From: Rubrivirga sp. SAORIC476
GTDB taxonomy: Bacteria; Bacteroidota; Rhodothermia; Rhodothermales; Rubricoccaceae
Direction: 5' to 3'
Assembly (NCBI RefSeq): GCF_002283555.1
Contig: NZ_MVOI01000003.1
Location: 704,536 to 768,535, forward strand
DNA: 64,000 nucleotides
Every line of letters starts with the position of its first letter. The first letter of the stretch is position 1. Position numbers and translations under genes: made by a program. The notes under the pieces were generated by a model. That model had not been told where the DNA came from. It did not search any database and saw nothing but the letters and a program-made list of their open reading frames with translations. Positions 1 through 64,000 of the stretch are shown piece by piece.

Positions 1-1159
1 CGCCCGACGCGACCAGGTCGCCCTCGATGCCTTCCCGGAGCTCGACCTTGGACGCGAAGTAGTCCTCGTCGCTCTCGCCGACCTCGTAGGGCGTCTGGAT
101 GAGGCGTCCCGACGGCGTGTAGTACCTCGACACGGTCATCTGGAGGACGCTGCCGTCGGTCATCGGGAACTGCTGCTGGACGAGGCCCTTGCCGAACGAC
201 CGGCGGCCGATCAGGTAGGCGCGGTCATGGTCCTGCAGCGCGCCCGCGACGATCTCGCTGGCACTCGCCGAGTTCTCGTCGATCAGCACGATCACCGGGC
301 CGCCCTCGTAGATGCCGCCCGCGGTGGCGCGGTACTGACGGCGGTTGGATGGGTGGCGGCTCTCGGTGTAGACGATCATCTCGCCCGCGCCCAGGAACTC
401 GTCGGCGATCTCGTAGGCCTGGTCGAGCAGGCCGCCCGCGTTGCCGCGGAGGTCGAGCACGAGGCGCGTCATGCCCTGGCCCTGCAGGTCGCGGATGGCG
501 TCGCGGACCTCGTCGTGGCTGGTCCGCGCGAAGCGCTGCAGCTTGATCAGGCCCGTCTCGTCATCGACCATGTAGGACGCGATGACCGTGTTCAGCGGAA
601 TCCGGTCGCGGATGATGCTGTAGTCGAGCGTCTCCCGGTAGCCGGGTCGCTTCACGACGATGTCCACGGACGTGCCGCGCGGCCCCTTGAGGCGGCTCTG
701 CACGCCGTCGGCGTCGATGCCGACCGCGGTCTCGCCGTCGATCTCGATGATGCGGTCGCCCGGCTGGAGGCCCGCCTCGTCGCTCGGTCCGCCCGCGATG
801 GGCATTAGCACGACCAGCGTGTCGGCTTCCGCGCGGCCTTCGACGAACTCGTAGTAGATGCCGACGCCCTCGAAGCTGGCGTCGAAGCTCTCACGCACGC
901 GGCGCATCTCGTCGGACGAGATGTAGATCGAGTGGGGGTCGAGTCCGGCGAGCATGCCCTCGATGGCATCCTCGGCCAGCTCCGACGAGTCGACCTGCTC
1001 GACGTAGGCCCGGGTGATGTACTCGTAGGCCTCCTCGATCTTGCGGAGTTGCTCCATCTCCTCGGAGCCGGAAACGGCGTCCTGGACCTGGACGCCGACG
1101 AGAAGACCGACGGCCAGTAGACCGGCGCCGAGGAAGGGAGTCAGGCGGATGCGGGGCAT
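1..1159 (-). CDS. S41 family C-terminal processing peptidase (Prc/CtpA-like), 3' end cut by window
   Basis: A periplasmic tail-specific serine protease that trims or degrades envelope proteins. The visible 386 residues start at an ATG and open with a single hydrophobic segment (about residues 7-24) that serves as signal or anchor. A PDZ domain follows (about 90-170), then the S41 catalytic domain. The Ser/Lys dyad is clear: Ser299 in NSASASEI and Lys324 in SFGKG are 25 residues apart, the same spacing as Ser430/Lys455 of E. coli Tsp. The LDLRGNAGG motif of the family is also present. The reading frame runs off position 1, so the C-terminus is missing. It is divergent from the PolX gene, and an AT-rich patch (TATTTTG on the minus strand near 1250-1259) may hold its promoter. 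The family call is firm; the subfamily is not resolved. Confidence 0.93.
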   Translation of the reverse strand, partial: MPRIRLTPFLGAGLLAVGLLVGVQVQDAVSGSEEMEQLRKIEEAYEYITRAYVEQVDSSELAEDAIEGMLAGLDPHSIYISSDEMRRVRESFDASFEGVGIYYEFVEGRAEADTLVVLMPIAGGPSDEAGLQPGDRIIEIDGETAVGIDADGVQSRLKGPRGTSVDIVVKRPGYRETLDYSIIRDRIPLNTVIASYMVDDETGLIKLQRFARTSHDEVRDAIRDLQGQGMTRLVLDLRGNAGGLLDQAYEIADEFLGAGEMIVYTESRHPSNRRQYRATAGGIYEGGPVIVLIDENSASASEIVAGALQDHDRAYLIGRRSFGKGLVQQQFPMTDGSVLQMTVSRYYTPSGRLIQTPYEVGESDEDYFASKVELREGIEGDLVASG

Positions 1160-1382
1160 AGCGTGCGGCGAGTGCGAATGCCTGCCCAACGGACGGAGGC
1201 TGGCGTTGGTGCGAGTACGGTGGAACACGGAGGCGGTTCGTCGTTCGTCCACAAAATAGGCGCGCGGGCGGAACCCCCGAGGGGAGGGCATCGGCGACGG
1301 GTGCGGAGGTGTGGAACAGGATCGCGGACCGGAACCTTTCCCGGCCCTCCGTTGAACCCGTCTCCCCCTCGCCCCGTCGTCC

Positions 1383-3038
1383 ATGACCAACAAAGCCGTC
1401 GCCCGCCAGCTGGCGCTCACCGCCGACCTGATCGAGCTGACGGGCGGCAACCCGTTCCGCGCACGCGCCTATGCATCGGGCGCCCGCACGGTCGAGCGGC
1501 TGGAGGCGCCTGTCGCCACCCTGGCCGCCTCGGGCGAGCTGTCCGGGGTCAAGGGCATCGGGAAGGGCCTCGTGGCCGACATCGAGGAACTGCTGGCGTC
1601 CGGCACGCTGGCGAGCACCGACGCGCTGCTCCAGTCGCTCCCGCCGGGGCTGCCGGAGGTGATGCGGGTCAAGGGGCTCGGTGTCAAGAAAGTGCGGACG
1701 CTGTGGCAGGACGCGGGGGTGACCTCGCTGGACCAACTGGAGGGCGCGGCCGTCTCGGGGCGGCTGGCGGAACTGCCCGGCTTCGGGGCGAAGACGGTCC
1801 AGAACCTTCTCGACGCGATCGAGCACCTGAAGGCCTACCGGGGAAAGGCTCACCTCCGCGACGCGGTTGGGCCCGCGCTCGCCGTCCGCCAGAGGCTGCG
1901 CGCCGCCGGACTCCGGGCCGACCTCGCGGGCGCGGTTCGTCGCCAGTGCAACGTGGCCGACGCACTCGACCTCGTCGCCGTGGGCACGCCCGCGCAGATC
2001 GCCGAGGCGCTGGGTGGGGGCCGGGCCGAGGCGGACCGCGTCGAGGGCGCGATCCCGCTAGGCCTCCCCCTGACGGTCTTCGCGGCGACGGCGGAGACCT
2101 ACGGGCGCGTCCTCTGGGAGCGTACCGGCCCGCGCGAGCACGTCGACGCGTTCACCGAGGCGCACGGCGCCCCGACGGACGTGGACGAGGAACAAGAGGT
2201 CTACACCGCCGCCGGGCTCCACCCGATCCCGGCGCCCCTCCGCGACGATCCCCACTGGCTGACCGTGGCCCGCGAGCCGCTGCCGACGCTCGTCCGCACC
2301 GGCGACCTGCGGGGCACGATCCACAACCACACCACGGCCTCGGACGGCGCGCACACGCTCCGGGAGATGTGTGACGCAGCCCGCGAACGGGGGCTGACGT
2401 ACTTCGGCGTCTGCGATCACAGCCGGAGCCTCCAGATCGCGCACGGCCTCAGCCTCGACGAGATGGAGGAGCAGATCGCGCGCGTCGACGCGCTCAACGC
2501 GGCCTACGCCGACGAGGGCGTCGACTTCCGCGTCTTCGCGGGCTCCGAGGTCGACATCCTCTCGGACGGCGCGATGGACTACCCGGACGACCTCCTGGCC
2601 CGCCTCGACCTCGTCGTGGCGAGCGTCCATACCGGGTTCAACATGACCGAGGACGAGGCGACGGCGCGTGTCGTGGCCGCGGTCTCGAACCCCTACGTGG
2701 ATGTGCTGGGGCACCCGACGGGGCGACTCCTGCTCCGCCGCGAGGGCTACCCGCTCGACCACGAGGCCGTGCTGGACGCCTGCGCCGAGCACGGCGTGGC
2801 CGTCGAGTTGAACGCCCACCCGTTCCGCCTCGACCTCGACTGGCGCTTCGTGCGCGCCGCCACCGAGCGCGGCGTGCCGGTCTCCATCAACCCCGACGCC
2901 CACGCCACCGACGGCCTCGACGACACGCGCTGGGGCGTCGCCAGCGCGCAAAAGGGTGGGCTGACGGCGGCGGACTCGCTCACCTCCAAGTCGGCCGATG
3001 ACCTCGGGGCCTGGCTGACGGCGAGGCGGCCGGGATAA
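1383..3038 (+). CDS. polX: PolX-family protein: helix-hairpin-helix region, degenerate polymerase core, C-terminal PHP phosphoesterase
   Basis: Bacterial PolX proteins act in DNA repair by pairing a family X polymerase with a PHP 3'-5' exonuclease. The N-terminal 180 residues match the 8-kDa/HhH region (opening MTNKAVARQL, with GVKGIGKG and LPGFGAKT hairpins). The palm region (about 183-290) is recognisable by GAVRR, but the usual GDxD metal motif reads ADALDL and the third Asp position falls in GLPLTV, so the catalytic carboxylates look lost. The PHP domain (about 310-551) keeps its metal ligands: HNH and SDG near 313-322, CDH, GSEVD, SVH, GHP, NAH and NPDAHA. I therefore infer an active phosphoesterase/exonuclease without polymerase activity. 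Its 551 residues are normal for PolX. The ATG start follows a 223-bp divergent intergenic region. Confidence 0.88.
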   Translation: MTNKAVARQLALTADLIELTGGNPFRARAYASGARTVERLEAPVATLAASGELSGVKGIGKGLVADIEELLASGTLASTDALLQSLPPGLPEVMRVKGLGVKKVRTLWQDAGVTSLDQLEGAAVSGRLAELPGFGAKTVQNLLDAIEHLKAYRGKAHLRDAVGPALAVRQRLRAAGLRADLAGAVRRQCNVADALDLVAVGTPAQIAEALGGGRAEADRVEGAIPLGLPLTVFAATAETYGRVLWERTGPREHVDAFTEAHGAPTDVDEEQEVYTAAGLHPIPAPLRDDPHWLTVAREPLPTLVRTGDLRGTIHNHTTASDGAHTLREMCDAARERGLTYFGVCDHSRSLQIAHGLSLDEMEEQIARVDALNAAYADEGVDFRVFAGSEVDILSDGAMDYPDDLLARLDLVVASVHTGFNMTEDEATARVVAAVSNPYVDVLGHPTGRLLLRREGYPLDHEAVLDACAEHGVAVELNAHPFRLDLDWRFVRAATERGVPVSINPDAHATDGLDDTRWGVASAQKGGLTAADSLTSKSADDLGAWLTARRPG

Positions 3039-3139
3039 AGGCCAGGCGCTCCCCCTCGTCAGCTCCGACCTCGGCTCCGTGAACCCTGAACTCCTCCGAT
3101 GGAGCCCCAATGGCCCAACCGAGTAGCCCCGCGACTCGC

Positions 3140-3147
3140 TAGCTTTG
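3140..3147 (+). promoter_or_regulatory. TAGCTTTG, Bacteroidota-type -7 element
   Basis: This octamer is an exact match to the Bacteroidota TAnnTTTG consensus and lies 19 nt before the GTG of the penicillin-acylase-like gene. No clear -33 TTTG is visible at the usual distance. It is the best match among several TAnnTTnn octamers placed 19-27 nt before start codons in this window. Confidence 0.5.
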
Positions 3148-3166
3148 CTCCTCCCTCCTCTTCTCT

Positions 3167-5173
3167 GTGGTCCGCGTACTCCTGACGATCGGCGTCCTCC
3201 TCGTGCTCGCCGCCGGGCTGGCCGCCGCGGTGGGCGTGCTCGCGTACGGCACCGAGCCGCCCCGTGACGGGACGCTCGAGGTCGCCGGGCTCGCCGAGCC
3301 CGTCCGCCTCGGATGGGGCGCCGACGGCACCGTCTGGGTCGAGGGCGCCGACGCGGAAGCCCTCGCCGCGGGTCTCGGCTACGCCCACAGCGCCGACCAC
3401 GGCTGGGCCACGGCCCTGTGGCGGCAGGCCGCGCGCGGGACCCTGGCCGAGTGGTTCGGCGACGAGGCCCGCGACCTCGACCTCCACGCCCGCACGCTCG
3501 GATTCGCGTCGCTCGGCCGCCGCACCTACGAGGCGCTCCCCGAGGCGGACCGCGAGATCCTCGACGCCTACGCTCGCGGCACCTCTGCGGCCTTCGCCCA
3601 GCCCGGCGTGGCGCAGAGTGACGCCTTCATCGTCGCCGACGTGGTGCCGGCCCCGTGGGACCCCTGGGACGCCCTCGCCATCGAGCGCCTCCACGCCTAC
3701 CTCGCCGCGCCCGCGCTGACTGCCGACGCCACCTGGCGCCGCGCCGCGATGGCCGACACGGTCGTCGCGCAGTTCGTCGCCGCCGACTCCATGTTCCGGG
3801 CCTTCCTGGGGATGCCGGGCGGCGGGTTCGACCGCGCCTACGTCGCGCCCACGGCCGCTGGCCGCGACCTGATGCAGCAGGTCTCTGCAGGAAACTCGGC
3901 GCTCGCCCTGCTCGCCCCCGCCGTTCTCAAGACCCCTGGCCGCTCGACTGTCGCTCTCACGATTCCCGGCACGCTCGTCTCGCCCGGCGGGTGGAGTGGC
4001 GGAACGGGCTGGGGCCTGCTGATGGGCTCGCCCCTCCGCCTCGAACCCTATGGCGGCGTGGCGCCTCCGGCCCTCTACAGCCGCATCGTCGAGCGCGACG
4101 GCGACGAGACCCTGCTGGCGGTCACGCGCGACAGCACCGGCCTCGTGCTCCGTGCCGGCCGCGACGCGCCGGTGCAGGCAGAGGGCACCCAGACGGTAGG
4201 CCCCCCCGCCGACACGCTCGACACCGGCTGGCGCGTCCGCTGGCAGGGCTTCGCGCTGGGGACCGACCTGGGCGCGTTCCAGTCTCTCCGCGACGGGCGC
4301 GTGCCGTCGCGGTTCACGCTCGTCTCGGGCGACGGCGTGGTCGCGACGGCGAGCGAGACGCGCGTCCTCGGGCGCCCGCGCGTCGCGATGACGAACGGCA
4401 CAGCAGCGCTGACGGCTCAGGACACACTCGCGCGCTTCGCCGCCTCCCTCCTCGTCCGGACGCCCCCGCCCGCTGCGCCCGACTCCGGCGCGGTCCGCGA
4501 GATCCGCGCGAGCGACCCGGCCGACCGTGAGGTCACGAGCACCTGGGCCCGCGAGCAACTGCCCACCCTCCTCGCCCGCCTCGGCGCCCGCGACTCCCTC
4601 GACGACGTGCTGCAGGTCCCCTACGCCTACCTCAACGGCTGGGACGGCAGCTACCGCGCCGACGCCATCGCCCCGTCCGTGTTCGAGTGGTGGCTCGCGT
4701 CGCACCGCGACCTGACCGGTCACCTGCCCGACCCCTCGGACTCGCTCGACGTGGCGCTCCTGCCATCGTCGCTGCGGATCGCACGCGCGGAGTTGCGCGA
4801 CCGCTACGGCGCGCGGCCCATGGACTGGCGATGGGGACGCCTCCAGGGCGGCCCCCAGTACCCGGTGCTCGGGCACCGCGGCGGCGCGGCGGCGCGGCGG
4901 TTCCACGACGGCCTCGGGGCGCCCGGCGGGCACCCGACCGCGCTCCGCCCCGGCCCGTCGGTCGTGTTCGAGGGCCCCCGACCCGGACGCGCCGTCTGGA
5001 CCCTCCGCACCGATCTGCAGACCGGCCGCGTGGCCGTCCGCTCGCCTGCGCTCCGGCCGCGCATCGCCGACATCACCGACCCGGATGACGGCCCCGGAAG
5101 CCTCCTGATCGAGGTCGACCCGTCTGGGCCGATGCCCTCCGCCCTCCTCTCCCTGACGCCCGCCTCTTCGTGA
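3167..5173 (+). CDS. Penicillin acylase family (Ntn-hydrolase) protein
   Basis: Members hydrolyse amide bonds of acylated compounds such as penicillins or acyl-homoserine lactones after self-cleavage into alpha and beta chains. The GTG start gives an N-terminal hydrophobic helix (about residues 4-27), so the protein is exported or anchored. The alpha-chain-like part has the family pattern GLGYAHSADHGW...RGTLAEWFG. The region that should carry the beta-chain nucleophile reads WSGGTGW instead of the usual GSNxW, with SPLRLEPYG in place of the NDPHL loop, so the nucleophile may be this Ser or may be absent. The C-terminal W-RWG motif (DWRWGRLQ) fits the family. The 668 residues are slightly short compared with typical 700-800. 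Its stop overlaps the kinase start by 4 bp, suggesting one transcript. The family is likely; activity is uncertain. Confidence 0.78.
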   Translation: MVRVLLTIGVLLVLAAGLAAAVGVLAYGTEPPRDGTLEVAGLAEPVRLGWGADGTVWVEGADAEALAAGLGYAHSADHGWATALWRQAARGTLAEWFGDEARDLDLHARTLGFASLGRRTYEALPEADREILDAYARGTSAAFAQPGVAQSDAFIVADVVPAPWDPWDALAIERLHAYLAAPALTADATWRRAAMADTVVAQFVAADSMFRAFLGMPGGGFDRAYVAPTAAGRDLMQQVSAGNSALALLAPAVLKTPGRSTVALTIPGTLVSPGGWSGGTGWGLLMGSPLRLEPYGGVAPPALYSRIVERDGDETLLAVTRDSTGLVLRAGRDAPVQAEGTQTVGPPADTLDTGWRVRWQGFALGTDLGAFQSLRDGRVPSRFTLVSGDGVVATASETRVLGRPRVAMTNGTAALTAQDTLARFAASLLVRTPPPAAPDSGAVREIRASDPADREVTSTWAREQLPTLLARLGARDSLDDVLQVPYAYLNGWDGSYRADAIAPSVFEWWLASHRDLTGHLPDPSDSLDVALLPSSLRIARAELRDRYGARPMDWRWGRLQGGPQYPVLGHRGGAAARRFHDGLGAPGGHPTALRPGPSVVFEGPRPGRAVWTLRTDLQTGRVAVRSPALRPRIADITDPDDGPGSLLIEVDPSGPMPSALLSLTPASS

Positions 5174-6072
5174 CCACCCCCCTCTTCATCGGCATCGACG
5201 CCGGCGGCTCCAAGACGGCCGCCGTAGCCGCCTCGGGCACCCAGACCCAGCGCTTCGTCGGCCCGGCGGCGCAGGCGCTCCGTGACGGTCCACAGGCTGC
5301 GGCCAGCGTGGTCGCGACGCTCGTGGGGGAGGCGCGCACCTCGCTCGACGACGCCCCGCTGGCAGGCGTGGTGGTCGGCCTCGCAGGCGCCGGGCGCGAC
5401 ACGGTCCGCGAGGCGGTCGCCGAGGCGTTGCGGCCCGCGCTCGGCGACGTGCCCCTGACCGTCACCCACGACGCCGACGTGGCCTACCACGCCGCCTGGG
5501 GCGCCGAGAGCGGCGTCCTGCTGATCGCGGGCACGGGGTCGCTCGTGTTCGGGCGGACCGAGACGGGCGAGACAGTCCGCGCCGGCGGCTGGGGCACCGC
5601 GCTCGGCGACGACGGCAGCGGAGCTGCGCTCGGCCGGGCCGCACTCCGGGCGCTGCTGGCCGCGCTCGACGGTGGCCCGCCGTCCGCCCTCCCCGACCTC
5701 GCCGCGGAGCACTTCGCCCTCACCTCCGCCGCCGACGTGCTGGAGGCCATCTACACCGACCAGCGCCCTCTGAGCACGTTCGCCCCGCTCCTGCTCGCCG
5801 CCGTCGACGCGGGCGACTGGATCGCCGAGGCAGCCCTCCTCGCCGAGACCAACGGGCTCGCCAAGCAGGCGGGCTGGCTCGCCACGCGCGCCGGAGACAA
5901 CCTCCGCCACCGCCTCGCGACCGTCGGGGGCCTCTCTGGTGAGCCGACCTACCGGAGAGCGCTGGAGGCCGCCCTCGACCGGCACCTGCCGGGCTGGACC
6001 GTCGCTCGGTGCGAGATTGCCCCCGCCGACGGCGCGCTCGCGATGGCGCAGACGCTCGGGCGAACCACCTGA
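5170..6072 (+). CDS. BadF/BadG/N-acetylglucosamine kinase-like ATPase
   Basis: A cytoplasmic sugar kinase of the ASKHA (actin/hexokinase) fold that probably phosphorylates N-acetylglucosamine or a related amino sugar released during cell-wall turnover. The phosphate-1 loop IGIDAGGSKT lies at the N-terminus, the phosphate-2 region LLIAGTGSLVFG at about residue 118, and the GGWGTALGDDGSGAALG motif of the family follows directly. The length of 300 residues is typical. Translation starts at a GTG overlapping the stop of the acylase gene by 4 bp (GTGA), so the two genes are likely coupled. Together they could process amide-linked or amino-sugar compounds, but the shared substrate is a guess. Confidence 0.82.
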   Translation: MTTPLFIGIDAGGSKTAAVAASGTQTQRFVGPAAQALRDGPQAAASVVATLVGEARTSLDDAPLAGVVVGLAGAGRDTVREAVAEALRPALGDVPLTVTHDADVAYHAAWGAESGVLLIAGTGSLVFGRTETGETVRAGGWGTALGDDGSGAALGRAALRALLAALDGGPPSALPDLAAEHFALTSAADVLEAIYTDQRPLSTFAPLLLAAVDAGDWIAEAALLAETNGLAKQAGWLATRAGDNLRHRLATVGGLSGEPTYRRALEAALDRHLPGWTVARCEIAPADGALAMAQTLGRTT

Positions 6073-6079
6073 TCGCACT

Positions 6080-6526
6080 CTGTCCGACGCCTTCACCCTG
6101 CGCGCCGAGCGTGGCCTGGACCGCCTCGGGTTCGCCTTCGCCGGTGCGGAGTCGGTGACGGGCGCCGTGGCGGTGGACGTCCAGGTCGCCGTGGAGGCAT
6201 TCACTGGCCGCGTCTCCTCGGTGTGGTTCCAGCGCGCGGCGTTGGACCGGTTCGAGGCCGATCTGCGCGCGCTGGAGCAGACGCGCTCCGGGACTGCATT
6301 CATCTGCAACACCGGTGTCCCCGGCGCCACCAACGAGGTCACCCTGACGCTCGAGGCCCGCTCCCGCGGACACGCCCGGCTCACCGTCTCCCTGCTCCGC
6401 CTCCGTCACCTCGCCACGGGAGGAGACGCAACGCTCGAACTGCGCGCGACGCTCGACGTGGACGGCGGCGACCTGGCGACGTTCGCAGAGGACTGGCGCC
6501 GCCTGTTCCGGGAGCGCACTGCGTGA
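6080..6526 (+). CDS. Hypothetical protein, possibly WapI/immunity-protein-like fold
   Basis: I do not recognise this protein with confidence. The best N-terminus is a rare CTG codon 7 nt after the kinase stop (product begins [M]SDAFTLRAERG, 148 residues). The only upstream alternatives in frame, a GTG at 5939 and a TTG at 6017, would overlap the kinase gene heavily. A GTG near 6160 would remove about 28 residues. The alternating hydrophobic pattern (VAVDVQVAVEAF, EVTLTLEARS, ATLELRATLDVD) suggests a small beta-rich soluble domain, and the order of strands faintly resembles WapI-type proteins. There is no signal peptide or membrane segment. It is probably the last gene of the PolX-acylase-kinase run. 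Confidence 0.55.
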   Translation: MSDAFTLRAERGLDRLGFAFAGAESVTGAVAVDVQVAVEAFTGRVSSVWFQRAALDRFEADLRALEQTRSGTAFICNTGVPGATNEVTLTLEARSRGHARLTVSLLRLRHLATGGDATLELRATLDVDGGDLATFAEDWRRLFRERTA

Positions 6527-6553
6527 CTGGGACGGCCAATGCGATGCGCCCCA

Positions 6554-6567
6554 CCTCGGCGCCGAGG
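6554..6567. repeat. CCTCGGC palindrome, copy 1
   Basis: A perfect 7-bp palindrome with no loop sits between two convergent genes and is followed by GGGAC. It belongs to the intergenic GCCTCGG/CCGAGGC family seen about ten times in this window. Confidence 0.7.
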
Positions 6568-6588
6568 CGGGACGACCGACGCGACCTG

Positions 6589-7398
6589 CTAGCTCAGGCT
6601 CCCCGGTGGGTAGTCGGCCGGGTCGAACTCCGGCTCCGGGTACTGCGGGTCCATCGCCTCCAGCGTGTCCACCAGGATCTGGCTGACGACGAGGTCGCGG
6701 TACCAGCGCGTCTCGGCGGGCACCACGTACCAGGGTGCGGCCTCCGTCGAGGTCCGCTCCATGGCGACCTCGAAGGCCCGCATGTAGTCCTCCCAGTGGT
6801 CGCGCTCCTTGAGGTCGCCCGGGTTGAACTTCCAGTGCTTGTCGGGCCGCTCCAGGCGGCGACGGAAGCGCTCCAGCTGGTAGTCCTTGGAGATGTTGAG
6901 CATCACCTTGACCACGCGCGTCCCGGCGTCCGCCAGCAGCGCCTCAAAGTGCCGGATGTGGTCGTAGCGGCGCTCGATCACGTCCGCCTCGGCCCAGCCG
7001 TGGACCTTCACGATCAGCACGTCCTCGTAGTGGGACCGGTTGAAGACGCGGATCATGCCCTTTTGCGGCGCCTTCGCGTGGACGCGCCACAGGAAGTCGT
7101 GGCTCTTCTCCAGCGTCGAGGGCGCCTTGAAGCTGGCCACGCGGACGCCCTGCGGGTTCATCGGCCCGAACACGTGCTCCGTCGTCGAGTCCTTGCCCCC
7201 GGCATCCATGGCCTGGAAGACGAACAGGATGGACTGCTCGCCCTCGGCGTAGAGACGCTCCTGGAGGTCGCGGGCACGGTCGATGTTGTCGCGCAGCCGG
7301 TCCTCGCCCTCGTCCTTATCGAGGCCGCCGTCGTCGTCGGTCGTGCGGTCGGCCAGAGAGACGGAGGCGCCGGGCGCGATGCGGTAGCGGTCGGTCAT
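6589..7398 (-). CDS. ppk2: Polyphosphate kinase 2 family protein (PPK2)
   Basis: PPK2 enzymes transfer phosphate between polyphosphate and nucleotides (GDP, ADP or AMP). This is a single-domain form of 269 residues with a Walker A loop AMDAGGKDST (63-72), the Walker B/lid segment FNRSHYEDVL (119-128) and the conserved ERDHWEDY/WYVVPA region near the C-terminus. I chose the internal ATG giving MTDRYRIAPG, because the in-frame upstream ATG adds only a 15-residue low-complexity tail. The class (AMP- or ADP-phosphorylating) cannot be fixed by eye. Its upstream region holds a strong hairpin and two GTCAC boxes 21 bp apart, discussed separately. The kinase call is firm. Confidence 0.93.
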   Translation of the reverse strand: MTDRYRIAPGASVSLADRTTDDDGGLDKDEGEDRLRDNIDRARDLQERLYAEGEQSILFVFQAMDAGGKDSTTEHVFGPMNPQGVRVASFKAPSTLEKSHDFLWRVHAKAPQKGMIRVFNRSHYEDVLIVKVHGWAEADVIERRYDHIRHFEALLADAGTRVVKVMLNISKDYQLERFRRRLERPDKHWKFNPGDLKERDHWEDYMRAFEVAMERTSTEAAPWYVVPAETRWYRDLVVSQILVDTLEAMDPQYPEPEFDPADYPPGSLS

Positions 7399-7420
7399 GG
7401 GTACAGGGTCAGGGGTGACG

Positions 7421-7451
7421 AGTAATGGGTGAGCGTGCGTCACCCATCACT
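7421..7451 (-). terminator. Hairpin between the DUF937 gene and ppk2
   Basis: AGTAATGGGTGA and TCACCCATCACT form a 12-bp stem with one mismatch around a 7-nt loop. It lies just after the DUF937 stop on the minus strand and 23 bp before the ppk2 start. No T-run follows, so it could attenuate or separate the two genes rather than fully terminate. Confidence 0.5.
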
Positions 7452-7467
7452 CTGTCCTTGTCACTCG

Positions 7468-8082
7468 CTATCGGCCGAACAGCTTGCCGAGAACGGCCTT
7501 GCCCGCCTGCGCGATGAGCTGGTTTTGGAGCGAGCCGCCGCTTCCGCCCTGGCCGAGGACGCCCGAGAGTGCGTCCAGGACGCTCGACGGCGCCGCCTCG
7601 CGGGCACGCGTGGCGTCTTCGGCGAGGACACCGGAGAGCCCGGCCTCGTCCAGCCCGGACTGGCGCTTCCGCCGCCCGAGCGCCGCCATCACGATGGGCG
7701 CGAGGATGGGCAACAGCTTCATCACCTGCTGCATGTTCAGGCCGGACGCCTTCGCGACGCCCTGCTCGACCGCCTGCTGCTGACCACCGAGGATGTGGCC
7801 GAGGATCCCCCCGCCGTCCGCCGCCTTGCCCGAGAGCTGACCGCCGAGGAAGCCGCCGAGCTGGTCGAGCAGCGAGCCGTCGTGGTCGCGGTCGAGGGCA
7901 CTGGCGAGGCCCTGCGCGCCGGAGACCGTGTTGGTGTTCTGGTTGAGGGCCGCCAGGATGGCCGGGAGCGCGGCCGACACGGCCGTCTGCGTCTGCTGGG
8001 GGTCGGCGCCGATGGCGCCCGCGATCTGGCCGATGTTGTCACCGCCGATGGAGTCGGCGAGGAGGTCGAGGATGCTGTTCAT
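7468..8082 (-). CDS. DUF937 domain protein
   Basis: A 204-residue protein of the DUF937 family, whose function is not established. The N-terminal half (MNSILDLLADSIGG...IGADPQQTQTAVSAALPAILAAL) shows the family's small-residue helical pattern. The middle is very rich in Gly and Gln (LGGFLGGQLSG, ILGHILGGQQQ) and the C-terminus repeats the same short helical motif (VLDALSGVLGQGG, LGKLFGR). There is no signal peptide and no true membrane segment despite the alanine-rich helices. It starts at the ATG directly after a GGGAAAGACGGG stretch and is followed by a hairpin before ppk2. No functional partner is evident from the neighbours. Confidence 0.82.
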   Translation of the reverse strand: MNSILDLLADSIGGDNIGQIAGAIGADPQQTQTAVSAALPAILAALNQNTNTVSGAQGLASALDRDHDGSLLDQLGGFLGGQLSGKAADGGGILGHILGGQQQAVEQGVAKASGLNMQQVMKLLPILAPIVMAALGRRKRQSGLDEAGLSGVLAEDATRAREAAPSSVLDALSGVLGQGGSGGSLQNQLIAQAGKAVLGKLFGR

Positions 8083-8171
8083 GAGGGAAAGACGGGTGAG
8101 AGGGTGAGGCGGGCAGGGTACGCACGCGGCCCGACGCAGTGCCCGCGGCCCAGAGGGACGTACGGGACCGG

Positions 8172-8780
8172 TCACTCGACGAGTCGGACCGGCATCCAGC
8201 CGCGGAGGGCGTTCGACAGGTAGATCGCGTCGGCCGCACGCAGGTCGTCCGGCCTCAGCGCGTCCTCGCCCGTGTCCGTGCGCGTGGCGAGGAGGTGCGC
8301 CCGCATGACCCCGGGCAGCCCGCCCGCCGCGAGGTGCGGCGTCCAGAGGCGGTCCCCGTCTCGGATCCACACGCTCGTCCGCGTGCCCTCCACGACCTCC
8401 CCGTGGAGGTCCACCAGAAGCGCCTCGTCGGCGCCGTGGGCGCGGGCGCGGTCGAACCGGCGGCGGTAGTGGTCGCGGTCCGTGGTCTTGTGCGTGCAGC
8501 GCCACGTCCCCGCGTCTTCGAACGGCTCGGGGTCGATCCACACGGTCCGGAACGGCGCGTCGTCCAGGGGCCACGTCGTGACCGCCGCGTCCCCCGACCG
8601 CCCGACCGTCAGCCGGACGCCCTCGACGCCCGTTCCGATGGCCGACGCCACGCGGTCGCGCACAGACTGTACGTCCAGGGGGATGCCGAACGCCTCGGCG
8701 CTGGCCGCGAGCCGGGCGAGGTGGCGGGGCAGCAGGCCCACCTCTCCCCCTTCGGCGCGCATCGTTTCCAGGAGTCGCAT
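8172..8780 (-). CDS. pabC: Aminodeoxychorismate lyase / class IV aminotransferase
   Basis: A PLP enzyme that converts 4-amino-4-deoxychorismate to p-aminobenzoate and pyruvate in folate synthesis. It has 202 residues, somewhat shorter than E. coli PabC (269). The PLP lysine is probably Lys98 in THKTTDRDHY, followed by the Arg-rich patch and by DEALLVDLHGEVVEGTRTSVW, where the EGT(R/S)S motif binds cofactor. The ATG shares one base with the pabB stop (TGATG), a strong sign of translational coupling with PabB. Class IV folds also include branched-chain aminotransferases; the pabB partner decides the call. No pabA glutaminase gene is present in the window. Confidence 0.87.
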   Translation of the reverse strand: MRLLETMRAEGGEVGLLPRHLARLAASAEAFGIPLDVQSVRDRVASAIGTGVEGVRLTVGRSGDAAVTTWPLDDAPFRTVWIDPEPFEDAGTWRCTHKTTDRDHYRRRFDRARAHGADEALLVDLHGEVVEGTRTSVWIRDGDRLWTPHLAAGGLPGVMRAHLLATRTDTGEDALRPDDLRAADAIYLSNALRGWMPVRLVE

Positions 8781-10000
8781 CACCCAGCGAGGTCGGTCAG
8801 GACGCGCGCCTTGAGCAGGCACTCGGCGAACTCGGCGTCGGCATCGCTGTCCCACACGATCCCGCTGCCCACGTCGTACCGCCCCACGCCGTTGGCGACG
8901 ACGGCGGTGCGGATGGCCACGCTGAACGCGGCCGTCCCGCCCGGCGCGGCGTGGCCGATAGCGCCGCAGTACGCACCCCGCGGCCCGATCTCCAGGTCGC
9001 GGATGATGCCCATCGCGCGCAGCTTCGGGGCGCCCGTGATGGAGCCGCACGGGAAGAGCGCCCGGAGCACGTCGCCCAGCCCGGCGTCCGCCCGGAGGTC
9101 GCCGGTGACGGTGGAGGTCATCTGGGTGACCGTCTCGTAACGCTCGGCATCGAACAGCGCGGGCACGCGGACGCTGCCGGGCGCGGTCACCCGCGAGAGG
9201 TCATTGCGCAACAGGTCCACGATCATCAGGTTCTCGGCGCGGTCCTTCGGGCTGGCGCGGAGGGCATCGGCCAGGGCGTCGTCGGCGTCGGGCGTGGCGC
9301 CACGCGGGGCCGTTCCCTTCATCGGCCGCGCCGTGATCGTTCGCCCTTCGCCCTCGGCGTCGACGCGGAAGAACAGTTCGGGCGAGACCGAGGCGACCGC
9401 GAGATCGGGCAGGCGGAGGAACGCGCCGTACGCGACCTGCTGGCGGCGGCGGAGCGCGGCGAACAGCGCGAGCGGATCCGCCTGGGTCGCGAACCGGAAG
9501 GGCGCGGTCAGGTTGATCTGGTACACATCGCCCGCGCGGATGTGGGCGCGGACGGCCGCGACCCGTGTGCGGTACGCTGCCTCGGACAGCGTGAAGGTGG
9601 GCGCCTCGATGCGCGCCGGCCCCGCGTCGGCCAGCGCGGCCTCCACCACCTCGGTCGGCACGTCGAGGGGCGCACGGTAGACGCCGAACCAGCCGAGCGG
9701 CACGGTCGGGTCGATGGGGACATCCGCGAAGCGCGTCGGCTCCAGCGCGTAGCCCGCCTCGTAGGCCAGCATCCCCGCCACGTGGAGGCCGTCGGCGAGC
9801 GCCGCGTCGAGGGCGCCGAGCAGCGGGCCGACCTCGGCGAGCGTCCGCGCGGTCAGCGTGCGGACCGGGTCGGCGAACAGCCGTGCGCCCCGGCGGCCGG
9901 AGTCGGCGTCGGGGCGCGGGCCGTCCAGCAGGACGGTGCCGGTCTGGCGGAGGGCGGCGGCGAGGGCCGACGGGGACACCGAGGCGGGCGGGGCGGGCAT
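8780..10000 (-). CDS. pabB: Aminodeoxychorismate synthase component I
   Basis: It aminates chorismate to 4-amino-4-deoxychorismate for folate synthesis. The 406 residues carry the chorismate-binding fold, with QINLTAPF, SPELFF, the segment RPMKGT holding Lys228, and FPCGSITGAPK near the C-terminus. The Lys in the P-x-K-G-T motif distinguishes PabB from anthranilate synthase TrpE, which has Ala there. The N-terminal 100 residues are the usual divergent cap. The stop overlaps the pabC start by one base. The ammonia-supplying PabA/TrpG subunit must come from elsewhere in the genome. Confidence 0.94.
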   Translation of the reverse strand: MPAPPASVSPSALAAALRQTGTVLLDGPRPDADSGRRGARLFADPVRTLTARTLAEVGPLLGALDAALADGLHVAGMLAYEAGYALEPTRFADVPIDPTVPLGWFGVYRAPLDVPTEVVEAALADAGPARIEAPTFTLSEAAYRTRVAAVRAHIRAGDVYQINLTAPFRFATQADPLALFAALRRRQQVAYGAFLRLPDLAVASVSPELFFRVDAEGEGRTITARPMKGTAPRGATPDADDALADALRASPKDRAENLMIVDLLRNDLSRVTAPGSVRVPALFDAERYETVTQMTSTVTGDLRADAGLGDVLRALFPCGSITGAPKLRAMGIIRDLEIGPRGAYCGAIGHAAPGGTAAFSVAIRTAVVANGVGRYDVGSGIVWDSDADAEFAECLLKARVLTDLAG

Positions 10001-10057
10001 CGGGCGCGTAGCCGCGAACGCCGGTTCGCGTTCCCTCTTCCAGCCTGTCGGCGCTCG

Positions 10058-10543
10058 CTACCGGTTCATCTGGGTGTCCGTGTCCTCCGGCCCGAGGTCG
10101 GCGCCGGTCAGGTTGGCGAGTGCCGGACCGAGGGCCGTGCGGAACTGGTGGGCCCGCATCCGCTCCATCACGTCGCCGCGGCCCGCGCAGTAGCCCAGCA
10201 GCGCGTGCGGCCGCTGCATGTGCTGCAGGCCCTCGCGGACGATCCACGTGTGCCACGGCCGCAGGTCGCGGTCGAACGGCCCGATGAGCCGCGCGTAGAG
10301 GCGGTTCGCGGCGCGCTCGACGTCCTCCTCGGAGGTCAGCTCCCCCATCTCGAGGAGTCGCTGGAGCCCGCCCCAGACGTAGCCCGCCAGGAAGTCGTGT
10401 TGCCCGTCGGTGAGCGTCAGCCCCGAGGCGGGACCGGCGTAGCCGAGGTCGGCGAGGGGCGTGCGGATGCAGGCCTCGACGTGGGCCACGGCCTCACGGA
10501 TCATCGCCTCGACGTAGGCGGGGGACTTGGACGGGCGTGACAT
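10058..10543 (-). CDS. Hypothetical cytoplasmic protein
   Basis: I do not recognise this 161-residue protein. It has no signal peptide or membrane helix and is predicted to be mainly alpha-helical (EAMIREAVAHVEACIRTPL, VERAANRLYARLIG). Conserved-looking aromatic and charged residues cluster in the middle (GQHDFLAGYVWGGL, RPWHTWIVREGLQHM). It starts at an ATG after a 180-bp gap and ends 57 bp upstream of pabB on the same strand, so it may lead the pab transcript. Codon use matches its neighbours, and the frame is open from start to stop with typical third-position GC, which supports a real gene. Confidence 0.72.
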   Translation of the reverse strand: MSRPSKSPAYVEAMIREAVAHVEACIRTPLADLGYAGPASGLTLTDGQHDFLAGYVWGGLQRLLEMGELTSEEDVERAANRLYARLIGPFDRDLRPWHTWIVREGLQHMQRPHALLGYCAGRGDVMERMRAHQFRTALGPALANLTGADLGPEDTDTQMNR

Positions 10544-10671
10544 GAAGCGGGCGGGATCGGGTGTGTAAGTGATGCGTGCCCGACCCCTTGCAACGCCCGT
10601 TACCAGCCTCCCTGGAAGCGCTTCAACTTCCGTTCTTGTCATGCCATCGTTCCATCCGCACACGGCAGACC

Positions 10672-10706
10672 TCTGGGCGCTCGACGGGTATGTCGAGCGC
10701 CCCAGA
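10672..10706 (-). terminator. Hairpin after the 2OG oxygenase gene
   Basis: TCTGGGCGCTCGAC pairs with GTCGAGCGCCCCAGA (one bulged C) around a GGGTAT loop. It lies 20 bp after the stop of the oxygenase gene on the minus strand and before the next minus-strand gene. There is no following T-tract. Confidence 0.6.
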
Positions 10707-10726
10707 GTGAGACCCGGCACCGCTCC

Positions 10727-11608
10727 TCACGCGTCCGACGCAGGCCCGTGGAGCCAGCCCGTGACCGCGAAGCGTCCGTCCATGAGGTCGTCCGCCTTCG
10801 AGGTGACCGGCGTGACCTGGTGGTAGTACGGGCTCGGGAAGAGGACCAGCCGGCCGTCATCGGGCGTGATGCGCGTGTACTCCGAGCCGAACCGACCGCG
10901 CGCCAGGTCGGTGTCGAGCAGCAGCAGGTCGCCACCTTCGAACCGCTTCGGGTGGCGGTGGAGGTAGTACACGAACGTGACGAGGCGCGTCGACGGCTTG
11001 CCCTCGCGCGAGTGATCCTGGTGGACCTTGAAGAAGCCGCCGTCGAGGTGGACCGAGAGCAGAAACTCGACGCGGCTCACGTCCACGGGGTCGAGGCCGC
11101 GGGCCTCCCAGGCCGAGCGTGCCAGGGCGGGAACGCGTGTGCGAAACCGCTCGGCGGTGGCCGGGAAGGCGTCTTCGAGGAGCACCTTCGACTCGCGCCG
11201 GTCGGTGCGGACCTGGGCCCCCTGGTCCTTCGCCGTCCCCACCTTCGCGTCGGCGAACGACGCCGCGTGGGCCTCGATCTCGGCCCAGAGCGTGGCCTGC
11301 TCGGCGGTGTCGAGGAAGGACTCGGCGAGAGCGAACGGGGAGGGCTGGATGCCGTCGGCGGGTTCGACCGGCCGCCCGTCGAGCAGGGCGAGCAGGCGGG
11401 CGGCGTCGGCGTGAGCGGGCTCGGCGGCGAGGACGGCGCGGGCCGCCTCGGCGGCTCCGGCGAGGTCCCCGCGCTGGCGGAGGACCCCGGCGAGGCGCCA
11501 CAGCGCGGCGAGGTCCTCGGGCGCGCTCGCAAGGCGTGCGCGGAGGGCTGCCTCGGCAGGTCCGAGGAGGAGGTGCGAACGGGCGAGGATGTCGCTCCTG
11601 TCGAGCAT
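10727..11608 (-). CDS. TPR-like N-domain fused to a 2-oxoglutarate/Fe(II) oxygenase (prolyl 4-hydroxylase type)
   Basis: The C-terminal half is a non-haem iron dioxygenase that probably hydroxylates a protein or peptide side chain. The metal triad is visible as His196 and Asp198 in VHQDHS and His263 in YYHQVTP, with Arg279 in GRFAVTGW as the likely 2-oxoglutarate anchor. The region between (VYYLHRHP, FEGGDLLL) is the typical jelly-roll core of P4Hc proteins. Residues about 10-80 form two or three TPR-like helical hairpins (LWRLAGVLRQRGDLAGAAEAARAVLAAEPAHADA), which could bind a client protein. The length is 293 residues from the ATG. The target is unknown. A hairpin follows the stop. Confidence 0.87.
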   Translation of the reverse strand: MLDRSDILARSHLLLGPAEAALRARLASAPEDLAALWRLAGVLRQRGDLAGAAEAARAVLAAEPAHADAARLLALLDGRPVEPADGIQPSPFALAESFLDTAEQATLWAEIEAHAASFADAKVGTAKDQGAQVRTDRRESKVLLEDAFPATAERFRTRVPALARSAWEARGLDPVDVSRVEFLLSVHLDGGFFKVHQDHSREGKPSTRLVTFVYYLHRHPKRFEGGDLLLLDTDLARGRFGSEYTRITPDDGRLVLFPSPYYHQVTPVTSKADDLMDGRFAVTGWLHGPASDA

Positions 11609-11816
11609 GGGCGGGGCGGTGAGACGTGCAAAGGTAGGCCGGTGGCGAGGCGCCGGACCGCCGACAACCCAGGCTGCAGGGTGAGGACGCGTGACCGCCT
11701 CCCTGCCGCGGAGCCTTTTTTCAGCCATCTCGTGACCCCCCTCCACACAGAACCTCGGAGGCATCGGCGGCCCCCCTTGTGGACCTGCCCCCCGCCACAT
11801 CCTCATTCCCCGCAGT

Positions 11817-12395
11817 ATGCCTCTCGTGTCCTCCCCTGGCGTTACCGAGGCGCTCGACGCCCTCCGCGACGGCGACCAGGCCGCGCGCGAGCGCCTCGTG
11901 TCGGCCGTCTACGACGAGCTTCGCGACATCGCGCGGGCGTACCTCCGCAAGGAGCAGGCCCGGACCCTCGTGACCACCGAGCTGGTCCACGAGGCCTACG
12001 AGAAGGCCCTCGGCCCGAGCCCGACCTACGACGGCCGCGGCCACTTCTTCGGCGCGGCCTCCCGGGCCATGCGCCAGATCCTGGTCGACCGCGCCCGCCA
12101 GCGCAACCGGCTCAAGCGCGGAGGCGGCGAGCGGGCGCTCGCACTCACCGAGGTGGCAGAGATCGCAGCGCCGGGCGGGCGCACCATCGATCTCCTCGAC
12201 CTCGACGCGGCGCTCGACCGGCTGGCCGAACTCGACCCGCGGCAAGCCGCCGTCGTGGAGTGCCGCTACTTCGGGGGGCTCACGTTCGAGGAGACAGCCG
12301 AGGCCCTCGGCGTGTCGGCGGTGACGGCCAAGCGCGACTGGCGGATGGCGCGCGCCTGGCTCTTCGCCGCCCTCAACGGCGACGAGGTGGTGTGA
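11817..12395 (+). CDS. ECF-type RNA polymerase sigma factor (kinase-associated subgroup)
   Basis: A 192-residue alternative sigma factor. Region 2 is seen in LVSAVYDELRDIARAYLRKE and HFFGAASRAMRQILVDRARQR; region 4 is a helix-turn-helix (FEETAEALGVSAVTAKRDW, about 162-180). The segment VTTELVHEAYEKAL is typical of the sigma group that is encoded next to serine/threonine kinases with TPR tails rather than next to an anti-sigma factor. The kinase gene follows after 33 bp on the same strand. I infer that kinase signalling controls this sigma factor, since no anti-sigma gene is adjacent. Confidence 0.92.
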   Translation: MPLVSSPGVTEALDALRDGDQAARERLVSAVYDELRDIARAYLRKEQARTLVTTELVHEAYEKALGPSPTYDGRGHFFGAASRAMRQILVDRARQRNRLKRGGGERALALTEVAEIAAPGGRTIDLLDLDAALDRLAELDPRQAAVVECRYFGGLTFEETAEALGVSAVTAKRDWRMARAWLFAALNGDEVV

Positions 12396-12428
12396 TCCCC
12401 GCCGTCCGCCCCGATCGCAGGCCGCCCC

Positions 12429-15320
12429 ATGACTCCACCCGCTGATCCCGCCCGCTGGTCCGAGATCAAGCGCCTCTTCGACGCGGCGGTGGACCTGCCG
12501 CCCGGTGACCGAACGACCTTTCTCGACCGCGCCTGTCGCACTTCGCAAGGCACGGTGGACACAGACCTCCGCGACGCGGTCCGGGCCCTTCTCCAGGCCG
12601 ACGCCGAGGCGGAGGCGGAATCGGACACGGACAGTGGCTTCCTCGACGCTGCGCCGCTAACCGTGCTGCTCGACAGCCTCGGTGGCGACGGCGCCGAGGC
12701 CGAGACGACGGAGGCCGCACCGTCCGGCACGCGCGTCGGACCGTACCGGGTGGTCCGGCTGCTGGGCCGCGGCGGCATGGGCGAGGTCTACCTCGCCGAG
12801 CGCGCCGACGGGCTCTTCGAGCGGACGGTCGCCCTGAAGCGCGTCCGCGCCGACCTGGCACCCACGGTGGCGGCCCGGTTCGAGGCGGAGCGCAACATCC
12901 TGGCCGGGCTCGTCCACCCCGGCATCGCGCGCCTCTACGCGGCGGGCTTCGAGGACGACGGACGCCCGTGGCTGGCGATGGAGCCGGTCGACGGCGTCCC
13001 GCTGCCCACGTTTGCGGCCGGTCGCGGCCTCGCCGAGCGGGTGGAGCTCCTCCGGCAGGCGTGCGCGGCGGTCCACCACGCCCACCAGCAGCTCGTGGTC
13101 CACCGCGACCTGAAGCCCTCCAACATCCTGGTGACCCCGGAGGGTCGGTTGCAGTTGCTCGACTTCGGCATCGCGCAGGTGCTCGGCACCCAGGAAGGGC
13201 GTCGCTTCCTGACGCGCGCCTACGCGGCGCCCGAGCAACTCCGCGGCGAGCCCGCCACGACGGCGACGGACGTGTACGGCCTCGGCCTCCTGCTCTTCGA
13301 AGTGCTGACCGGCGCCCGCCCGTTTTCTGGAGACGACCCGGGCCGCTCCACGCCGCCGCTCGCCAGCGACCGGACCCGGCCCGCCGACGGCGGCATCGAC
13401 CCGCGCCTCCTGCGAGGCGACCTCGACGCGATCTGCCGGAAGGCGCTCGCGACAGACCCTGCCGACCGCTACGCCTCGGCCGAGGCCCTCTCCGCCGACC
13501 TCGGGCGTGCGCTGGCCGATCAGCCCGTCCAGGCGCGTCCGGCCTCGGCGGCGTACCGGTCGCGACAGTTCGTCCGGCGGCACCGCGCTGGAGTGGCGAC
13601 GGCGGTCGTCGCGCTGGTCGCGCTGGTGGCGGGCGGCGCATTCTACACGGCCCGCGTCACGGCCGAGCGCAACCGCGCCCAGGCCGAGGCCGACAAGGCC
13701 GCGCAGGTCTCGGCCTTCATGGGCGGCCTGTTCCGCGACGCCGACCCTGCCCAGACCGGCGGCACGCGCGTCTCGGCCCGCGAGGTCCTCGACCGCGCCG
13801 TCGCCCGCCTCGCCGACGACACGCTGCAGGCCCCGGCCGTCCGCGCGGCGCTCCACCAGGCGCTCGGCGAGGTCTACGCCAGCCTCGCCCTGACCCCCGA
13901 GGCCCGCCGCCTCCTCGACGCCGCCGACGCCCTCCGCGCCCGCCACCTCGGCCCCCGCCACCCCGACCGGGCCGACGGCTGGCTCGCCCTCGCCGCGCTC
14001 GCCCTCGACACCGGCGACTACCGCGGGGCCGACTCGCTCGCTCGTGCCGCCGTGGCGCTCCGTCGGGAGACTGGCGCCTCGGGACCGGCGCTCGCCCTCG
14101 CCGAGGCCCGCCTCGGCGCCGCCGAGGTCGCCCGCGGCCAGTACGGCGAGGCCGAGACCCGCCTCCGGGACGCCCTCGCCGTGCTCGATGCCCACGGTCG
14201 GGCCGACGAGGCCGACCGCGTCCGCCTCACGCTCGCCAGCGCCGTCCAGGAGCAGGATCGGCTCGATGAGGCCGAACGCCTCCTCCGCGAGGCCCACCGC
14301 GGCCTCGCCGCGCGACGCGGCGACCGGCACCCCGACTCGCGCGCCGCGGAGGCCGCCCTCGCCGACCTCCTCCTCGACGCCGGGCGCCTCGACGAGGCCC
14401 GGCGGCTCCATGTCGCCGCGCTCGCCACCGCCCGGCGCCTCTACGGCGACGCCCACCCGGTCACGGCCGAGGCACTGCGCCGGGTGGGCGCCGTGCTCAC
14501 CGAGGCCAGCGACTACGCCGCCGCCGCCGACACGCTGGACCGGGCCCTCGCCATCCTCCGCGCCGCCACCGACGGCCCGACGCTCCCGCTCGCCCGCCAC
14601 CTCCTCTCGCGGGCGACCGTCGACCTGTACCTCCAGGACTACGCCGCGGGCGAGACCCGCCTCGACAGTGCGCTCCGCATCGCCCTCGCGACCGTCGGCG
14701 AGCAGCACCCGGTCACGCTCTCGGCACTCAACGACCGGGCCTACGCCCGCTCCTACACGGACGACCTCGACGGCGCCGAGGCCGACTACCGACGCGTCCT
14801 CGCAGGCGAACGGGCGCTCCGTGGCGAGGTCCACTCCGAAGTCGCCGAGGCGCTCGCCAGCCTGAGCACGCTCCTCTGGACGCGGGAACGCCCGGACGAG
14901 GCCATCGAGACGGCGCGCGAGGGGCTCGCCATGCGCCGCCTGCTCCTGCGCGAGGGGCACCCCGACCTCTCCAACTCGCTCTACAGCCTCGGCTCGATGC
15001 TCCTCTACGCCGAGCGCCCGGCCGAGGCGGAAGCCCCCATCGCCGAGTCCGCCGCGATCCGCCGCGCCACCTTCGGCGCTGACGACTGGCGGACGATCCA
15101 GGCGGACGGGCGCCTCGCTCACATCCGCGCGCTGCTCGACACGCCCGGAGCCGGAGACGCCCTTCGCGACGTGCTCCGCCGGGCCGACGCCGCGCTCACG
15201 CCCGGCGGCGAATCGCAGTGGGTGACCGACCAGATCGTCGGGGCCCTCGCGGACTACCACGAGGCGCACGGCGAAACCGCCGCCGCGGCGCGCTACCGCG
15301 CCCGCCTGCCCGCCGAGTAG
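12429..15320 (+). CDS. Membrane serine/threonine protein kinase with C-terminal tetratricopeptide repeats
   Basis: A Hanks-type kinase of 963 residues. It has a short alpha-helical N-terminus, a kinase domain (about 100-370) and one transmembrane helix (about 388-408, GVATAVVALVALVAGGAFY). The rest, about 420-960, is an Ala/Leu/Arg-rich TPR array with repeated hairpins such as DEAERLLREAHRGLAARRGDRHPD. Catalytic features are complete: glycine loop LGRGGMGEVY, Lys137 in VALKRV, His225-Arg226-Asp227 in the catalytic loop, Asp245 of DFG, and an AAPEQ activation-segment end. The TPR part would face the periplasm if the topology is standard. Gene order with the ECF sigma factor suggests a sensory pair in which the kinase acts on the sigma factor or its regulator. 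Confidence 0.95.
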   Translation: MTPPADPARWSEIKRLFDAAVDLPPGDRTTFLDRACRTSQGTVDTDLRDAVRALLQADAEAEAESDTDSGFLDAAPLTVLLDSLGGDGAEAETTEAAPSGTRVGPYRVVRLLGRGGMGEVYLAERADGLFERTVALKRVRADLAPTVAARFEAERNILAGLVHPGIARLYAAGFEDDGRPWLAMEPVDGVPLPTFAAGRGLAERVELLRQACAAVHHAHQQLVVHRDLKPSNILVTPEGRLQLLDFGIAQVLGTQEGRRFLTRAYAAPEQLRGEPATTATDVYGLGLLLFEVLTGARPFSGDDPGRSTPPLASDRTRPADGGIDPRLLRGDLDAICRKALATDPADRYASAEALSADLGRALADQPVQARPASAAYRSRQFVRRHRAGVATAVVALVALVAGGAFYTARVTAERNRAQAEADKAAQVSAFMGGLFRDADPAQTGGTRVSAREVLDRAVARLADDTLQAPAVRAALHQALGEVYASLALTPEARRLLDAADALRARHLGPRHPDRADGWLALAALALDTGDYRGADSLARAAVALRRETGASGPALALAEARLGAAEVARGQYGEAETRLRDALAVLDAHGRADEADRVRLTLASAVQEQDRLDEAERLLREAHRGLAARRGDRHPDSRAAEAALADLLLDAGRLDEARRLHVAALATARRLYGDAHPVTAEALRRVGAVLTEASDYAAAADTLDRALAILRAATDGPTLPLARHLLSRATVDLYLQDYAAGETRLDSALRIALATVGEQHPVTLSALNDRAYARSYTDDLDGAEADYRRVLAGERALRGEVHSEVAEALASLSTLLWTRERPDEAIETAREGLAMRRLLLREGHPDLSNSLYSLGSMLLYAERPAEAEAPIAESAAIRRATFGADDWRTIQADGRLAHIRALLDTPGAGDALRDVLRRADAALTPGGESQWVTDQIVGALADYHEAHGETAAAARYRARLPAE

Positions 15321-15470
15321 GTCGCCTCTGCCCTGAGGGGCGAGAAGCGGCGGCCGGGTACGACGCCACACGAACGCAACCGGCCGCCTCCCTCGCGGGC
15401 GAGCGGTCTCCCCTCGGGCCGGATCCGCTCCTGCTCGGTCAACTCGAACGCGAGACGGGCGCAGACCGAA

Positions 15471-15502
15471 ATCGCCCCGCCGACCGAAGCCGACGGGGCG
15501 AT
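15471..15502. terminator. Hairpin between kinase and T9SS cargo genes
   Basis: ATCGCCCCG and CGGGGCGAT form a perfect 9-bp stem around a 14-nt loop, 24 bp from the end of the minus-strand cargo gene. The symmetric stem between two convergent genes suggests a shared bidirectional terminator; the flanking T-content is low. Confidence 0.6.
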
Positions 15503-15525
15503 CCCGAGACCCTCCGAGCCGGGCG

Positions 15526-18500
15526 CTACCGCACGACCGTCAGCGTCCGCGTGGCGACCGTGTCACCTGCCATCGCGCGCACCACGTACACGCCCGGCGC
15601 GAGGTCGCCCGCCTCGACGCCCAGGTCGTGCCACCCGGCACCGCGCTCGCCCGAGGCCAGCACCGCCACCCGGCGGCCCACCGCGTCGTACACCGCCACG
15701 TCCACCGGACCGGCTTCCGGCAGCCCCACGCGCACCGTCGCCCGGCTCCGCGTCGGGTTCGGACGAGCCGACAGGACCGCCAGCTCGGTCGGGAGCGCCT
15801 CCGCCGACGCGCTCGCCGAGGCGGTCAGGGAGCCTGCCGACACGAACGTCAGCGGGTCGATCAGCGCCGTCGGGAACGTCCCGTCGTCGGCCGTCGCCTT
15901 GACCGAGAGCCGGTACTCGGCGCTCGGGTCGAGGTCCGTCGGGACCGACCACGTGTAGGTCCCCGTGTTGGTCGTCTGCGCCACGAGCCGGTTCGGCGGC
16001 CCGTTCGTCAGGTCCACCAGCAGGATCCGGATCGCGTTGCCCGCGGCCACGCCGACGGTCTCCCACGTGATGTCGACGTCGGCGCCCATCGCGATCACGT
16101 CCTCGTCGGCGGGCGCGAGCACGTCGACCGACGGCAGCGGCGTGTCGAGCACCTGGAACGGCGCGCTGCGGCCGAAGAACGTCGGGTCGGCGAGCGAGGT
16201 CACCTCGGTGCGGCACACGTCGTAGGCGCCGAAGGTGGCCGGGAGCGTGGCGCTGGCCTGGCCGTCGTTGGCCGTGTTCGCGTAGCGGATCCAGCGGTCG
16301 CGGCCGTCGCAGACGAGCGCGAGGCGGACGTTGCCGGTGGGCACCGTCGTCTCGTCCCAGAACCACTTGATGACGTCCTGGAGGCCGTAGCGGGCCGGGC
16401 TGAAGCCGGTCGCGAGGTCGAGCTTGCGGGTGGTCACGCCGCCGACGCCGTCATCGGTGACGACGAACGGGGCCGAGACGGCCGCGCGCGACGGATCGGC
16501 GACCGAGGCCACCTCGACGGTGCAGCCGGCGGCCTGGTCGTCGACGCCGCCGTGGGTGCCGAGGCTGACGGGGACGGCGAAGCCGGCCTGGCCGTCGTTG
16601 GCGGTGGAGGCGTAGCGGACGAAGGGGGCCTGTCCGGGGCAGAGCACCGAGACGCGAACGTTTCCGGCCTCCAGCGTCGGGTCGAGGGTGGTCCAGGCGA
16701 CGTTGACGGCATCGCCGTGGGCGAAGGCACCGAGCGCGGCCGGACCCATCACGGCATAGGAGTCCGGGGTCGGCGGCGTCAGCGGCGTGCCCGCCTCGTC
16801 GGCACCCAGGTAGACGTAAGACGTCGAGCGCGTGTCGCCGTCGATGTCGTCGGTCACGTCGGCCAGGGGGAGCGCGCCGAGGGCCTGGTCTCCGTCGGAG
16901 GCGCCGTCGAGGTGGAGGTCGCCGGCTGCGGCGTCCGCGAACGTCACGGGCACGCTCACCGAGTTGGAGCCGAAGCCGGTCCCGGCCTGGTAGGCCGCGA
17001 GGTCGGCGTAGTCGGTCCCGTTCCAGCTCGCCAGGACGGGGCCCGATGTGACGAGGTCGTTCGGGCCGAGCGCGGTGAACTCGCCGCCGTCGTCGACGGA
17101 GAGGACCCGGCCGCCGCCCTCGTGCACGAGGATGTTGTTGACGAGTTGGATGTTGGTCCCGTTCGCGCCCGCGCTCCGGAAGACGCCGGGGGCGGCCGCG
17201 TCGAGGGCCCGGATGGTGTTGTGCGCGAACCGGGCGTGGTCCACGTCGAGGATCACGACGCCCTGGTCACCGCCGGTGAGGAACGAGTTGGTGACCGAGA
17301 CCGGGTCGGCGAAGGTGCCGCTCTGTGCGTTGAGGTTGATCGCGTAGCTCGCCAGGCCGCTCGTGCCGGAGAGTTGGATGCGCGCCCGGTCGATCGCGGC
17401 CCCCTGTCCGTCCTCCAGCACGATGCCGTCGGCGTTGGCCTGCGCGCTGGTGATCTCCACGTCCGAGATCGTCACGTCGTCGTGCTCGATGAGGCGGATG
17501 CCCGCAGCGCGGAGGTCGACGAAGGTGCTGTTGGTGACGGTCGTGCCGGAGGAGGGGCCACCGTTCAGGTAGACCCCGTAGGCGCCGCCGTCGAAGAAGC
17601 CCTGATCGACCCAGAGGTTCGTCGTGGTCGCCGTGGCGCCGCCGATGAGCGCGGCCTCGCTGGACGCCGAGCCGGAGACGCCGAACCCGCCGAAGAAGGG
17701 GAGGCGGAGGTCGTCGACCTCGCCCTCGAGGCGGAGCGCCTGGCCGTGGCCGCCGGTCCCGCCGGTGAGGTCGATGAACATGTACCCGATCGTCACGTGG
17801 TCCGCGCCCTCGACGCGGATGGCCCCGTTCGAGGCCGCGTCGGTCGGGCTGTACGCGTACTGGTTGGCCGGGACGTAGGGCAGGACGACGAGGCGCTGGT
17901 CCTCGGCGGCCCCGTCGAACGGGCGGACCGTGACGGGGAACCCGCCGAAGTCGTCGTGGAACCGGAGCGTGACGTTGTCGCTCACGCCGAGGTAGTGGAC
18001 CGCGTCGAGGCCCTCCTGGAGCGTGGCGAAGTCCTCGGCCGGGAAGCCCGGCGGCGGCGTGCCGACATCGTAGGTCCCCGCCAGCGGCGCGAGCTCGGTG
18101 GCCTCGTCGGCGCCGATGGTCGGGTTGAAGACGCTGCGGAGCTCGCCGTCGAAGTCAGCGAGAATGCCGGTGCCCGGCACGCCCGCGAGGCGGGGGTCGC
18201 CGTCAGAGGTGGCGCCCAGATGGAGATCGCCCTGGCCGGCGTTCTGGAAGGCCACGTTGAAGGAGCGCGAGCGCGCGTCGAGGCCCGAGGCCGCCTGCCA
18301 TGCGGCGAGATCCGCGTAGTCCGTCCCATCCACGGTGACGAGCGCCGGGCCGGTCACCGTATGGTAGACGTTGCCGTCGGCCGCGAGGAGGTTGCCCACC
18401 TCGAACAGCTCGAGGGCCGGGCCGCTGGTGGCGCTCTTGAGGACGTTGTTGGTCAGCTCCACGACCTCGTCGCTGCTGCCGACGACCCAGAGCGGCGTCG

Positions 18501-20823
18501 CGTTCGTGCCGCTCGCGTAGAGCGAGTTGTGGATGATGCGGATGCCCGTGACGCCCGTCCCGAGCAGCACGGGGCGGTCGGCGCGGACGAAGTTGTTCGC
18601 GAGGAGGGCGACGCCGGACGCGTCCGCATCGGAGCCGTCCATGTGCACGCCGAAGCTGCGGATCCCGGTCAGGGCGATCTGGTTGCCGGTGATCGCGAAC
18701 CCCTTGTTGTATCCGATATAGATCGCCTGCAGGTCGTCGTCGGACCCCGAGAACGTGTTGCCGTCGATCACGACGCCGTCGGGCTGGCTCACGTAGAACC
18801 CGTACCGCGTCTGGTTCTCGAAGGTGTTGTCGGAGATCGCCCAGTCCTCGTTGACCGTCGCGTTGAACGGGCCGTCGAGGGCGTGGATGCCGGCCCAGCC
18901 GCCGGTGAACGTGCTGCCGGAGACGGTGAGCCGGTCGTGGCCGTCGCCGTCGCTCCAGACGAGGGCCCGCTCGTCCGTTCCCCCGACGAAGGTGGAGCCG
19001 ATGAACGTCGAGTTCAGGATGCTCACGTCGTCGGCGCCGAGCCCGTCGACCCCCAGGTCGAGCTCGAGGATGCGGCCGTCGACGCCCGCCGCGCTCGCGT
19101 CGAAGATGAGGTTGTTCAGCTCGACGTGGTCGAGGCCGCGCAGGCGGAGCGTCCAGTTGGTGCCCGAGGCGGCGCCCGAGACCAGCACCGGCTTGTTGCT
19201 CGGGTTGGCGCCGCGGATCGCGAGGAGCGCCGAGGCGGGGTCACTCGCCGCCGGGCCGACGCGGATCGTGGGGGGCAGCGACTCGCGGAACGTGAACGTG
19301 CCGGGCCGGATGCGGAACGTGACCGGGCCCTTCATGCCGCGCGCCTTGAGCGCGTCGAACGCCTCCGCCGGGTCGAGGAAGGAGGGCGACGAGCCCGCGA
19401 CGGCGTAGAAGCCGCTCGGCGCGTCGGCGTTGTCGAGCGGCGGGAGCGGCGTGCCCTCGTCGGCGCCCATCTTCGGGTTGTAGCCGTCACGCGCGTCGCC
19501 GTCGATGTCGGTGGTGACGGCGGCGAACGGGACGCCGATCAGGGACAGGTCGTCGAGGGAGGACCCGCCGAGGTGGAGGTCCGGGGTGCCCGGCGGCGGG
19601 TCGGCGAAGGTGACCGCGACGGCGATGGAGTTGGCGTCGAGGCCGGTCGCGGACTGGTAGGCGCTCAGCGTCGAATAGCCGGAGCCGCCGAAGCCGATGT
19701 AGGTGCCGCCGACCGACGAGTAGAGGTTGTTGGTGTCGGAGGCCTCGATCTGGCCGCCCGGCGCGCGGAGCGCGAACCCGCCCGCGTCGTCGATCAGGAG
19801 GTTGTTGGCCAGGACGACGTCGTTGACCGGGGCACCATCTTCGACGAAGAGGGCGGATGCCGAGGTCGCCCCCTGTGCGATGATGGCCGTGTTGTGGACC
19901 ACGTCCACGTCGCCGTACTGGAGGTAGATCGCCGCCGTGCCGTCACTCCGCAGCGCGACGGTGTTGTTCGCCATCAGCCGCTGCGTGCCCGACGTCGACC
20001 CGAGCCAGATGCCGACGTCACCGATGGAGAGATCGACCTCGTTGCCCGTGATCTCGACCGGCTGAGGCGCCGACGCCGAGCTCCACACGTAGATGCCGCG
20101 GTAGCTCGCATTCGACGCGGCCCACGAGGACACCTGGTTGCCGTCCACGATGGCACCGCTGCCTGTGATCTCAATGCCGCGCTCGGTCTGAGACGCGAAC
20201 GTGCTCCCACTGACGGTCGTGCGGGCGTTGAACGGCGTCAGGCTGTCGTTGAAGTCGAGGCCGACGTAGCCGTGCGTGAAGGTGCTGCCGGTGACGGTGT
20301 TGTCGTCGTTGGCGGTGTTGTCGGCCCAGAGGAGCGAGCCCGTGTCGGCGCTGGCGCCCGTGATGCCCGTGAAGGTGCAGTTGCTGAGGGTGTTGTGCGT
20401 GGCCTCGTTCTCGAACGTCACGAGGCGCCCGTAGGTGGCGCCGACGGCCTCGAATGTGATGCCGGCGAACGACACGTAGTCGGCCCCGTTGAGGCGGACC
20501 ACCCAGTTGGTGCTGCTGCCCACCCCCGAGGCTCGCCACACAGGGCTGGCGGCGAGCGGAGCGCTCCGCGTGAAGGTGACCATGTCGTCCGCCGCGCCGA
20601 GGCGGGGGAAGCTGGAGATGGTGACCTGCTCGTCGTAGGTGCCGGGGCGGATCTGGAACGTCACCGGCCCCGAGGTGCCGAGCGCGTTCAGGTCGGCGAC
20701 GGCGGCCGAGATCGTGGAGTAGTTCGGGAGAGCCCCGCCGACGGTGTAGGTCCCAGAGAGTTGGGCCGAAGCCGGGAGGGCGAGCACGACCGCGAGTGCG
20801 GCGAGGAGAAGCGAACGGAGCAT
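15526..20823 (-). CDS. Giant secreted right-handed beta-helix protein with T9SS C-terminal sorting domain
   Basis: A 1765-residue cell-surface or secreted protein. The ATG at the MLRSLLLAALAVVLALPASAQ signal peptide is the start. Three large beta-helix modules follow (about 25-455, 460-905, 905-1340). Each begins with a YSTISAAV/FDALKARG-type segment and GPVTFxIRPGTx, has many N-N/ITGN-x-I turns, and ends with a DIDGDxR...GADE motif. Next come three beta-sandwich repeats of the Kre9/KNH-like type (about 1345-1670), the clearest being GADVDITWETVGVAAGNAIRI. The last 85 residues (ARPNPTRS..., LAPGVYVVRA) match the type A sorting signal of the type IX secretion system. Such proteins are exported by T9SS and attached to the outside, often as polysaccharide-binding or adhesive factors. 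No enzyme active site is visible. Confidence 0.93.
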   Translation of the reverse strand: MLRSLLLAALAVVLALPASAQLSGTYTVGGALPNYSTISAAVADLNALGTSGPVTFQIRPGTYDEQVTISSFPRLGAADDMVTFTRSAPLAASPVWRASGVGSSTNWVVRLNGADYVSFAGITFEAVGATYGRLVTFENEATHNTLSNCTFTGITGASADTGSLLWADNTANDDNTVTGSTFTHGYVGLDFNDSLTPFNARTTVSGSTFASQTERGIEITGSGAIVDGNQVSSWAASNASYRGIYVWSSASAPQPVEITGNEVDLSIGDVGIWLGSTSGTQRLMANNTVALRSDGTAAIYLQYGDVDVVHNTAIIAQGATSASALFVEDGAPVNDVVLANNLLIDDAGGFALRAPGGQIEASDTNNLYSSVGGTYIGFGGSGYSTLSAYQSATGLDANSIAVAVTFADPPPGTPDLHLGGSSLDDLSLIGVPFAAVTTDIDGDARDGYNPKMGADEGTPLPPLDNADAPSGFYAVAGSSPSFLDPAEAFDALKARGMKGPVTFRIRPGTFTFRESLPPTIRVGPAASDPASALLAIRGANPSNKPVLVSGAASGTNWTLRLRGLDHVELNNLIFDASAAGVDGRILELDLGVDGLGADDVSILNSTFIGSTFVGGTDERALVWSDGDGHDRLTVSGSTFTGGWAGIHALDGPFNATVNEDWAISDNTFENQTRYGFYVSQPDGVVIDGNTFSGSDDDLQAIYIGYNKGFAITGNQIALTGIRSFGVHMDGSDADASGVALLANNFVRADRPVLLGTGVTGIRIIHNSLYASGTNATPLWVVGSSDEVVELTNNVLKSATSGPALELFEVGNLLAADGNVYHTVTGPALVTVDGTDYADLAAWQAASGLDARSRSFNVAFQNAGQGDLHLGATSDGDPRLAGVPGTGILADFDGELRSVFNPTIGADEATELAPLAGTYDVGTPPPGFPAEDFATLQEGLDAVHYLGVSDNVTLRFHDDFGGFPVTVRPFDGAAEDQRLVVLPYVPANQYAYSPTDAASNGAIRVEGADHVTIGYMFIDLTGGTGGHGQALRLEGEVDDLRLPFFGGFGVSGSASSEAALIGGATATTTNLWVDQGFFDGGAYGVYLNGGPSSGTTVTNSTFVDLRAAGIRLIEHDDVTISDVEITSAQANADGIVLEDGQGAAIDRARIQLSGTSGLASYAINLNAQSGTFADPVSVTNSFLTGGDQGVVILDVDHARFAHNTIRALDAAAPGVFRSAGANGTNIQLVNNILVHEGGGRVLSVDDGGEFTALGPNDLVTSGPVLASWNGTDYADLAAYQAGTGFGSNSVSVPVTFADAAAGDLHLDGASDGDQALGALPLADVTDDIDGDTRSTSYVYLGADEAGTPLTPPTPDSYAVMGPAALGAFAHGDAVNVAWTTLDPTLEAGNVRVSVLCPGQAPFVRYASTANDGQAGFAVPVSLGTHGGVDDQAAGCTVEVASVADPSRAAVSAPFVVTDDGVGGVTTRKLDLATGFSPARYGLQDVIKWFWDETTVPTGNVRLALVCDGRDRWIRYANTANDGQASATLPATFGAYDVCRTEVTSLADPTFFGRSAPFQVLDTPLPSVDVLAPADEDVIAMGADVDITWETVGVAAGNAIRILLVDLTNGPPNRLVAQTTNTGTYTWSVPTDLDPSAEYRLSVKATADDGTFPTALIDPLTFVSAGSLTASASASAEALPTELAVLSARPNPTRSRATVRVGLPEAGPVDVAVYDAVGRRVAVLASGERGAGWHDLGVEAGDLAPGVYVVRAMAGDTVATRTLTVVR

Positions 20824-20985
20824 CGAAGTGGGGAGGAGGGTCCACCCCTCCGTGCGAGGTCTCAGACCGGCGAGTATCACCGACCCCCACTTTTTTCTCC
20901 AGGTCGGCCCGTCGCGGGCCGCGGGCGGGTGTGCCTGCCCGGAAGGTCCCCCCTCGCGTCGCGTGCCGGAGGAACAGAGGTCGGC

Positions 20986-20993
20986 TAGCTTCA
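20986..20993 (+). promoter_or_regulatory. TAGCTTCA, -7-like element before the SLC13 gene
   Basis: A TAnnTTnn octamer 24 nt upstream of the GTG start. It is one of several similarly placed elements in the window; no matching -33 box is obvious. Confidence 0.4.
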
Positions 20994-21017
20994 CGAGCGC
21001 GTCCCGCCTCTCCCTCT

Positions 21018-22475
21018 GTGCCCGTCCTCCCGTCCCGCTGGCCCGCCTCCCACCTCGGGCTCTGGGGCGGCGCGGCGCTCCTCGGCGCCCTGCTGCTCCT
21101 CCCCCCGCCGGACGGCCTTGACGCGACGGGATGGCGAACGGCCGTCGTGGGACTGGTGATGGCGGTCTGGTGGATGACCGAGGCGCTGCCCATCGCGGCG
21201 ACCTCGCTGGTGCCGCTGGTCGCGTTCCCGGTCCTCGGCATCGGGTCCATCGCCGACACGTCGGCGCCGTACGCGCACCCGATCGTGCTGCTGTTCCTGG
21301 GCGGCTTCCTGCTGGCGAAGGGCATGGAGCGGTGGGGCCTCCACCGGCGAATCGCGCTGGCCATCCTGGACCGTGTCGGCGGGGCGCCGCGGCGGGTGCT
21401 GGCGGGCTTCATCGCGACGGCCGGGCTGCTGTCGATGGGCCTCTCGAACACGGCCACGGCGGTCATGATGCTGCCCATCGCGGCGTCGGCCGCCGCTGCC
21501 CTCCGCGAGGACGGCCCGGCGACGCCATTCGACGCGACGCTGCTGCTCGCGGTCGCCTACGCGTGCTCGGTCGGCGGGACGGGCACCCTCATCGGGACGC
21601 CGACGAACGCGCTCCTGGCGGGCTTCATGAGCGAGACGGCGGGGGTCGACCTGTCGTTTGCGGGCTGGCTTGTGCTCGGTCTGCCGTTCGCGATGCTCGG
21701 CCTGGGGGTGGTCTATGCGGTGCTTCTGCGGGTGCCCCACGGCGTCGCGCCGGTGACGCCCGAGCGCGCGGCGGCGTTCGCGGGCTGGGTGCGCGGGGCA
21801 CGCGCCGCCCTCGGCCCGGCGTCCGCCCCGGAGCGGCGCGTGGGCGCGGTGTTCGGCGCGGTCGCCCTGCTGTGGTCGACGCGGCCTCTGTGGGACGGCG
21901 CGGTGCCCGGCGCCAGCGACGCGGGCATCGGGTTGCTCGGCGCCCTCGTGCTGTTCGCGATGCCCGCCGGGGCCGCCTCGGGCGACGTGCGGGAGCGCCT
22001 GCTCGACTGGCCGACCGCGGCGACGATCCCGTGGGGCGTGCTGCTGCTGTTCGGCGGCGGCCTCGCGCTGGCGGGCGCCGTCGATGCATCCGGGCTGGCC
22101 GCGTGGATCGGGGGTCGGCTGGCCGTCGTCGGCGCGCTGCCGCCGCTGCTGGTCGTCGGCGTGGTGGTGACGACGGTCGTGCTGCTGACCGAGCTGACCA
22201 GCAACACCGCCACGGCGGCGGCCTTCCTGCCGGTCCTGGCCGCTCTCCCCTTCGCAGGCGACCCATTCGTGCTGCTCGTCGCGACGACGTTCGCGGCCTC
22301 GTGCGCCTTCATGCTGCCGGTTGCGACGCCCCCCAACGCCATCGTCTTCGGCAGCGGGCGGATCGAGATGGGCCAGATGATGCGCGCGGGCGCGGTGCTG
22401 AACGTCCTGTTCATCGTGCTCGTGACGGCGTGGTGCGCGGGCGTGGTGCCGCTGCTGGTAGGCTGGGTGATGTAG
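21018..22475 (+). CDS. SLC13/DASS family sodium-coupled dicarboxylate or anion transporter
   Basis: An inner-membrane transporter of 485 residues with about 11-12 hydrophobic segments. Both signature SNT motifs of the DASS family are present: GLSNTATAVMMLPIA in the first half and LTSNTATAAAFLPVL in the second. They form the sodium and substrate site of VcINDY-type carriers. VWWMTEALPIAATSLVPL near the N-terminus is also family-typical, as is the late TPPNAIVFGSG segment. I place the start at a GTG because upstream in-frame codons give an Arg-rich, non-membrane extension that overlaps the promoter of the divergent cargo gene. Likely substrates are succinate, malate or related anions; the sequence does not distinguish them from sulfate or tricarboxylates. 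Confidence 0.9.
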   Translation: MPVLPSRWPASHLGLWGGAALLGALLLLPPPDGLDATGWRTAVVGLVMAVWWMTEALPIAATSLVPLVAFPVLGIGSIADTSAPYAHPIVLLFLGGFLLAKGMERWGLHRRIALAILDRVGGAPRRVLAGFIATAGLLSMGLSNTATAVMMLPIAASAAAALREDGPATPFDATLLLAVAYACSVGGTGTLIGTPTNALLAGFMSETAGVDLSFAGWLVLGLPFAMLGLGVVYAVLLRVPHGVAPVTPERAAAFAGWVRGARAALGPASAPERRVGAVFGAVALLWSTRPLWDGAVPGASDAGIGLLGALVLFAMPAGAASGDVRERLLDWPTAATIPWGVLLLFGGGLALAGAVDASGLAAWIGGRLAVVGALPPLLVVGVVVTTVVLLTELTSNTATAAAFLPVLAALPFAGDPFVLLVATTFAASCAFMLPVATPPNAIVFGSGRIEMGQMMRAGAVLNVLFIVLVTAWCAGVVPLLVGWVM

Positions 22476-22516
22476 GCGATCTGAAGGCAGCCTTCCCCGG
22501 ACTGGCTGTCCACTCC

Positions 22517-22543
22517 GCCTCTCCTACCCCCATCCGGGGAGGC
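22517..22543 (+). terminator. GC-rich hairpin after the SLC13 gene
   Basis: GCCTCTCC pairs with GGGGAGGC (one G-U pair) around an 11-nt loop, 41 bp after the transporter stop. It lacks a T-run but is well placed to end the transcript before the lipoprotein gene. Confidence 0.45.
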
Positions 22544-22593
22544 CCCGGGCGCTCGGCTGCCGTAGGCTCGGAGGCAGACTCCCCCCTGTGCCG

Positions 22594-23256
22594 ATGCGCG
22601 TCTTCTCAGTCGTCCCCCTCGCACTCATCCTCTCTGCCTGCGCCGGGTCGCGACCCGAGGCGGCCGGGCCTACGCTCACCGCGCCAGGCACCGTGCTCGC
22701 CTACCGCGTCACAGACGCGCCCGCCACGTACCCGTTCGTCGTCACGGTGACGCAGAACGACGCGGCGGGCACGGCCTTCGCGTACGACCTCGCCGACGGG
22801 CAGAGCGCCGGGACGGTGCGCATGAGCGCGGCCGCGCGGGACAGCGCGCCGGGTGGGATGCTCAACGCTTTCGGCAGCGAGGACTACGACCTCACCGACC
22901 GCACCTCGGTGTGGATGGCGCGCGACGACGCACGGCGCTTGCAGGCGGGAGAGCAGGTCACCATCCGCGACGGCGAGGGCGGCTACACGTTCGAGATCGT
23001 CGGGTGCGACATGCCGTTCGCCGTGGCCGGTGCCGGGACCGTCGCCACGTGCCGCTACACGTCCCCCGCCGACCCCGAGGCGATCGCTGCCTACCAGGAC
23101 CTCTGCGACGAAGGAGACGCCGACTCCTGCGCCGAGGCGGAGGCCCTCGCCCGCGACGGCGCCGCCTACATCGTCGCCCTCGACGACGCCGACGAGCCGC
23201 TCATCCTCGACATGCAGACGGCCGAGTTCCGGGTCACGCTCCAGGGCGTGGAGTAG
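22594..23256 (+). CDS. Hypothetical lipoprotein
   Basis: A 220-residue exported protein. The signal peptide ends in a lipobox LILSAC with Cys16 as the lipidation site, counted from the ATG; an in-frame GTG two codons upstream is a possible alternative start. The mature part looks beta-rich (TYPFVVTVTQNDAAGTAFAYDL, GGYTFEIVGCDM) and carries four further Cys residues, including CDEGDADSC, which could form disulfides in the periplasm. It ends in an acidic beta segment. I recognise no domain. It is followed convergently by meaB, only 21 bp away. Confidence 0.8.
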   Translation: MRVFSVVPLALILSACAGSRPEAAGPTLTAPGTVLAYRVTDAPATYPFVVTVTQNDAAGTAFAYDLADGQSAGTVRMSAAARDSAPGGMLNAFGSEDYDLTDRTSVWMARDDARRLQAGEQVTIRDGEGGYTFEIVGCDMPFAVAGAGTVATCRYTSPADPEAIAAYQDLCDEGDADSCAEAEALARDGAAYIVALDDADEPLILDMQTAEFRVTLQGVE

Positions 23257-23277
23257 TCCCCGCACGGCCGCACCGCG

Positions 23278-24210
23278 TCAGCCGGGGTCGGCGAGCACCC
23301 GCTCGGCCAGCCGATGCGGCGCCCGGTCGGCGGGGTCGAGCCGCGCGACCGCGTCGGCGAGCGCCTCGGCCCGACCGTCGGCCCAGAAGGTGCGGCGCCA
23401 GCGGCCCTCCACGAGGCGCCGCACGCGGCGACGGAGGCGGTCGGCCCGGACGGCGTCCCAGCGGTCCGCCAGCGCGTCGCGGTGGGCGTCGAGCGCGACC
23501 ACGAGGCCGTCCACGCCATCGCCCTGGAGCGCCGACGCCGTCACGACGGTGGGCTGGGCGCTCCCCTCGGGCCGCAGGTGGAGCATCCCGCGGAGCGCCT
23601 TGACCAGCCGCGGCGCCTCCGGTTTGTCGGCCTTGTTGACACAGAACACGTCGGCGACTTCCATCAGCCCGGCCTTCATGGCCTGGACCGCGTCTCCGGA
23701 CTCCGGGACGAGCACCACGAGCGTCGTGTCGGTGGTCTCCGCCACGTCGATCTCGCCCTGCCCCACACCGACGGTCTCGACCAGGACCACGTCGTAGCCC
23801 GCCGCGTCGAGCACGTCGCAGGCCGCCTCGGCCGCCTCGGACAGGCCGCCGAGGGCCCCGCGCGCGGCGAGGCTGCGGACGAACACGCCGTCGTCCTCCG
23901 CGTGGCCGTCCATCCGCACGCGGTCGCCCAGCAGCGCGCCGCCGGTGAACGGGCTCGACGGATCCACGGCGACGACTGCTACTGTCTGCCCTCGCTGGCG
24001 GAAGGCCGTCACCAGCCGGTCCGTCAGCGTCGACTTGCCCGCGCCCGGCGGCCCCGTAATGCCGACCCGCCACGCGGCGCCGGTGTGCGGGTAGAGCGCG
24101 TCCACCAGCGCGTCGGCGCCGGGCAGGCCGTTTTCGACGTGCGTCAGCGCGCGGGCGACGGCGCGGCGCTGGCCAGCGAGCACGGAGGGGGCGAGGGAGG
24201 CGGCGTCCAT
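23278..24210 (-). CDS. meaB: Methylmalonyl-CoA mutase-associated GTPase MeaB
   Basis: A G3E-family GTPase that protects and reloads the B12 cofactor of methylmalonyl-CoA mutase, linking propionyl-CoA to succinyl-CoA. It has 310 residues with the P-loop GPPGAGKST (53-61), the VDPSSPF switch region, the ETVGVGQGE motif and the NKAD base-recognition loop. These are all hallmark MeaB/ArgK signatures. The mutase genes are not in this window. The start ATG comes soon after a GATCTTGT sequence, so the leader may be very short. A degenerate copy of the intergenic palindrome lies just upstream. Confidence 0.95.
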   Translation of the reverse strand: MDAASLAPSVLAGQRRAVARALTHVENGLPGADALVDALYPHTGAAWRVGITGPPGAGKSTLTDRLVTAFRQRGQTVAVVAVDPSSPFTGGALLGDRVRMDGHAEDDGVFVRSLAARGALGGLSEAAEAACDVLDAAGYDVVLVETVGVGQGEIDVAETTDTTLVVLVPESGDAVQAMKAGLMEVADVFCVNKADKPEAPRLVKALRGMLHLRPEGSAQPTVVTASALQGDGVDGLVVALDAHRDALADRWDAVRADRLRRRVRRLVEGRWRRTFWADGRAEALADAVARLDPADRAPHRLAERVLADPG

Positions 24211-24221
24211 GCCACAAGATC

Positions 24222-24259
24222 GCCCGCCCCGGGCTGCCCGTGCGGGCTCCGAGGCGGGC
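24222..24259. repeat. CCGCCTCGG palindrome family, imperfect copy 2
   Basis: GCCCGCCCCGG and CCGAGGCGGGC form an 11-bp stem with one mismatch and a 16-nt loop. It lies between the end of the three-repeat protein gene and the start of meaB on the minus strand. Only the right arm matches the family closely. Confidence 0.5.
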
Positions 24260-24280
24260 GGAGGAAGACGCGCCGTCGGG

Positions 24281-25786
24281 TCAGTTCCGGTCGCTCACCG
24301 AGACCTCGTGGCCCAGCTCGCTGATGCCCAGCACGCCATCGACGTACTGCGAGGACTCGCCGTAGACGCCCACCCAGACCGTGTACCGGCCCCGCGACGG
24401 GTTCACGACGGTCAGCGCGGGGTTGAGGCCCTCGCCCGAGTCGTCGTCGCAGTGGTAGCGGCCGTTCGGGTCGCGCACGACGAGGTTGATGTCGGTCGTC
24501 GACGCTGCACTGAACGTCAGATCGAACGAGCTCGGGTCGTACGTGATCACCGCATCCGGGCGGAGGCCGATGTAGCCGACGCAGCCGGGGCCGGTCAGCG
24601 GATTGTCCTGCGCGCCGCCCGGCGTCACGTTCATCGTCCGTGGGTCGCCCGAGAAGCCGTGCTCCAGCGTCATCGAGCCCGCGTACGGGTTCTCATCCCA
24701 GCCAGGGATCTCGGTGGACGACACCCGGAGCGGGGTCGGGCGGGCGGTGTCGGAGCCGCTGTAGCCCTGGCCCGCACGGCCGCGGTCGCTCATCGAGACG
24801 GCGTTGCCGACCTCGCTGACGCCCATCACGCCGTCCACGTACTGCGACGACTCGGCGTAGACGCCCACCCAGACCGTGTACTGACCCCGCGACGGGTTGT
24901 CGATGGTCAGCATCGGGTTGAGGCCGTCGCCGGAGTCGTCGTCGCAGTAGTAGCGGCCGTTCGGCGCGCGGACCACCAGGTTGATGTCGGTCTCGGACGC
25001 TGCGCTGAACGTCAGGTCGAACGAGCTCGGATTGTACGTCACCACCGCGTCCGGCCGGTAGCCGATGTAGCCGACGCAGCCGGGGCCGGTCAGCGGGTTG
25101 TCCTGCGCGCCGCCCGGCGTCACGTCCATCGTGCGCGGGTCGCCCGAGAAGCCGTGCTCCAGCGTCATCGAGCCTGCGTACGGCGACTCGTTCCACCCCG
25201 GGATCTCGGTCGACGAGGACGAGCGGACCGGCGCCGGGGTGGTCGTGCGGGCCGACCCCGAGTCGGTGTAGCCCTGGCCCGAGCCGCCCTGATCGCCCAT
25301 CGAGACCGCGTTGCCGAGTTCGCTGATGCCGAACACGCCGTCCACGTACTCGCCGGACTCACCGTAAACGCCCACCCAGACCGCGTAGCGTCCGCTGCGG
25401 GGGTTCGAGACCGTCAGCATCGGGTCAAGGCCGTCTCCGGAGTCGTCGTCGCAGTAGTAGCGGCCGTCGGGCGCGCGGACCACCAGGTTGATGTCAGTGT
25501 CCGAGGACGCGCTGAACGTCAGATCGAACGAGCCCGCCGAGTAGTTCACCACCACGTCCGGCCGGTAGCCGATGTAGCCGACGCAGCCGGGGCCGTTGAG
25601 GGGGTTCGCCGAGGCGCCGCCGGGCGTGACGTCCACCACGCGGGGGTCGCCGGAGAAGCCCGAGCGGAGCGTGAGCGTCTGCGCGTAGGGCTCCTCGTTC
25701 CAGCCGGGCGCCTCCTGCGCCGAGAGCGCGGGGGCGACCAAGAGGCCGAGGAGAAGGAGGAGGACAGGTCCGATCCGTGTCGTCAT
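24281..25786 (-). CDS. Secreted protein of three tandem pre-peptidase C-terminal-like repeats
   Basis: An exported protein of 501 residues: a signal peptide (about 1-24) and three units of about 160 residues (27-190, 194-355, 358-501). Each unit contains PGW-E-PYA, LxxGFSGDPR, TPGGA, GPGCVGYIG, TDINLVVR and a Cys-Asp-Asp-Asp-Ser-Gly cluster, ending in GxYxVWVGVYGES. The fold resembles the bacterial pre-peptidase C-terminal (PPC) beta-sandwich, and the DDDSG loop looks like a calcium site. The last two units are almost identical in DNA as well as protein, so the duplication is recent or maintained by conversion. No catalytic domain is present. Linkers between units are rich in Ser, Thr, Gly and Pro. 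Confidence 0.85.
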   Translation of the reverse strand: MTTRIGPVLLLLLGLLVAPALSAQEAPGWNEEPYAQTLTLRSGFSGDPRVVDVTPGGASANPLNGPGCVGYIGYRPDVVVNYSAGSFDLTFSASSDTDINLVVRAPDGRYYCDDDSGDGLDPMLTVSNPRSGRYAVWVGVYGESGEYVDGVFGISELGNAVSMGDQGGSGQGYTDSGSARTTTPAPVRSSSSTEIPGWNESPYAGSMTLEHGFSGDPRTMDVTPGGAQDNPLTGPGCVGYIGYRPDAVVTYNPSSFDLTFSAASETDINLVVRAPNGRYYCDDDSGDGLNPMLTIDNPSRGQYTVWVGVYAESSQYVDGVMGVSEVGNAVSMSDRGRAGQGYSGSDTARPTPLRVSSTEIPGWDENPYAGSMTLEHGFSGDPRTMNVTPGGAQDNPLTGPGCVGYIGLRPDAVITYDPSSFDLTFSAASTTDINLVVRDPNGRYHCDDDSGEGLNPALTVVNPSRGRYTVWVGVYGESSQYVDGVLGISELGHEVSVSDRN

Positions 25787-25998
25787 GGGTGTCGGGGTCA
25801 AGTGCAGGTACAGCCGGAGTCTACCGTGAACGCCGTCCCCCCGCCCTCCCCTCCGCCGGGGACCTCCATCGGCACGCCCGGGAATCGCTCTCCCGGCAGG
25901 CTCTCCACCACCCGAAGGAGACCGATCCCGGGCAGGAGTCGCTCTCAGGCGCCGCCACTCTCCATCCCCCATCCTCCATCTGCCCCCCTCCGCCCGCC

Positions 25999-26006
25999 TA
26001 GCTTTC
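25999..26006 (+). promoter_or_regulatory. TAGCTTTC, -7-like element before aspS
   Basis: This element differs from the TAnnTTTG consensus only at the last base and lies 22 nt before the ATG of aspS. The rest of the 240-bp intergenic region is C-rich and shows no other feature I can support. Confidence 0.45.
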
Positions 26007-26028
26007 TGGCCTCGACACCCCTCTACCC

Positions 26029-27918
<1,890 letters not shown>

Positions 27919-27940
27919 CCGACCCCCCGGGTCCCCCTGC

Positions 27941-27960
27941 CCGCCTCGGCACCGAGGCGG
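27941..27960. repeat. CCGCCTCGG palindrome, copy 3
   Basis: A perfect 9-bp inverted repeat around CA, between convergent aspS and the ABC gene. It is preceded by CCGGGTCCCCCTG, a sequence shared with the copy after moaA. Confidence 0.75.
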
Positions 27961-27966
27961 CGGAGG

Positions 27967-28704
<738 letters not shown>

Positions 28705-28787
28705 CGGTCCGGGGAGAGGCTCGTCCGACGCCGTGCGCCCGGCGGGGTTGCCGCCTCCCAGCCCGGCCCCCGTCTCCAACGACAACA

Positions 28788-28825
28788 CCCCCGGACTCGG
28801 GTGCCGGGGCACCGTCGTCCGGGGG
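28788..28825 (-). terminator. Nested hairpin after the exported-protein gene
   Basis: Outer arms CCCCCGGAC and GTCCGGGGG are perfect, with an inner GGTGCC/GGCACC stem. It lies 44 bp after the stop on the minus strand, and moderately T-rich sequence (GTTGTCGTT) follows, which makes termination plausible. Confidence 0.6.
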
Positions 28826-28868
28826 CGGGCGGGGCGAACGGACAGGCAGCCCCGCGCCTCGGCGGTCG

Positions 28869-29564
28869 CTACCGGACCGCCGAGAGGTGGTCGCCCACGC
28901 GGAGCGTGTGGACGCGGCCGTCGGCCTCGCGCTCGAAGGCGAGCGGCTGGTCCTGGGCACGGTACGTGTCGGCCCCGGTCGCCTGGGCGGTGCCGACGAT
29001 CACCGGGCTGAGGCCGCGCGTGATCGTGACGAGGTCGCCGGACTCGTCCCAGACGAACGACGCCCACTCGGCGCCGCGCTCGAAGAGCATCTGGACGAGC
29101 GTCACCGGCCGGCCGTCGGTCTGCTCGAACGTCCCGATGACGCTCCCCGCGACGACGGCGCCGCGACCGCGGACGAGCGCCGCGCGGTAGGCTGCGAAGG
29201 ACGCCGCGGCGACCTCCCGCTGGCTCGGGCGGACGGCCTGCACGATCGTGGCGAGATCGTCGAGCGTCCAGGAATCGAGGAGGGCTTCGGTGCGGGCGTC
29301 GAGGGCGGCGTCGGTCGTGGCGAGGGGGGCCAGCGCCGAGGCGATCTCGGCACCGTGCGCCACGATCACGAGGCCGCCGCGGGCGTCGCGGACCTCGACC
29401 ATGCCGCCGTCGGTGGCGTAGAGCCCCGCATAGGCCGTGCGGCCAGGAGCCTCGATGGTGTGGGCCGCGACCGGCGCGGACGCGAGTTGGACCTGCGCCG
29501 TGGCGAGGGGCGCGAAGGCGGTCAGCGCGGCGAGGGAGAGGGCGAGGGGCGTGACGGGAGGCAT
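28869..29564 (-). CDS. Hypothetical exported protein
   Basis: I do not recognise the family of this 231-residue protein. It begins with a signal peptide (MPPVTPLALSLAALTAFAPLATAQ). The mature region is a mix of helix (WTLDDLATIVQAVRPSQREVAAASFAAYRAAL) and beta strands (AEWASFVWDESGDLVTITRG), ending in a small beta domain (DGRVHTLRVGDHL). It may be a periplasmic regulator or a solute-interacting protein. Its upstream region carries four GTCAC boxes with the same spacing as those upstream of the histidine kinase operon, so I infer that the neighbouring response regulator controls it. Confidence 0.75.
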   Translation of the reverse strand: MPPVTPLALSLAALTAFAPLATAQVQLASAPVAAHTIEAPGRTAYAGLYATDGGMVEVRDARGGLVIVAHGAEIASALAPLATTDAALDARTEALLDSWTLDDLATIVQAVRPSQREVAAASFAAYRAALVRGRGAVVAGSVIGTFEQTDGRPVTLVQMLFERGAEWASFVWDESGDLVTITRGLSPVIVGTAQATGADTYRAQDQPLAFEREADGRVHTLRVGDHLSAVR

Positions 29565-29615
29565 GGAGGTGTGGGCTGGTGTGACCCCACATTCGGGAGA
29601 TGCCGCCGTCCAGTT

Positions 29616-29672
29616 GTCACGCGCTCGTGAGCGTCCGTCACGGACCACCACCGTCGTGTCACCGGTCGTCAC
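29616..29672 (-). promoter_or_regulatory. Array of four GTCAC boxes (21-21-10 bp spacing), candidate response-regulator operator
   Basis: GTCAC occurs at 29616, 29637, 29658 and 29668, in one orientation. The outermost box extends to GTCACCGGGGA, identical to the outermost box before the histidine kinase gene, where the same 10 and 21 bp steps recur. The array lies upstream of the exported-protein gene and partly inside the 3' end of the sugar-binding-fold gene. Confidence 0.55.
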
Positions 29673-30777
29673 CGGGGACCGACAGGCCGCGCGCAGCGGC
29701 GGCGGCGGGCGTCATCAGCGCGACCGGTCCCTCGTGGATGCCGCCGTCCAGCGGACCATCGAAGACGCGGACCGCGATCACGTTGTCGCCCTCCCGAAGC
29801 ACCGATGCCGGGACGCGGTACACGCGCTCGATCTGCCACTCGTGCCCCTCCACAACGCCCCCCTCCACGTCGCCCGTCGCGCCGACGAGCACGCCGTTCA
29901 CGAACGTCTGGTCGAGGTCGTCGATGCGGCCGAGGACGAGGACGAGATCCTGCGCGGCATCCGCGACCGAGAGCGGGACCCTCGTTCGGTACCACGCGAG
30001 GCCGCCGAGGCCGCGGAAGCCCTGCGGCTCCCACGTGCCCGGCACCCGGATCGACGTCCAGGTGCGGTCGTCGGTGGCGGGGTCGGCGTTTCGAGGGTCG
30101 TCGCCGGGCGAGAAGCGCCAGTCGCCCGCGAGGTCGGCCACGGGGGGAATGCGCTCCGGGTTGCGCGCTGTCGGCACCGCCAGGGCGACCGGCCCTTCGA
30201 GGATGCCGCCCTCCAGCCCGGCGTCGTACACGCGAACGGTCAGGTCGTTGGGCGCGTCGCGGCGGAGGAGCTCCGGCGGAATGCGGTACGTCCGGAAGCC
30301 GAAGTAGGCCGTCTTGTAGTACGGCGGCATCCGCCCGCTCCCGCCGATGCGCGTCCCGTTGAGCCACACCTCGTCGGCGTCGTCGATGCGGCCGAGGAGC
30401 AGGAAGGGCGGCTCCATGCGGACCACGTCGGCGGTCTTGGCGTCGAGCGAGAACGAGGTCCGGTACCACGCGAAGCCGTCGTAGCCGGGGTAGCCCTGGT
30501 CCTCCCAGGCGCCGGGCACGCGGATCGGCGCCCAGCTGCTGACGTCAGCGGAGTCCGGGACGTCCCCGAGGCGGGCCTCCCAGGCGCCGGACAGGTCGAG
30601 CAGCGTCGTCCAGTCCTCGGGCGAGGGCGGCCGGGCGGCGTCTGCATGGAGGGCCCAGTCCTTCGTGTCGCGCTCGAAGGCCTGGCGCCCGCGCTCGGCG
30701 AGGTAGTAGACGACCCCGGTGACGGCGACCGACACGACGAGGGTAAAGAGCAGGGTCAGGAGGAGGCCGCGCTTCAT
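29659..30777 (-). CDS. Membrane-anchored protein with two galactose-binding-like (glycoside hydrolase 2 N-domain) folds
   Basis: A 372-residue periplasmic protein held by one N-terminal helix (about 4-27). Two jelly-roll domains follow (about 60-210 and 215-365), each of the type found at the N-terminus of family 2 glycosidases: L-G-W-x3-GD, ITVPG-WE-QG, WYRTxF/V, LLLGRIDDAD-WLNG. There is no TIM-barrel or catalytic acid, so it is not an enzyme on this evidence. It overlaps the response-regulator gene by 4 bp (ATGA) and forms the third gene of a kinase-regulator operon. I infer a role in sensing or presenting a carbohydrate ligand at the membrane, with uncertain mechanism. Confidence 0.82.
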   Translation of the reverse strand: MKRGLLLTLLFTLVVSVAVTGVVYYLAERGRQAFERDTKDWALHADAARPPSPEDWTTLLDLSGAWEARLGDVPDSADVSSWAPIRVPGAWEDQGYPGYDGFAWYRTSFSLDAKTADVVRMEPPFLLLGRIDDADEVWLNGTRIGGSGRMPPYYKTAYFGFRTYRIPPELLRRDAPNDLTVRVYDAGLEGGILEGPVALAVPTARNPERIPPVADLAGDWRFSPGDDPRNADPATDDRTWTSIRVPGTWEPQGFRGLGGLAWYRTRVPLSVADAAQDLVLVLGRIDDLDQTFVNGVLVGATGDVEGGVVEGHEWQIERVYRVPASVLREGDNVIAVRVFDGPLDGGIHEGPVALMTPAAAAARGLSVPGDDR

Positions 30778-31463
30778 GGCAGGAACTTGTAGCCGACGCC
30801 GTGGACCGTCACGAAGTGGCGGGGGCGGGCCGGGTCGGGCTCGGCCTTCTGGCGCAGCTTGAGGACGAAGTTGTCCACGGTGCGGGCGGTCGGCGCCACG
30901 TCGGTGCCCCAGACCTCGTCCAGCAGTTCGTCGCGGGTGACGACGGCGCCGGGGCGGGCGACGAAGTGGCGCAGGACCTCCACTTCCAGGTGCGTCATCG
31001 GCGTGTCGTCTCCGTCGGAGGTGGCGGTGTACGAGCCGAGGTCCACGCGGAGGCGGCCCACCTCGATCACGTCGCGGGCGGGGCCGCGCGTCGCCTCGGC
31101 GCGGCGGAGGACCGCCCGGATGCGGGCCAGCAGCTCGCCCAGCCCGAACGGCTTCGTGACGTAGTCGTCGGCGCCGAATTCGAGGCCGCGGACGGCGTCG
31201 AACTCCTCCGCCTTGGCCGTCAGCAGGATCACCGGCGTGCGGACGCCCGCGGCCCGCGCCTCGCGCAGCACGTCGAAGCCGGACCGCTTCGGCATCATCA
31301 CGTCGAGGACCACCAGCCGGTACGTGCCGCCGAGGACCTTCGCCAGCGCCTCCTCGCCGTCGGCGGCTTCCTCGACGGCGTAGCCCTCGAACTCCAGGTT
31401 GTCGCGGAGCCCCTCGCGCATGGCGCGCTCGTCGTCGACGATCAGGATGGGCAGGTCAGGCAT
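30774..31463 (-). CDS. OmpR/PhoB-family DNA-binding response regulator
   Basis: A 229-residue two-component regulator. The receiver domain (about 4-120) has the acidic pocket Asp10-Asp11, the phosphorylation site Asp54 in VVLDVMMP and Lys104 in YVTKPF. A winged-helix DNA-binding domain follows (about 130-229; LTH-LEVEVLRHFV, RTVDNFVLKLRQK, VHGVGYKF). It overlaps the kinase gene by 8 bp and the next gene by 4 bp, so the three genes are one operon. Direct GTCAC repeats before the operon and before a downstream gene resemble binding sites for this family, whose members often recognise direct repeats near 10-11 bp spacing. Confidence 0.95.
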   Translation of the reverse strand: MPDLPILIVDDERAMREGLRDNLEFEGYAVEEAADGEEALAKVLGGTYRLVVLDVMMPKRSGFDVLREARAAGVRTPVILLTAKAEEFDAVRGLEFGADDYVTKPFGLGELLARIRAVLRRAEATRGPARDVIEVGRLRVDLGSYTATSDGDDTPMTHLEVEVLRHFVARPGAVVTRDELLDEVWGTDVAPTARTVDNFVLKLRQKAEPDPARPRHFVTVHGVGYKFLP

Positions 31464-33021
31464 GGGTCGGGAGGGCGATCTGAAACACGCTGCCGCCACC
31501 CTCGCGGGTGCGGACGGCGGCGGCCCCGCCGTGGGCGACGGCGATGCGGCGGACGAGGGCGAGGCCGAGGCCGGTGCCCTTGGCGGTGTGGACGAGCCCG
31601 TCTGCGCTCTCGGGCTGGACGCGGACGAACGGGTCGAAGACGCGCTCGCGGTCCGCCACGGGGATGCCCGGGCCGCGGTCGGCCACCTCGGCGACGGCGT
31701 GCCCTCCTTCGGCCCGGACCGACACCTCCACCGGCCCCGCGCCGCCGTACTTGACGGCGTTGTCGAGCAGGTTGACGAGCGACTCCGCGAGTGCGTCGCG
31801 GTCGCCGAGAACGGGCAGCGGGCCGTCGGCCGGGCGGACGGTCAGCGTGCACCCCTCGCGCTCGACGACGGCGCGATACCGCTCGGCGATCTCCCCGACG
31901 AGCCCGCCGAGGTCAAGGGGCTCGCGGGCGATCTGCACGGTGCCGCGCTCGAAGCGGCTGAACTGGAGCACGTTGCCGACGAGGCGGCTCAGGCGCTCGG
32001 CCTCGGCGACGAGCGTGGCGTAGTAGCGTGGCTTGCGGTCGTCCGGCACGCGACCCTCGGCCAGCGACTCGGCGTACATCCGGATGAGCGCCAGCGGCGT
32101 CCGCAGTTCGTGGCTCACGTTCGAGACGAAGTCCTCCCGGAGCCGCGCCACCTCGACCTCGCGGCGGACGCCCCGCCACGCGAACCACGCGCCCGCGCCG
32201 AGCACCAGCGTCACGCCGCCGAACAGCACCAGGCTCTGGAATGCCCGTCGCTGGAGCGCTTCTTCCACTGATCCTGCGCCCGCGCGGGCGCCGACGGAGG
32301 TCGCGGGCAGCAGCCACAACGGCCGCTGGCGCTCGACGTCCGCCCAGTCGAGGTCGGTCGTCCCGACGGGCTCGCCGCCGCGGAACACGCCCAACGCGAC
32401 GCCTCCCCGGCCGACCTCCCGGAGCTTCGGCATTACCACGGCCGAGACGAACGGGTCGGGGTCGATCACCATGCACAGCACGCGCGGCGGGCCGATCGCG
32501 TCGCGGCTGCTGGCGCCGTCGGCAACGAACACGAGGCCGAGCCGACCGCCGGGCAGCGTTGCGGGCTCCAGCTTGCGGTAGCCCTGCTGGTTCTGCGCCA
32601 CGAGGCGCCGGATGGACGGCAGGCCGATGGCCTCCGCGAGGACCAGCGTGGTGTCGGCGGCCTCGCCGGGCAGCGTCAGCACCTGCTGCGTGGCCAACGC
32701 GGTGTCCGCGACGACGACGGCGCGCACGCCCGGACGCTCGGTCAGGAACTCCATGACGGGGCCGGGCAGCAGGTCGGTCGGTGCCCCCTCGGCGCGAATC
32801 CAGGCCAGTTGCTCGGCCCACGACGAAGCCACGTCCCAGGCGCTCTGGTTGACCGAGAAGAGGAGCCCGTCGAGTTGCCCATCGCGGATCTCGGCGAGCT
32901 GCGCCTCGCTCTCACTCTGCACGAGACCCTGCAGCACCGCGAACGCCACCGCGGGCACGATGGCGAGGGCGAGCAGGGCGCCTGCCAGCTGGCGAAGCGC
33001 GCGGGGAGAGGTCGGGGTCAC
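31456..33021 (-). CDS. Membrane sensor histidine kinase
   Basis: A 521-residue two-component sensor. A first membrane helix (about 10-30) and a second (about 265-285) enclose a periplasmic sensing domain of about 230 residues with no family I recognise. The dimerisation domain has the H-box SHELRTP with His304, and the ATP-binding domain shows N-box [11 protein letters not shown]1 DRGPGIP, F-box VFDPFV and G2 GTGLGLALV. The start is a GTG lying 4 nt after a TAGTTTCG promoter-like element, so the message may be leaderless or nearly so. Three GTCA(C/G) boxes just upstream point to autoregulation by the cognate regulator encoded next. Confidence 0.94.
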
Positions 33022-33025
33022 GGCT

Positions 33026-33033
33026 CGAAACTA
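33026..33033 (-). promoter_or_regulatory. TAGTTTCG, -7-like element for the histidine kinase operon
   Basis: The minus-strand octamer TAGTTTCG fits TAnnTTTG at most positions and lies 4 nt before the GTG start, which would give an almost leaderless mRNA. The nearest GTCA box is about 21 bp further upstream, a distance suited to an activator contacting polymerase. Confidence 0.45.
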
Positions 33034-33054
33034 GCCGGACGCCCGCGCACGCCT

Positions 33055-33090
33055 GTCAGGCCGAGGTCCCGGGTTGTCACGAGATGTCAC
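33055..33090 (-). promoter_or_regulatory. Three GTCA(C/G) boxes (21 and 10 bp spacing), candidate operator of the two-component operon
   Basis: GTCAG at 33055 and GTCAC at 33076 and 33086 lie on one helical face. The same 10- and 21-bp steps, and the same outer extension GTCACCGGGGA, occur at the second array upstream of the exported-protein gene. CTGTCA here also resembles the PhoB half-site. Confidence 0.6.
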
Positions 33091-33176
33091 CGGGGAAGCA
33101 CACACGGGACCGACGAGGGTCCACGCCGCGCCTCTGCGGAGGCATCTTGCGGCCGCCCCCTCCCCCACAGTCCGAC

Positions 33177-33632
33177 ATGATCGCCCTCGTTCAGCGTGTC
33201 TCCTCCGCCTCCGTCCGCGTCGCCGACGAGGTCGTCGGCGAGATCGGCCCCGGCCTGCTGATCCTGCTCGGCGTGGTGGACGGCGACACCGAGGCGGAAG
33301 GCGACTGGCTGGCCGATAAGGTGGCGCGTCTCCGCATCTTCCCCGACGCCGACGGTAAGATGAACCGCTCGGTGCAGGACACCGGTGGCGAGGCGCTGGT
33401 CGTAAGCCAGTTCACGCTCGCAGGCGACACGCGCAAGGGGACACGCCCGAGCTACGTCCGCGCGGCGCGGCCCGAAGTCGCCGAACCCTTGTACGAGGCG
33501 TTCGCGGCGGCGCTGTCCGCCCACCTCGGCCGACCGGTGGAGCGGGGCGTGTTCGGCGCCAAGATGGCCGTCGCGCTCGTCAACGACGGCCCGGTGACGC
33601 TGTGGCTGGACCGCCCGCCGAGTGCCGGGTGA
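33177..33632 (+). CDS. dtd: D-aminoacyl-tRNA deacylase
   Basis: A proofreading enzyme that removes D-amino acids (and glycine) wrongly attached to tRNAs. The 151 residues show [15 protein letters not shown] at the N-terminus, SQFTL (77-81), the GTRPSY segment (88-93) and the NDGPV motif (136-140), together the cross-subunit Gly-cis-Pro active site. The length is usual for the bacterial type. It starts at the ATG rather than an upstream in-frame ATG, since all homologs begin MxAxxQRV. A CATCTTGC sequence 26 nt upstream may be its -7 element. The neighbouring amidohydrolase gene starts 50 bp downstream on the same strand. Confidence 0.96.
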
Positions 33633-33682
33633 GCGGTGACGGACGGACCGATATTGAGTCCCGCCCCGTCTCCCCCGCCCCG

Positions 33683-35344
33683 ATGCTCCGTCTGCTTCTC
33701 CTCGCCCTGTTCCTCGTGCCCGCGCTGGCGGCCGCCCAGCCCGCGCGCTACGTCGCCACGAACGCGACCGTCTACACCGTCGACGACGACCAGCCGACGG
33801 CCGAGGCGTTCGCGGTCGAGGACGGCCGGTTCGTCGCGGTCGGGACAGAGGCGGCCCTGACCGCGGCCTACCCCGACTGGCCCACGCTGGACATGGACGG
33901 GCGGACCGTCGTGCCGGGCCTGATCGACGCGCACGCCCACCTGATGGGCCTCGGCGAGGCGCTCCTCCAGGCCGACCTCGTGGGGACGACCTCGCCCGCT
34001 GAGATCGTCGAGCGGCTGGTCGCCTTCGCCGCCGACCTGCCCGAGGGCGCCTGGGTCACGGGCCGCGGCTGGGACCAGAACGACTGGGGCGGCGACGGCG
34101 CCTTCCCGACCCGCGCCGACCTCGACGCTGCGTTCCCGGACCGCCCCGTCTGGCTCGGTCGCGTGGACGGCCACGCGGGCTGGGCCAACACGGCCGCCCT
34201 GCGCGCGGCGGGCATCGACCCGGACGCGCCCGCTCCGATGGCGCCCGAGGGCGGCGCGGTGCTCGTCGACGACCAGGGCCGCCCGACGGGCGTCTTCGTG
34301 GATGCGGCGGAGATGCTGGTGGCCGAGGCGATGCCCACGCCCGACCTCGCCTACTACACCGAGGCGCTCACGCGGGCGCTCGCGGAGACCTCGAAGTACG
34401 GCCTCACCGGTGTCCACGAGGCGGGCTCCCCGCTGGCCACGTTGCCGCTCTACCGCCAGTTCGCCGCCGACGGCCGCTTCCCGATCCGCAACTACGTCAT
34501 GATCACGCCGGGCGAGATCGGCGCCTTCTGTGACGCCTACCCCGATGGGATCGGCGAGGACCGCGTGATCGTCCGCTCGGTGAAGGTCTACGCCGACGGC
34601 GCGCTCGGCAGCCGCGGCGCCGCCCTCCTGGCAGACTACTCGGACGACCCCGGCAACCACGGCCTCCTCTTCCGCCCCGACGAGGCCGTCGAGGCGACCG
34701 TCCGCGCGGCGATGGCCTGCGGGCTCCAGGTCAACACGCATGCCATCGGCGACCGCGCCAACCGGCAGGTCCTCGACGCCTACGAGGCGGCCATCGCGGC
34801 CACCGGCGGCGGGCCGGGCCGCCACCGCATCGAGCACTCGCAGATCCTCTCCCTGGACGACATCGCGCGCTTCGCCGCGATGGACATCATCGCCTCCGTG
34901 CAGCCGACGCACGCGACCAGCGACATGCCGTGGGCGGGCGACCGCCTGGGGGACGACCGCCTCAAGGGCGCCTACGCGTGGCGGCGACTGCTCGACAGCG
35001 GCGCGCGGCTCGCCCTCGGCAGCGACTTTCCCGTCGAGCGCGTCGACCCGCTGCTCGGGTTCCACGCGGCCGTCACGCGTCAGGACGCCGACGGGATGCC
35101 CGCGGGCGGCTGGTACGGCAACCAGGTCCTCACCCGCGCCGAGGCCCTGCGCGGCTTCACCCTCGACGCCGCCTACGCAGCCTTCATGGAGGACGAAGTC
35201 GGCAGCATCGCGCCCGGCAAGCGCGCCGACTTCGTGGTCTTCTCGCAGGACCTGATGACGGTCCCGCTGGAGGCGATCCTCGACACCGAGGTCGTCGCCA
35301 CGTACATCGACGGCACACCGGTCTACGAGGCAGAAGACGAGTAG
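33683..35344 (+). CDS. Exported amidohydrolase (YtcJ-like metal-dependent hydrolase)
   Basis: A 553-residue amidohydrolase-superfamily enzyme with a signal peptide (MLRLLLLALFLVPALAAAQ), so it acts in the periplasm or on the surface. Metal-binding motifs are present: DAHAHLMG after the N-terminal beta domain, the carboxylated-lysine-type segment VRSVKVYADGALGSRGAAL, NTHAIGDRA, HRIEHSQ and the late Asp in LALGSDFPVE. The pattern (WVTGRGWDQNDW, VDGHAGWANT) is that of the YtcJ subgroup, whose substrates are mostly unknown cyclic amides. The C-terminal GSIAPGKRADFVVF closes the beta sandwich. The oxidoreductase gene starts 7 bp after the stop. Confidence 0.92.
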   Translation: MLRLLLLALFLVPALAAAQPARYVATNATVYTVDDDQPTAEAFAVEDGRFVAVGTEAALTAAYPDWPTLDMDGRTVVPGLIDAHAHLMGLGEALLQADLVGTTSPAEIVERLVAFAADLPEGAWVTGRGWDQNDWGGDGAFPTRADLDAAFPDRPVWLGRVDGHAGWANTAALRAAGIDPDAPAPMAPEGGAVLVDDQGRPTGVFVDAAEMLVAEAMPTPDLAYYTEALTRALAETSKYGLTGVHEAGSPLATLPLYRQFAADGRFPIRNYVMITPGEIGAFCDAYPDGIGEDRVIVRSVKVYADGALGSRGAALLADYSDDPGNHGLLFRPDEAVEATVRAAMACGLQVNTHAIGDRANRQVLDAYEAAIAATGGGPGRHRIEHSQILSLDDIARFAAMDIIASVQPTHATSDMPWAGDRLGDDRLKGAYAWRRLLDSGARLALGSDFPVERVDPLLGFHAAVTRQDADGMPAGGWYGNQVLTRAEALRGFTLDAAYAAFMEDEVGSIAPGKRADFVVFSQDLMTVPLEAILDTEVVATYIDGTPVYEAEDE

Positions 35345-35351
35345 CCCTCCG

Positions 35352-36002
35352 ATGACCCTCCTCGTGCTCGGCGCGTCCGGCGGCTGCGGCCGGTGGCTGT
35401 GCCGCCTCGCCCGAGAACGGGGACACCACGTCCGCGCGCTCGTCCGCCCGGCGACGCCCTTCGACGGCGCGGCGGCGGACGAGGTGGTGCGCGGCGACGT
35501 GCTCGACCGGCAGGTCCTCGACCGGGCCCTCGTCGGCCGCGAGGCGGTCCTCTCCGCGCTCGGCATCCAGCGGACGGCGCCCTGGAACCCGTGGTCGGCG
35601 CTGGCCTCCCCGCCCGACCTCACGACGCGCGTCGCCGAGCACCTCGCGGAGGCGATGCCAGAGCGCGGCGTCGAGCGCATCGTCGCGATCAGTGCGGGCG
35701 GCGTGGGGGACAGCGCTCCGCGCGTGCACCCGCTCTTCCGATGGCTGATCGGCCACAGCCAGTTGGCGGCGGCGTACCGCGATCTCTCCGGCATGGAGTC
35801 GGTGTTCGCGGCGACGGGCCTCGACTGGATGGCCGTCCGTCCGGTCACCCTCACGAAGGGGCCGGTGACCGGCACGGCCCACGCCGTCTCCCGCTACCGG
35901 CTGGCCTCCCGCATCTCGCGGGCCGATGTCGCGACCTGGATGCTCGACGCCGTCGAGACCCCCGGCCCCTTCGGCGAGCGGACGCCCATGATCGCCGCGT
36001 AG
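35352..36002 (+). CDS. NAD(P)-binding atypical short-chain dehydrogenase
   Basis: A 216-residue Rossmann-fold protein of the extended/atypical SDR type (NAD(P)H-binding, NmrA/YwnB-like). It opens with LVLGASGGCGRWL, the dinucleotide-binding glycine motif, followed by ALVRPATP and a GDVLD strand. A conserved VERIVAISAGGV segment and LDWMAVRPV match the family. It lacks a clear YxxxK catalytic pair, which is common in this subgroup, so reductase activity is not certain. It begins 7 bp after the amidohydrolase gene and is probably cotranscribed with it. A perfect 11-bp family palindrome and a strong hairpin follow the stop. Confidence 0.87.
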   Translation: MTLLVLGASGGCGRWLCRLARERGHHVRALVRPATPFDGAAADEVVRGDVLDRQVLDRALVGREAVLSALGIQRTAPWNPWSALASPPDLTTRVAEHLAEAMPERGVERIVAISAGGVGDSAPRVHPLFRWLIGHSQLAAAYRDLSGMESVFAATGLDWMAVRPVTLTKGPVTGTAHAVSRYRLASRISRADVATWMLDAVETPGPFGERTPMIAA

Positions 36003-36009
36003 CACACCG

Positions 36010-36031
36010 CCCGCCTCGGCGCCGAGGCGGG
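36010..36031. repeat. CCCGCCTCGGC palindrome, copy 4
   Basis: A perfect 22-bp palindrome (11-bp arms, no loop) 7 bp after the oxidoreductase stop. It is the longest loop-free copy of the family in this window. Confidence 0.8.
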
Positions 36032-36047
36032 TGAGCCCACACGCAAA

Positions 36048-36083
36048 GAGCCCTCGCCCCGACGACGTGCGGGGCGAGGGCTC
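36048..36083. terminator. Strong hairpin after the oxidoreductase gene
   Basis: GAGCCCTCGCCCC and GGGGCGAGGGCTC form a perfect 13-bp stem around a 10-nt loop. It follows the gene-end palindrome directly. On the minus strand the stem runs into CTTTGC; no T-run follows on the plus strand. Confidence 0.7.
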
Positions 36084-36500
36084 GGGGCCAGGGACGGCCC
36101 GTGCGGTCGCCCATTGGGAGGGGAGGCGACCTCGGACGGTTCGGGAAGGCTCACATTTCCCGACCCGCCCGGTTCCAGACAAGGTGTTCGCCGCGAAGCC
36201 CGGAGGTGGTGGGTGGCCCCGTGGCGAACGATCACAAAGTGCGGCTCGGAGGGGCCCCGGACCATGGGGAAGGCGTGGGAGAGACGTGAGGGTTTCCTGA
36301 GGGAGCCCCTTCAGATGCCGCCTCCTGCTCCATTCTGGCCCACAGACCCCCGGAAACGTGGCGGCAGACAGGGAGTGGACGTATCGTAGTCCTGCCCGGT
36401 GGTAGGGCACGCATCATGGAGCTGCCCCGCCGCGTTGGGTGCTTCGCGCGGTCCGTCAGACACGATCGCGCCCCCTGGACCTTCACCCCCGACGTCAGAG
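36084..36500 (+). other. Intergenic region upstream of the membrane regulator
   Basis: This stretch holds no gene I can support. Small frames in it are poor in typical codon pattern. It contains a 7-bp inverted repeat GTTCGCC/GGCGAAC enclosing about 30 nt (near 36185-36230) and an AT-richer spot GACGTATCGTAG near 36378-36390 that may belong to the promoter of the following regulator gene. No other structure stands out. Confidence 0.4.
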
Positions 36501-38696
36501 ATGGAGCCGGCATCGACCGCCGACCAGCCGACCGTGACCGCCCCCTTCCGCGTGGGCGACTGGATCGCGGAGCCGATGGCGAATCGGCTCACGCGTGGGG
36601 ACGACGTGCGGCGCGTCGAGCCGAAGGTGATGGAGGTGCTCGCCACCATGGCCGCCCGTCCCGGCGAGACCGTCACCAAGGACGAGTTCATGGCGGAAGT
36701 CTGGACCGGCACCGTCGTCACGGACGACGTGCTCGCGCGGTGCATCTCGGAGCTCCGCAAGGCGCTCGACGACAGCGCCCGCAACCCGACCTACGTCGAG
36801 ACGCTCCGCAAGCGAGGCTACGCGCTGATCGCCCCCGTCGAGCACGGCCTCGACCTCGACCTGACCGCCACGCCGTTCATCGCCACCCCGCAAGGCGACG
36901 GGGCCGCGCCGCTGACCGGCCTCGATGTCCGCCGCCCGGTGCTGCCCACGCGGACGCGCCCCGTGGTACTCGTCTGGGGCCTGCTCGCCGTCGCCGTGGT
37001 CCTCGTCGGGGCGCTGTGGGCCTACCGCGCCGGACTGGCGGGCGTCCGGCCGCTGGCCTCGGTGCCGGTGACCAGCTTCCCCGGCGACGAGCGGGACCCG
37101 GCGCTCTCGCCCGACGGCTCGCGCGTCGCCTTCGCCTGGGACGGCGGGGTGCCGGGCGCGTCCGAGGACGAGCGGCAGTTCGACATCTACGTCCTGCCCG
37201 CGACCGGGGGCGGCACCCCGGTTCGTCTGACGATGCAGCCCGCCGACGAGTTGAGCCCGGCCTGGAGCCCCGACGGCTCCCGGGTCGCCTATGTCCGGTG
37301 CGGCTCGGGCGGTGAGTGCGGTGTCTACGTGGTCGACGCGGGCGGCGGGCCCGAGGAGTCGCTCGTGACTTCCGACGACCTCGCCATCACCGACCTCGTC
37401 TGGAGCCCGGACGGCTCCCGGCTCGCCTTCTCCGGGCGCCGTGGGAGGCAGGGCGCCTTCAGCCTCCACCTGCTGCCGCTCGACGGCTCGCCTCCGCAGC
37501 GCCTCACGGCCCCCGCCTCGACGTATCCCGGCGACCTCGGCCCGGCGTTCTCGCCCGACGGCCAGCGCCTCGCGTTCGTGCGGACGGAGCTCGACGGCCG
37601 CCAGGACGTGGCCGTGGTGACGGTCCAGGGCGGGCGCGTCCGACGGCTGGCGCGCGAGCAGAAGGGCGTCACCGGGCTCGACTGGACGCCCGACGGCGAG
37701 GAGGTCATCTACGCGGCCAACCGCGACGGCGCGGCGGGCCTGTGGCGGGTCGGGCTGGAAGGCGGCGACCCCCGCTGGGTGGCCCTCGGCACCGACGGCG
37801 GCGAGATCGCCGGGCCCTCGGTCGGGCGCGCCGGCGGCCTCGCCTTCGCCCGCCAGCTCGTCCGCTCCCAGCTCGTGGCCGTCAGCGCCGACGGCGCCGA
37901 GCGGGCCGTGGCTGCCTCCACCCGCGACGACCGTCAGCCGACGGTGGCGCCCGACGGCTCCCGTGTCGCCTTCATCTCGACGCGCTCCGGCAGCCACGAG
38001 GTCTGGGTCGCCGAGGCGGACGGGACCGGCGCCCGGCAGCTGACCGCCTTCGGCGGCGCCCGCGTCAGCGGCCCCCGCTGGAGCCCCGACGGCCGCACGC
38101 TCGTCGTCTCCGCACGAGCCGACGGCGACGCCGACGTGTTCCTCGTCCTTCCCGACGGCACCGTCCGCGCCCTCACCGACTCGGACGCCGACGACGTGGC
38201 TCCGACGTGGTCCCGCGACGGCGAGGCCATCTACTTCGCGTCGAACCGCGGCGAGACGTGGCAGATCTACCGCGTGCCCGCCAGCGGGGGCGACGCCGAA
38301 GCGGTGACCGTCGGGGGGGGCGTGGCTGCGGCCGAGGCGCCCGGCGGCGGCCTGCTCGTCATCCGCCCGACCCGCCGCGGCCTCTGGCGGCTCCCGGTCG
38401 TCGACGGTGAGATCCGCGATGTGCGGGCCGAGCAACTCGCCGTGAACCTCTCCCCTGCCGACTGGGCCAACTGGAGCGTCGTGGGCGATGCCGTGTACGT
38501 GATGGAGCGGCGCTACGACCGCGCCGCGACGATCGTCCGCCTGGACCCCGCCACCGGCGACCGCGAGACCGTCGCCGCTGTCGCCGACGTGCCCGAGGAC
38601 TCCGGCCTCGGCGTCTTCCCGGGCGGCTCCCGGATCCTCCTCTCCCGCCTCGACCGCGCCGACAGCGACGTGGTGCTGGTCGAGGACTTCCACTGA
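36501..38696 (+). CDS. Membrane one-component regulator: winged-helix DNA-binding domain, TM helix and TolB-like propeller
   Basis: A CadC/ToxR-like protein of 731 residues. The N-terminal OmpR-type winged helix (about 16-112) contains VEPKVMEVLATMAARPGETVTKDEF and VETLRKRGYALIAPV. One transmembrane helix follows (about 154-176). The rest is a periplasmic beta-propeller of PD40/TolB-type repeats with the recurrent SPDGSRVAF/WSPDG motif. The layout allows a signal bound outside to control transcription directly. I start at the second ATG (MEPASTADQP), because the upstream 34 residues encoded from 36399 are Pro/Ser-rich and lie in the intergenic region. Target genes are unknown. Confidence 0.9.
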   Translation: MEPASTADQPTVTAPFRVGDWIAEPMANRLTRGDDVRRVEPKVMEVLATMAARPGETVTKDEFMAEVWTGTVVTDDVLARCISELRKALDDSARNPTYVETLRKRGYALIAPVEHGLDLDLTATPFIATPQGDGAAPLTGLDVRRPVLPTRTRPVVLVWGLLAVAVVLVGALWAYRAGLAGVRPLASVPVTSFPGDERDPALSPDGSRVAFAWDGGVPGASEDERQFDIYVLPATGGGTPVRLTMQPADELSPAWSPDGSRVAYVRCGSGGECGVYVVDAGGGPEESLVTSDDLAITDLVWSPDGSRLAFSGRRGRQGAFSLHLLPLDGSPPQRLTAPASTYPGDLGPAFSPDGQRLAFVRTELDGRQDVAVVTVQGGRVRRLAREQKGVTGLDWTPDGEEVIYAANRDGAAGLWRVGLEGGDPRWVALGTDGGEIAGPSVGRAGGLAFARQLVRSQLVAVSADGAERAVAASTRDDRQPTVAPDGSRVAFISTRSGSHEVWVAEADGTGARQLTAFGGARVSGPRWSPDGRTLVVSARADGDADVFLVLPDGTVRALTDSDADDVAPTWSRDGEAIYFASNRGETWQIYRVPASGGDAEAVTVGGGVAAAEAPGGGLLVIRPTRRGLWRLPVVDGEIRDVRAEQLAVNLSPADWANWSVVGDAVYVMERRYDRAATIVRLDPATGDRETVAAVADVPEDSGLGVFPGGSRILLSRLDRADSDVVLVEDFH

Positions 38697-38772
38697 CGGC
38701 GACGATCAGGAGGCGAGAGGAGGGAACCCTCCCTGGCGTCGACGCTATCCTCAGCCCCCGCCGCCCGCCGCC

Positions 38773-38889
38773 ATGGAGTCCGCCATCCCGTACGATTCGA
38801 CCGCCTGGTACGTGGTGATGCTGATGGCCGGGCTGGCCGTCGGCGTGGCCGTAGCCATCGCGCGGACGATCTTCCGGAAGGACGACTGA
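38773..38889 (+). CDS. 38-residue single-pass membrane peptide overlapping moaA
   Basis: A very short gene with a complete frame: ATG, 38 codons and a TGA that shares its last base with the moaA ATG (TGATG). The product has a polar N-terminus (MESAIPYDS), one hydrophobic helix (about residues 12-30, WYVVMLMAGLAVGVAVAIA) and a positively charged tail (RTIFRKDD), so the tail probably stays in the cytoplasm. The overlap suggests coupled translation with moaA. I recognise no family. It could be a small membrane partner or a leader-type peptide. The region from 38697 to 38772 holds only a weak GGAGGG/CCCTCC hairpin. Confidence 0.68.
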   Translation: MESAIPYDSTAWYVVMLMAGLAVGVAVAIARTIFRKDD

Positions 38890-39884
38890 TGGCCCTGACC
38901 GACGGGTTCGGGCGCCCGCACACGACCCTCCGCCTCGGGCTGACCGAGCGCTGCAACCTCCGCTGCGTCTACTGCATGCCTGCCGAGGGCATCCCGCTGA
39001 CGCCCACGCGGGCGATGCTGACCACCGACGAGATCGAGCGGCTGGCGCGTGTGCTCGTCGGCACCGGCGTCGACAAAGTGCGGCTGACCGGCGGCGAGCC
39101 GCTCGTGCGCAAGGACGCCGTCGAGGTGACCGAGCGCCTGGGCCGCCTCGGCCTCCGGTCGCTCGCCCTCACCACCAACGGCCTGCTGCTCGAAGACCGC
39201 CTCCCCGCCCTCCGGGCCGCCGGACTGACGGACCTGACGGTCTCGCTCGACACGCTCCGCGCCGACCGCTTCCAGGAGATCACCCGCCGCCCCGGCCTCG
39301 ACACCGTCCTCGGCGCCCTAGACACGGCGCTCGGCCTCGGCTACGCCATCGACGGGCCTCGGTCGCTGAAGGTCAACGTCGTGGCCATGAAGGGCGTCAA
39401 CGAAGACGAGGCGGCGGACTTCGCGGCGTGGGCGGCACGCGCGCCCATTGAGGTCCGTTTCATCGAGGTGATGCCGTTCGACGGCAACGGGTGGGACCGG
39501 ACGGAGCTGGTGCCGTGGACCACGACGCGCGCCGCCATCGAGGCCGTCCACGGCCCGCTGACGCCGCTCGACGACGCGCCCAGTTCGACGGCGCGGACGT
39601 TCACGCGGCCCGGCTGGCGGGGGCGCGTCGGCTTCGTGGCGAGCATGACGGCGCCGTTCTGCGCGGGCTGCACCCGCCTCCGCATCACGGCCGACGGCGC
39701 CCTCAAGGTGTGCCTGTTCGGCGCTCGCGAGCTCAGCCTGCGGGATGCCCTCCGGTCCGGCGCGACCGACGCCGAGGTGGTCGCCCTCGTGACCGCCGCG
39801 CTGGCGGGCAAGGCCGCCGCCCACGCGGGCATGGACGTCCTCGCGGCGACCGACAACCGGCCCATGATCACGATCGGAGGCTGA
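38889..39884 (+). CDS. moaA: GTP 3',8-cyclase (molybdenum cofactor synthesis)
   Basis: A radical SAM enzyme that, with MoaC, converts GTP to cyclic pyranopterin monophosphate. The N-terminal cluster ligands Cys22, Cys26 and Cys29 form CxxxCxxC. The C-terminal cluster ligands Cys258, Cys261 and Cys275 form Cx2Cx13C. The TGGEP SAM-binding segment (68-71) is present. The protein ends in Gly-Gly, as MoaA does, and at 331 residues has normal length. Its ATG overlaps the stop of the small membrane gene. moaC follows after about 150 bp but has its own promoter-like element. Confidence 0.97.
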   Translation: MALTDGFGRPHTTLRLGLTERCNLRCVYCMPAEGIPLTPTRAMLTTDEIERLARVLVGTGVDKVRLTGGEPLVRKDAVEVTERLGRLGLRSLALTTNGLLLEDRLPALRAAGLTDLTVSLDTLRADRFQEITRRPGLDTVLGALDTALGLGYAIDGPRSLKVNVVAMKGVNEDEAADFAAWAARAPIEVRFIEVMPFDGNGWDRTELVPWTTTRAAIEAVHGPLTPLDDAPSSTARTFTRPGWRGRVGFVASMTAPFCAGCTRLRITADGALKVCLFGARELSLRDALRSGATDAEVVALVTAALAGKAAAHAGMDVLAATDNRPMITIGG

Positions 39885-39930
39885 GGGGCCAGAGGCCGCG
39901 GCTCCGAGCACGTTCCGGGTCCCCCTGTCG

Positions 39931-39946
39931 GCCTCGGCGCCGAGGC
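39931..39946. repeat. GCCTCGGC palindrome, copy 5
   Basis: A perfect 16-bp palindrome 46 bp after moaA, preceded by CCGGGTCCCCCTG, which matches the flank of the copy after aspS. Confidence 0.75.
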
Positions 39947-40002
39947 AGGCGCACCTTCTGCTCGTCCACCCGGAACAGCCCAACCCGTTCGCGCCGTCCG
40001 TC

Positions 40003-40010
40003 TATCTTGC
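40003..40010 (+). promoter_or_regulatory. TATCTTGC, -7-like element before moaC
   Basis: It lies directly before an upstream in-frame ATG and 22 nt before the ATG chosen as the moaC start. A transcript starting from it would exclude the upstream ATG, which supports the shorter protein. Confidence 0.42.
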
Positions 40011-40032
40011 CATGCGTCCCCCCGCCGCTCCC

Positions 40033-40536
40033 ATGACCGAAACCCCCACCCTCAGCCACGTCGACGACCAGGGCCAGGCCCGCATGGTCGACATCAGCCA
40101 CAAGGCGTCGACGGCGCGGACCGCGGTCGCGGCGTGCCGGGTGCTCGTCGGTGCCGAGGCGCTGCACCTCATCCGCGAGAACGAGATCCGCAAGGGCGAC
40201 GTGCTCACGGTGTCCAACGTCGCGGGCGTGCTCGGCGCCAAGCAGACGAGCCGCCTGCTGCCGCTCTGCCACGACGTGGTGCTCCAGAACGTCGAGATCG
40301 AGTTCGAACTGGACGAGGCGTCGGGCGCCGTGGACATCCGCGCGATCACCAAGACGGTCGGCCCGACGGGCGTCGAGATGGAGGCGCTGACGGCTGTGAC
40401 CGTCGCCGCGCTGACGGTCTACGACATGTGCAAGTCGGTCACGAAAGAGATCGAAATCACGGCCGTCCGCCTGCTCGCCAAAAGCGGCGGCCGGAGCGGC
40501 GACTACCGCCGACCGAGCGGTCCGCGCAACAACTAG
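40033..40536 (+). CDS. moaC: Cyclic pyranopterin monophosphate synthase
   Basis: It completes the first step of molybdopterin synthesis with MoaA. The 167 residues include the MVDISHK start region, KGDVLTVSNVAGVLGAKQTSRLLPLCH (with the LPLCH motif at 76-80) and GVEMEALTAVTVAALTVYDMCK (GVEMEAL 113-119, catalytic Asp131). I chose the ATG giving MTETPTLSHVD because a -7-like element lies too close to the alternative ATG at 40012. The next gene, floA, starts 42 bp downstream on the same strand. The C-terminus (SGGRSGDYRRP) is the usual basic tail. Confidence 0.96.
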   Translation: MTETPTLSHVDDQGQARMVDISHKASTARTAVAACRVLVGAEALHLIRENEIRKGDVLTVSNVAGVLGAKQTSRLLPLCHDVVLQNVEIEFELDEASGAVDIRAITKTVGPTGVEMEALTAVTVAALTVYDMCKSVTKEIEITAVRLLAKSGGRSGDYRRPSGPRNN

Positions 40537-40578
40537 CGGCCCCTCCGGCGTACGCCCGGTCCCGCATCCCTGCTTCCC

Positions 40579-41550
40579 ATGAACGAACTCGTCGGCGTCG
40601 GCAGCCTCATCATCATCCTCGGCTCGGTCCTCTTCGCGATCGTGCTGCTGTACTTCGTGCCGGTCCGCCTGTGGATCACGGCCATCTTCTCGGGGGTCAA
40701 GCTGGGCCTCTTCCGCGACCTCGTGGGCATGCGGCTGCGGAACGTGCCGCCGTCGGCCATCGTGGGGCCGCTCATCACGGCCCACAAGGCGGGCATCCCG
40801 GTGCAGGTCGCGCTCCTCGAAGCGCACTACCTCGCGGGCGGCCACGTCCAGCAGGTCGTCAACGCGCTCATCTCGGCCGACAAGGCCAACATCGACCTCT
40901 CGTTCGAGCGGGCGACCGCCATCGACCTGGCGGGCCGCGACGTGTTCGAGGCGGTCCAGGTGTCGGTCAACCCGAAGGTGATCACGACGCCGCCGATCTC
41001 GGCCATCGCCAAGGACGGCATCCAGGTGCGCGCCATCGCGCGGGTGACCGTACGCGCCAACATCGAGCGGCTGGTCGGCGGTGCGGGCGAGGAGACCATC
41101 ATCGCCCGCGTCGGCGAGGGCATCGTGTCCACGATCGGCTCGTCGGCCACGCACGCGCAGGTGCTGGAGAACCCGGACAACATCTCGAAGACGGTGCTCT
41201 CGAAGGGGCTCGACAACGGCACGGCCTTCGACATTCTCTCCATCGACATCGCGGACGTGGACGTCGGCGAGAACATCGGGGCGAAGCTCCAGACCGACCA
41301 GGCCGAGGCCGACCTCCGGGTCGCACGGGCCAAGGCCGAGGAGCGCCGCGCGGCGGCCGTCGCCTCCGAGCAGGAGCAGCGCGCCAACCTCGTCGCGGCC
41401 GAGGCCGAGATCCCGAAGGCGATGGCCGAGGCCTTCCGCCAGGGCAACCTCGGCATCATGGACTACTACAACCTCCGCAACATCGAGGCCGACACCGAGA
41501 TGCGGACGGCCATCGGCGGCGGTCCCAAGGGCACCGAGCAGCAGAGCTGA
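40579..41550 (+). CDS. floA: Flotillin-like protein FloA
   Basis: An SPFH-family scaffold of functional membrane microdomains. A short N-terminal hydrophobic segment (about 8-30, [18 protein letters not shown]) inserts into the membrane. The SPFH domain carries the FloA signatures [45 protein letters not shown] and [34 protein letters not shown] helical coiled-coil tail follows, [26 protein letters not shown]. The length of 323 residues fits the family. The NfeD-type protein that is often the partner lies about 13 kb away instead of next to it. A clear hairpin terminator follows. Confidence 0.96.
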
Positions 41551-41581
41551 TCGCCGTAGCCCTCATGGCTCCACACACGAA

Positions 41582-41615
41582 CGCCCGGCCGACGGTCCAA
41601 TCCGTCGGTCGGGCG
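41582..41615 (+). terminator. Hairpin terminator after floA
   Basis: CGCCCGGCCGACGG pairs with CCGTCGGTCGGGCG (one G-U pair) across a 6-nt TCCAAT loop. It lies 31 bp after the floA stop and is followed by TCGTGCTGTG. Confidence 0.75.
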
Positions 41616-41709
41616 TCGTGCTGTGCCGTCCCGAGCATGGGTCCTGTCCGAAACGTCCTCGCGGGGTCGCCTGGTTGCACGGTCACGGTCCGGCGTCGCG
41701 CTCCATCGC

Positions 41710-41725
41710 CGAGGCTCGTGCCTCG
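41710..41725 (-). terminator. Short hairpin after the porin-like gene
   Basis: CGAGGC and GCCTCG form a 6-bp stem with a 4-nt loop, 65 bp after the stop of the minus-strand gene. It is weak and could be chance in GC-rich sequence. Confidence 0.35.
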
Positions 41726-41789
41726 CGCTTCCAGGCCGGCGCCGGCTCGGTCCGGCTCCTCCCTGCGCATGGACGTTCCGGTCGGGCCC

Positions 41790-42509
41790 TTACAGACTGA
41801 TGCCGAAGAGCAGGAAGGAGCGCTCCGTCTCCGGATTGACGACGTACTGGCCGAACACGGGCAGCGCGAACTCGGTCGTGATCGGGACCTCCTTGGCTGC
41901 CGTCAGCGACAGCACGGTGATCGCGGCGTCATTGCTCGTGGCGTAGTAGCCCGAGCCCTGCGTGCCGTCCGCCGAGTCGAGCGCGAACACCGCGCCGACG
42001 GCCAGCCCGAGGTCGACGCCGCCCACGGCGAAGCCGTAGCCCGCCTCCAGGTACGTCGAGTAGTCGGGGTCGTTGTAGACGTTGGTCGCCAGCGTCAGCG
42101 AGAGCGGGACCGCCTCGCCCTGGTAGCTCACGAACGGCTCCAGCGTATGCCCGCCGCCGCCGTCGTCGAAGTTGAAGTAGTCCGAGGTGCTCTCAGTGCC
42201 GGGGTCGAGGCCGACGCCGGGGAAGTGGTAGTCGGTCACGCCGACCGTCACCGGGCCGACGGCGTAGCTCAGGTACAGGTCGAGTTCGTTGGCGTTGGCG
42301 TCCGTGATGCCGAACGAGCCCCAGGTGCCCGCGGAGAAGCCGCCCACGCCGACCTCGATGGAGGGCTGGACGGCCGCGGACTGGCCGAAGTCGAGCCCGC
42401 GCCAGACGTAGCGGCTGACGAGGTCGGCGCCGAGCGAGACCTCCGGCTGGGCGAGAACGCTAGGGACGCTCAGGACGAGCGCGAGGACAAGGATCGAGGG
42501 GTGCTTCAT
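41790..42509 (-). CDS. TorF-like putative outer-membrane porin
   Basis: A 239-residue predicted outer-membrane beta-barrel. It has a cleavable signal peptide (MKHPSILVLALVLSVPSVLAQ). The mature protein has amphipathic strands ending with an aromatic-rich pattern: SLGADLVSRYVWRGLDFGQSAAVQPSIEVG near the start, as in TorF/Gcw_chp proteins, and a C-terminal FLLFGISL. The overall layout fits a small channel whose substrate cannot be told. It starts downstream of a sigma70-like TTGACT...TAAATA element in an AT-rich intergenic patch. I prefer this over a hypothetical label because of the SRYVWRG motif. Confidence 0.85.
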   Translation of the reverse strand: MKHPSILVLALVLSVPSVLAQPEVSLGADLVSRYVWRGLDFGQSAAVQPSIEVGVGGFSAGTWGSFGITDANANELDLYLSYAVGPVTVGVTDYHFPGVGLDPGTESTSDYFNFDDGGGGHTLEPFVSYQGEAVPLSLTLATNVYNDPDYSTYLEAGYGFAVGGVDLGLAVGAVFALDSADGTQGSGYYATSNDAAITVLSLTAAKEVPITTEFALPVFGQYVVNPETERSFLLFGISL

Positions 42510-42532
42510 GAGGCCCAGGTAGGTGAGCACCT

Positions 42533-42562
42533 TATTTATTTCCCCCTTGTCCACCCAGTCAA
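42533..42562 (-). promoter_or_regulatory. Candidate sigma70-like promoter of the porin gene
   Basis: TTGACT (42557-42562) and TAAATA (42533-42538) on the minus strand are separated by 18 bp in an unusually AT-rich patch, about 24 nt before the porin ATG. Confidence 0.5.
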
Positions 42563-42599
42563 CCCATCACTCAAACTGAAAAGCGCTTCCGCCTAATTT

Positions 42600-43175
42600 A
42601 TGTCGCCCGCATCTCCTGATTTGCCCCTCGCTGCCCGTGTGGCAGCCTTCGCCGCCCCTGCGGCCCTGTCCGTCACGCAGGATGTCGTCCGCGCCGTCCT
42701 GCCGGTGCTCACCGACCAGGCCGACCCGGGTCTCGTCGCCGAGGAGACGCTGACGCTGGTCGCGACCGTCACCGCCCGCGCCGCCGAGGTGGGGCTCCGC
42801 GAGCGGCCGGACGCGCTGGCCGCCGTCGGCCCGGCACTCGCCGAGTTGCCGTTCCTCTACCACGACTTCCTGCTGGGGGCCCAGGTGGTCGCCTCGGGGG
42901 CCGAGGGCGAGGTCGCGCCCGACCAGAGCGTCTACGCGCGCCTCGACCGCAAGGCGGCCTTCTACGGCATGCACCTCGCCCCTGGCCGCTTCCCCGGCCC
43001 GTCGCTCCTGCGCGAGAAGATGCCGCTCTGGATGGGCCGCATCTCGCCTCCCAAGCTGCCGACCTCGCCCGATGCGCGGCTGGCCGAGACCGGCCTCGTG
43101 GACGTGGTGGCCGCCCTCGCCCGCCTCGTCACGGCGTTCGCCCAGAAGGCGGCGCAGGAGGCGGACCCGGCCTGA
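42600..43175 (+). CDS. Hypothetical cytoplasmic protein
   Basis: A 191-residue protein I cannot assign. It is mostly alpha-helical with many Ala, Leu and Val residues (LPLAARVAAFAAPAALSV, EETLTLVATVTARAAEVGL), but the helices are interrupted and there is no signal peptide. Distinct motifs are ELPFLYHDFLLGAQVV, DRKAAFYGMHLAPGRFPGPSLLREKMPLWMGRISPPKLP and a helical C-terminus ending EADPA. The conserved aromatic/Pro-rich middle might bind a ligand. The ATG sits 8 nt after a TAATTTAT sequence, so the message may be leaderless. It is divergent from the porin gene and shows no operon partner. Confidence 0.65.
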   Translation: MSPASPDLPLAARVAAFAAPAALSVTQDVVRAVLPVLTDQADPGLVAEETLTLVATVTARAAEVGLRERPDALAAVGPALAELPFLYHDFLLGAQVVASGAEGEVAPDQSVYARLDRKAAFYGMHLAPGRFPGPSLLREKMPLWMGRISPPKLPTSPDARLAETGLVDVVAALARLVTAFAQKAAQEADPA

Positions 43176-43182
43176 CCGCCCC

Positions 43183-43200
43183 CGCCTCGGGACCGAGGCG
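43183..43200. repeat. CGCCTCGG palindrome, copy 6
   Basis: Perfect 8-bp arms around GA lie between two convergent genes, 8 bp after the stop of the 191-residue protein and before the ybjQ stop. Confidence 0.72.
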
Positions 43201-43206
43201 AGCGGG

Positions 43207-43539
43207 CTACGGCTCGAACCGGACCGCCGTCCCGTAGGCCATCATCTCGGCCATGCCCTGCCCCACCATGCTGGTCGTGAACCGGACGTTGATGACCGCC
43301 TCCCCGCCCACGTCGAGGGCGTCCTGCATCATGCGATCCAGCGCCTCGTCGCGCGCATCGCGGAGCATCTCGGTGTAGCCGCGGATCTCCCCGCCCACGA
43401 GGCTCTTGAACCCGGCCATGACGTCCCGACCGACGTGCTTGGCGCGCACGGTGTTGCCATAGACCACATCGAGGTGCTCGACGATCGTCTGACCGGGGAT
43501 GTGGTCGGCGGAGGTGATGGGGACGAGAGGGCGCGACAT
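43207..43539 (-). CDS. YbjQ/UPF0145 family protein
   Basis: A 110-residue cytoplasmic protein of the YbjQ (DUF74) family, seen widely in bacteria and thought to form pentamers. The family pattern is clear: ITSADHIPGQTIVEHLDVVYGNTVRAKHVGRDVMAGFKSLVGGEIRGYTEML, then ALDRMMQDALDVGGEAVINVRFTTSM and a final YGTAV segment. Metal or small-ligand binding has been suggested for the family but is not settled. The start ATG precedes MSRPLVPITS. The dipeptidase gene ends only 11 bp from its start, so both may be transcribed together. Confidence 0.9.
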   Translation of the reverse strand: MSRPLVPITSADHIPGQTIVEHLDVVYGNTVRAKHVGRDVMAGFKSLVGGEIRGYTEMLRDARDEALDRMMQDALDVGGEAVINVRFTTSMVGQGMAEMMAYGTAVRFEP

Positions 43540-43550
43540 GGCGGTATGGG

Positions 43551-44252
43551 TCAGCGAAGGGAGGAGATCTCGCCCGCGTCTACGGGACGGCCCTCGGCGG
43601 AGTGACGGTCGAAGAGAACGGCGCGCTCGGCCCCGAGCAGCGACACGTCCGCGCCGACGAAGCGCAACGCGGTCCCTTCGGGCAGGCCGACGACCGGCAC
43701 GGCGGGGTTGGCTGCGACGAACTCGGCGAGCCGCTGGGCGCGCGTCTCGCCCTGATGGCCCGGCGGGTGCGCGTCGGTGTAGTGGGGATTGATCTGGAAG
43801 CCGATGAGACCGAGCGCGTCGAAAGAGGGCGGCTCCACGATGGGCATGTCGTTGGTCGTCCGAATGGTCGGCGCGGCGACGTTGGCCCCTGCGCTCCAGC
43901 CCACGTACGGCGCTCCGGCCCCCACCGTCTCTCGAATGGCCGCGACCAGCCCGAGGCGATGCATCTCGCGTAGCAGGTGGAACGTGTTGCCGCCACCGAC
44001 GAGCACCGCCTCCGCCTCGGCGACCGCGCGGACGGGGTCGTCCGCGGTGTGGACGCCTTCGATCTCCAGCCCCAGCCCGTCGAGCCTCTCGCGGACGCGG
44101 CGGACGTACTCGTCATACGAGAACGTGACGGCGGCGTACGGCACGAACGCCACGCGCCGGGCGTCGCCGATGGCCTCGGCGATCCAGTCGCGGGCGTGGA
44201 CAAGGTACGGATGACCGGGCGATGTCGAGTTGCTCAGGAGAAGCGCGCGCAT
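43551..44252 (-). CDS. pepE: Alpha-aspartyl dipeptidase (peptidase E)
   Basis: A cytoplasmic S51 serine peptidase that hydrolyses dipeptides with N-terminal aspartate. The 233 residues align closely with Salmonella PepE. Ser120 in GWSAGAN, Asp135 in TTNDMPIVEP and His157 in NPHYTD occupy exactly the positions of the known triad. LVGGGNTFHLLREMHRLGL and the start MRALLLSNST are also family hallmarks. It starts at the ATG after a short AT-poor gap and leads into ybjQ on the same strand. Confidence 0.96.
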   Translation of the reverse strand: MRALLLSNSTSPGHPYLVHARDWIAEAIGDARRVAFVPYAAVTFSYDEYVRRVRERLDGLGLEIEGVHTADDPVRAVAEAEAVLVGGGNTFHLLREMHRLGLVAAIRETVGAGAPYVGWSAGANVAAPTIRTTNDMPIVEPPSFDALGLIGFQINPHYTDAHPPGHQGETRAQRLAEFVAANPAVPVVGLPEGTALRFVGADVSLLGAERAVLFDRHSAEGRPVDAGEISSLR

Positions 44253-44301
44253 GGGGACGGGAGCAAGGAAAGGGGCGACGGCGCCGGCTCGGCCACGCGG
44301 T

Positions 44302-44808
44302 TCACACGTCCACTTCGACGAGCAGGTCGTTCTTGGCGACAGCATCGCCCGGCGCGGCGTGGACGGCGGCGACGGTGCCTGCGGCGGGCGCGGTCAGCTC
44401 GTTCTCCATCTTCATCGCTTCCAGCACGACGACCCCCTGGCCTGCTTCGACCATGTCGCCGGGGGCCACCAGGACGCGCAGCACGAGGCCCGGCATCGGG
44501 GCATGGATCTCGCGGTCGGCCGCCGCGTCGCCCACGTCCAGGCCGAAGCGTTCGAGGAGCAGGTCGGCGTCGGTGCGGAGGTCGACCTCGATGGGGGCAC
44601 CGTCGACCCAGACACGCGTGGCGGCGCCCTCGCGCTCGACGGTCACCACGCGTGGGCGGCCATCGACGACGAGGAGAACCGTCTCGGCGCGGTCGGACTG
44701 ACGGAGCGGCGTGAGGCGGGCGTCGGCCGCGTCGCCATCGACGGTGACCGTGCCGTCGGCGCGGTCGATGGAGAGGGCGGTCTCGCCGGTGCGGGGGTGG
44801 AGGGCCAT
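44302..44808 (-). CDS. Biotin carboxyl carrier protein (biotin-dependent carboxylase subunit)
   Basis: A small acyl-CoA carboxylase subunit that carries biotin on a lysine. The 168 residues contain a unique N-terminal half with beta strands (TVTVDGDAADARLTPL, VWVDGAPIEV) and a C-terminal biotinyl domain with the acceptor Lys133 in EAMKMEN and the APMPGLVLRVLVAPGD loop. The layout fits a stand-alone carrier of a propionyl/acetyl-CoA carboxylase. No carboxylase catalytic subunit is in the window, but the biotin ligase gene is 1 kb away on the same strand. Its N-terminal strand pattern is typical of BCCP-like proteins next to carboxyltransferases. Confidence 0.9.
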   Translation of the reverse strand: MALHPRTGETALSIDRADGTVTVDGDAADARLTPLRQSDRAETVLLVVDGRPRVVTVEREGAATRVWVDGAPIEVDLRTDADLLLERFGLDVGDAAADREIHAPMPGLVLRVLVAPGDMVEAGQGVVVLEAMKMENELTAPAAGTVAAVHAAPGDAVAKNDLLVEVDV

Positions 44809-44903
44809 GGGGAAAGCTACGAGCACGGCGCGCTCGGCTCCGCCGCCCAGAGCGCCGCTGTCTCGGCGAGAGCGCGGAGGGTGTCGCTGCGAGCGCCAGA
44901 CGC

Positions 44904-45875
44904 CTACCCCAGCGCCGACGCGACCCGGGCCGCGGTTTCCTCGAACGATCGGTACGTCAGTCCGAGGTCCCGAGCCGCCTTCGACCCATCGTAGCGGTAG
45001 GTCGCCGACGCGTTCTGGGCAGTCGCGCGGGTGAGTGCAGGCTCCGAGCGGAGGACCGCCGCCCCCACCTCGGCGAGCGCGCCCCCGAGGCGGAGCATCC
45101 AGGGCGCAGCGACCCGTCGCGGCGGAGACACCCCGGCCGCCTCGGCGAGCGCTCGGAGGATGTCGGCCCAGAGGAGGTTCTGGGCCGCCAGCACATACCG
45201 CTCGCCCGAGACGCCTGCCCGAGCGGCGAGGCGGAGGCCCGTCGCCACATCGGCCACGTCCACGACGGCGGTGCCGCCGGGCGGCGCCATCGGCACGCGC
45301 CCCGCAGCGACGCGCTCGGCCAGCGCGAACGTGCCCTCGCCCGAGCGCCCCGGCCCGAACACGAGCGCCGGGCAGACCGTCACCGCGTCCAGGCCCTCGG
45401 CCACGCCCCGCCGGACCTCCAGGGCGGCATCGCGCTTGCTGACCGCGTAGGCCGTGTTGGTGGGTGAGGACGTCCACTCCGCCGTCTCGTCCATGAGGCC
45501 CGTCGGGTGGAGCGCCCGCCCCAGCGCTGCGATGCTAGACGTGTGGACGAGTCGCTCGGCGCCCGCCATCAGCGCCGCGTTGACCACGTTCGCGGTCCCC
45601 CCCACGTTGACCCGCCGCATGGATCGCTCGGCCCGCCCGCCGAACGCCATCACCGCGGCGACGTGGTAGACCGTGCCGACGCCCGCCATCGCCTGGACCA
45701 CCGCGTCCATGTCCGTCACGTCGCCCAGCGCGTGCTCGACCGCCCCGGCGGTGTCGCCGAGGAGGTCGAGGGACGAGGTGGGCCGCCGCAGGATGCGGAC
45801 CGCCTCCCCCTCCCCCACCAGCTGGCGGACGAGCGCGGAGCCGACGAAGCCGGTGGCGCCGGTGACGAGGATCAT
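44904..45875 (-). CDS. NAD-dependent epimerase/dehydratase (extended SDR)
   Basis: A 323-residue Rossmann enzyme. The N-terminal GATGFVG glycine motif binds NAD(P), and the catalytic pattern Ser (HTSSIAALG) ... Tyr-x3-Lys (YAVSK) is complete, with the upstream NVGGTANVV segment. These features fit dihydroflavonol-reductase/UDP-sugar-epimerase-like SDRs. The substrate is unknown. Its start overlaps the stop of birA by 4 bp (ATGA), so translation is coupled, although the functional link to biotin ligation is not obvious. There is no signal peptide. Confidence 0.92.
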   Translation of the reverse strand: MILVTGATGFVGSALVRQLVGEGEAVRILRRPTSSLDLLGDTAGAVEHALGDVTDMDAVVQAMAGVGTVYHVAAVMAFGGRAERSMRRVNVGGTANVVNAALMAGAERLVHTSSIAALGRALHPTGLMDETAEWTSSPTNTAYAVSKRDAALEVRRGVAEGLDAVTVCPALVFGPGRSGEGTFALAERVAAGRVPMAPPGGTAVVDVADVATGLRLAARAGVSGERYVLAAQNLLWADILRALAEAAGVSPPRRVAAPWMLRLGGALAEVGAAVLRSEPALTRATAQNASATYRYDGSKAARDLGLTYRSFEETAARVASALG

Positions 45876-46621
45876 GGCGTGGCGAGGGTGACTTCGCCCG
45901 CGACGACCTCGACCTCGCCCGCCTCGGTGGCGAGACGGAGGGCACCGCCAGGGGCGAGTCCCAGGACGCGCCCCTCGGCGACGATGCGCCCACTCGCCGG
46001 ATCGCGCACGGCGACGCGCCCTCCCCTCCCTTCCATCCTCGCCTCGACGGCCGCGACGAGCGCGACGGGGTCTGCCTCGGCCTGCTCCAGCGCGTCCCCG
46101 AGGCGGGCGAGGAGGGGCTCCAGCGGCGCGAGGCGCGGCACCGGCTGGCCGGTCGCCAGCAGGAGTGACGTGGCGGTCGCGTCCAGCGGCGGCGCGAAGG
46201 CGTCCTGCGCGACGTTCAGCCCGACGCCCAGCAGCACGCGCGCCCGCCCGCCGGACCAGGTCGTTTCGGCGAGCACCCCCGCCAGCTTCCGCCCCCCCAC
46301 CCGGACGTCGTTGGGCCACTTGATGCGCGCGTCGGCGCCGAAGGCGGCGGCCGTCTCGGCGACGGCCAGCCCGGCGGCGAGCGGGATCAGCCCGATGCGC
46401 TCGGCGGGAAGCGACGGGCGGAGGACGACGGTGAGCAGCAAGCTCTGGCCGGGCGCCGAAGCCCAGACGCGACCGTGCCGGCCGCGGCCACCGTGCTGGC
46501 GCTCGGCCACCACGACGGCACCGTGCGGGGCGCCTTCGGCGGCCCAGCGCGCGGCCTCATCCATCGTGGACGCCACCGAGGCGAGGTGCCGGATCGGCGT
46601 GCCGAGAGCCGTCGCAGTCAC
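45872..46621 (-). CDS. birA: Biotin--[acetyl-CoA-carboxylase] ligase
   Basis: It activates biotin as biotinyl-AMP and attaches it to carrier lysines. The 249 residues form the catalytic domain plus a small C-terminal SH3-like part, with no N-terminal DNA-binding domain, so this is the monofunctional class. GRGRHGRVW (45-53) and KWPND (101-105) with Lys112 are the signature motifs. I chose the GTG that overlaps the preceding lipoprotein stop (GTGA); an ATG seven codons further upstream is possible. It likely modifies the biotin carrier encoded nearby. Confidence 0.94.
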   Translation of the reverse strand: MTATALGTPIRHLASVASTMDEAARWAAEGAPHGAVVVAERQHGGRGRHGRVWASAPGQSLLLTVVLRPSLPAERIGLIPLAAGLAVAETAAAFGADARIKWPNDVRVGGRKLAGVLAETTWSGGRARVLLGVGLNVAQDAFAPPLDATATSLLLATGQPVPRLAPLEPLLARLGDALEQAEADPVALVAAVEARMEGRGGRVAVRDPASGRIVAEGRVLGLAPGGALRLATEAGEVEVVAGEVTLATP

Positions 46622-47310
46622 TCCCCCATCCGAACCGTCCACTCCGTGCGGACATGGGCGGCGCCCGACAGCGGCACGTCGGTTTGCGTGTCCGTGGCGA
46701 GGGTCCGGGGCGCCCAGCCGCCTGCGTGCGGCGCGAGGTCCACGCGGACCCGGCTGTCCTCATCGAACAGGACCGATCGCGTGTGGCGCTCCACCTCGAT
46801 GGCGGCGACCCGGCCGCCGTCGGCCACAGCCGCCCACACGCGCCGGACGCCCAGTTCGCTGCCGGCGTCCGTCAGCACCGCCTCCACCAGACGGAAGCGC
46901 GCACCGCTGATGGTCGTGTCGCCGAGGAGCGTGCGCCGGTAGGCCTCGCCCGCGACCGGGTCGAGGTAGGGCGGGTCGTCGGAGAGAGCCTGGGCGATAG
47001 GGTCGCGGAGAGCCGGGGCCTCGTCGTCGCCTTCTGCCAGCGTGCCGGTACCCGAGCGCTCCACGGCGGTCCCGTCGGCGCGGCGCTGGAGGCTCACCGT
47101 CTCCCGGCCGATCGGACGTCCATCGGGCGCGAACTGGGTGACGACGAGGTCGGCGTCGTAGGCGGTCGAGTCGAGGTCGGCGAAGGCGTCGGCGACGGCG
47201 GAGGCGTCCACGAAGGCGAGCAGGCGGAGCGCTTCGGGGTCGCCGTCGAGGGCGCCGGGCGCCGGGTCGGCGCAGCCGACGAGGAGGAGGGCGAGGAGGA
47301 GCAGGCGCAC
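46618..47310 (-). CDS. Hypothetical lipoprotein
   Basis: A 230-residue exported protein. From the GTG start the signal peptide VRLLLLALLLVGC places the lipidated cysteine at residue 13. The mature protein is beta-rich and carries paired segments such as YDADLVVTQFAPDGRPIGRETVSLQRR and RRVWAAVADGGRVAAIEVERHTRSVLF. These suggest an antiparallel sandwich resembling LolA/LolB-type or outer-membrane lipoprotein-sorting folds, though I cannot claim that family. It begins the run lipoprotein-birA-epimerase with overlapping stops and starts. The IMPase gene diverges upstream. Confidence 0.75.
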   Translation of the reverse strand: MRLLLLALLLVGCADPAPGALDGDPEALRLLAFVDASAVADAFADLDSTAYDADLVVTQFAPDGRPIGRETVSLQRRADGTAVERSGTGTLAEGDDEAPALRDPIAQALSDDPPYLDPVAGEAYRRTLLGDTTISGARFRLVEAVLTDAGSELGVRRVWAAVADGGRVAAIEVERHTRSVLFDEDSRVRVDLAPHAGGWAPRTLATDTQTDVPLSGAAHVRTEWTVRMGE

Positions 47311-47381
47311 GGGCAGGCGGGGGAGTCCGCTCAGAACCCGCCCCCCGGCGCAGGGTTGCAGGCCTCCGCTCCCCATCCGAC

Positions 47382-48215
47382 ATGCCCTTCGACTCCGAGC
47401 GCCGCGTCGCCGAGGCCGCCGCCCGCGCCGCCGCTGCCTTCATCCGCCCCCACGCCGGGAGGCTCTCTGCCGCCGACCTCCGCGCCAAAGGCGTCCACGA
47501 CCTCGTCTCGTTCGTGGACGAGGGCTCGCAGCGGATCGTCCTCGACGCGCTCCGGGCCGCGTTCCCCGACGACGTACTGGTCGGCGAAGAGGGCGCCGAC
47601 GGCAGCATCGACCTCGACACCGGCCGCGTCTGGATCGTGGACCCGCTGGACGGGACCACCAACTTCGCGCACGGCGTCGCGCCGTACGCCGTCTCCATCG
47701 GCCTGCGCGTCGAGGGCATCGGCCAGATGGGCGTGGTGCTGGACGTGGCGCACGACGAGCTGTTCTCGGCCGTCCGCGGCGAGGGGCTGACGGTCGACGG
47801 CGTGCCCACGACCGTGTCCGTCACCACCCGCCTCGACGACGCGCTGATCGCGACCGGCTTCCCGTTTCGCGACTTCCGCTACCTCGGCGGCTACCTGGAG
47901 GCCGCCGAAGCGCTGATGCGGAGCACCCGCGGCCTGCGCCGCCACGGCGCCGCGGCGGTCGACCTCGCGTGGACGGCCGCGGGCCGCTTCGACGGCTTCT
48001 TCGAGGCCGGGCTCGCCCCGTGGGACGTGGCGGCAGGTGTCGTGCTGGTAGAGGCTGCGGGCGGCGAGGTGACCGGCCTCTGGGACGGCGCCGACCCTGT
48101 GACGACGGGCGGCCTCGTCGCCGCCGCGCCTGGCATCGCCGACGCCCTCCGCGCCGCCACGGCCCCCCTTGGCCCTGCTTACCGCCGCACATGCATCGAA
48201 CGAGAGAACATCTGA
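47382..48215 (+). CDS. Inositol monophosphatase family protein
   Basis: A Mg-dependent phosphatase of the IMPase/FBPase/CysQ superfamily. In 277 residues the metal ligands appear as Glu69-Glu70 in GEEG and Asp87, Asp90 and Gly-Thr in WIVDPLDGTTNF. A second motif, WDVAAGVVLVEAAGG, lies near the C-terminus. The HGVAPYAVSIGL segment after the first motif is typical of the SuhB/IMPase group rather than CysQ. Substrates may be inositol or other sugar phosphates. No operon partner is seen; the next gene has its own 100-bp upstream region with TTTTGAAA-type AT-rich sequence. Confidence 0.93.
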   Translation: MPFDSERRVAEAAARAAAAFIRPHAGRLSAADLRAKGVHDLVSFVDEGSQRIVLDALRAAFPDDVLVGEEGADGSIDLDTGRVWIVDPLDGTTNFAHGVAPYAVSIGLRVEGIGQMGVVLDVAHDELFSAVRGEGLTVDGVPTTVSVTTRLDDALIATGFPFRDFRYLGGYLEAAEALMRSTRGLRRHGAAAVDLAWTAAGRFDGFFEAGLAPWDVAAGVVLVEAAGGEVTGLWDGADPVTTGGLVAAAPGIADALRAATAPLGPAYRRTCIERENI

Positions 48216-48315
48216 GCCGAACCTTTTGAAACGCGAGCACTTGGGCACAGATCGCCCCGGATGCCTTCAGCAGACCCGGTCCGGCGCCGATACCTCGGCC
48301 CCACCACTCAGCCCC

Positions 48316-48717
48316 ATGTCTGCCCCGCGCCCGACCCTGCTCGTCGCCGACGACTATCCGGAGAACTGCAAGCTCTTCTCGATCTACCTCCGCAAGGACT
48401 ACGAGGTGGTGACGGCGCTGTCAGCCGAGGCGGCGCTCGCCCGGATCCAGGAGGGAGGCATCGCGGCGGCGCTGCTGGACATCAACTACCAGGGAGGGAT
48501 GTCGGGGCTGGACCTGGTCCGCCACCTCCGCGCCGACCCCGCGCTGGCGGCCCTGCCGACGCTCGCGCTGACGGCCCACGCGTCACCCGAGGACCGCCGG
48601 GCGTGCCTCGAAGCAGGCTTCGACGCGTACCTCTCGAAGCCCGTCCTGAAGGCCCAGATGCTGACGGCGGTGGAGGCGCTGCTGATGGAGGCGACGACCC
48701 CGGGCTCCTCGGGCTGA
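48316..48717 (+). CDS. Single-domain response regulator (CheY-like)
   Basis: A 133-residue receiver domain without an output domain. The phosphoacceptor is Asp55 in ALLDINYQGGMSG, with the acidic pair Asp12-Asp13 in VADDYPEN, Thr at LALTAHAS and Lys108 in YLSKPV. The sequence ADDYPENCKLF is typical of receivers attached to hybrid kinases or acting as phosphate shuttles. No kinase is adjacent: upstream is an inositol phosphatase and downstream is fabI. I start at the ATG just before SAPRPTLLV, since the upstream frame is not a plausible protein. Confidence 0.9.
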   Translation: MSAPRPTLLVADDYPENCKLFSIYLRKDYEVVTALSAEAALARIQEGGIAAALLDINYQGGMSGLDLVRHLRADPALAALPTLALTAHASPEDRRACLEAGFDAYLSKPVLKAQMLTAVEALLMEATTPGSSG

Positions 48718-48752
48718 GCGAAGGCACCCCGCGAGAGGGTGTCGGCGGGGCG

Positions 48753-48760
48753 TAGCTTGA
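48753..48760 (+). promoter_or_regulatory. TAGCTTGA, -7-like element before fabI
   Basis: The octamer is 24 nt before the fabI ATG, the same relative place as similar elements before other genes in the window. Confidence 0.42.
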
Positions 48761-48784
48761 CGGCCCCTCTGACTTCCCTCCCCC

Positions 48785-49624
48785 ATGGCCGACTCCAACG
48801 GGCTCCTCGCCGGCAAGACCGGTGTCATCTCCGGCGCCCTCGACCCCAACTCCATCGCCTGGGCGCTCGCCGAGGCCGCCCACCGCGAGGGCGCCCGCTT
48901 CGTGCTCACCAACGCGCCCGTCGCAAAGCGCTTCGGGCAGATCGCCGAGCTGGCCGAGGCCACCGGCGGCAGCGAGATCCTCTACGCCGACGCCACCTCG
49001 GACGAGGACATGGACCGCCTCTTCGCCGAGTCGACCGAGATCCTGGGCGGGCCGCTCGACTTCGTGGTCCACTCCATCGGCATGGGCGTCAACGTCCGCA
49101 AGAACCGGGCGTACGAGGAGCTGAACTACGACTGGTACCAGAAGTCGCTCGACATCTCGGCCATCTCGCTGCACCGCATGGTGGCCGCCGCCCTCCGCGG
49201 CGACGCGCTCTCCGACGGCAGTTCCGTGCTCGCGATGAGCTACATCGGTGCCCAGCGCGTGTTCTCGGAGTACTCCGAGATGGGCGACGCGAAGGCGCTC
49301 CTGGAGTCGATCGTCCGCAGCTACGGCTACCGCCTCGGGCGCCGCGGCATCCGCATCAACGCGGTCTCGCAGAGCCCCACCCGGACGACCGCCGGCGGCG
49401 GCATCTCGGGCTTCGACGCCATGTTCGAGTTCGCCGAGAAGGTCGCCCCCCTCGGCAACGCCGACCAGGCCTCCTGCGCCGACTACTGCGTCACCCTGCT
49501 GAGCGACTACACGCGCATGGTGACCATGCAGACGCTCTACCACGACGGCGGCTTCTCGGCGATGGGCATCTCGGACGCGCTCGTCGAGGGCCTGACCGAC
49601 ATGAAGATCCGCGACGACGCGTAG
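48785..49624 (+). CDS. fabI: Enoyl-[acyl-carrier-protein] reductase [NADH]
   Basis: The final reductase of type II fatty-acid elongation, and a target of triclosan-like inhibitors. The 279 residues show the FabI layout: the N-terminal SGALDPNSIAWALA dinucleotide site, VVHSIGMG, and the catalytic Tyr153 and Tyr163 with Lys170 (Y-x6-K) in MSYIGAQRVFSEYSEMGDAK. The RINAVSQSPTRTTAGGGI loop corresponds to the flexible substrate loop of FabI. A -7-like element is upstream and a family palindrome and a MITE-like element lie downstream. Confidence 0.96.
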   Translation: MADSNGLLAGKTGVISGALDPNSIAWALAEAAHREGARFVLTNAPVAKRFGQIAELAEATGGSEILYADATSDEDMDRLFAESTEILGGPLDFVVHSIGMGVNVRKNRAYEELNYDWYQKSLDISAISLHRMVAAALRGDALSDGSSVLAMSYIGAQRVFSEYSEMGDAKALLESIVRSYGYRLGRRGIRINAVSQSPTRTTAGGGISGFDAMFEFAEKVAPLGNADQASCADYCVTLLSDYTRMVTMQTLYHDGGFSAMGISDALVEGLTDMKIRDDA

Positions 49625-49643
49625 ACGGCTCGCCTCGACTCCC

Positions 49644-49663
49644 TCCGCCTCGGCACCGAGGCG
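49644..49663. repeat. CCGCCTCGG palindrome, copy 7
   Basis: Perfect 9-bp arms around CA, 19 bp after the fabI stop, identical in core to the copy after aspS. Confidence 0.78.
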
Positions 49664-49701
49664 GGCAGGAGGGCGACGCTCGCGCTCGACCTCCCCCCCT
49701 A

Positions 49702-49789
49702 CCGTCACTCCCGCGCACGCGGCACTCCATAGGATGCAGTCCGCCCAGAACAGGCCCCGCATGGGTCCCGGCGTTCGCGGGAGTGACGG
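49702..49789. mobile_element. 88-bp MITE/REP-like element with 14-bp perfect inverted ends
   Basis: Ends CCGTCACTCCCGCG and CGCGGGAGTGACGG are perfect inverted repeats, 14 bp each, enclosing 60 bp. There is no coding frame of interest inside. The sequence resembles short palindromic repeats spread through many genomes that read as SRERRDP/VPAFAGVT-type peptides when translated. It lies between fabI and the DoxX gene, beside a family palindrome. I see only this copy in the window. Confidence 0.7.
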
Positions 49790-49846
49790 CGTTGAGTTGA
49801 GAAGCGCTCGGCGACGGACTGGACCTTCCTCGACATTGAGGCGACC

Positions 49847-50230
49847 ATGAACGATCTCCCGGTCCTCTTCCTCCGGGACCTCTCGTCCATCCTCCTGGCA
49901 TCGGTGTTCATCGGAACGGGGCTGCTCCATTTCCTCAAGCCGCGGATGTTCGAGGCCATCGTGCCGCCGTCGCTGCCCGCGCCGCGCGCCCTCGTCCTGA
50001 TCTCCGGCGCCGCCGAGATCCTGGGCGGCCTCGGCCTGCTGGTCCCCGCGGTGCGCCCGTGGGCCGGGTGGGGGCTCGTCGCGCTCCTCGTGGCCGTCTT
50101 CCCCGCGAACCTGTACATGGCGCGGGAGTCCGAGCGCTTCCGGCGGCTCGCGCCGCGCTGGCTGCTGCTGGCCCGGCTGCCGCTCCAACTCGTCCTCATC
50201 GCCTGGGTGCTCTGGGCCAGCCGACCGTGA
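49847..50230 (+). CDS. DoxX-like small membrane protein
   Basis: A 127-residue inner-membrane protein with four hydrophobic segments (about 10-27, 45-62, 65-85, 100-122). The family pattern VFIGTGLLHFLKPRMFEAIVPPSLPAPRALVLISGAAEILGGLGLLVP is characteristic of DoxX/MauE-type proteins, which are linked to quinone or thiol redox chemistry in some cases but often have no known role. Its stop overlaps the start of the M1 peptidase gene by 4 bp (GTGA), so the two are translated together. Confidence 0.9.
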   Translation: MNDLPVLFLRDLSSILLASVFIGTGLLHFLKPRMFEAIVPPSLPAPRALVLISGAAEILGGLGLLVPAVRPWAGWGLVALLVAVFPANLYMARESERFRRLAPRWLLLARLPLQLVLIAWVLWASRP

Positions 50231-51774
50231 CTCGCCTCTCCGCCCTCGCCGCCGTCCTCCTCCTCGTCGGCTGCGGCGGCGGGCCAGCAGAGAACGACGG
50301 CGTCGACGCGCCCGCGCCCCAGCCCGGCGTCGACGTGCGCGACGTGCGGGCCGAGGTGCTGCTCAACCCGGAGACGCGCCAGATCGGCGTCACGGCGTCG
50401 CTCGACATCGCCTACCCGGACACGATGCGGACGCTCGTGCTGGGACTGGACGATGCCCTGGAGGTCCTCACGGTCCGCGTCGACGGCGAGGCGGTCCTGT
50501 TCTGGCGCGAGGGCGACGCCCTCGACGTGCCCGTCGCCGGGGTGTCGTCGCCGTCACTCGTGGAGGTCGTCTACCGCGGCATCCCCGCCGCCGGGCTCTA
50601 CGCCGACGAGGGCGCCGGGCAGACGGTCGTCTACACCGACGGCTGGCCGGACCGCACGGCGGGCTGGCTCCCGGCCGTCCAGCACCCCTCCGACCCCGCC
50701 CGCCTCGACCTCACCGTGGTCGTGCCCGAGGCGGTCGAGGTCATGGCCTCCGGCCGCGCCGTCGGCGACTCGCTCGCGGGCGGCCAACGCCACGCTCGCT
50801 TCGTACTCGACGAAGACGCGCCGCCCTACACGTGGGCCTTCGCCGCCGGCGACTTCACCGTCACCGAGCAGGACGGGATCGTGCCCATCCGCCACGCCCT
50901 CCTCGCCGCCGACGCCGGGCTCGCGAGCCGCCTGTCGCGGACGCCCGCCATCCTCGCCACGCTCGCCGAGGTACTCGGGCCGTACCCGTACGCCTCTTAT
51001 GCGACTGTCCAGGTGCCGATGGCCTACGCCGGGATGGAAAACGCCGCGGCCCCCTTCCTCCGCGCCGAACTCTACAGCACCGACGCGGAGGGCCGAAACC
51101 CCATCGAGGAGGTCAACACCCACGAGATCGTCCACCAGTGGTGGGGCAACGCCGTCGTCCCGGCCGACTGGCGGGACCTGTGGCTCAGCGAGGGCGCGGC
51201 GACGTACCTGACCACGGAGGTCTACCAGCGCCTCGACGGCCTGGAAGCCGGGCGCCGCTTCCGGACGCTCATGTCGCGCGAGATCTCGCCCGAGGACGCC
51301 GCCCGCCGCCTCGTGCCGACGACCTACGCCGACCCCGCCGACGTCCTCTCCCCGACCGTCTACCAGAAGGGCGGCGCGGTCTTCCACCTGCTCCGCCTCA
51401 CCCTCGGCGATGCCGTCTTCTTCGGCGCCCTCCGCCAGATCCAGGCCGACTTCGCCGACCGGCCGCTCTCGACCGACGCGTTCCAGCAAGCGCTGGAGGC
51501 CGCCTCCGGGCGCGATCTCCAGAGGCTGTTCGACGTCTGGGTCCACGGCGAGGGCCTGCCGACGCTCCGCACCCGCTGGGACCGCGACACGCGCACGCTC
51601 AGCTGGTCTGTCGAAGGCGACCGCGGCACCCTGGACGGCGTCCCGTTCGAGGTCTACGTCCGCCAGGGCGACCAGGCGTGGTTCGTTCCCGCCACCGACG
51701 GCGTGTTCACGCCCCCTGGCGACGGCCGCCCCACCGTGGAGGCGTCGGGCGTGTTGCTGACCGTCGAGCGGTGA
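50227..51774 (+). CDS. M1 family metallopeptidase, lipoprotein
   Basis: A zinc aminopeptidase-type enzyme of 515 residues. The GTG start gives a lipoprotein signal peptide with the lipobox LLLVGC and Cys16. The N-terminal beta domain is followed by the catalytic domain with an AGMEN-type exopeptidase motif (YAGMEN, near 267-272) and the zinc site HEIVH (299-303) with Glu322, giving HExxH-x18-E. LWLSEGAATYL follows. The C-terminal part is beta-rich rather than the long helical domain of full M1 enzymes, so this is a short form. It probably degrades peptides in the periplasm or at the outer membrane. Confidence 0.94.
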   Translation: MTRLSALAAVLLLVGCGGGPAENDGVDAPAPQPGVDVRDVRAEVLLNPETRQIGVTASLDIAYPDTMRTLVLGLDDALEVLTVRVDGEAVLFWREGDALDVPVAGVSSPSLVEVVYRGIPAAGLYADEGAGQTVVYTDGWPDRTAGWLPAVQHPSDPARLDLTVVVPEAVEVMASGRAVGDSLAGGQRHARFVLDEDAPPYTWAFAAGDFTVTEQDGIVPIRHALLAADAGLASRLSRTPAILATLAEVLGPYPYASYATVQVPMAYAGMENAAAPFLRAELYSTDAEGRNPIEEVNTHEIVHQWWGNAVVPADWRDLWLSEGAATYLTTEVYQRLDGLEAGRRFRTLMSREISPEDAARRLVPTTYADPADVLSPTVYQKGGAVFHLLRLTLGDAVFFGALRQIQADFADRPLSTDAFQQALEAASGRDLQRLFDVWVHGEGLPTLRTRWDRDTRTLSWSVEGDRGTLDGVPFEVYVRQGDQAWFVPATDGVFTPPGDGRPTVEASGVLLTVER

Positions 51775-51779
51775 CCCCG

Positions 51780-52184
51780 ATGAGGGGAGGATCGCGCGCG
51801 GCCCGTCACGTCGAGGCCCTGAGCCGTGCGGTCGGGTGGACGCTCCTTCAGGGGGTCGTTTATGTGACGGTGTTCGAGGCTGCCAAGGCGGTCTGGGGCG
51901 CCGTAGAGGGATGGAATGGAGATGTCGGACGAGGCCTCCTCTGGCAGGTCGGGTTCTGGCTGTGGGTCGGCCTGTCGTTCGTGGCCAATGCGGTCCTCGC
52001 TCGCGAGCGCGTTCGACAGGTGCCTCGGAGGCGACTCGCGGTCTGGCTCACGGCGCTGTTCGGGATCGGACTCTGTACCCTGCCGAGCCTCGCATCGACT
52101 CCGCTGGCCGTCGGGCTCATCTGGTGCTGCGCGGCCGTGTCCGTCGGCGTGCGTGAAGGGCTCGGCCGGCTCGCCCGACGGTAG
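51780..52184 (+). CDS. Hypothetical inner-membrane protein
   Basis: A 134-residue protein with four hydrophobic segments: about 20-37 (VGWTLLQGVVYVTVFEA), 50-70 (LLWQVGFWLWVGLSFVANAVL), 84-100 (LAVWLTALFGIGLCTLP) and 104-122. The termini are Arg-rich. I recognise no family. The ATG lies 6 nt after the peptidase stop; a GTG overlapping the stop codon (GTGACC) is an alternative in-frame start adding three residues. The gene is probably cotranscribed with the peptidase. A tandem repeat array starts about 65 bp after its stop. Confidence 0.7.
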   Translation: MRGGSRAARHVEALSRAVGWTLLQGVVYVTVFEAAKAVWGAVEGWNGDVGRGLLWQVGFWLWVGLSFVANAVLARERVRQVPRRRLAVWLTALFGIGLCTLPSLASTPLAVGLIWCCAAVSVGVREGLGRLARR

Positions 52185-52249
52185 GAGATGTGCAATCCTG
52201 GCGGACACGACACGCGGCGCCCCACCACGCGCCCAGGTCGGGGCATCTT

Positions 52250-52292
<43 letters not shown>

Positions 52293-52297
52293 ATCCC

Positions 52298-53050
52298 ATG
52301 ATCCGTCTCTTCCTCGCCGACATCGACGGCTGTCTCAGCGAACCCTACGTGCCGTTCGACCTGGACGGCTTCCGGCGGCTTCGTGACTGGGGCCTTCGCG
52401 CCGAAACCGACGACCGGGTCCCCCGCCTCGGTCTGTGCTCCGGGCGGAGCTACGCCTACGTCGAGGCCATGGCCCAGGCGCTGGGCCTCCGCGCGCCCGC
52501 CCTGTTCGAGAGCGGCGGCGGCCGGTTCGACCTCGCCGACGCCCGCATCACCTGGAACCCGGCCCTCACGCCCGGCACCGAGGCCGCGCTCGACCATTGC
52601 CGCGCGTTCATGCTGGAGCACATCGTCCACCGCTCCCCGACGGTTTCGTTCGACTACGGCAAGCGCACCCAGTCGGGCATCGTGAGCCCGGTCGTGGGCG
52701 AGTGCGAGACCTTCCTGCCCGAGATCGAGGCCTTCGTCTCGGACGCCGGGCTGGACCTGACCGCCTACCACACGCCCTACTCCGTGGACGTGGTGCCGCA
52801 CGACCTGACGAAGGTTCTCGCCCTGGAGTGGGTCGCCCGTGAGGAGGGCCTGTCGATGGCCGAGGTGGCCTTCATCGGCGACACCAACGGCGACGCGCCC
52901 GCCATCGCCGCGGCAGGCCTCGGCTTCGCCCCGGCCAACGGCGCAGAGACCGCCCACGCGGCGGCCGACGTGGTCACCGAAGCGGCCGTGCTCGGCGGCG
53001 TGCTCGAGGCCTACCGCGCCTGCCTCGCCCACAACGGCGTCGCGGAATAA
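52298..53050 (+). CDS. HAD-superfamily phosphatase
   Basis: A 250-residue HAD hydrolase that dephosphorylates small metabolites. The nucleophile pair Asp8/Asp10 lies in LFLADIDGCL, motif II is CSGRSY (Ser in LGLCSGRS) and motif IV is EVAFIGDTNGDAPA. The cap inserted after motif II (about 80-170) is of the C2 (Cof/mannosyl-phosphoglycerate phosphatase) type. The substrate is unknown. The ATG follows directly after a GCTGACC tandem repeat array; there is no visible ribosome binding site outside the repeats, so the array may affect its expression. Confidence 0.9.
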   Translation: MIRLFLADIDGCLSEPYVPFDLDGFRRLRDWGLRAETDDRVPRLGLCSGRSYAYVEAMAQALGLRAPALFESGGGRFDLADARITWNPALTPGTEAALDHCRAFMLEHIVHRSPTVSFDYGKRTQSGIVSPVVGECETFLPEIEAFVSDAGLDLTAYHTPYSVDVVPHDLTKVLALEWVAREEGLSMAEVAFIGDTNGDAPAIAAAGLGFAPANGAETAHAAADVVTEAAVLGGVLEAYRACLAHNGVAE

Positions 53051-53137
53051 GCACCGCGCTCGTCACGTTTGCGAGACCCTGCGCCCGATCATGGGCGATC
53101 CGCGCGCCGTTCGTGTGGAGGATGCGGCCCCGTCGCC

Positions 53138-53145
53138 GATACCTT
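53138..53145 (+). promoter_or_regulatory. TACCTTGG, -7-like element before the L,D-transpeptidase gene
   Basis: It lies 21 nt before the chosen ATG. An upstream in-frame ATG at 53113 would precede the element, so the element supports the shorter protein that begins with its signal peptide. Confidence 0.42.
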
Positions 53146-53166
53146 GGGCCCGCCCCGCCGACCGCC

Positions 53167-53991
53167 ATGCCCCGCCTCGCCGCCCTCGTCCTGCTCGCCC
53201 TCGCCGCGCCCGTCTGGGCGCAGGCTTCCTCGGAGGCGATGGCCGTCGCCACGCCACAGGCCGAGGACCGGACCGCCTCCTCGGGCGTGTTCGACGCCGA
53301 GACGGCCCCGGCCTACTACGTGACGCGGCGCGGCGTCCCGATGCGCTCCGCGCCCTGGGCCTCGGCTCCCCTCCTCACGACGCTGCGCACCCGCGAGGGC
53401 GTCCGCGTGCTCGACTCCTCCACCGACCCGTCCGCCCCGACCCCGGCCGACCCGTGGTGGCTCGTTCAGTATGGCGACCAGCGCGGCTACGTCCAGGCGT
53501 CGGCGCTCTCGAACGTCTGGATCCGCATCGACAAGAGCGACCGGACGACCTACGTCTACCGCGGCGCCGAGCTGCTCTACGAGTACCCGTCCGACGTCTC
53601 GGTGAGCCCCGAGGACAAGGTCCGCCGATCGGGCCAGGAGGAGCTCGACCACTACCGGATGCCCGAAGGCACCTTCTTCGTGACGCGCCTCAACGATGCG
53701 TCGAGCTACTACCGGGCGTTCGTGCTGAGCTATCCCGGCCCGACGCACGCGCTGCGCGGCGTCCAGGAGGGCATCATCACGCAGGCGCAGTACCAGACCA
53801 TCCTCCGGGCGGACCAGCAAGGCCTGGAGCCGCCCATGAACACGCCGCTGGGCGGGCTGATCGAGATCCACGGCCACGGGTCGGGCCGCCAGCGGGCGTG
53901 GACGCGCGGCTGCGTCGCCCTCCGGAACGTCCACATGGACGAGCTGTGGGGGATCGTGCAGGTGGGCACGCCCGTCGTGATCGAGCCGTAG
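53167..53991 (+). CDS. Exported L,D-transpeptidase with SH3-like domain
   Basis: A periplasmic YkuD-type enzyme of 274 residues that makes 3-3 crosslinks in peptidoglycan or attaches proteins to it. The signal peptide is MPRLAALVLLALAAPVWAQ. An SH3-like region follows (about 45-115, RRGVPMRSAPWASAPLL...GYVQASALSNVW). The catalytic YkuD domain has His235 and His237 in IEIHGHGSG and the nucleophile Cys249 in TRGCVALRN. The start after a -7-like element supports the signal peptide as N-terminus. A degenerate copy of the family palindrome follows the gene. Confidence 0.92.
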   Translation: MPRLAALVLLALAAPVWAQASSEAMAVATPQAEDRTASSGVFDAETAPAYYVTRRGVPMRSAPWASAPLLTTLRTREGVRVLDSSTDPSAPTPADPWWLVQYGDQRGYVQASALSNVWIRIDKSDRTTYVYRGAELLYEYPSDVSVSPEDKVRRSGQEELDHYRMPEGTFFVTRLNDASSYYRAFVLSYPGPTHALRGVQEGIITQAQYQTILRADQQGLEPPMNTPLGGLIEIHGHGSGRQRAWTRGCVALRNVHMDELWGIVQVGTPVVIEP

Positions 53992-54012
53992 CCCCGTCGG
54001 GGTCTCGCACGT

Positions 54013-54030
54013 CGGGACCGAGGCGGACAG
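54013..54030. repeat. Degenerate family palindrome, copy 8
   Basis: Only the right arm (CGGGACCGAGGCGGA) is well conserved, matching the copy at the ybjQ end; the left arm has decayed. It lies about 25 bp after the L,D-transpeptidase stop. Confidence 0.4.
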
Positions 54031-54106
54031 GGCCGCGCGGGGCAGGCGCCTCCGCAACACCGGTCGGGCGGCGGACGTACCCCGGGGACACGATCCGTTC
54101 CCCTTC

Positions 54107-55486
54107 ATGTCCGCTCTCCGCACCGCCGCGACCGGCCTCGCCCTGCTCCTGCTGGCGCTCGTCGGCGCGAGCCCCTCGGCCCAGCCCTCCACGGCCGCGC
54201 TCGCGCTCGACGCCCCCCTCGGCGACGGCCCCGTCTACCGCGTCGAGATCGACGGGATGATCGACAACGCGCTCGCGGCCTACGTCCTGCGCGCCCTCTC
54301 CGATGCTGAGGCCGACTCGGCGTCGGTCGTCATCTTCCAGATCGACACGTTCGGCGGGCTGCTCGACGCGGCCGACGAGATCCGCAAGGCCATCCTGTCG
54401 TCGCCGGTGCCGACCGTGGCCGTGATCGACCGCAACGCGGCCTCGGCGGGGGCGCTGATCGCCTACGCCAACGACAAGATCGTGATGGTGCCCGGGGCCT
54501 CGATGGGCGCGGCGACGGCCGTCAACCAGACCGGCGAATACGCGCCCGAGAAGATCCAGAGCTACACGCGCGGCCTGATGCGCGCCACTGCAGAGGCCAC
54601 CGGCCGCGACCCCCAGATCGCCGAGGCGATGGTGGACGAGACCATCGACATCCCCGGCGTCAGCCCCGAGGGGACGCTGCTGACGGTGTCCACCGACGAG
54701 GCCCTCCGCCTCGGCATCGCCGACGCCGCCCTCCCGTCCGCCGACGCCGTGGTCGCGGCGCTGGGGGCGGCCGAGAACCCGCAGGAGGACCACGCGGCGA
54801 CGCGCGCCGAGCAGGTGCTCCGCTTCCTCGGCTCGCCCGTGCTGGCGTCGCTGCTGCTCATGATGATGATGGGCGGGCTCTACTTCGAGATCCAGACGCC
54901 CGGCGTCGGGTTCGCGGGCGCGGTCGCGCTGGTGGGCGCGGCGCTCTTCTTCGCGCCTCACTACCTGCTCGGGCTGGTCGAGAGCTGGGAGATCGCGCTG
55001 TTCGCAGTCGGCGTGGGGTTGTTGCTGGTGGAGGTGTTCGTGACGCCGGGCTTCGGCGTGTTCGGCATCGGCGGCCTCGTGCTCGTGCTGGGCGCGCTGC
55101 TGGTGGCACTCATACCCAACGTCGGCTTCGACTTCCCGAGCGACGGCGAGATCGCCCGCGCCACGACCACGCTCGCGGCCGCCCTCGTCCTGCTGGTCCT
55201 GTTCACGGTGTCGCTCAGCAAGGTGCTGCCCCGGTCGGAACGGCTGAACCGACTCGTGCTGGTCCCTGACCTCTCCGCCGCTTCGGGATACACCTCGGCC
55301 GACACCGCCGAGGACCTCGTCGGGCAGACGGGCCTGGCGCTGACCGGCCTCCGCCCGTCGGGCACGGCCGAGATCGACGGCCGCCGCGTGGACGTGGTGT
55401 CCGAGGGTCCGTTCGTGGACGCGGGCGCCTCCGTCGAGGTCGTCCGGTCGCGCGGCGCCGTCGTCGTGGTTCGCGCGGTATCGTAG
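54107..55486 (+). CDS. NfeD-type membrane-bound serine protease
   Basis: A 459-residue ClpP-class protease of the NfeD/1510-N type. After a signal peptide (MSALRTAATGLALLLLALVGAS), the protease domain (about 40-245) has Ser113 in RNAASAGALIAYA and Lys149 in EKIQSYTR as the probable Ser/Lys dyad. Four or five transmembrane helices follow (about 250-380), then the soluble OB-fold NfeD domain (about 400-459). Proteins of this type cleave stomatin/flotillin partners and are usually coded next to them; here floA is 13 kb away. The second NfeD gene follows 18 bp later. Confidence 0.92.
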   Translation: MSALRTAATGLALLLLALVGASPSAQPSTAALALDAPLGDGPVYRVEIDGMIDNALAAYVLRALSDAEADSASVVIFQIDTFGGLLDAADEIRKAILSSPVPTVAVIDRNAASAGALIAYANDKIVMVPGASMGAATAVNQTGEYAPEKIQSYTRGLMRATAEATGRDPQIAEAMVDETIDIPGVSPEGTLLTVSTDEALRLGIADAALPSADAVVAALGAAENPQEDHAATRAEQVLRFLGSPVLASLLLMMMMGGLYFEIQTPGVGFAGAVALVGAALFFAPHYLLGLVESWEIALFAVGVGLLLVEVFVTPGFGVFGIGGLVLVLGALLVALIPNVGFDFPSDGEIARATTTLAAALVLLVLFTVSLSKVLPRSERLNRLVLVPDLSAASGYTSADTAEDLVGQTGLALTGLRPSGTAEIDGRRVDVVSEGPFVDAGASVEVVRSRGAVVVVRAVS

Positions 55487-55504
55487 GGCACGCGCCCGCA
55501 CCCC

Positions 55505-55987
55505 ATGGAACTCCTCGTCCCCATCGCCCTGATCCTGGTCGGCCTCGCCCTCGTGGCCGTCGAGGTGACCGTCGTGCCCGGCTTCAACGTGGTCGGCGTG
55601 ATGGGCGTGCTGGGAGCCGCGGTGGGCGTGGTGGTGGCATTCGCCGAGTTCGGCCCGGTGGGCGGCGTCGGCACGCTGGCGGCGACGCTGCTGGCCGCGG
55701 GCGGCATGGCGTACCTGCTTTACGACAGCGGCGCCTGGGACCGGTTCGTGCTGTCGGACAGCCTCCGCCGCGACGCCGACGAGGACGCGGTGGAGGTCGA
55801 GTCGCGGTCGCGCCTGCTCGGCAAAACCGGCACCGCGGTGACGCCGCTGCGCCCCGGTGGCGTGGCCGACCTCGGAGGCGAGCGCGTCGAGGTGGAAACG
55901 GAGGGTGCCTTCGTGGCCGCAGGCAGTGCCGTCCGCGTGGTCGCCCTCAACCGCCAGCGCGTGCTGGTGCGCATGGAGGAGGGGTAG
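55505..55987 (+). CDS. NfeD-like membrane protein (short form)
   Basis: A 160-residue protein with two or three N-terminal transmembrane helices (about 3-25, 30-48, 52-72) and a C-terminal OB-like domain (about 95-160), matching the short NfeD class without a protease domain. The OB domain (LLGKTGTAVTPLRPGGVADLGGERVEVETEGAFVAAGSAVRVV) closely follows the pattern of the preceding gene's last domain. It starts 18 bp after the large NfeD gene, so the two are an operon. The short form probably works with a stomatin or flotillin in membrane organisation. Confidence 0.9.
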   Translation: MELLVPIALILVGLALVAVEVTVVPGFNVVGVMGVLGAAVGVVVAFAEFGPVGGVGTLAATLLAAGGMAYLLYDSGAWDRFVLSDSLRRDADEDAVEVESRSRLLGKTGTAVTPLRPGGVADLGGERVEVETEGAFVAAGSAVRVVALNRQRVLVRMEEG

Positions 55988-56125
55988 GACCTCGCCGACG
56001 CACGCCGCGACGCGAGGCACGGGAGGACCCGCCTCAGCATCGGGGGCGGCACGGGTCGGCCACGTACGCTTGCAGGACCACACACAGCGAGGACCGCATC
56101 CGGACCCAGCCAGTCCTGCGCTTCT

Positions 56126-56133
56126 TAGCTTGC
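56126..56133 (+). promoter_or_regulatory. TAGCTTGC, -7-like element before the TonB-like lipoprotein gene
   Basis: The octamer lies 27 nt before the ATG, similar to the element before fabI. The preceding 130 bp hold an imperfect GACCCG/CGGGTC hairpin. Confidence 0.42.
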
Positions 56134-56160
56134 CTCTCTCCCCCCACCGCACCCGCCCGC

Positions 56161-56823
56161 ATGCGCCCGCTCCTCGCCCTCGCCGCCGTCGCCCTGCTCT
56201 CCGCCTGCGCCGAGCCCGGCCCGCCCGCGACGCCGCCCGACGGCTGGGTCGAGGCCAGCCCGACGCGCTGGTACCTGCCCGGCACCGACACCACGGCCGC
56301 CTTCCGCGACCTCTCGACGCTGGAGGCCATGGGCGTCGCCCGCGACGAGACCGAGTTCGTCCGCTGGGTACAGGAGAAGATGACCGACCTCTACCGGACC
56401 GGCCCCGAGACCGTCGACTCGGTGTTCGCCGCCGACTACCTCGACGAGGTCCGCGCGGGCGTTCCGTCGGGCGACGGCTACGGCGAGGCAGCCGACGCGC
56501 TCGTCAACCGCATCAAGACCGACATCTTCCAGCGCTACAACGCCTCGCGCTACGCCCCGCAGGAGGAGCCGCTCGTCATCCCAGACAGCCTCGCCGACGT
56601 GTCGGGCCGTATCGACGTGCAGGTCTACGTCGACGTCGACAACCAGCCGGTCGCGATCCGCCTCGTGGAGGGCACCGGGACGGCGCTCGACCAGATGTTC
56701 ATGCGCCGCGCCCTCGGCGCCACGTTCACCGACGCGTGGGTCCGCGAGACGGCGGGCCGCTCGGCGGGCACCGAGATCCCGAGCTGGGTCCACATTTCGA
56801 GCGACTTCGGCGCCGGTCGGTAG
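56161..56823 (+). CDS. Lipoprotein with a TonB C-terminal-like domain
   Basis: A 220-residue protein with the lipobox ALLSAC and Cys16. The C-terminal 80 residues (VSGRIDVQVYVDVDNQPVAIRLVEGTGTALDQMFMRRALGATFTDAWVRE...IPSWVHIS) follow the TonB carboxy-terminal pattern, with its G-x-V-x-V-x-V-D strand and a large helix before the final strand. The region between is helical with charged residues and probably extends the domain. A true TonB would have an N-terminal membrane anchor and a proline-rich stretch, which are missing, so the role may be structural. A -7-like element precedes it. Confidence 0.75.
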   Translation: MRPLLALAAVALLSACAEPGPPATPPDGWVEASPTRWYLPGTDTTAAFRDLSTLEAMGVARDETEFVRWVQEKMTDLYRTGPETVDSVFAADYLDEVRAGVPSGDGYGEAADALVNRIKTDIFQRYNASRYAPQEEPLVIPDSLADVSGRIDVQVYVDVDNQPVAIRLVEGTGTALDQMFMRRALGATFTDAWVRETAGRSAGTEIPSWVHISSDFGAGR

Positions 56824-56905
56824 GCTCGCAGACACAGAAACGGCGACCGGTCGGTCCGTCCGCCTCGGTGTGGGAGCGGACCTCCTCGTCTGACGCCTCA
56901 TCGCC

Positions 56906-57280
56906 ATGACCCTCGACGTCCTCCCCGGCCGCCTCGCCGTCTGCCGCCTCGCCCCCGACGCGCCGCTGGCGCCGTGGATGGGCGAGGGCGTCGTGAGCAG
57001 CCTCAGCCGGACCACCGCCGAGCTGTCGGTGGTCTGCGCGGAGGCGTCCGTGCCGGAGGGCGTCCGCGTCGAGGCCGGGTGGCGGGCACTCGCGCTGCGC
57101 GGCCCCATCGACTTCGCGCTGACGGGCGTGCTCGTCCGCATCCTCCAGCCGCTCGCCGAGGCGGACGTGGGCATCTTCGCGCTCTCGACCTACGATACCG
57201 ACCTCGTGCTCGTCAAAGAGGTCCAACTGGCGGATGCCGTCGCCGCGCTCCGCGACGCAGGCCTGGACGTGGTCGGCTAG
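56906..57280 (+). CDS. ACT domain-containing protein
   Basis: A 124-residue cytoplasmic protein that probably binds a small ligand such as an amino acid. The second half (VRVEAGWRALALRGPIDFALTGVLVRILQPLAEADVGIFALSTYDTDLVLVKEVQL) follows the ACT pattern of beta-alpha-beta-beta-alpha-beta, and the STYDTDLVLV segment is typical of the CASTOR/DUF2241-type ACT proteins. The N-terminal half also looks like a small beta-rich domain. The gene ends in a CTAG that also holds the stop codon of the convergent gene. Confidence 0.85.
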   Translation: MTLDVLPGRLAVCRLAPDAPLAPWMGEGVVSSLSRTTAELSVVCAEASVPEGVRVEAGWRALALRGPIDFALTGVLVRILQPLAEADVGIFALSTYDTDLVLVKEVQLADAVAALRDAGLDVVG

Positions 57281-57747
57281 CGACGCAGGCGGATCGGGTC
57301 GGGGATGGCCTCCAGCCAGCCCGCGTCGAGGACGCCCCAGAACCCGATGGCGATGGCCTCGGCAGCGTCGTGGCGGAGGGGGCCCTTGGGGCGCGGGGCG
57401 CCGCTCCATTCGATGACGGCGCGGGCGAGCCCGTCGGCCGCGGCCTTGGCATCGGTGCCGTGGCGTTGCTCGCGCGGGAGCAGGAGCTTCTTGCGCCAGA
57501 CGTGCGCGTCGATGCGGATGGCGTCGCGCCCGGCGCGCTCGGCGGCGCGCAGCCAGAGGTCCGCGATGTCGCCGCCGCCCTCCAGCACGACGCGCTCGGC
57601 GTCCCGGTGGTCGGCCAGCAGCGAGCCCGCGGCGCGCTTCAGGCGAGCCTTCGAGCCGAGGTTCTGGGAGCGGTACGACACGAGCCGCCCGTCGCGGCCG
57701 TAGAGCGCGAAGCCGGTGCGGAGGCCGAGGTCGACGGCGAGGAGCAT
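57277..57747 (-). CDS. RNase H-fold (RuvC-like) protein
   Basis: A 156-residue protein with the order of acidic residues of a RuvC-like nuclease: Asp6 in AVDLGLRTG, Glu56 in VVLEGGGD and the cluster His126-Asp127-x2-Glu130 in RHDAAEA. Its strands and helices fit the RNase H-like fold of RuvC resolvases. It lacks other RuvC motifs, so the substrate may be another branched DNA or RNA. The stop codon shares the CTAG with the convergent ACT gene. The upstream neighbour on the other strand is a membrane protein, with no DNA-repair gene nearby. Confidence 0.7.
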   Translation of the reverse strand: MLLAVDLGLRTGFALYGRDGRLVSYRSQNLGSKARLKRAAGSLLADHRDAERVVLEGGGDIADLWLRAAERAGRDAIRIDAHVWRKKLLLPREQRHGTDAKAAADGLARAVIEWSGAPRPKGPLRHDAAEAIAIGFWGVLDAGWLEAIPDPIRLRR

Positions 57748-57916
57748 GAGGGAAGGGCGACGGAGTGCAGGTAGAGCGCGGAGCGTGGGCGGTTCCGCGC
57801 GGCCGATTTCGCCGGCTCTCGCTGGCACCGCCCCACGAGCCGCCCCACCTTGCTCCCACCGTGCTCTCGCGGCGCCAGCCGCCCTCCCCGCTACGCAGGC
57901 CCCTCCTCTTCCCATC

Positions 57917-59023
57917 GTGCCCCGTCCGCTCCTCCTCGCCCTCCTGGCCACGGCCGTGCTCGTGTGGCTCTACGGCGCCATGGACACCGTCGCCTACGCC
58001 GACACTGGGGTGCAGTACTACGTCCCGATGGCCGAGGCGTCGCCGGGGCTGGACCTGACGCAGAACCAGCCGTACGTCTTCCGCTGGCTCGGCCCGTGGC
58101 TGGTCGGCCTGCTGCCCGTCGACCCGGTGCTCGGCTTCACGCTGCTGGCGGTCCTCGGCGCCCTCGCCCTCGCCGGGCTCGCCTACGCCGTCTTCCGCGC
58201 CGACGGCCGGAGCCCTGAGGCGTCCGCCCTAACGGCCGTGCTGCTGGCGATGAACCCGTACCTGTTCGGGTTCAACGTGTTCAACATGGTCCAGCTGGAC
58301 GACGTGATCGCGCAGCTCGCGCTGGGGGTCGGGCTGCTGCTGCTGTGGACGCGCCGGTACGTCGCCCTCGGCGCGCTGATGGCCGTGGCCGTGCTGGCGC
58401 GCGAGCCCGCCATCCTGATGCTGCCCGTGGCCGCCGTCTGGCTGTGGGAGCACGGGCGGCTCCGGGCCGACGGCTGGCGCGTCGCGCTGGCGTTCGTGCC
58501 GCTGGTGTTGCTGTTCGCCGTGCCGCGGCTGCTGCTGTCGGGCCAGGAGGGCGCGCACCTCGTGCAGACGTTCCTCAACGCGAGCGGCAAGGCGGCCGAC
58601 CCGGCGACGTGGGCGCGGCTGCTCGTCAACGCCTGGGTGCCGGTCGTGGCGCTGCTCGCCGTCTGGCCGCGCGAGACGCTCGCCTGGGCGCGCGGGCACC
58701 TCCACCTCGTCGCCCTGTTCGGGCTGACGCTGGCGAGCGCCTTCTTCGGGGGCGACCAGGAGCGGCTGATGCAGCCCGCCATCTGGGCCGTCTACCCGGC
58801 CGTCGCCCTCGTGCTCGACCGGCACTGGACGCGCCGCCCCGTCGCCGTCGGCCTGCTGCTGGCCACAGGAGCACTGACGAGCCTCCACCACATCACGGCG
58901 CGCTTCCCCCTCCCCGACCGCCGCCTGACGGCCGTCCTCGCCGCCGTCGCGCTGGCCGTCGCCCTCGCCACAGCGGTGTGGGTTCGGGCACAGGGCTCCA
59001 CCGAGCGAACCCTGAACCCCTAG
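57917..59023 (+). CDS. Multi-pass membrane protein resembling GT-C glycosyltransferases
   Basis: A 368-residue inner-membrane protein with about ten hydrophobic helices. The first extracytoplasmic loop has an Asp in YADTGVQYYVPMAE, where GT-C enzymes keep their catalytic residue, and QNQPYVFRWLGPWLVG and ALLAMNPYLFGFNVFN also resemble polymer-modifying membrane glycosyltransferases. The start is a GTG after a stretch with no better codon. It is divergent from the small nuclease-like gene. The donor and the polymer are unknown, so the family call is moderate. Confidence 0.72.
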   Translation: MPRPLLLALLATAVLVWLYGAMDTVAYADTGVQYYVPMAEASPGLDLTQNQPYVFRWLGPWLVGLLPVDPVLGFTLLAVLGALALAGLAYAVFRADGRSPEASALTAVLLAMNPYLFGFNVFNMVQLDDVIAQLALGVGLLLLWTRRYVALGALMAVAVLAREPAILMLPVAAVWLWEHGRLRADGWRVALAFVPLVLLFAVPRLLLSGQEGAHLVQTFLNASGKAADPATWARLLVNAWVPVVALLAVWPRETLAWARGHLHLVALFGLTLASAFFGGDQERLMQPAIWAVYPAVALVLDRHWTRRPVAVGLLLATGALTSLHHITARFPLPDRRLTAVLAAVALAVALATAVWVRAQGSTERTLNP

Positions 59024-59052
59024 CGGTCAGGCCGGCGCAGCCGACCCCGAAC

Positions 59053-60444
59053 TCACCCCAGCAGCACGCCCGCGATGGTGGCCGTCATCAGGTTGGCGAG
59101 CGTCCCGGCCAGGACCGCGCGCAGGCCGAGGCTGGCGATCTCGCCGGTCCGCTCCGGTGCCAGCGGCCCGATGCCGCCGATCTGGATGCCGATCGACGAC
59201 AGGTTGGCGAAGCCGCACAGCGCGAACGTCGCCATGATGACGGTCTTCGGATCGAGGCTGCCCGCCGCGATGGCGTCGGCGAGCTGGCTGTAGGCGACGA
59301 ACTCGTTGGCGATCACCTTCGTCCCGATGAGCCCGCCGAAGGCCGTGATGTCGACCGTCGGCACGCCGATCAGCCACGCGACGGGCGCCAGGACCACGCC
59401 CAGGATGCTCTCCAGCGTCATCGTGTAGCCGAAGATCCCGGCCGACCAGTCCAGGATGCCGTTGATCATGGCGATGAGCGCCAGGAACGCGATCAGCATC
59501 GCGCCGATGTTGAGCGCCAGCTGGAGGCCGTCGGCCGCGCCCGTGGCGGCGGCGTCGATGACGTTCTTCGGCCCTGCGTCGGCGAGGTCCTCCACGGCCG
59601 CCTCGGTGGCTAGGTCGGAGGCCGTGGACGGCTGCGTGGCCTCGCCCGCGTCCGCCTCGGCCTGCACGAGCGACGCGTCGACGGGGCGCGTCTCGGGGAT
59701 CAGGATCTTGGCGAGCACGAGGGCCGCCGGGGCGGCCATCACGCTGGCACCCAGCAGTTGCTCGGCGAAGAGCTGCTGGCCGGCCTCGACGGCGATCCCG
59801 GCGACGCTCGCGTAGCGCTCGCCCAGGAAGGCGACGTAGCTGGCCAGCACGCCGCCCGCGATCGTCGCCATGCCGCCCGTCATCACGGCCATCAGCTCGC
59901 TGCGCGACAGGGTCTTGATGTAGGGCTTGATGACGAGCGGCGCCTCCGTCTGCCCGACGAAGATGTTGGCGCTCACCGACAGCGACTCCGGCCCGGAGGT
60001 CCCCAGCGCGCGCTGCACGACCCAGGCCACGCCCTGCACGATCCGCTGCATGATGCCCAGGTAGTACAGGATCGACATCATCGCCGCGAACACGATGACC
60101 GTCGGCAGGACGTAGGCGAAGAAGAAGAAGCCCAGCGAGCCGTCGGCGCCCGGCGACAGCGCCAGCGTCCCGAACACGAACGTCGACCCCGCCTCGACGG
60201 CCGAGAGGAACGCCACGAACAGCCCCGCGATGGCCGCGAAGGCCACCTTCGGCCACCCGAACGGCGAGAACGTCTCGGCCAGCACGTCGCCCTTCAGGAA
60301 GAGGATGGCGAAGACGAGTTGGAGCGCGACGCCCGCGCCGACCGTCCGCCAGTTGATGCGGCGGCGGTCGGAGGAGAGCGCGAAGGCGATGGCGAGGATG
60401 CCGACGAGGCCGAGGAGGCCGCGGCCGATCGAGACGAAGTCCAT
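59053..60444 (-). CDS. Concentrative nucleoside transporter (NupC/CNT family)
   Basis: A 463-residue nucleoside/cation symporter. The CNT motifs are present: FGWPKVAFA, GQTEAPLVIKPYIKTL, where GQTEAPL binds the nucleoside, KVIANEFVAYSQL, and FALCGFANLSSIGIQIGGIG in the C-terminal half. There are about ten helices. A 60-residue Ala/Glu-rich insertion (about 260-320, DASLVQAEADAGEATQPSTASDLATEAAVEDL) is longer than in typical relatives and probably forms a cytoplasmic linker. It starts with MDFVSIGRG. A nested family palindrome lies in the divergent region before the propeller gene. Confidence 0.94.
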   Translation of the reverse strand: MDFVSIGRGLLGLVGILAIAFALSSDRRRINWRTVGAGVALQLVFAILFLKGDVLAETFSPFGWPKVAFAAIAGLFVAFLSAVEAGSTFVFGTLALSPGADGSLGFFFFAYVLPTVIVFAAMMSILYYLGIMQRIVQGVAWVVQRALGTSGPESLSVSANIFVGQTEAPLVIKPYIKTLSRSELMAVMTGGMATIAGGVLASYVAFLGERYASVAGIAVEAGQQLFAEQLLGASVMAAPAALVLAKILIPETRPVDASLVQAEADAGEATQPSTASDLATEAAVEDLADAGPKNVIDAAATGAADGLQLALNIGAMLIAFLALIAMINGILDWSAGIFGYTMTLESILGVVLAPVAWLIGVPTVDITAFGGLIGTKVIANEFVAYSQLADAIAAGSLDPKTVIMATFALCGFANLSSIGIQIGGIGPLAPERTGEIASLGLRAVLAGTLANLMTATIAGVLLG

Positions 60445-60499
60445 GCGGGCGGGGGAGCGAAACCGCGAAGATACCGGGTGCGGAACCGGATGCCCGCCT

Positions 60500-60533
60500 C
60501 CGCCTCGGCGCGTCCGCGGAGGACCCGAGGCGG
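60500..60533. repeat. Nested CCGCCTCGG palindrome, copy 9
   Basis: Outer arms CCGCCTCGG and CCGAGGCGG enclose an inner GTCC/GGAC hairpin. It is the only copy in a divergent intergenic region, upstream of both the nucleoside transporter and the propeller gene, which does not fit a simple terminator role. Confidence 0.7.
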
Positions 60534-60627
60534 GGCACGTGCGGCGGCATGGCCGGGCCTTTCCACCGACCGACCCGCATGCGGACGGCTACTCTTCCTG
60601 CTCGTCCCGTCGGCGCCCCGCTCTCGC

Positions 60628-62772
60628 ATGCCCCGTCTCCTCCCGCTCGTCGCGCTGGTGCTCGCCGCGCCCGCCCTCGCCCAGCCCGCCGACGGGCCGC
60701 TGACGCCGTTCGCGTCGGACAGCGCGCTCACCGACTACGTCCGCGCGTTCACGGAGCAGTGGCAGCAGCCGGCGAGGCCCCGGCCGATCCCCACGGACGC
60801 GGTACCTGCCTCGGCCCAGACCGGATGCGATCACCAGGGCGAGCCGCCAGCGGCCATCGTCTCGGGCCGCGTGCTGGATGGCGACACGGGCGACCCCTTG
60901 ATTGGCGCCAACGTCCTGCTACGAGCACCGCTGCCGTGCGGGGCCGCCACGAACCTGGAAGGGGCGTTTCGCCTCCATCTCGACGCCGACGCGGTCACCG
61001 ACAGCACGGTCACGCTCCAGGTCAGCTACGCCGGATACTCGTCCGCCGAGGTGCAGGTCGAGGTGAGCCCCGGCGACTCGGCGGCCGTTGAGGTTTCCCT
61101 GACCGGGGCCGCGCTCGGCGAAGTCGTCGTCGCGAGCGTCCAGGCTGGTGTCGTATCCGGCCTGGCCAACGAGTCCGTGACCAACACGCAGACGGAGGGG
61201 GTGGACGAGGGCGGCATCGTCAAGCTCCACGGCGGCCACCTCGTGATCCTGCGGCGCGGCCGCCTCTTCACGGTCGCCATCGGCGACGGCGCGCTCGACC
61301 CGGTCGACGTAGCCGACGCGTCTGGGCCGGAGTTGGACCCGGAGGCCACGTGGTACGACGAACTTCTGATCGTCGGCGAGACGGTGGTCGTCGTGGGCTA
61401 CAGCTACCAGCGCGCGGGCACCGAGTTGGTCCTGTTCGACCTCGGCACCGACGGCCGCCTGAGCTACCGCTCCACGTATCACCTGCGCTCGAACGACTAC
61501 TACTCGTCCGAGAACTACGCCAGCCGCGTGGTCGACGGGCGCCTCGTGTTCTACACGCCGCTCCGCCTCCCCTGGACGCTCGCCGAGGCGGGGGCGGACG
61601 GGTTCCTCCCCGCCCTCCGCCGCTGGGCGGGCGACGCCCAGGGCCGCTTCGAGCCCATCGCCTCGGCGACCTCGGTGTACCGGCCGGCGCGCGAGCTTCG
61701 CCGATGGGGTGGCGCCCTCCACACGGTCACCTCGTGTGCCATCGCCGACGGAGAGATGGACTGCACCGCGACGGCCGTGCTCGGCGCCTTCGGCCACACC
61801 TTCTACGTCTCCGGAACGGCCGTCTACGTCTGGCTCTCGGGCTGGGCGCCGACGGACGGCGCGGAGGCGGTACTGTACCGCCTGCCCCTGGACGGCGGGC
61901 CGCCCTCGGCCCTCGGCGTCCAGGGCGGCCCCATCGACCAGTTCTCGTTCCTCGAAGCCGACGACATGCTCCAGGTGGTGTCGACGGACTGGGGCGGCGG
62001 GCAGTGGATGTGGCGCTCGGAGGTGTCCCGCCAGGACCTCGCGCTCCTCCAGATCCCGCTCGACGCGTTCGGGGACGGCGCGTCCGACGCACCCGAGGCC
62101 TGGTACCACCACCTCCCCGTTCCGGCTGGCGGTGTGGACGTCAACCGGTTCGTGGGCGATCACCTTCTCTACGGATCGTCCCGCGCCACTGCGAACGAAG
62201 GCCGCGTCCAGGCCGTCGCCTGGACCCGTCCCCAGACCGCGTGGACGATCCCCACAGGCCACGCCACCGAGCGGATCGAGGTGTTGGGGCGGCACGCGAT
62301 CGTCGTCGGGAGTGACCGCGGCGACCTCCGGTTCTCGTCCATCCAGCTGGGAGACCGGGCGCGACGGGCCGGTGCCTACCGGATGGCGAACGCCGCACAG
62401 GGCGAGACGCGGAGCCACGGCTTCTTCTACCGGCCGAGCGGCGACCAGGCGGGGACGCTCGGACTGCCGGTCCGGCGCCGCGGCGGCCGGTATGCGTCGC
62501 TCCGCGACGGCTCCGCGTCGGTGGTCTACCTCCGCAACGACGCCCTCCAGCTGCGCCGCCTCGGCGACCTCGATGCCTCCCCCGAGCCGGTGGACGACCA
62601 CTGCGTCGCGTCGTGCGTGGACTGGTACGGCAACGCGCGCCCGCTCTTCGTCGGCGACCGCGTGTTCGCGCTGCTGGGCTACGAGATCGTGGAGGGGCGG
62701 GTCTGGGGCGGCCGGATTCAGGAGGTCGGCCGGGTGAGCTTCGCGCCGACGCGGGCCGCGCTCCGCCGCTGA
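60628..62772 (+). CDS. Exported protein: CarboxypepD_reg-like domain fused to a secreted beta-propeller
   Basis: A 714-residue protein with a signal peptide (MPRLLPLVALVLAAPALAQ). Residues about 77-170 form a carboxypeptidase-regulatory-like domain as found before TonB-receptor plugs (SGRVLDGDTGDPLIGANVLL, VSYAGYSSAEV, ALGEVVVASV). From about 185 on, TNTQTEGVDEGGIVK marks the start of a PF09826-type beta-propeller that fills the rest with recurring strands (VVDGRLVFY, TAVYVWLSGW). Six cysteines may form disulfides. The usual partner of such an N-domain is a SusC-like outer-membrane receptor, which is absent, so the fusion is unusual. The start ATG is the one that gives the signal peptide. Confidence 0.85.
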   Translation: MPRLLPLVALVLAAPALAQPADGPLTPFASDSALTDYVRAFTEQWQQPARPRPIPTDAVPASAQTGCDHQGEPPAAIVSGRVLDGDTGDPLIGANVLLRAPLPCGAATNLEGAFRLHLDADAVTDSTVTLQVSYAGYSSAEVQVEVSPGDSAAVEVSLTGAALGEVVVASVQAGVVSGLANESVTNTQTEGVDEGGIVKLHGGHLVILRRGRLFTVAIGDGALDPVDVADASGPELDPEATWYDELLIVGETVVVVGYSYQRAGTELVLFDLGTDGRLSYRSTYHLRSNDYYSSENYASRVVDGRLVFYTPLRLPWTLAEAGADGFLPALRRWAGDAQGRFEPIASATSVYRPARELRRWGGALHTVTSCAIADGEMDCTATAVLGAFGHTFYVSGTAVYVWLSGWAPTDGAEAVLYRLPLDGGPPSALGVQGGPIDQFSFLEADDMLQVVSTDWGGGQWMWRSEVSRQDLALLQIPLDAFGDGASDAPEAWYHHLPVPAGGVDVNRFVGDHLLYGSSRATANEGRVQAVAWTRPQTAWTIPTGHATERIEVLGRHAIVVGSDRGDLRFSSIQLGDRARRAGAYRMANAAQGETRSHGFFYRPSGDQAGTLGLPVRRRGGRYASLRDGSASVVYLRNDALQLRRLGDLDASPEPVDDHCVASCVDWYGNARPLFVGDRVFALLGYEIVEGRVWGGRIQEVGRVSFAPTRAALRR

Positions 62773-62780
62773 CCTCGCCC

Positions 62781-62810
62781 GCCTCGGCCCGTCCGCGGTG
62801 GACCCGAGGC
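62781..62810. repeat. Nested GCCTCGG palindrome, copy 10
   Basis: Outer arms GCCTCGG/CCGAGGC and an inner GTCC/GGAC hairpin, 8 bp after the propeller gene stop. Arms and inner hairpin closely match copy 9. Confidence 0.72.
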
Positions 62811-62842
62811 GCGGTATCGTCGGGCACTCCACGCCTGGTGCC

Positions 62843-63232
62843 ATGCCTTCCATCGAGCACGCCGCCCTCTGGACCTCCGACCTCGACCGGTCGAGCGCCT
62901 TCTATGCTCGCGTCTTCGGCGGCGAGGCCGGGCCGCGCTACCACAACCCGGCGAAGCGCTTCACCTCGATCTTCCTCACATTCGCCTCGGGCGCCCGCCT
63001 GGAGTTGATGCACCGGCCCGACGTGACCCGCGCGCTCTTCGACGGCCCGGAGCCGCTCGGCTACGCCCACCTCGCCTTCTCGGTCGGCTCGGAGGCCGAG
63101 GTGGACGCCCTCACGGACCGCCTCCGCGCCGAGGGCGTCCCGGTGGTCGGCGAGCCGCGGCGGACCGGCGACGGCTACTACGAGAGCGTCGTGCTGGACC
63201 CCGACGGCAACCGGGTCGAGATCACGGTGTAA
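62843..63232 (+). CDS. Glyoxalase/bleomycin-resistance (VOC) family protein
   Basis: A 129-residue vicinal-oxygen-chelate fold protein. The two beta-alpha-beta-beta-beta units are clear: IEHAALWTSDLDRSSAFYARVFGGE and YAHLAFSVGSEAEVDALTDRLRAEGVPV, ending in DPDGNRVEITV. The metal ligands would be His6 (IEH), Glu53-region (LELMH) and Glu near the C-terminus (RVEI), as in glyoxalase I-type proteins. The substrate is not known. The gene lies 70 bp after the propeller gene and ends 24 bp before the next membrane protein gene. Confidence 0.88.
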   Translation: MPSIEHAALWTSDLDRSSAFYARVFGGEAGPRYHNPAKRFTSIFLTFASGARLELMHRPDVTRALFDGPEPLGYAHLAFSVGSEAEVDALTDRLRAEGVPVVGEPRRTGDGYYESVVLDPDGNRVEITV

Positions 63233-63256
63233 TCTGCCCGCTCCTCTCTCCCGCCG

Positions 63257-63739
63257 ATGCCGCCCCCGTTCCTTCTCCGCCTCGCGTTCTGGATCGGCGT
63301 GGCCGGGCTCGTGGCGAGCCTTGGCGTCCACCTGGCGGCGGTCCTCGGCGCCCCCGTGCCTGGCGTGGCGATGGCGCTCCACGTGGGCGTGTTCGCGGCC
63401 TTCCTGCCAGTCGTGTTCGGGATGAAAGACTGGGTCGAGAGGCGAGGCGACGACCTGTCCGATTTCCGGAGCCAGTGGGGCATCCAGAAGGCGCTGTTCG
63501 GGCTCGTCCCCGGCTGGCAGAAGGTGGCGCTGGGGGTCCTGTTCGCCTACGCGACCGTCAACTTCCTGATCGGCTTCGCGGGAGCCATGAACGACTCCAG
63601 CGCCGGAGTCGACGTGCGGATGTTCTCGGGGCACTGGATGGTGTTCTACGCAGTGAGCGCCGTGTTCGCTCGCGTGCTGCTGGGCCTCCGGCAGGCGGAG
63701 GCGTCAGCTGGAGCGCGGACGACAGGACCCGCCCGCTGA
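63257..63739 (+). CDS. Hypothetical membrane protein
   Basis: A 160-residue inner-membrane protein with four hydrophobic segments (about 7-27, 38-55, 90-110, 125-143) separated by a soluble loop DWVERRGDDLSDFRSQWGIQKALFGLVPGWQK. It ends in an Ala/Thr/Arg tail. I recognise no family. The gene is 24 bp downstream of the VOC gene, and its stop overlaps the start of the next small gene by one base (TGATG), so the two are likely a pair. Confidence 0.7.
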   Translation: MPPPFLLRLAFWIGVAGLVASLGVHLAAVLGAPVPGVAMALHVGVFAAFLPVVFGMKDWVERRGDDLSDFRSQWGIQKALFGLVPGWQKVALGVLFAYATVNFLIGFAGAMNDSSAGVDVRMFSGHWMVFYAVSAVFARVLLGLRQAEASAGARTTGPAR

Positions 63740-63993
63740 TGCCGCCCGCGTGGGTCTTCGCCATCCACGGCTTCGACGGCAGCGACGTCGAGGTGGACGG
63801 CGTCCGGGTGTTCGAGCACGGGTGGCGGGCGACCGGGGAGACGGCCGAGATCCGGGACCCGCTCTGGGGACAGGCCCTGCGCTTCCCGGTCTACGAAATC
63901 GTGGCGGGCGACCGGCGGGTCGTCTTCGCTGCGGGCGAGTTTTCGAACACCGTGTGGGGCTTCTTCCTGCCCTCGGGCCGCGCCGCGCCCTGA
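63739..63993 (+). CDS. Small hypothetical protein
   Basis: An 84-residue soluble protein that I do not recognise. It is beta-rich: VFAIHGFDGSDVEVDGVRVFEHGW, AEIRDPLWGQALRFPVYEIVAGDRRVVFAAGEFSNTVWGFFLP. The pattern hints at a small antiparallel barrel. The ATG overlaps the stop of the membrane-protein gene (TGATG), suggesting coupled synthesis. The stop is complete inside the window. Confidence 0.68.
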   Translation: MPPAWVFAIHGFDGSDVEVDGVRVFEHGWRATGETAEIRDPLWGQALRFPVYEIVAGDRRVVFAAGEFSNTVWGFFLPSGRAAP

Positions 63994-64000
63994 CGGTCGG

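Follow-up and report, generated by a model that had tools for sequence, protein, structure and literature searches.

Phased TGACA half-site arrays as predicted operators of an OmpR/PhoB-type two-component system extending across the Bacteroidota

In Rubrivirga sp. SAORIC476 (Rhodothermales), a sensor kinase operon and a nearby gene for an exported protein are each preceded by a phased array of short direct repeats that read TGACA towards the gene. These arrays are very probably the operators of the adjacently encoded OmpR/PhoB-type response regulator, which would bind the tandem half-sites and activate its own operon (in this genus) together with genes for exported proteins. To our knowledge, few Bacteroidota regulators have a known operator. 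Here, half-site, phase, distance to the −7 element, regulator and targets are predictable from sequence for dozens of genera, so that the regulon can be tested directly and an unstudied module associated with the envelope becomes accessible. The DNA analysed is a stretch of 64,000 nucleotides, hereafter the window, to which coordinates refer unless a contig is named; the genes and array elements described in it lie on the minus strand.

The gene set is transcribed in the order kinase, regulator, P3, P4. The kinase gene (31456–33021; 521 aa, GTG start at 33021) encodes a sensor region flanked by two predicted membrane helices, followed by HisKA and HATPase_c domains (Pfam, 7.9e-18 and 6.6e-26, respectively). 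The structural model of the sensor region is of low confidence (pLDDT 66, two sequences); several of its best matches are dCache-type ligand-binding domains, which are weak (E>0.001, TM about 0.34), and the naming of a ligand from this model was dropped as the model is too weak. The regulator gene (30774–31463; 229 aa, recognition helix TARTVDNFVLKLRQK) encodes receiver and winged-helix effector domains that both exceed the Pfam cut-offs (Response_reg, E=8.7e-31, 106.8 versus 30.2 bits; Trans_reg_C, E=2.3e-20, 72.9 versus 26.2 bits). The P3 gene (29659–30777; 372 aa), whose start overlaps the stop of the regulator gene, had been left unmentioned in the initial annotation, which named the regulator and the exported-protein gene on either side of it. 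P3 has an N-terminal membrane segment and, in the Pfam search, is made up solely of two jelly-roll-like domains of the GH2-N type. Its match to Glyco_hydro_2_N, the sugar-binding domain of glycoside hydrolase family 2, lies above the cut-off (38.1 versus 28 bits), the catalytic TIM-barrel domain of that family is absent (Pfam, E<=0.01), and the jelly roll of sialate O-acetylesterases comes closest among solved structures (E=1.7e-23). P4 (28869–29564; 231 aa) starts with a signal-peptide-like sequence and gave no family in the Pfam search. Since the kinase, regulator and P3 genes overlap, they are probably carried on a single transcript. Downstream of P4, before an ABC-transporter ATPase gene of the same orientation, lies a G+C-rich inverted repeat (28770–28840), possibly a terminator.

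In the direction of transcription, the kinase promoter reads TGACA-TCTCG-TGACA-ACCCG-GGACC-TCGGCC-TGACA, followed after 20 bp by TAGTTTCG. The boxes reported earlier on the forward strand (GTCAG at 33055, GTCAC at 33076 and 33086), with a step of 10 bp and then one of 21 bp towards the gene, were all located. The repeats are best described, however, by the unit TGACA read towards the gene, and the 21-bp step, although right as a spacing, spans a further half-site, GGACC here and nnAC in relatives. The array thus comprises TGACA at 33085–33089, TGACA at 33075–33079 (step 10), the weak GGACC with the AC core kept at 33065–33069 (step 10) and TGACA at 33054–33058 (step 11), the last of which is predicted to occupy −37 to −33. 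The sequence suspected to be the −7 element of this array, TAGTTTCG, lies at 33033–33026, exactly 20 bp past the fourth half-site, and the N20 spacing is kept in relatives. In a flavobacterium with mapped transcription starts, TAnnTTTG occupies positions −12 to −5 (PMC9723704); by this rule, the +1 of the kinase transcript would coincide with the first base of the GTG start codon (33021), and a leaderless kinase mRNA is, therefore, predicted. The gap of 4 bp between the −7 element and GTG recurs in both same-genus relatives having the operon (G001, G003).

The array before the exported-protein gene (29615–29671) has six positions in the phase 0, 10, (20), 31, 41, 52, namely TGACG at 29671–29667, TGACA at 29661–29657, a weak GTGGT at 29651–29647, TGACG at 29640–29636, TCACG at 29630–29626 and TGACA at 29619–29615; the same six-position layout is present in G029 (L116) and G015 (L264). 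All four GTCAC boxes given previously (29616, 29637, 29658, 29668) lie at these places, the additional 21-bp step included, but the box at 41 bp (TCACG) had been overlooked. At the expected 20 bp from the last box, the −7 candidate GAATGTGG (29587–29594) matches weakly, which makes this promoter less certain; it is also without a good third half-site. The TGA stop of P3 forms the first three bases of the half-site at 29657–29661, and at loci L115 and L116 the stop of the regulator gene likewise lies inside a GTGAC box. Both outer boxes do read GTCACCGGGGA, as had been pointed out; the extension is not conserved in relatives, hence probably incidental, and was rejected as a functional feature.

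Conservation at orthologous promoters had been set beforehand as the test of the boxes, and the same half-site and phase recur within the genus, in the order's other families and in many families of the phylum. In G001 and G003, the kinase array is exactly in phase. In other families of the order (G009, G013, G015, G017, G029), the regulator and P3 genes have an array between them, with a TAnnTT −7 element 20–21 bp beyond it, and G017 and G029 additionally possess a second version with 10/10 steps before the kinase and a longer version before the exported gene. When the genome of the window and 11 relatives were searched with up to 3 mismatches, every match fell within this operon and the reversed control gave 0. 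The ancestral array is TGACA-N5-T(G/T)ACA-N5-nnAC-N6-TGACA, followed after 20 bp by the −7 element TAnnTTTG.

A pattern defined on the order relatives was then applied, at the DNA level only and with up to 2 mismatches, to 395 Bacteroidota genomes, 43 of which contain array matches. For the genomes given as G handles, the attribution to Bacteroidota is based on the TAnnTTTG element, on gene content and on the named contig L031. An independent protein search for P3 yielded full-length orthologs in 41 of the 395 genomes, four single-domain genomes being set aside. Arrays are present in 31 of the 41 genomes with full-length P3 and in 12 of the 354 without it (Fisher p=1.1e-27); considering that the reversed pattern finds matches in 14 of 395 genomes, these 12 look like background. 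Looser arrays are found at most of the ten remaining P3 genes, at four of them by a relaxed scan and at three more as TTACA-type versions seen by eye in the upstream sequence. At the P3 genes of G274 and G439 (L257, L258), neither the relaxed scan nor the by-eye check revealed a recognisable array. In the 43 aligned arrays, the operator half-sites lie at 0, 10, 20 and 31; positions 22–23, which had been left free in the search pattern, are A (98%) and C (95%), so that the 21-bp step does contain a third half-site. Among named contigs searched with the kinase, mostly other kinases were obtained; only L031 holds a full ortholog, and its array has diverged.

The genes behind the arrays encode P3 at 26 loci and small exported proteins, which group by sequence into three families with 16, 7 and 6 members, the last corresponding to five loci because one array was counted twice; the exported-gene array of the window itself was below the cut-off of the script. 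A match to HEAT repeats was obtained for one protein of the largest family. The third family consists of P4-type proteins, which are preceded by this array in other members of the order as well. The kinase-promoter array is confined to this genus, apart from its 10/10 form, which two related genera possess. It had been proposed that the kinase operon and the exported-protein gene are under common control; an array does precede the kinase here, but in most relatives it precedes the jelly-roll gene or the small exported gene instead. Ancestrally, control thus seems to have been exerted on P3 together with a small exported protein, and the placement of an array at the kinase seems to be a lineage-specific change. 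Arrays also occur far from the operon. In G015, a perfect six-position array (L264, C1:2924893), about 1.5 Mb away, lies ahead of the gene for an exported protein that has two P4-like domains (P4 profile, E=1.1e-37), and in G485 an unlinked array (L175/L267, C3:836199) stands upstream of a gene whose exported product carries a Por_Secre_tail domain (type IX secretion). In every sampled genome that has an unlinked array, the regulator is encoded at another locus. The arrays following targets that are unlinked from the regulator gene lend support to the earlier suggestion that the regulator, presumably by binding, controls both units.

Three other readings have to be weighed against control by the encoded regulator. 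A GC-rich genome might produce such boxes by chance or through its codons, as could be suggested by the abundance of GTCAC pairs, of which 358 with gaps of 2–31 exist in the genome, and by the partial overlap of the second array with the end of P3. Indeed, such pairs alone are undiagnostic and were discarded as a genome-wide regulon finder because they are too common. The phased arrangement, however, is a different matter. In 200 sequences generated from the window by a first-order Markov model, no three-box chain with steps of 10 or 21 arose. GTCACN16GTCACN5GTCAC has a single match in the genome (4.48 Mb), with 0 for the reversed control, and TGACAN5TGACAN16TGACAN20TANNTT, with up to 3 mismatches, also has one, at the kinase promoter (reversed control 0). 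As the array is kept across the phylum in AT-rich and GC-rich genomes alike, the GTCAC boxes are not due to chance, a reading that hardly deserves any credence. It is also quite improbable that a transcription factor other than the encoded regulator binds the arrays. Relatives of OmpR and PhoB do share similar half-sites and recognition helices, and paralogs are present in the genome, but array and regulator co-occur, whether linked or unlinked, and the genomes in which the operon is absent (G002, G004, G007) are without an array match at up to 3 mismatches. When the regulator was sought in 14 P3-containing genomes in which it is not adjacent, it was found elsewhere in 12 (families f22, f27, f45; E<=3e-69), with the helix RT[VI]DNFI[LV][KR][LI]RQK throughout and the kinase on the flank in 11 of these 12. 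The array-less G274 and G439 gave weaker matches only; in these two genomes, P3 stands without an array and without a close regulator ortholog, and P3 can, thus, exist outside the regulon. Helix TARTVDNFVLKLRQK is nearly invariant in orthologs at array loci and unlike that of the paralogs in the genome of the window. Its signature RT[VI]DNF[IV] is also found in some paralogs of other genomes and in regulators of other phyla, so that specificity for the array is not proven by it. RTVDNF-like regulators beside related kinases, without P3, were encountered in Myxococcales and Planctomycetota contigs (L032–L060 and others).

Control by the encoded regulator, as we picture it, would begin with a signal sensed by the kinase, upon which the regulator would be phosphorylated and form tandem dimers on the DNA, arranged head-to-tail. 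The half-sites to be occupied recur every 10.5 bp or so, strong TGACA alternating with weaker nnAC, and number four at the kinase promoter and six at the exported-gene promoter. Because the last half-site overlaps the −33 region and is followed by the −7 element after 20 bp, the most likely outcome of binding is contact with RNA polymerase and activation of transcription. The same overlap with −33 would also allow bound protein to block the polymerase, with phosphorylation relieving or strengthening the block, yet such repression through the arrays is unlikely. Repressors tolerate varied positions, whereas the distance from the last half-site to the −7 element is nearly constant at 20–21 bp over many families, which fits polymerase contact, and PhoB binds as head-to-tail dimers to sites overlapping the −35 region of a promoter that it activates (PMC3348028). 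Activation is, thus, the most likely mode, as argued from position and family likeness only. In this genus, the regulator would accordingly switch on the kinase–regulator–jelly-roll operon by positive autoregulation and, via the second array, the exported protein; in most array-carrying Bacteroidota, it would act through arrays directly before the jelly-roll gene and the small exported protein. More speculatively, the envelope protein with two jelly rolls and the small exported protein, as the main regulated products, might act on the kinase in return, from the outer side of the inner membrane, serving either as an accessory sensor or as a feedback brake, so that a phylum-wide module would monitor cell-surface sugar or the state of the envelope with a very small private regulon; we regard this extension as possible, though rather doubtful.

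In the open-access literature, outside of which many journals lie, no account of a Bacteroidota system having this operator or this set of genes was found, and TGACA in two Porphyromonas papers turned out to belong to primers instead of an operator. The sensor/regulator pair is an uncharacterised one, an OmpR/PhoB-type system of a familiar kind; control of both units by its regulator is well supported by sequence comparison and extends to a phylum-wide regulon. None of the named equivalog cut-offs shown (YycF, MtrA, PhoB, RpaB and others) is reached by the regulator, which is, therefore, filed under none of them. Rejected assignments are YycF/WalR (198.5 versus 340 bits), MtrA (193.8 versus 300, the second-best NCBIfam score), PhoB (191.6 versus 296.2 for TIGR02154; 189.5 versus 270 for NF053854) and RpaB (187.5 versus 330).

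YycF/WalR and RpaB, whose models are among the best-scoring ones for the regulator, use similar direct-repeat half-sites; the targets seen here, in contrast, are not cell-wall or photosynthesis genes. The half-sites of the Pho box are spaced by a uniform 11 bp, whereas the spacing here is 10/10/11, the half-site is TGACA towards the gene and the regulon is without phosphate genes. A Pho-like 11-bp pattern (TGTCACN5TGTCAC, one mismatch) gave scattered matches and none at this operon, and the genome of the window has no full-array match outside the operon, hence none at phosphate-uptake genes. Shared with the PhoB/Pho box system of E. coli are the type of regulator, the tandem direct-repeat half-sites about one helical turn apart and the overlap of the operator with the −35/−33 region (PMC3348028). 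MtrA of Actinomycetota is likewise a related regulator recognising short direct repeats, namely two units of 6–7 bp with a spacer of about 4 bp (PMC5650626, PMC10609481), but it uses loose site pairs at many genes, while long rigid arrays at very few genes are found here. Compared with the Bacteroidota sigma-A promoter (TAnnTTTG), finally, the −7 element and its position relative to the array are alike (PMC9723704), whereas the place of the −33 element is occupied by a regulator half-site.
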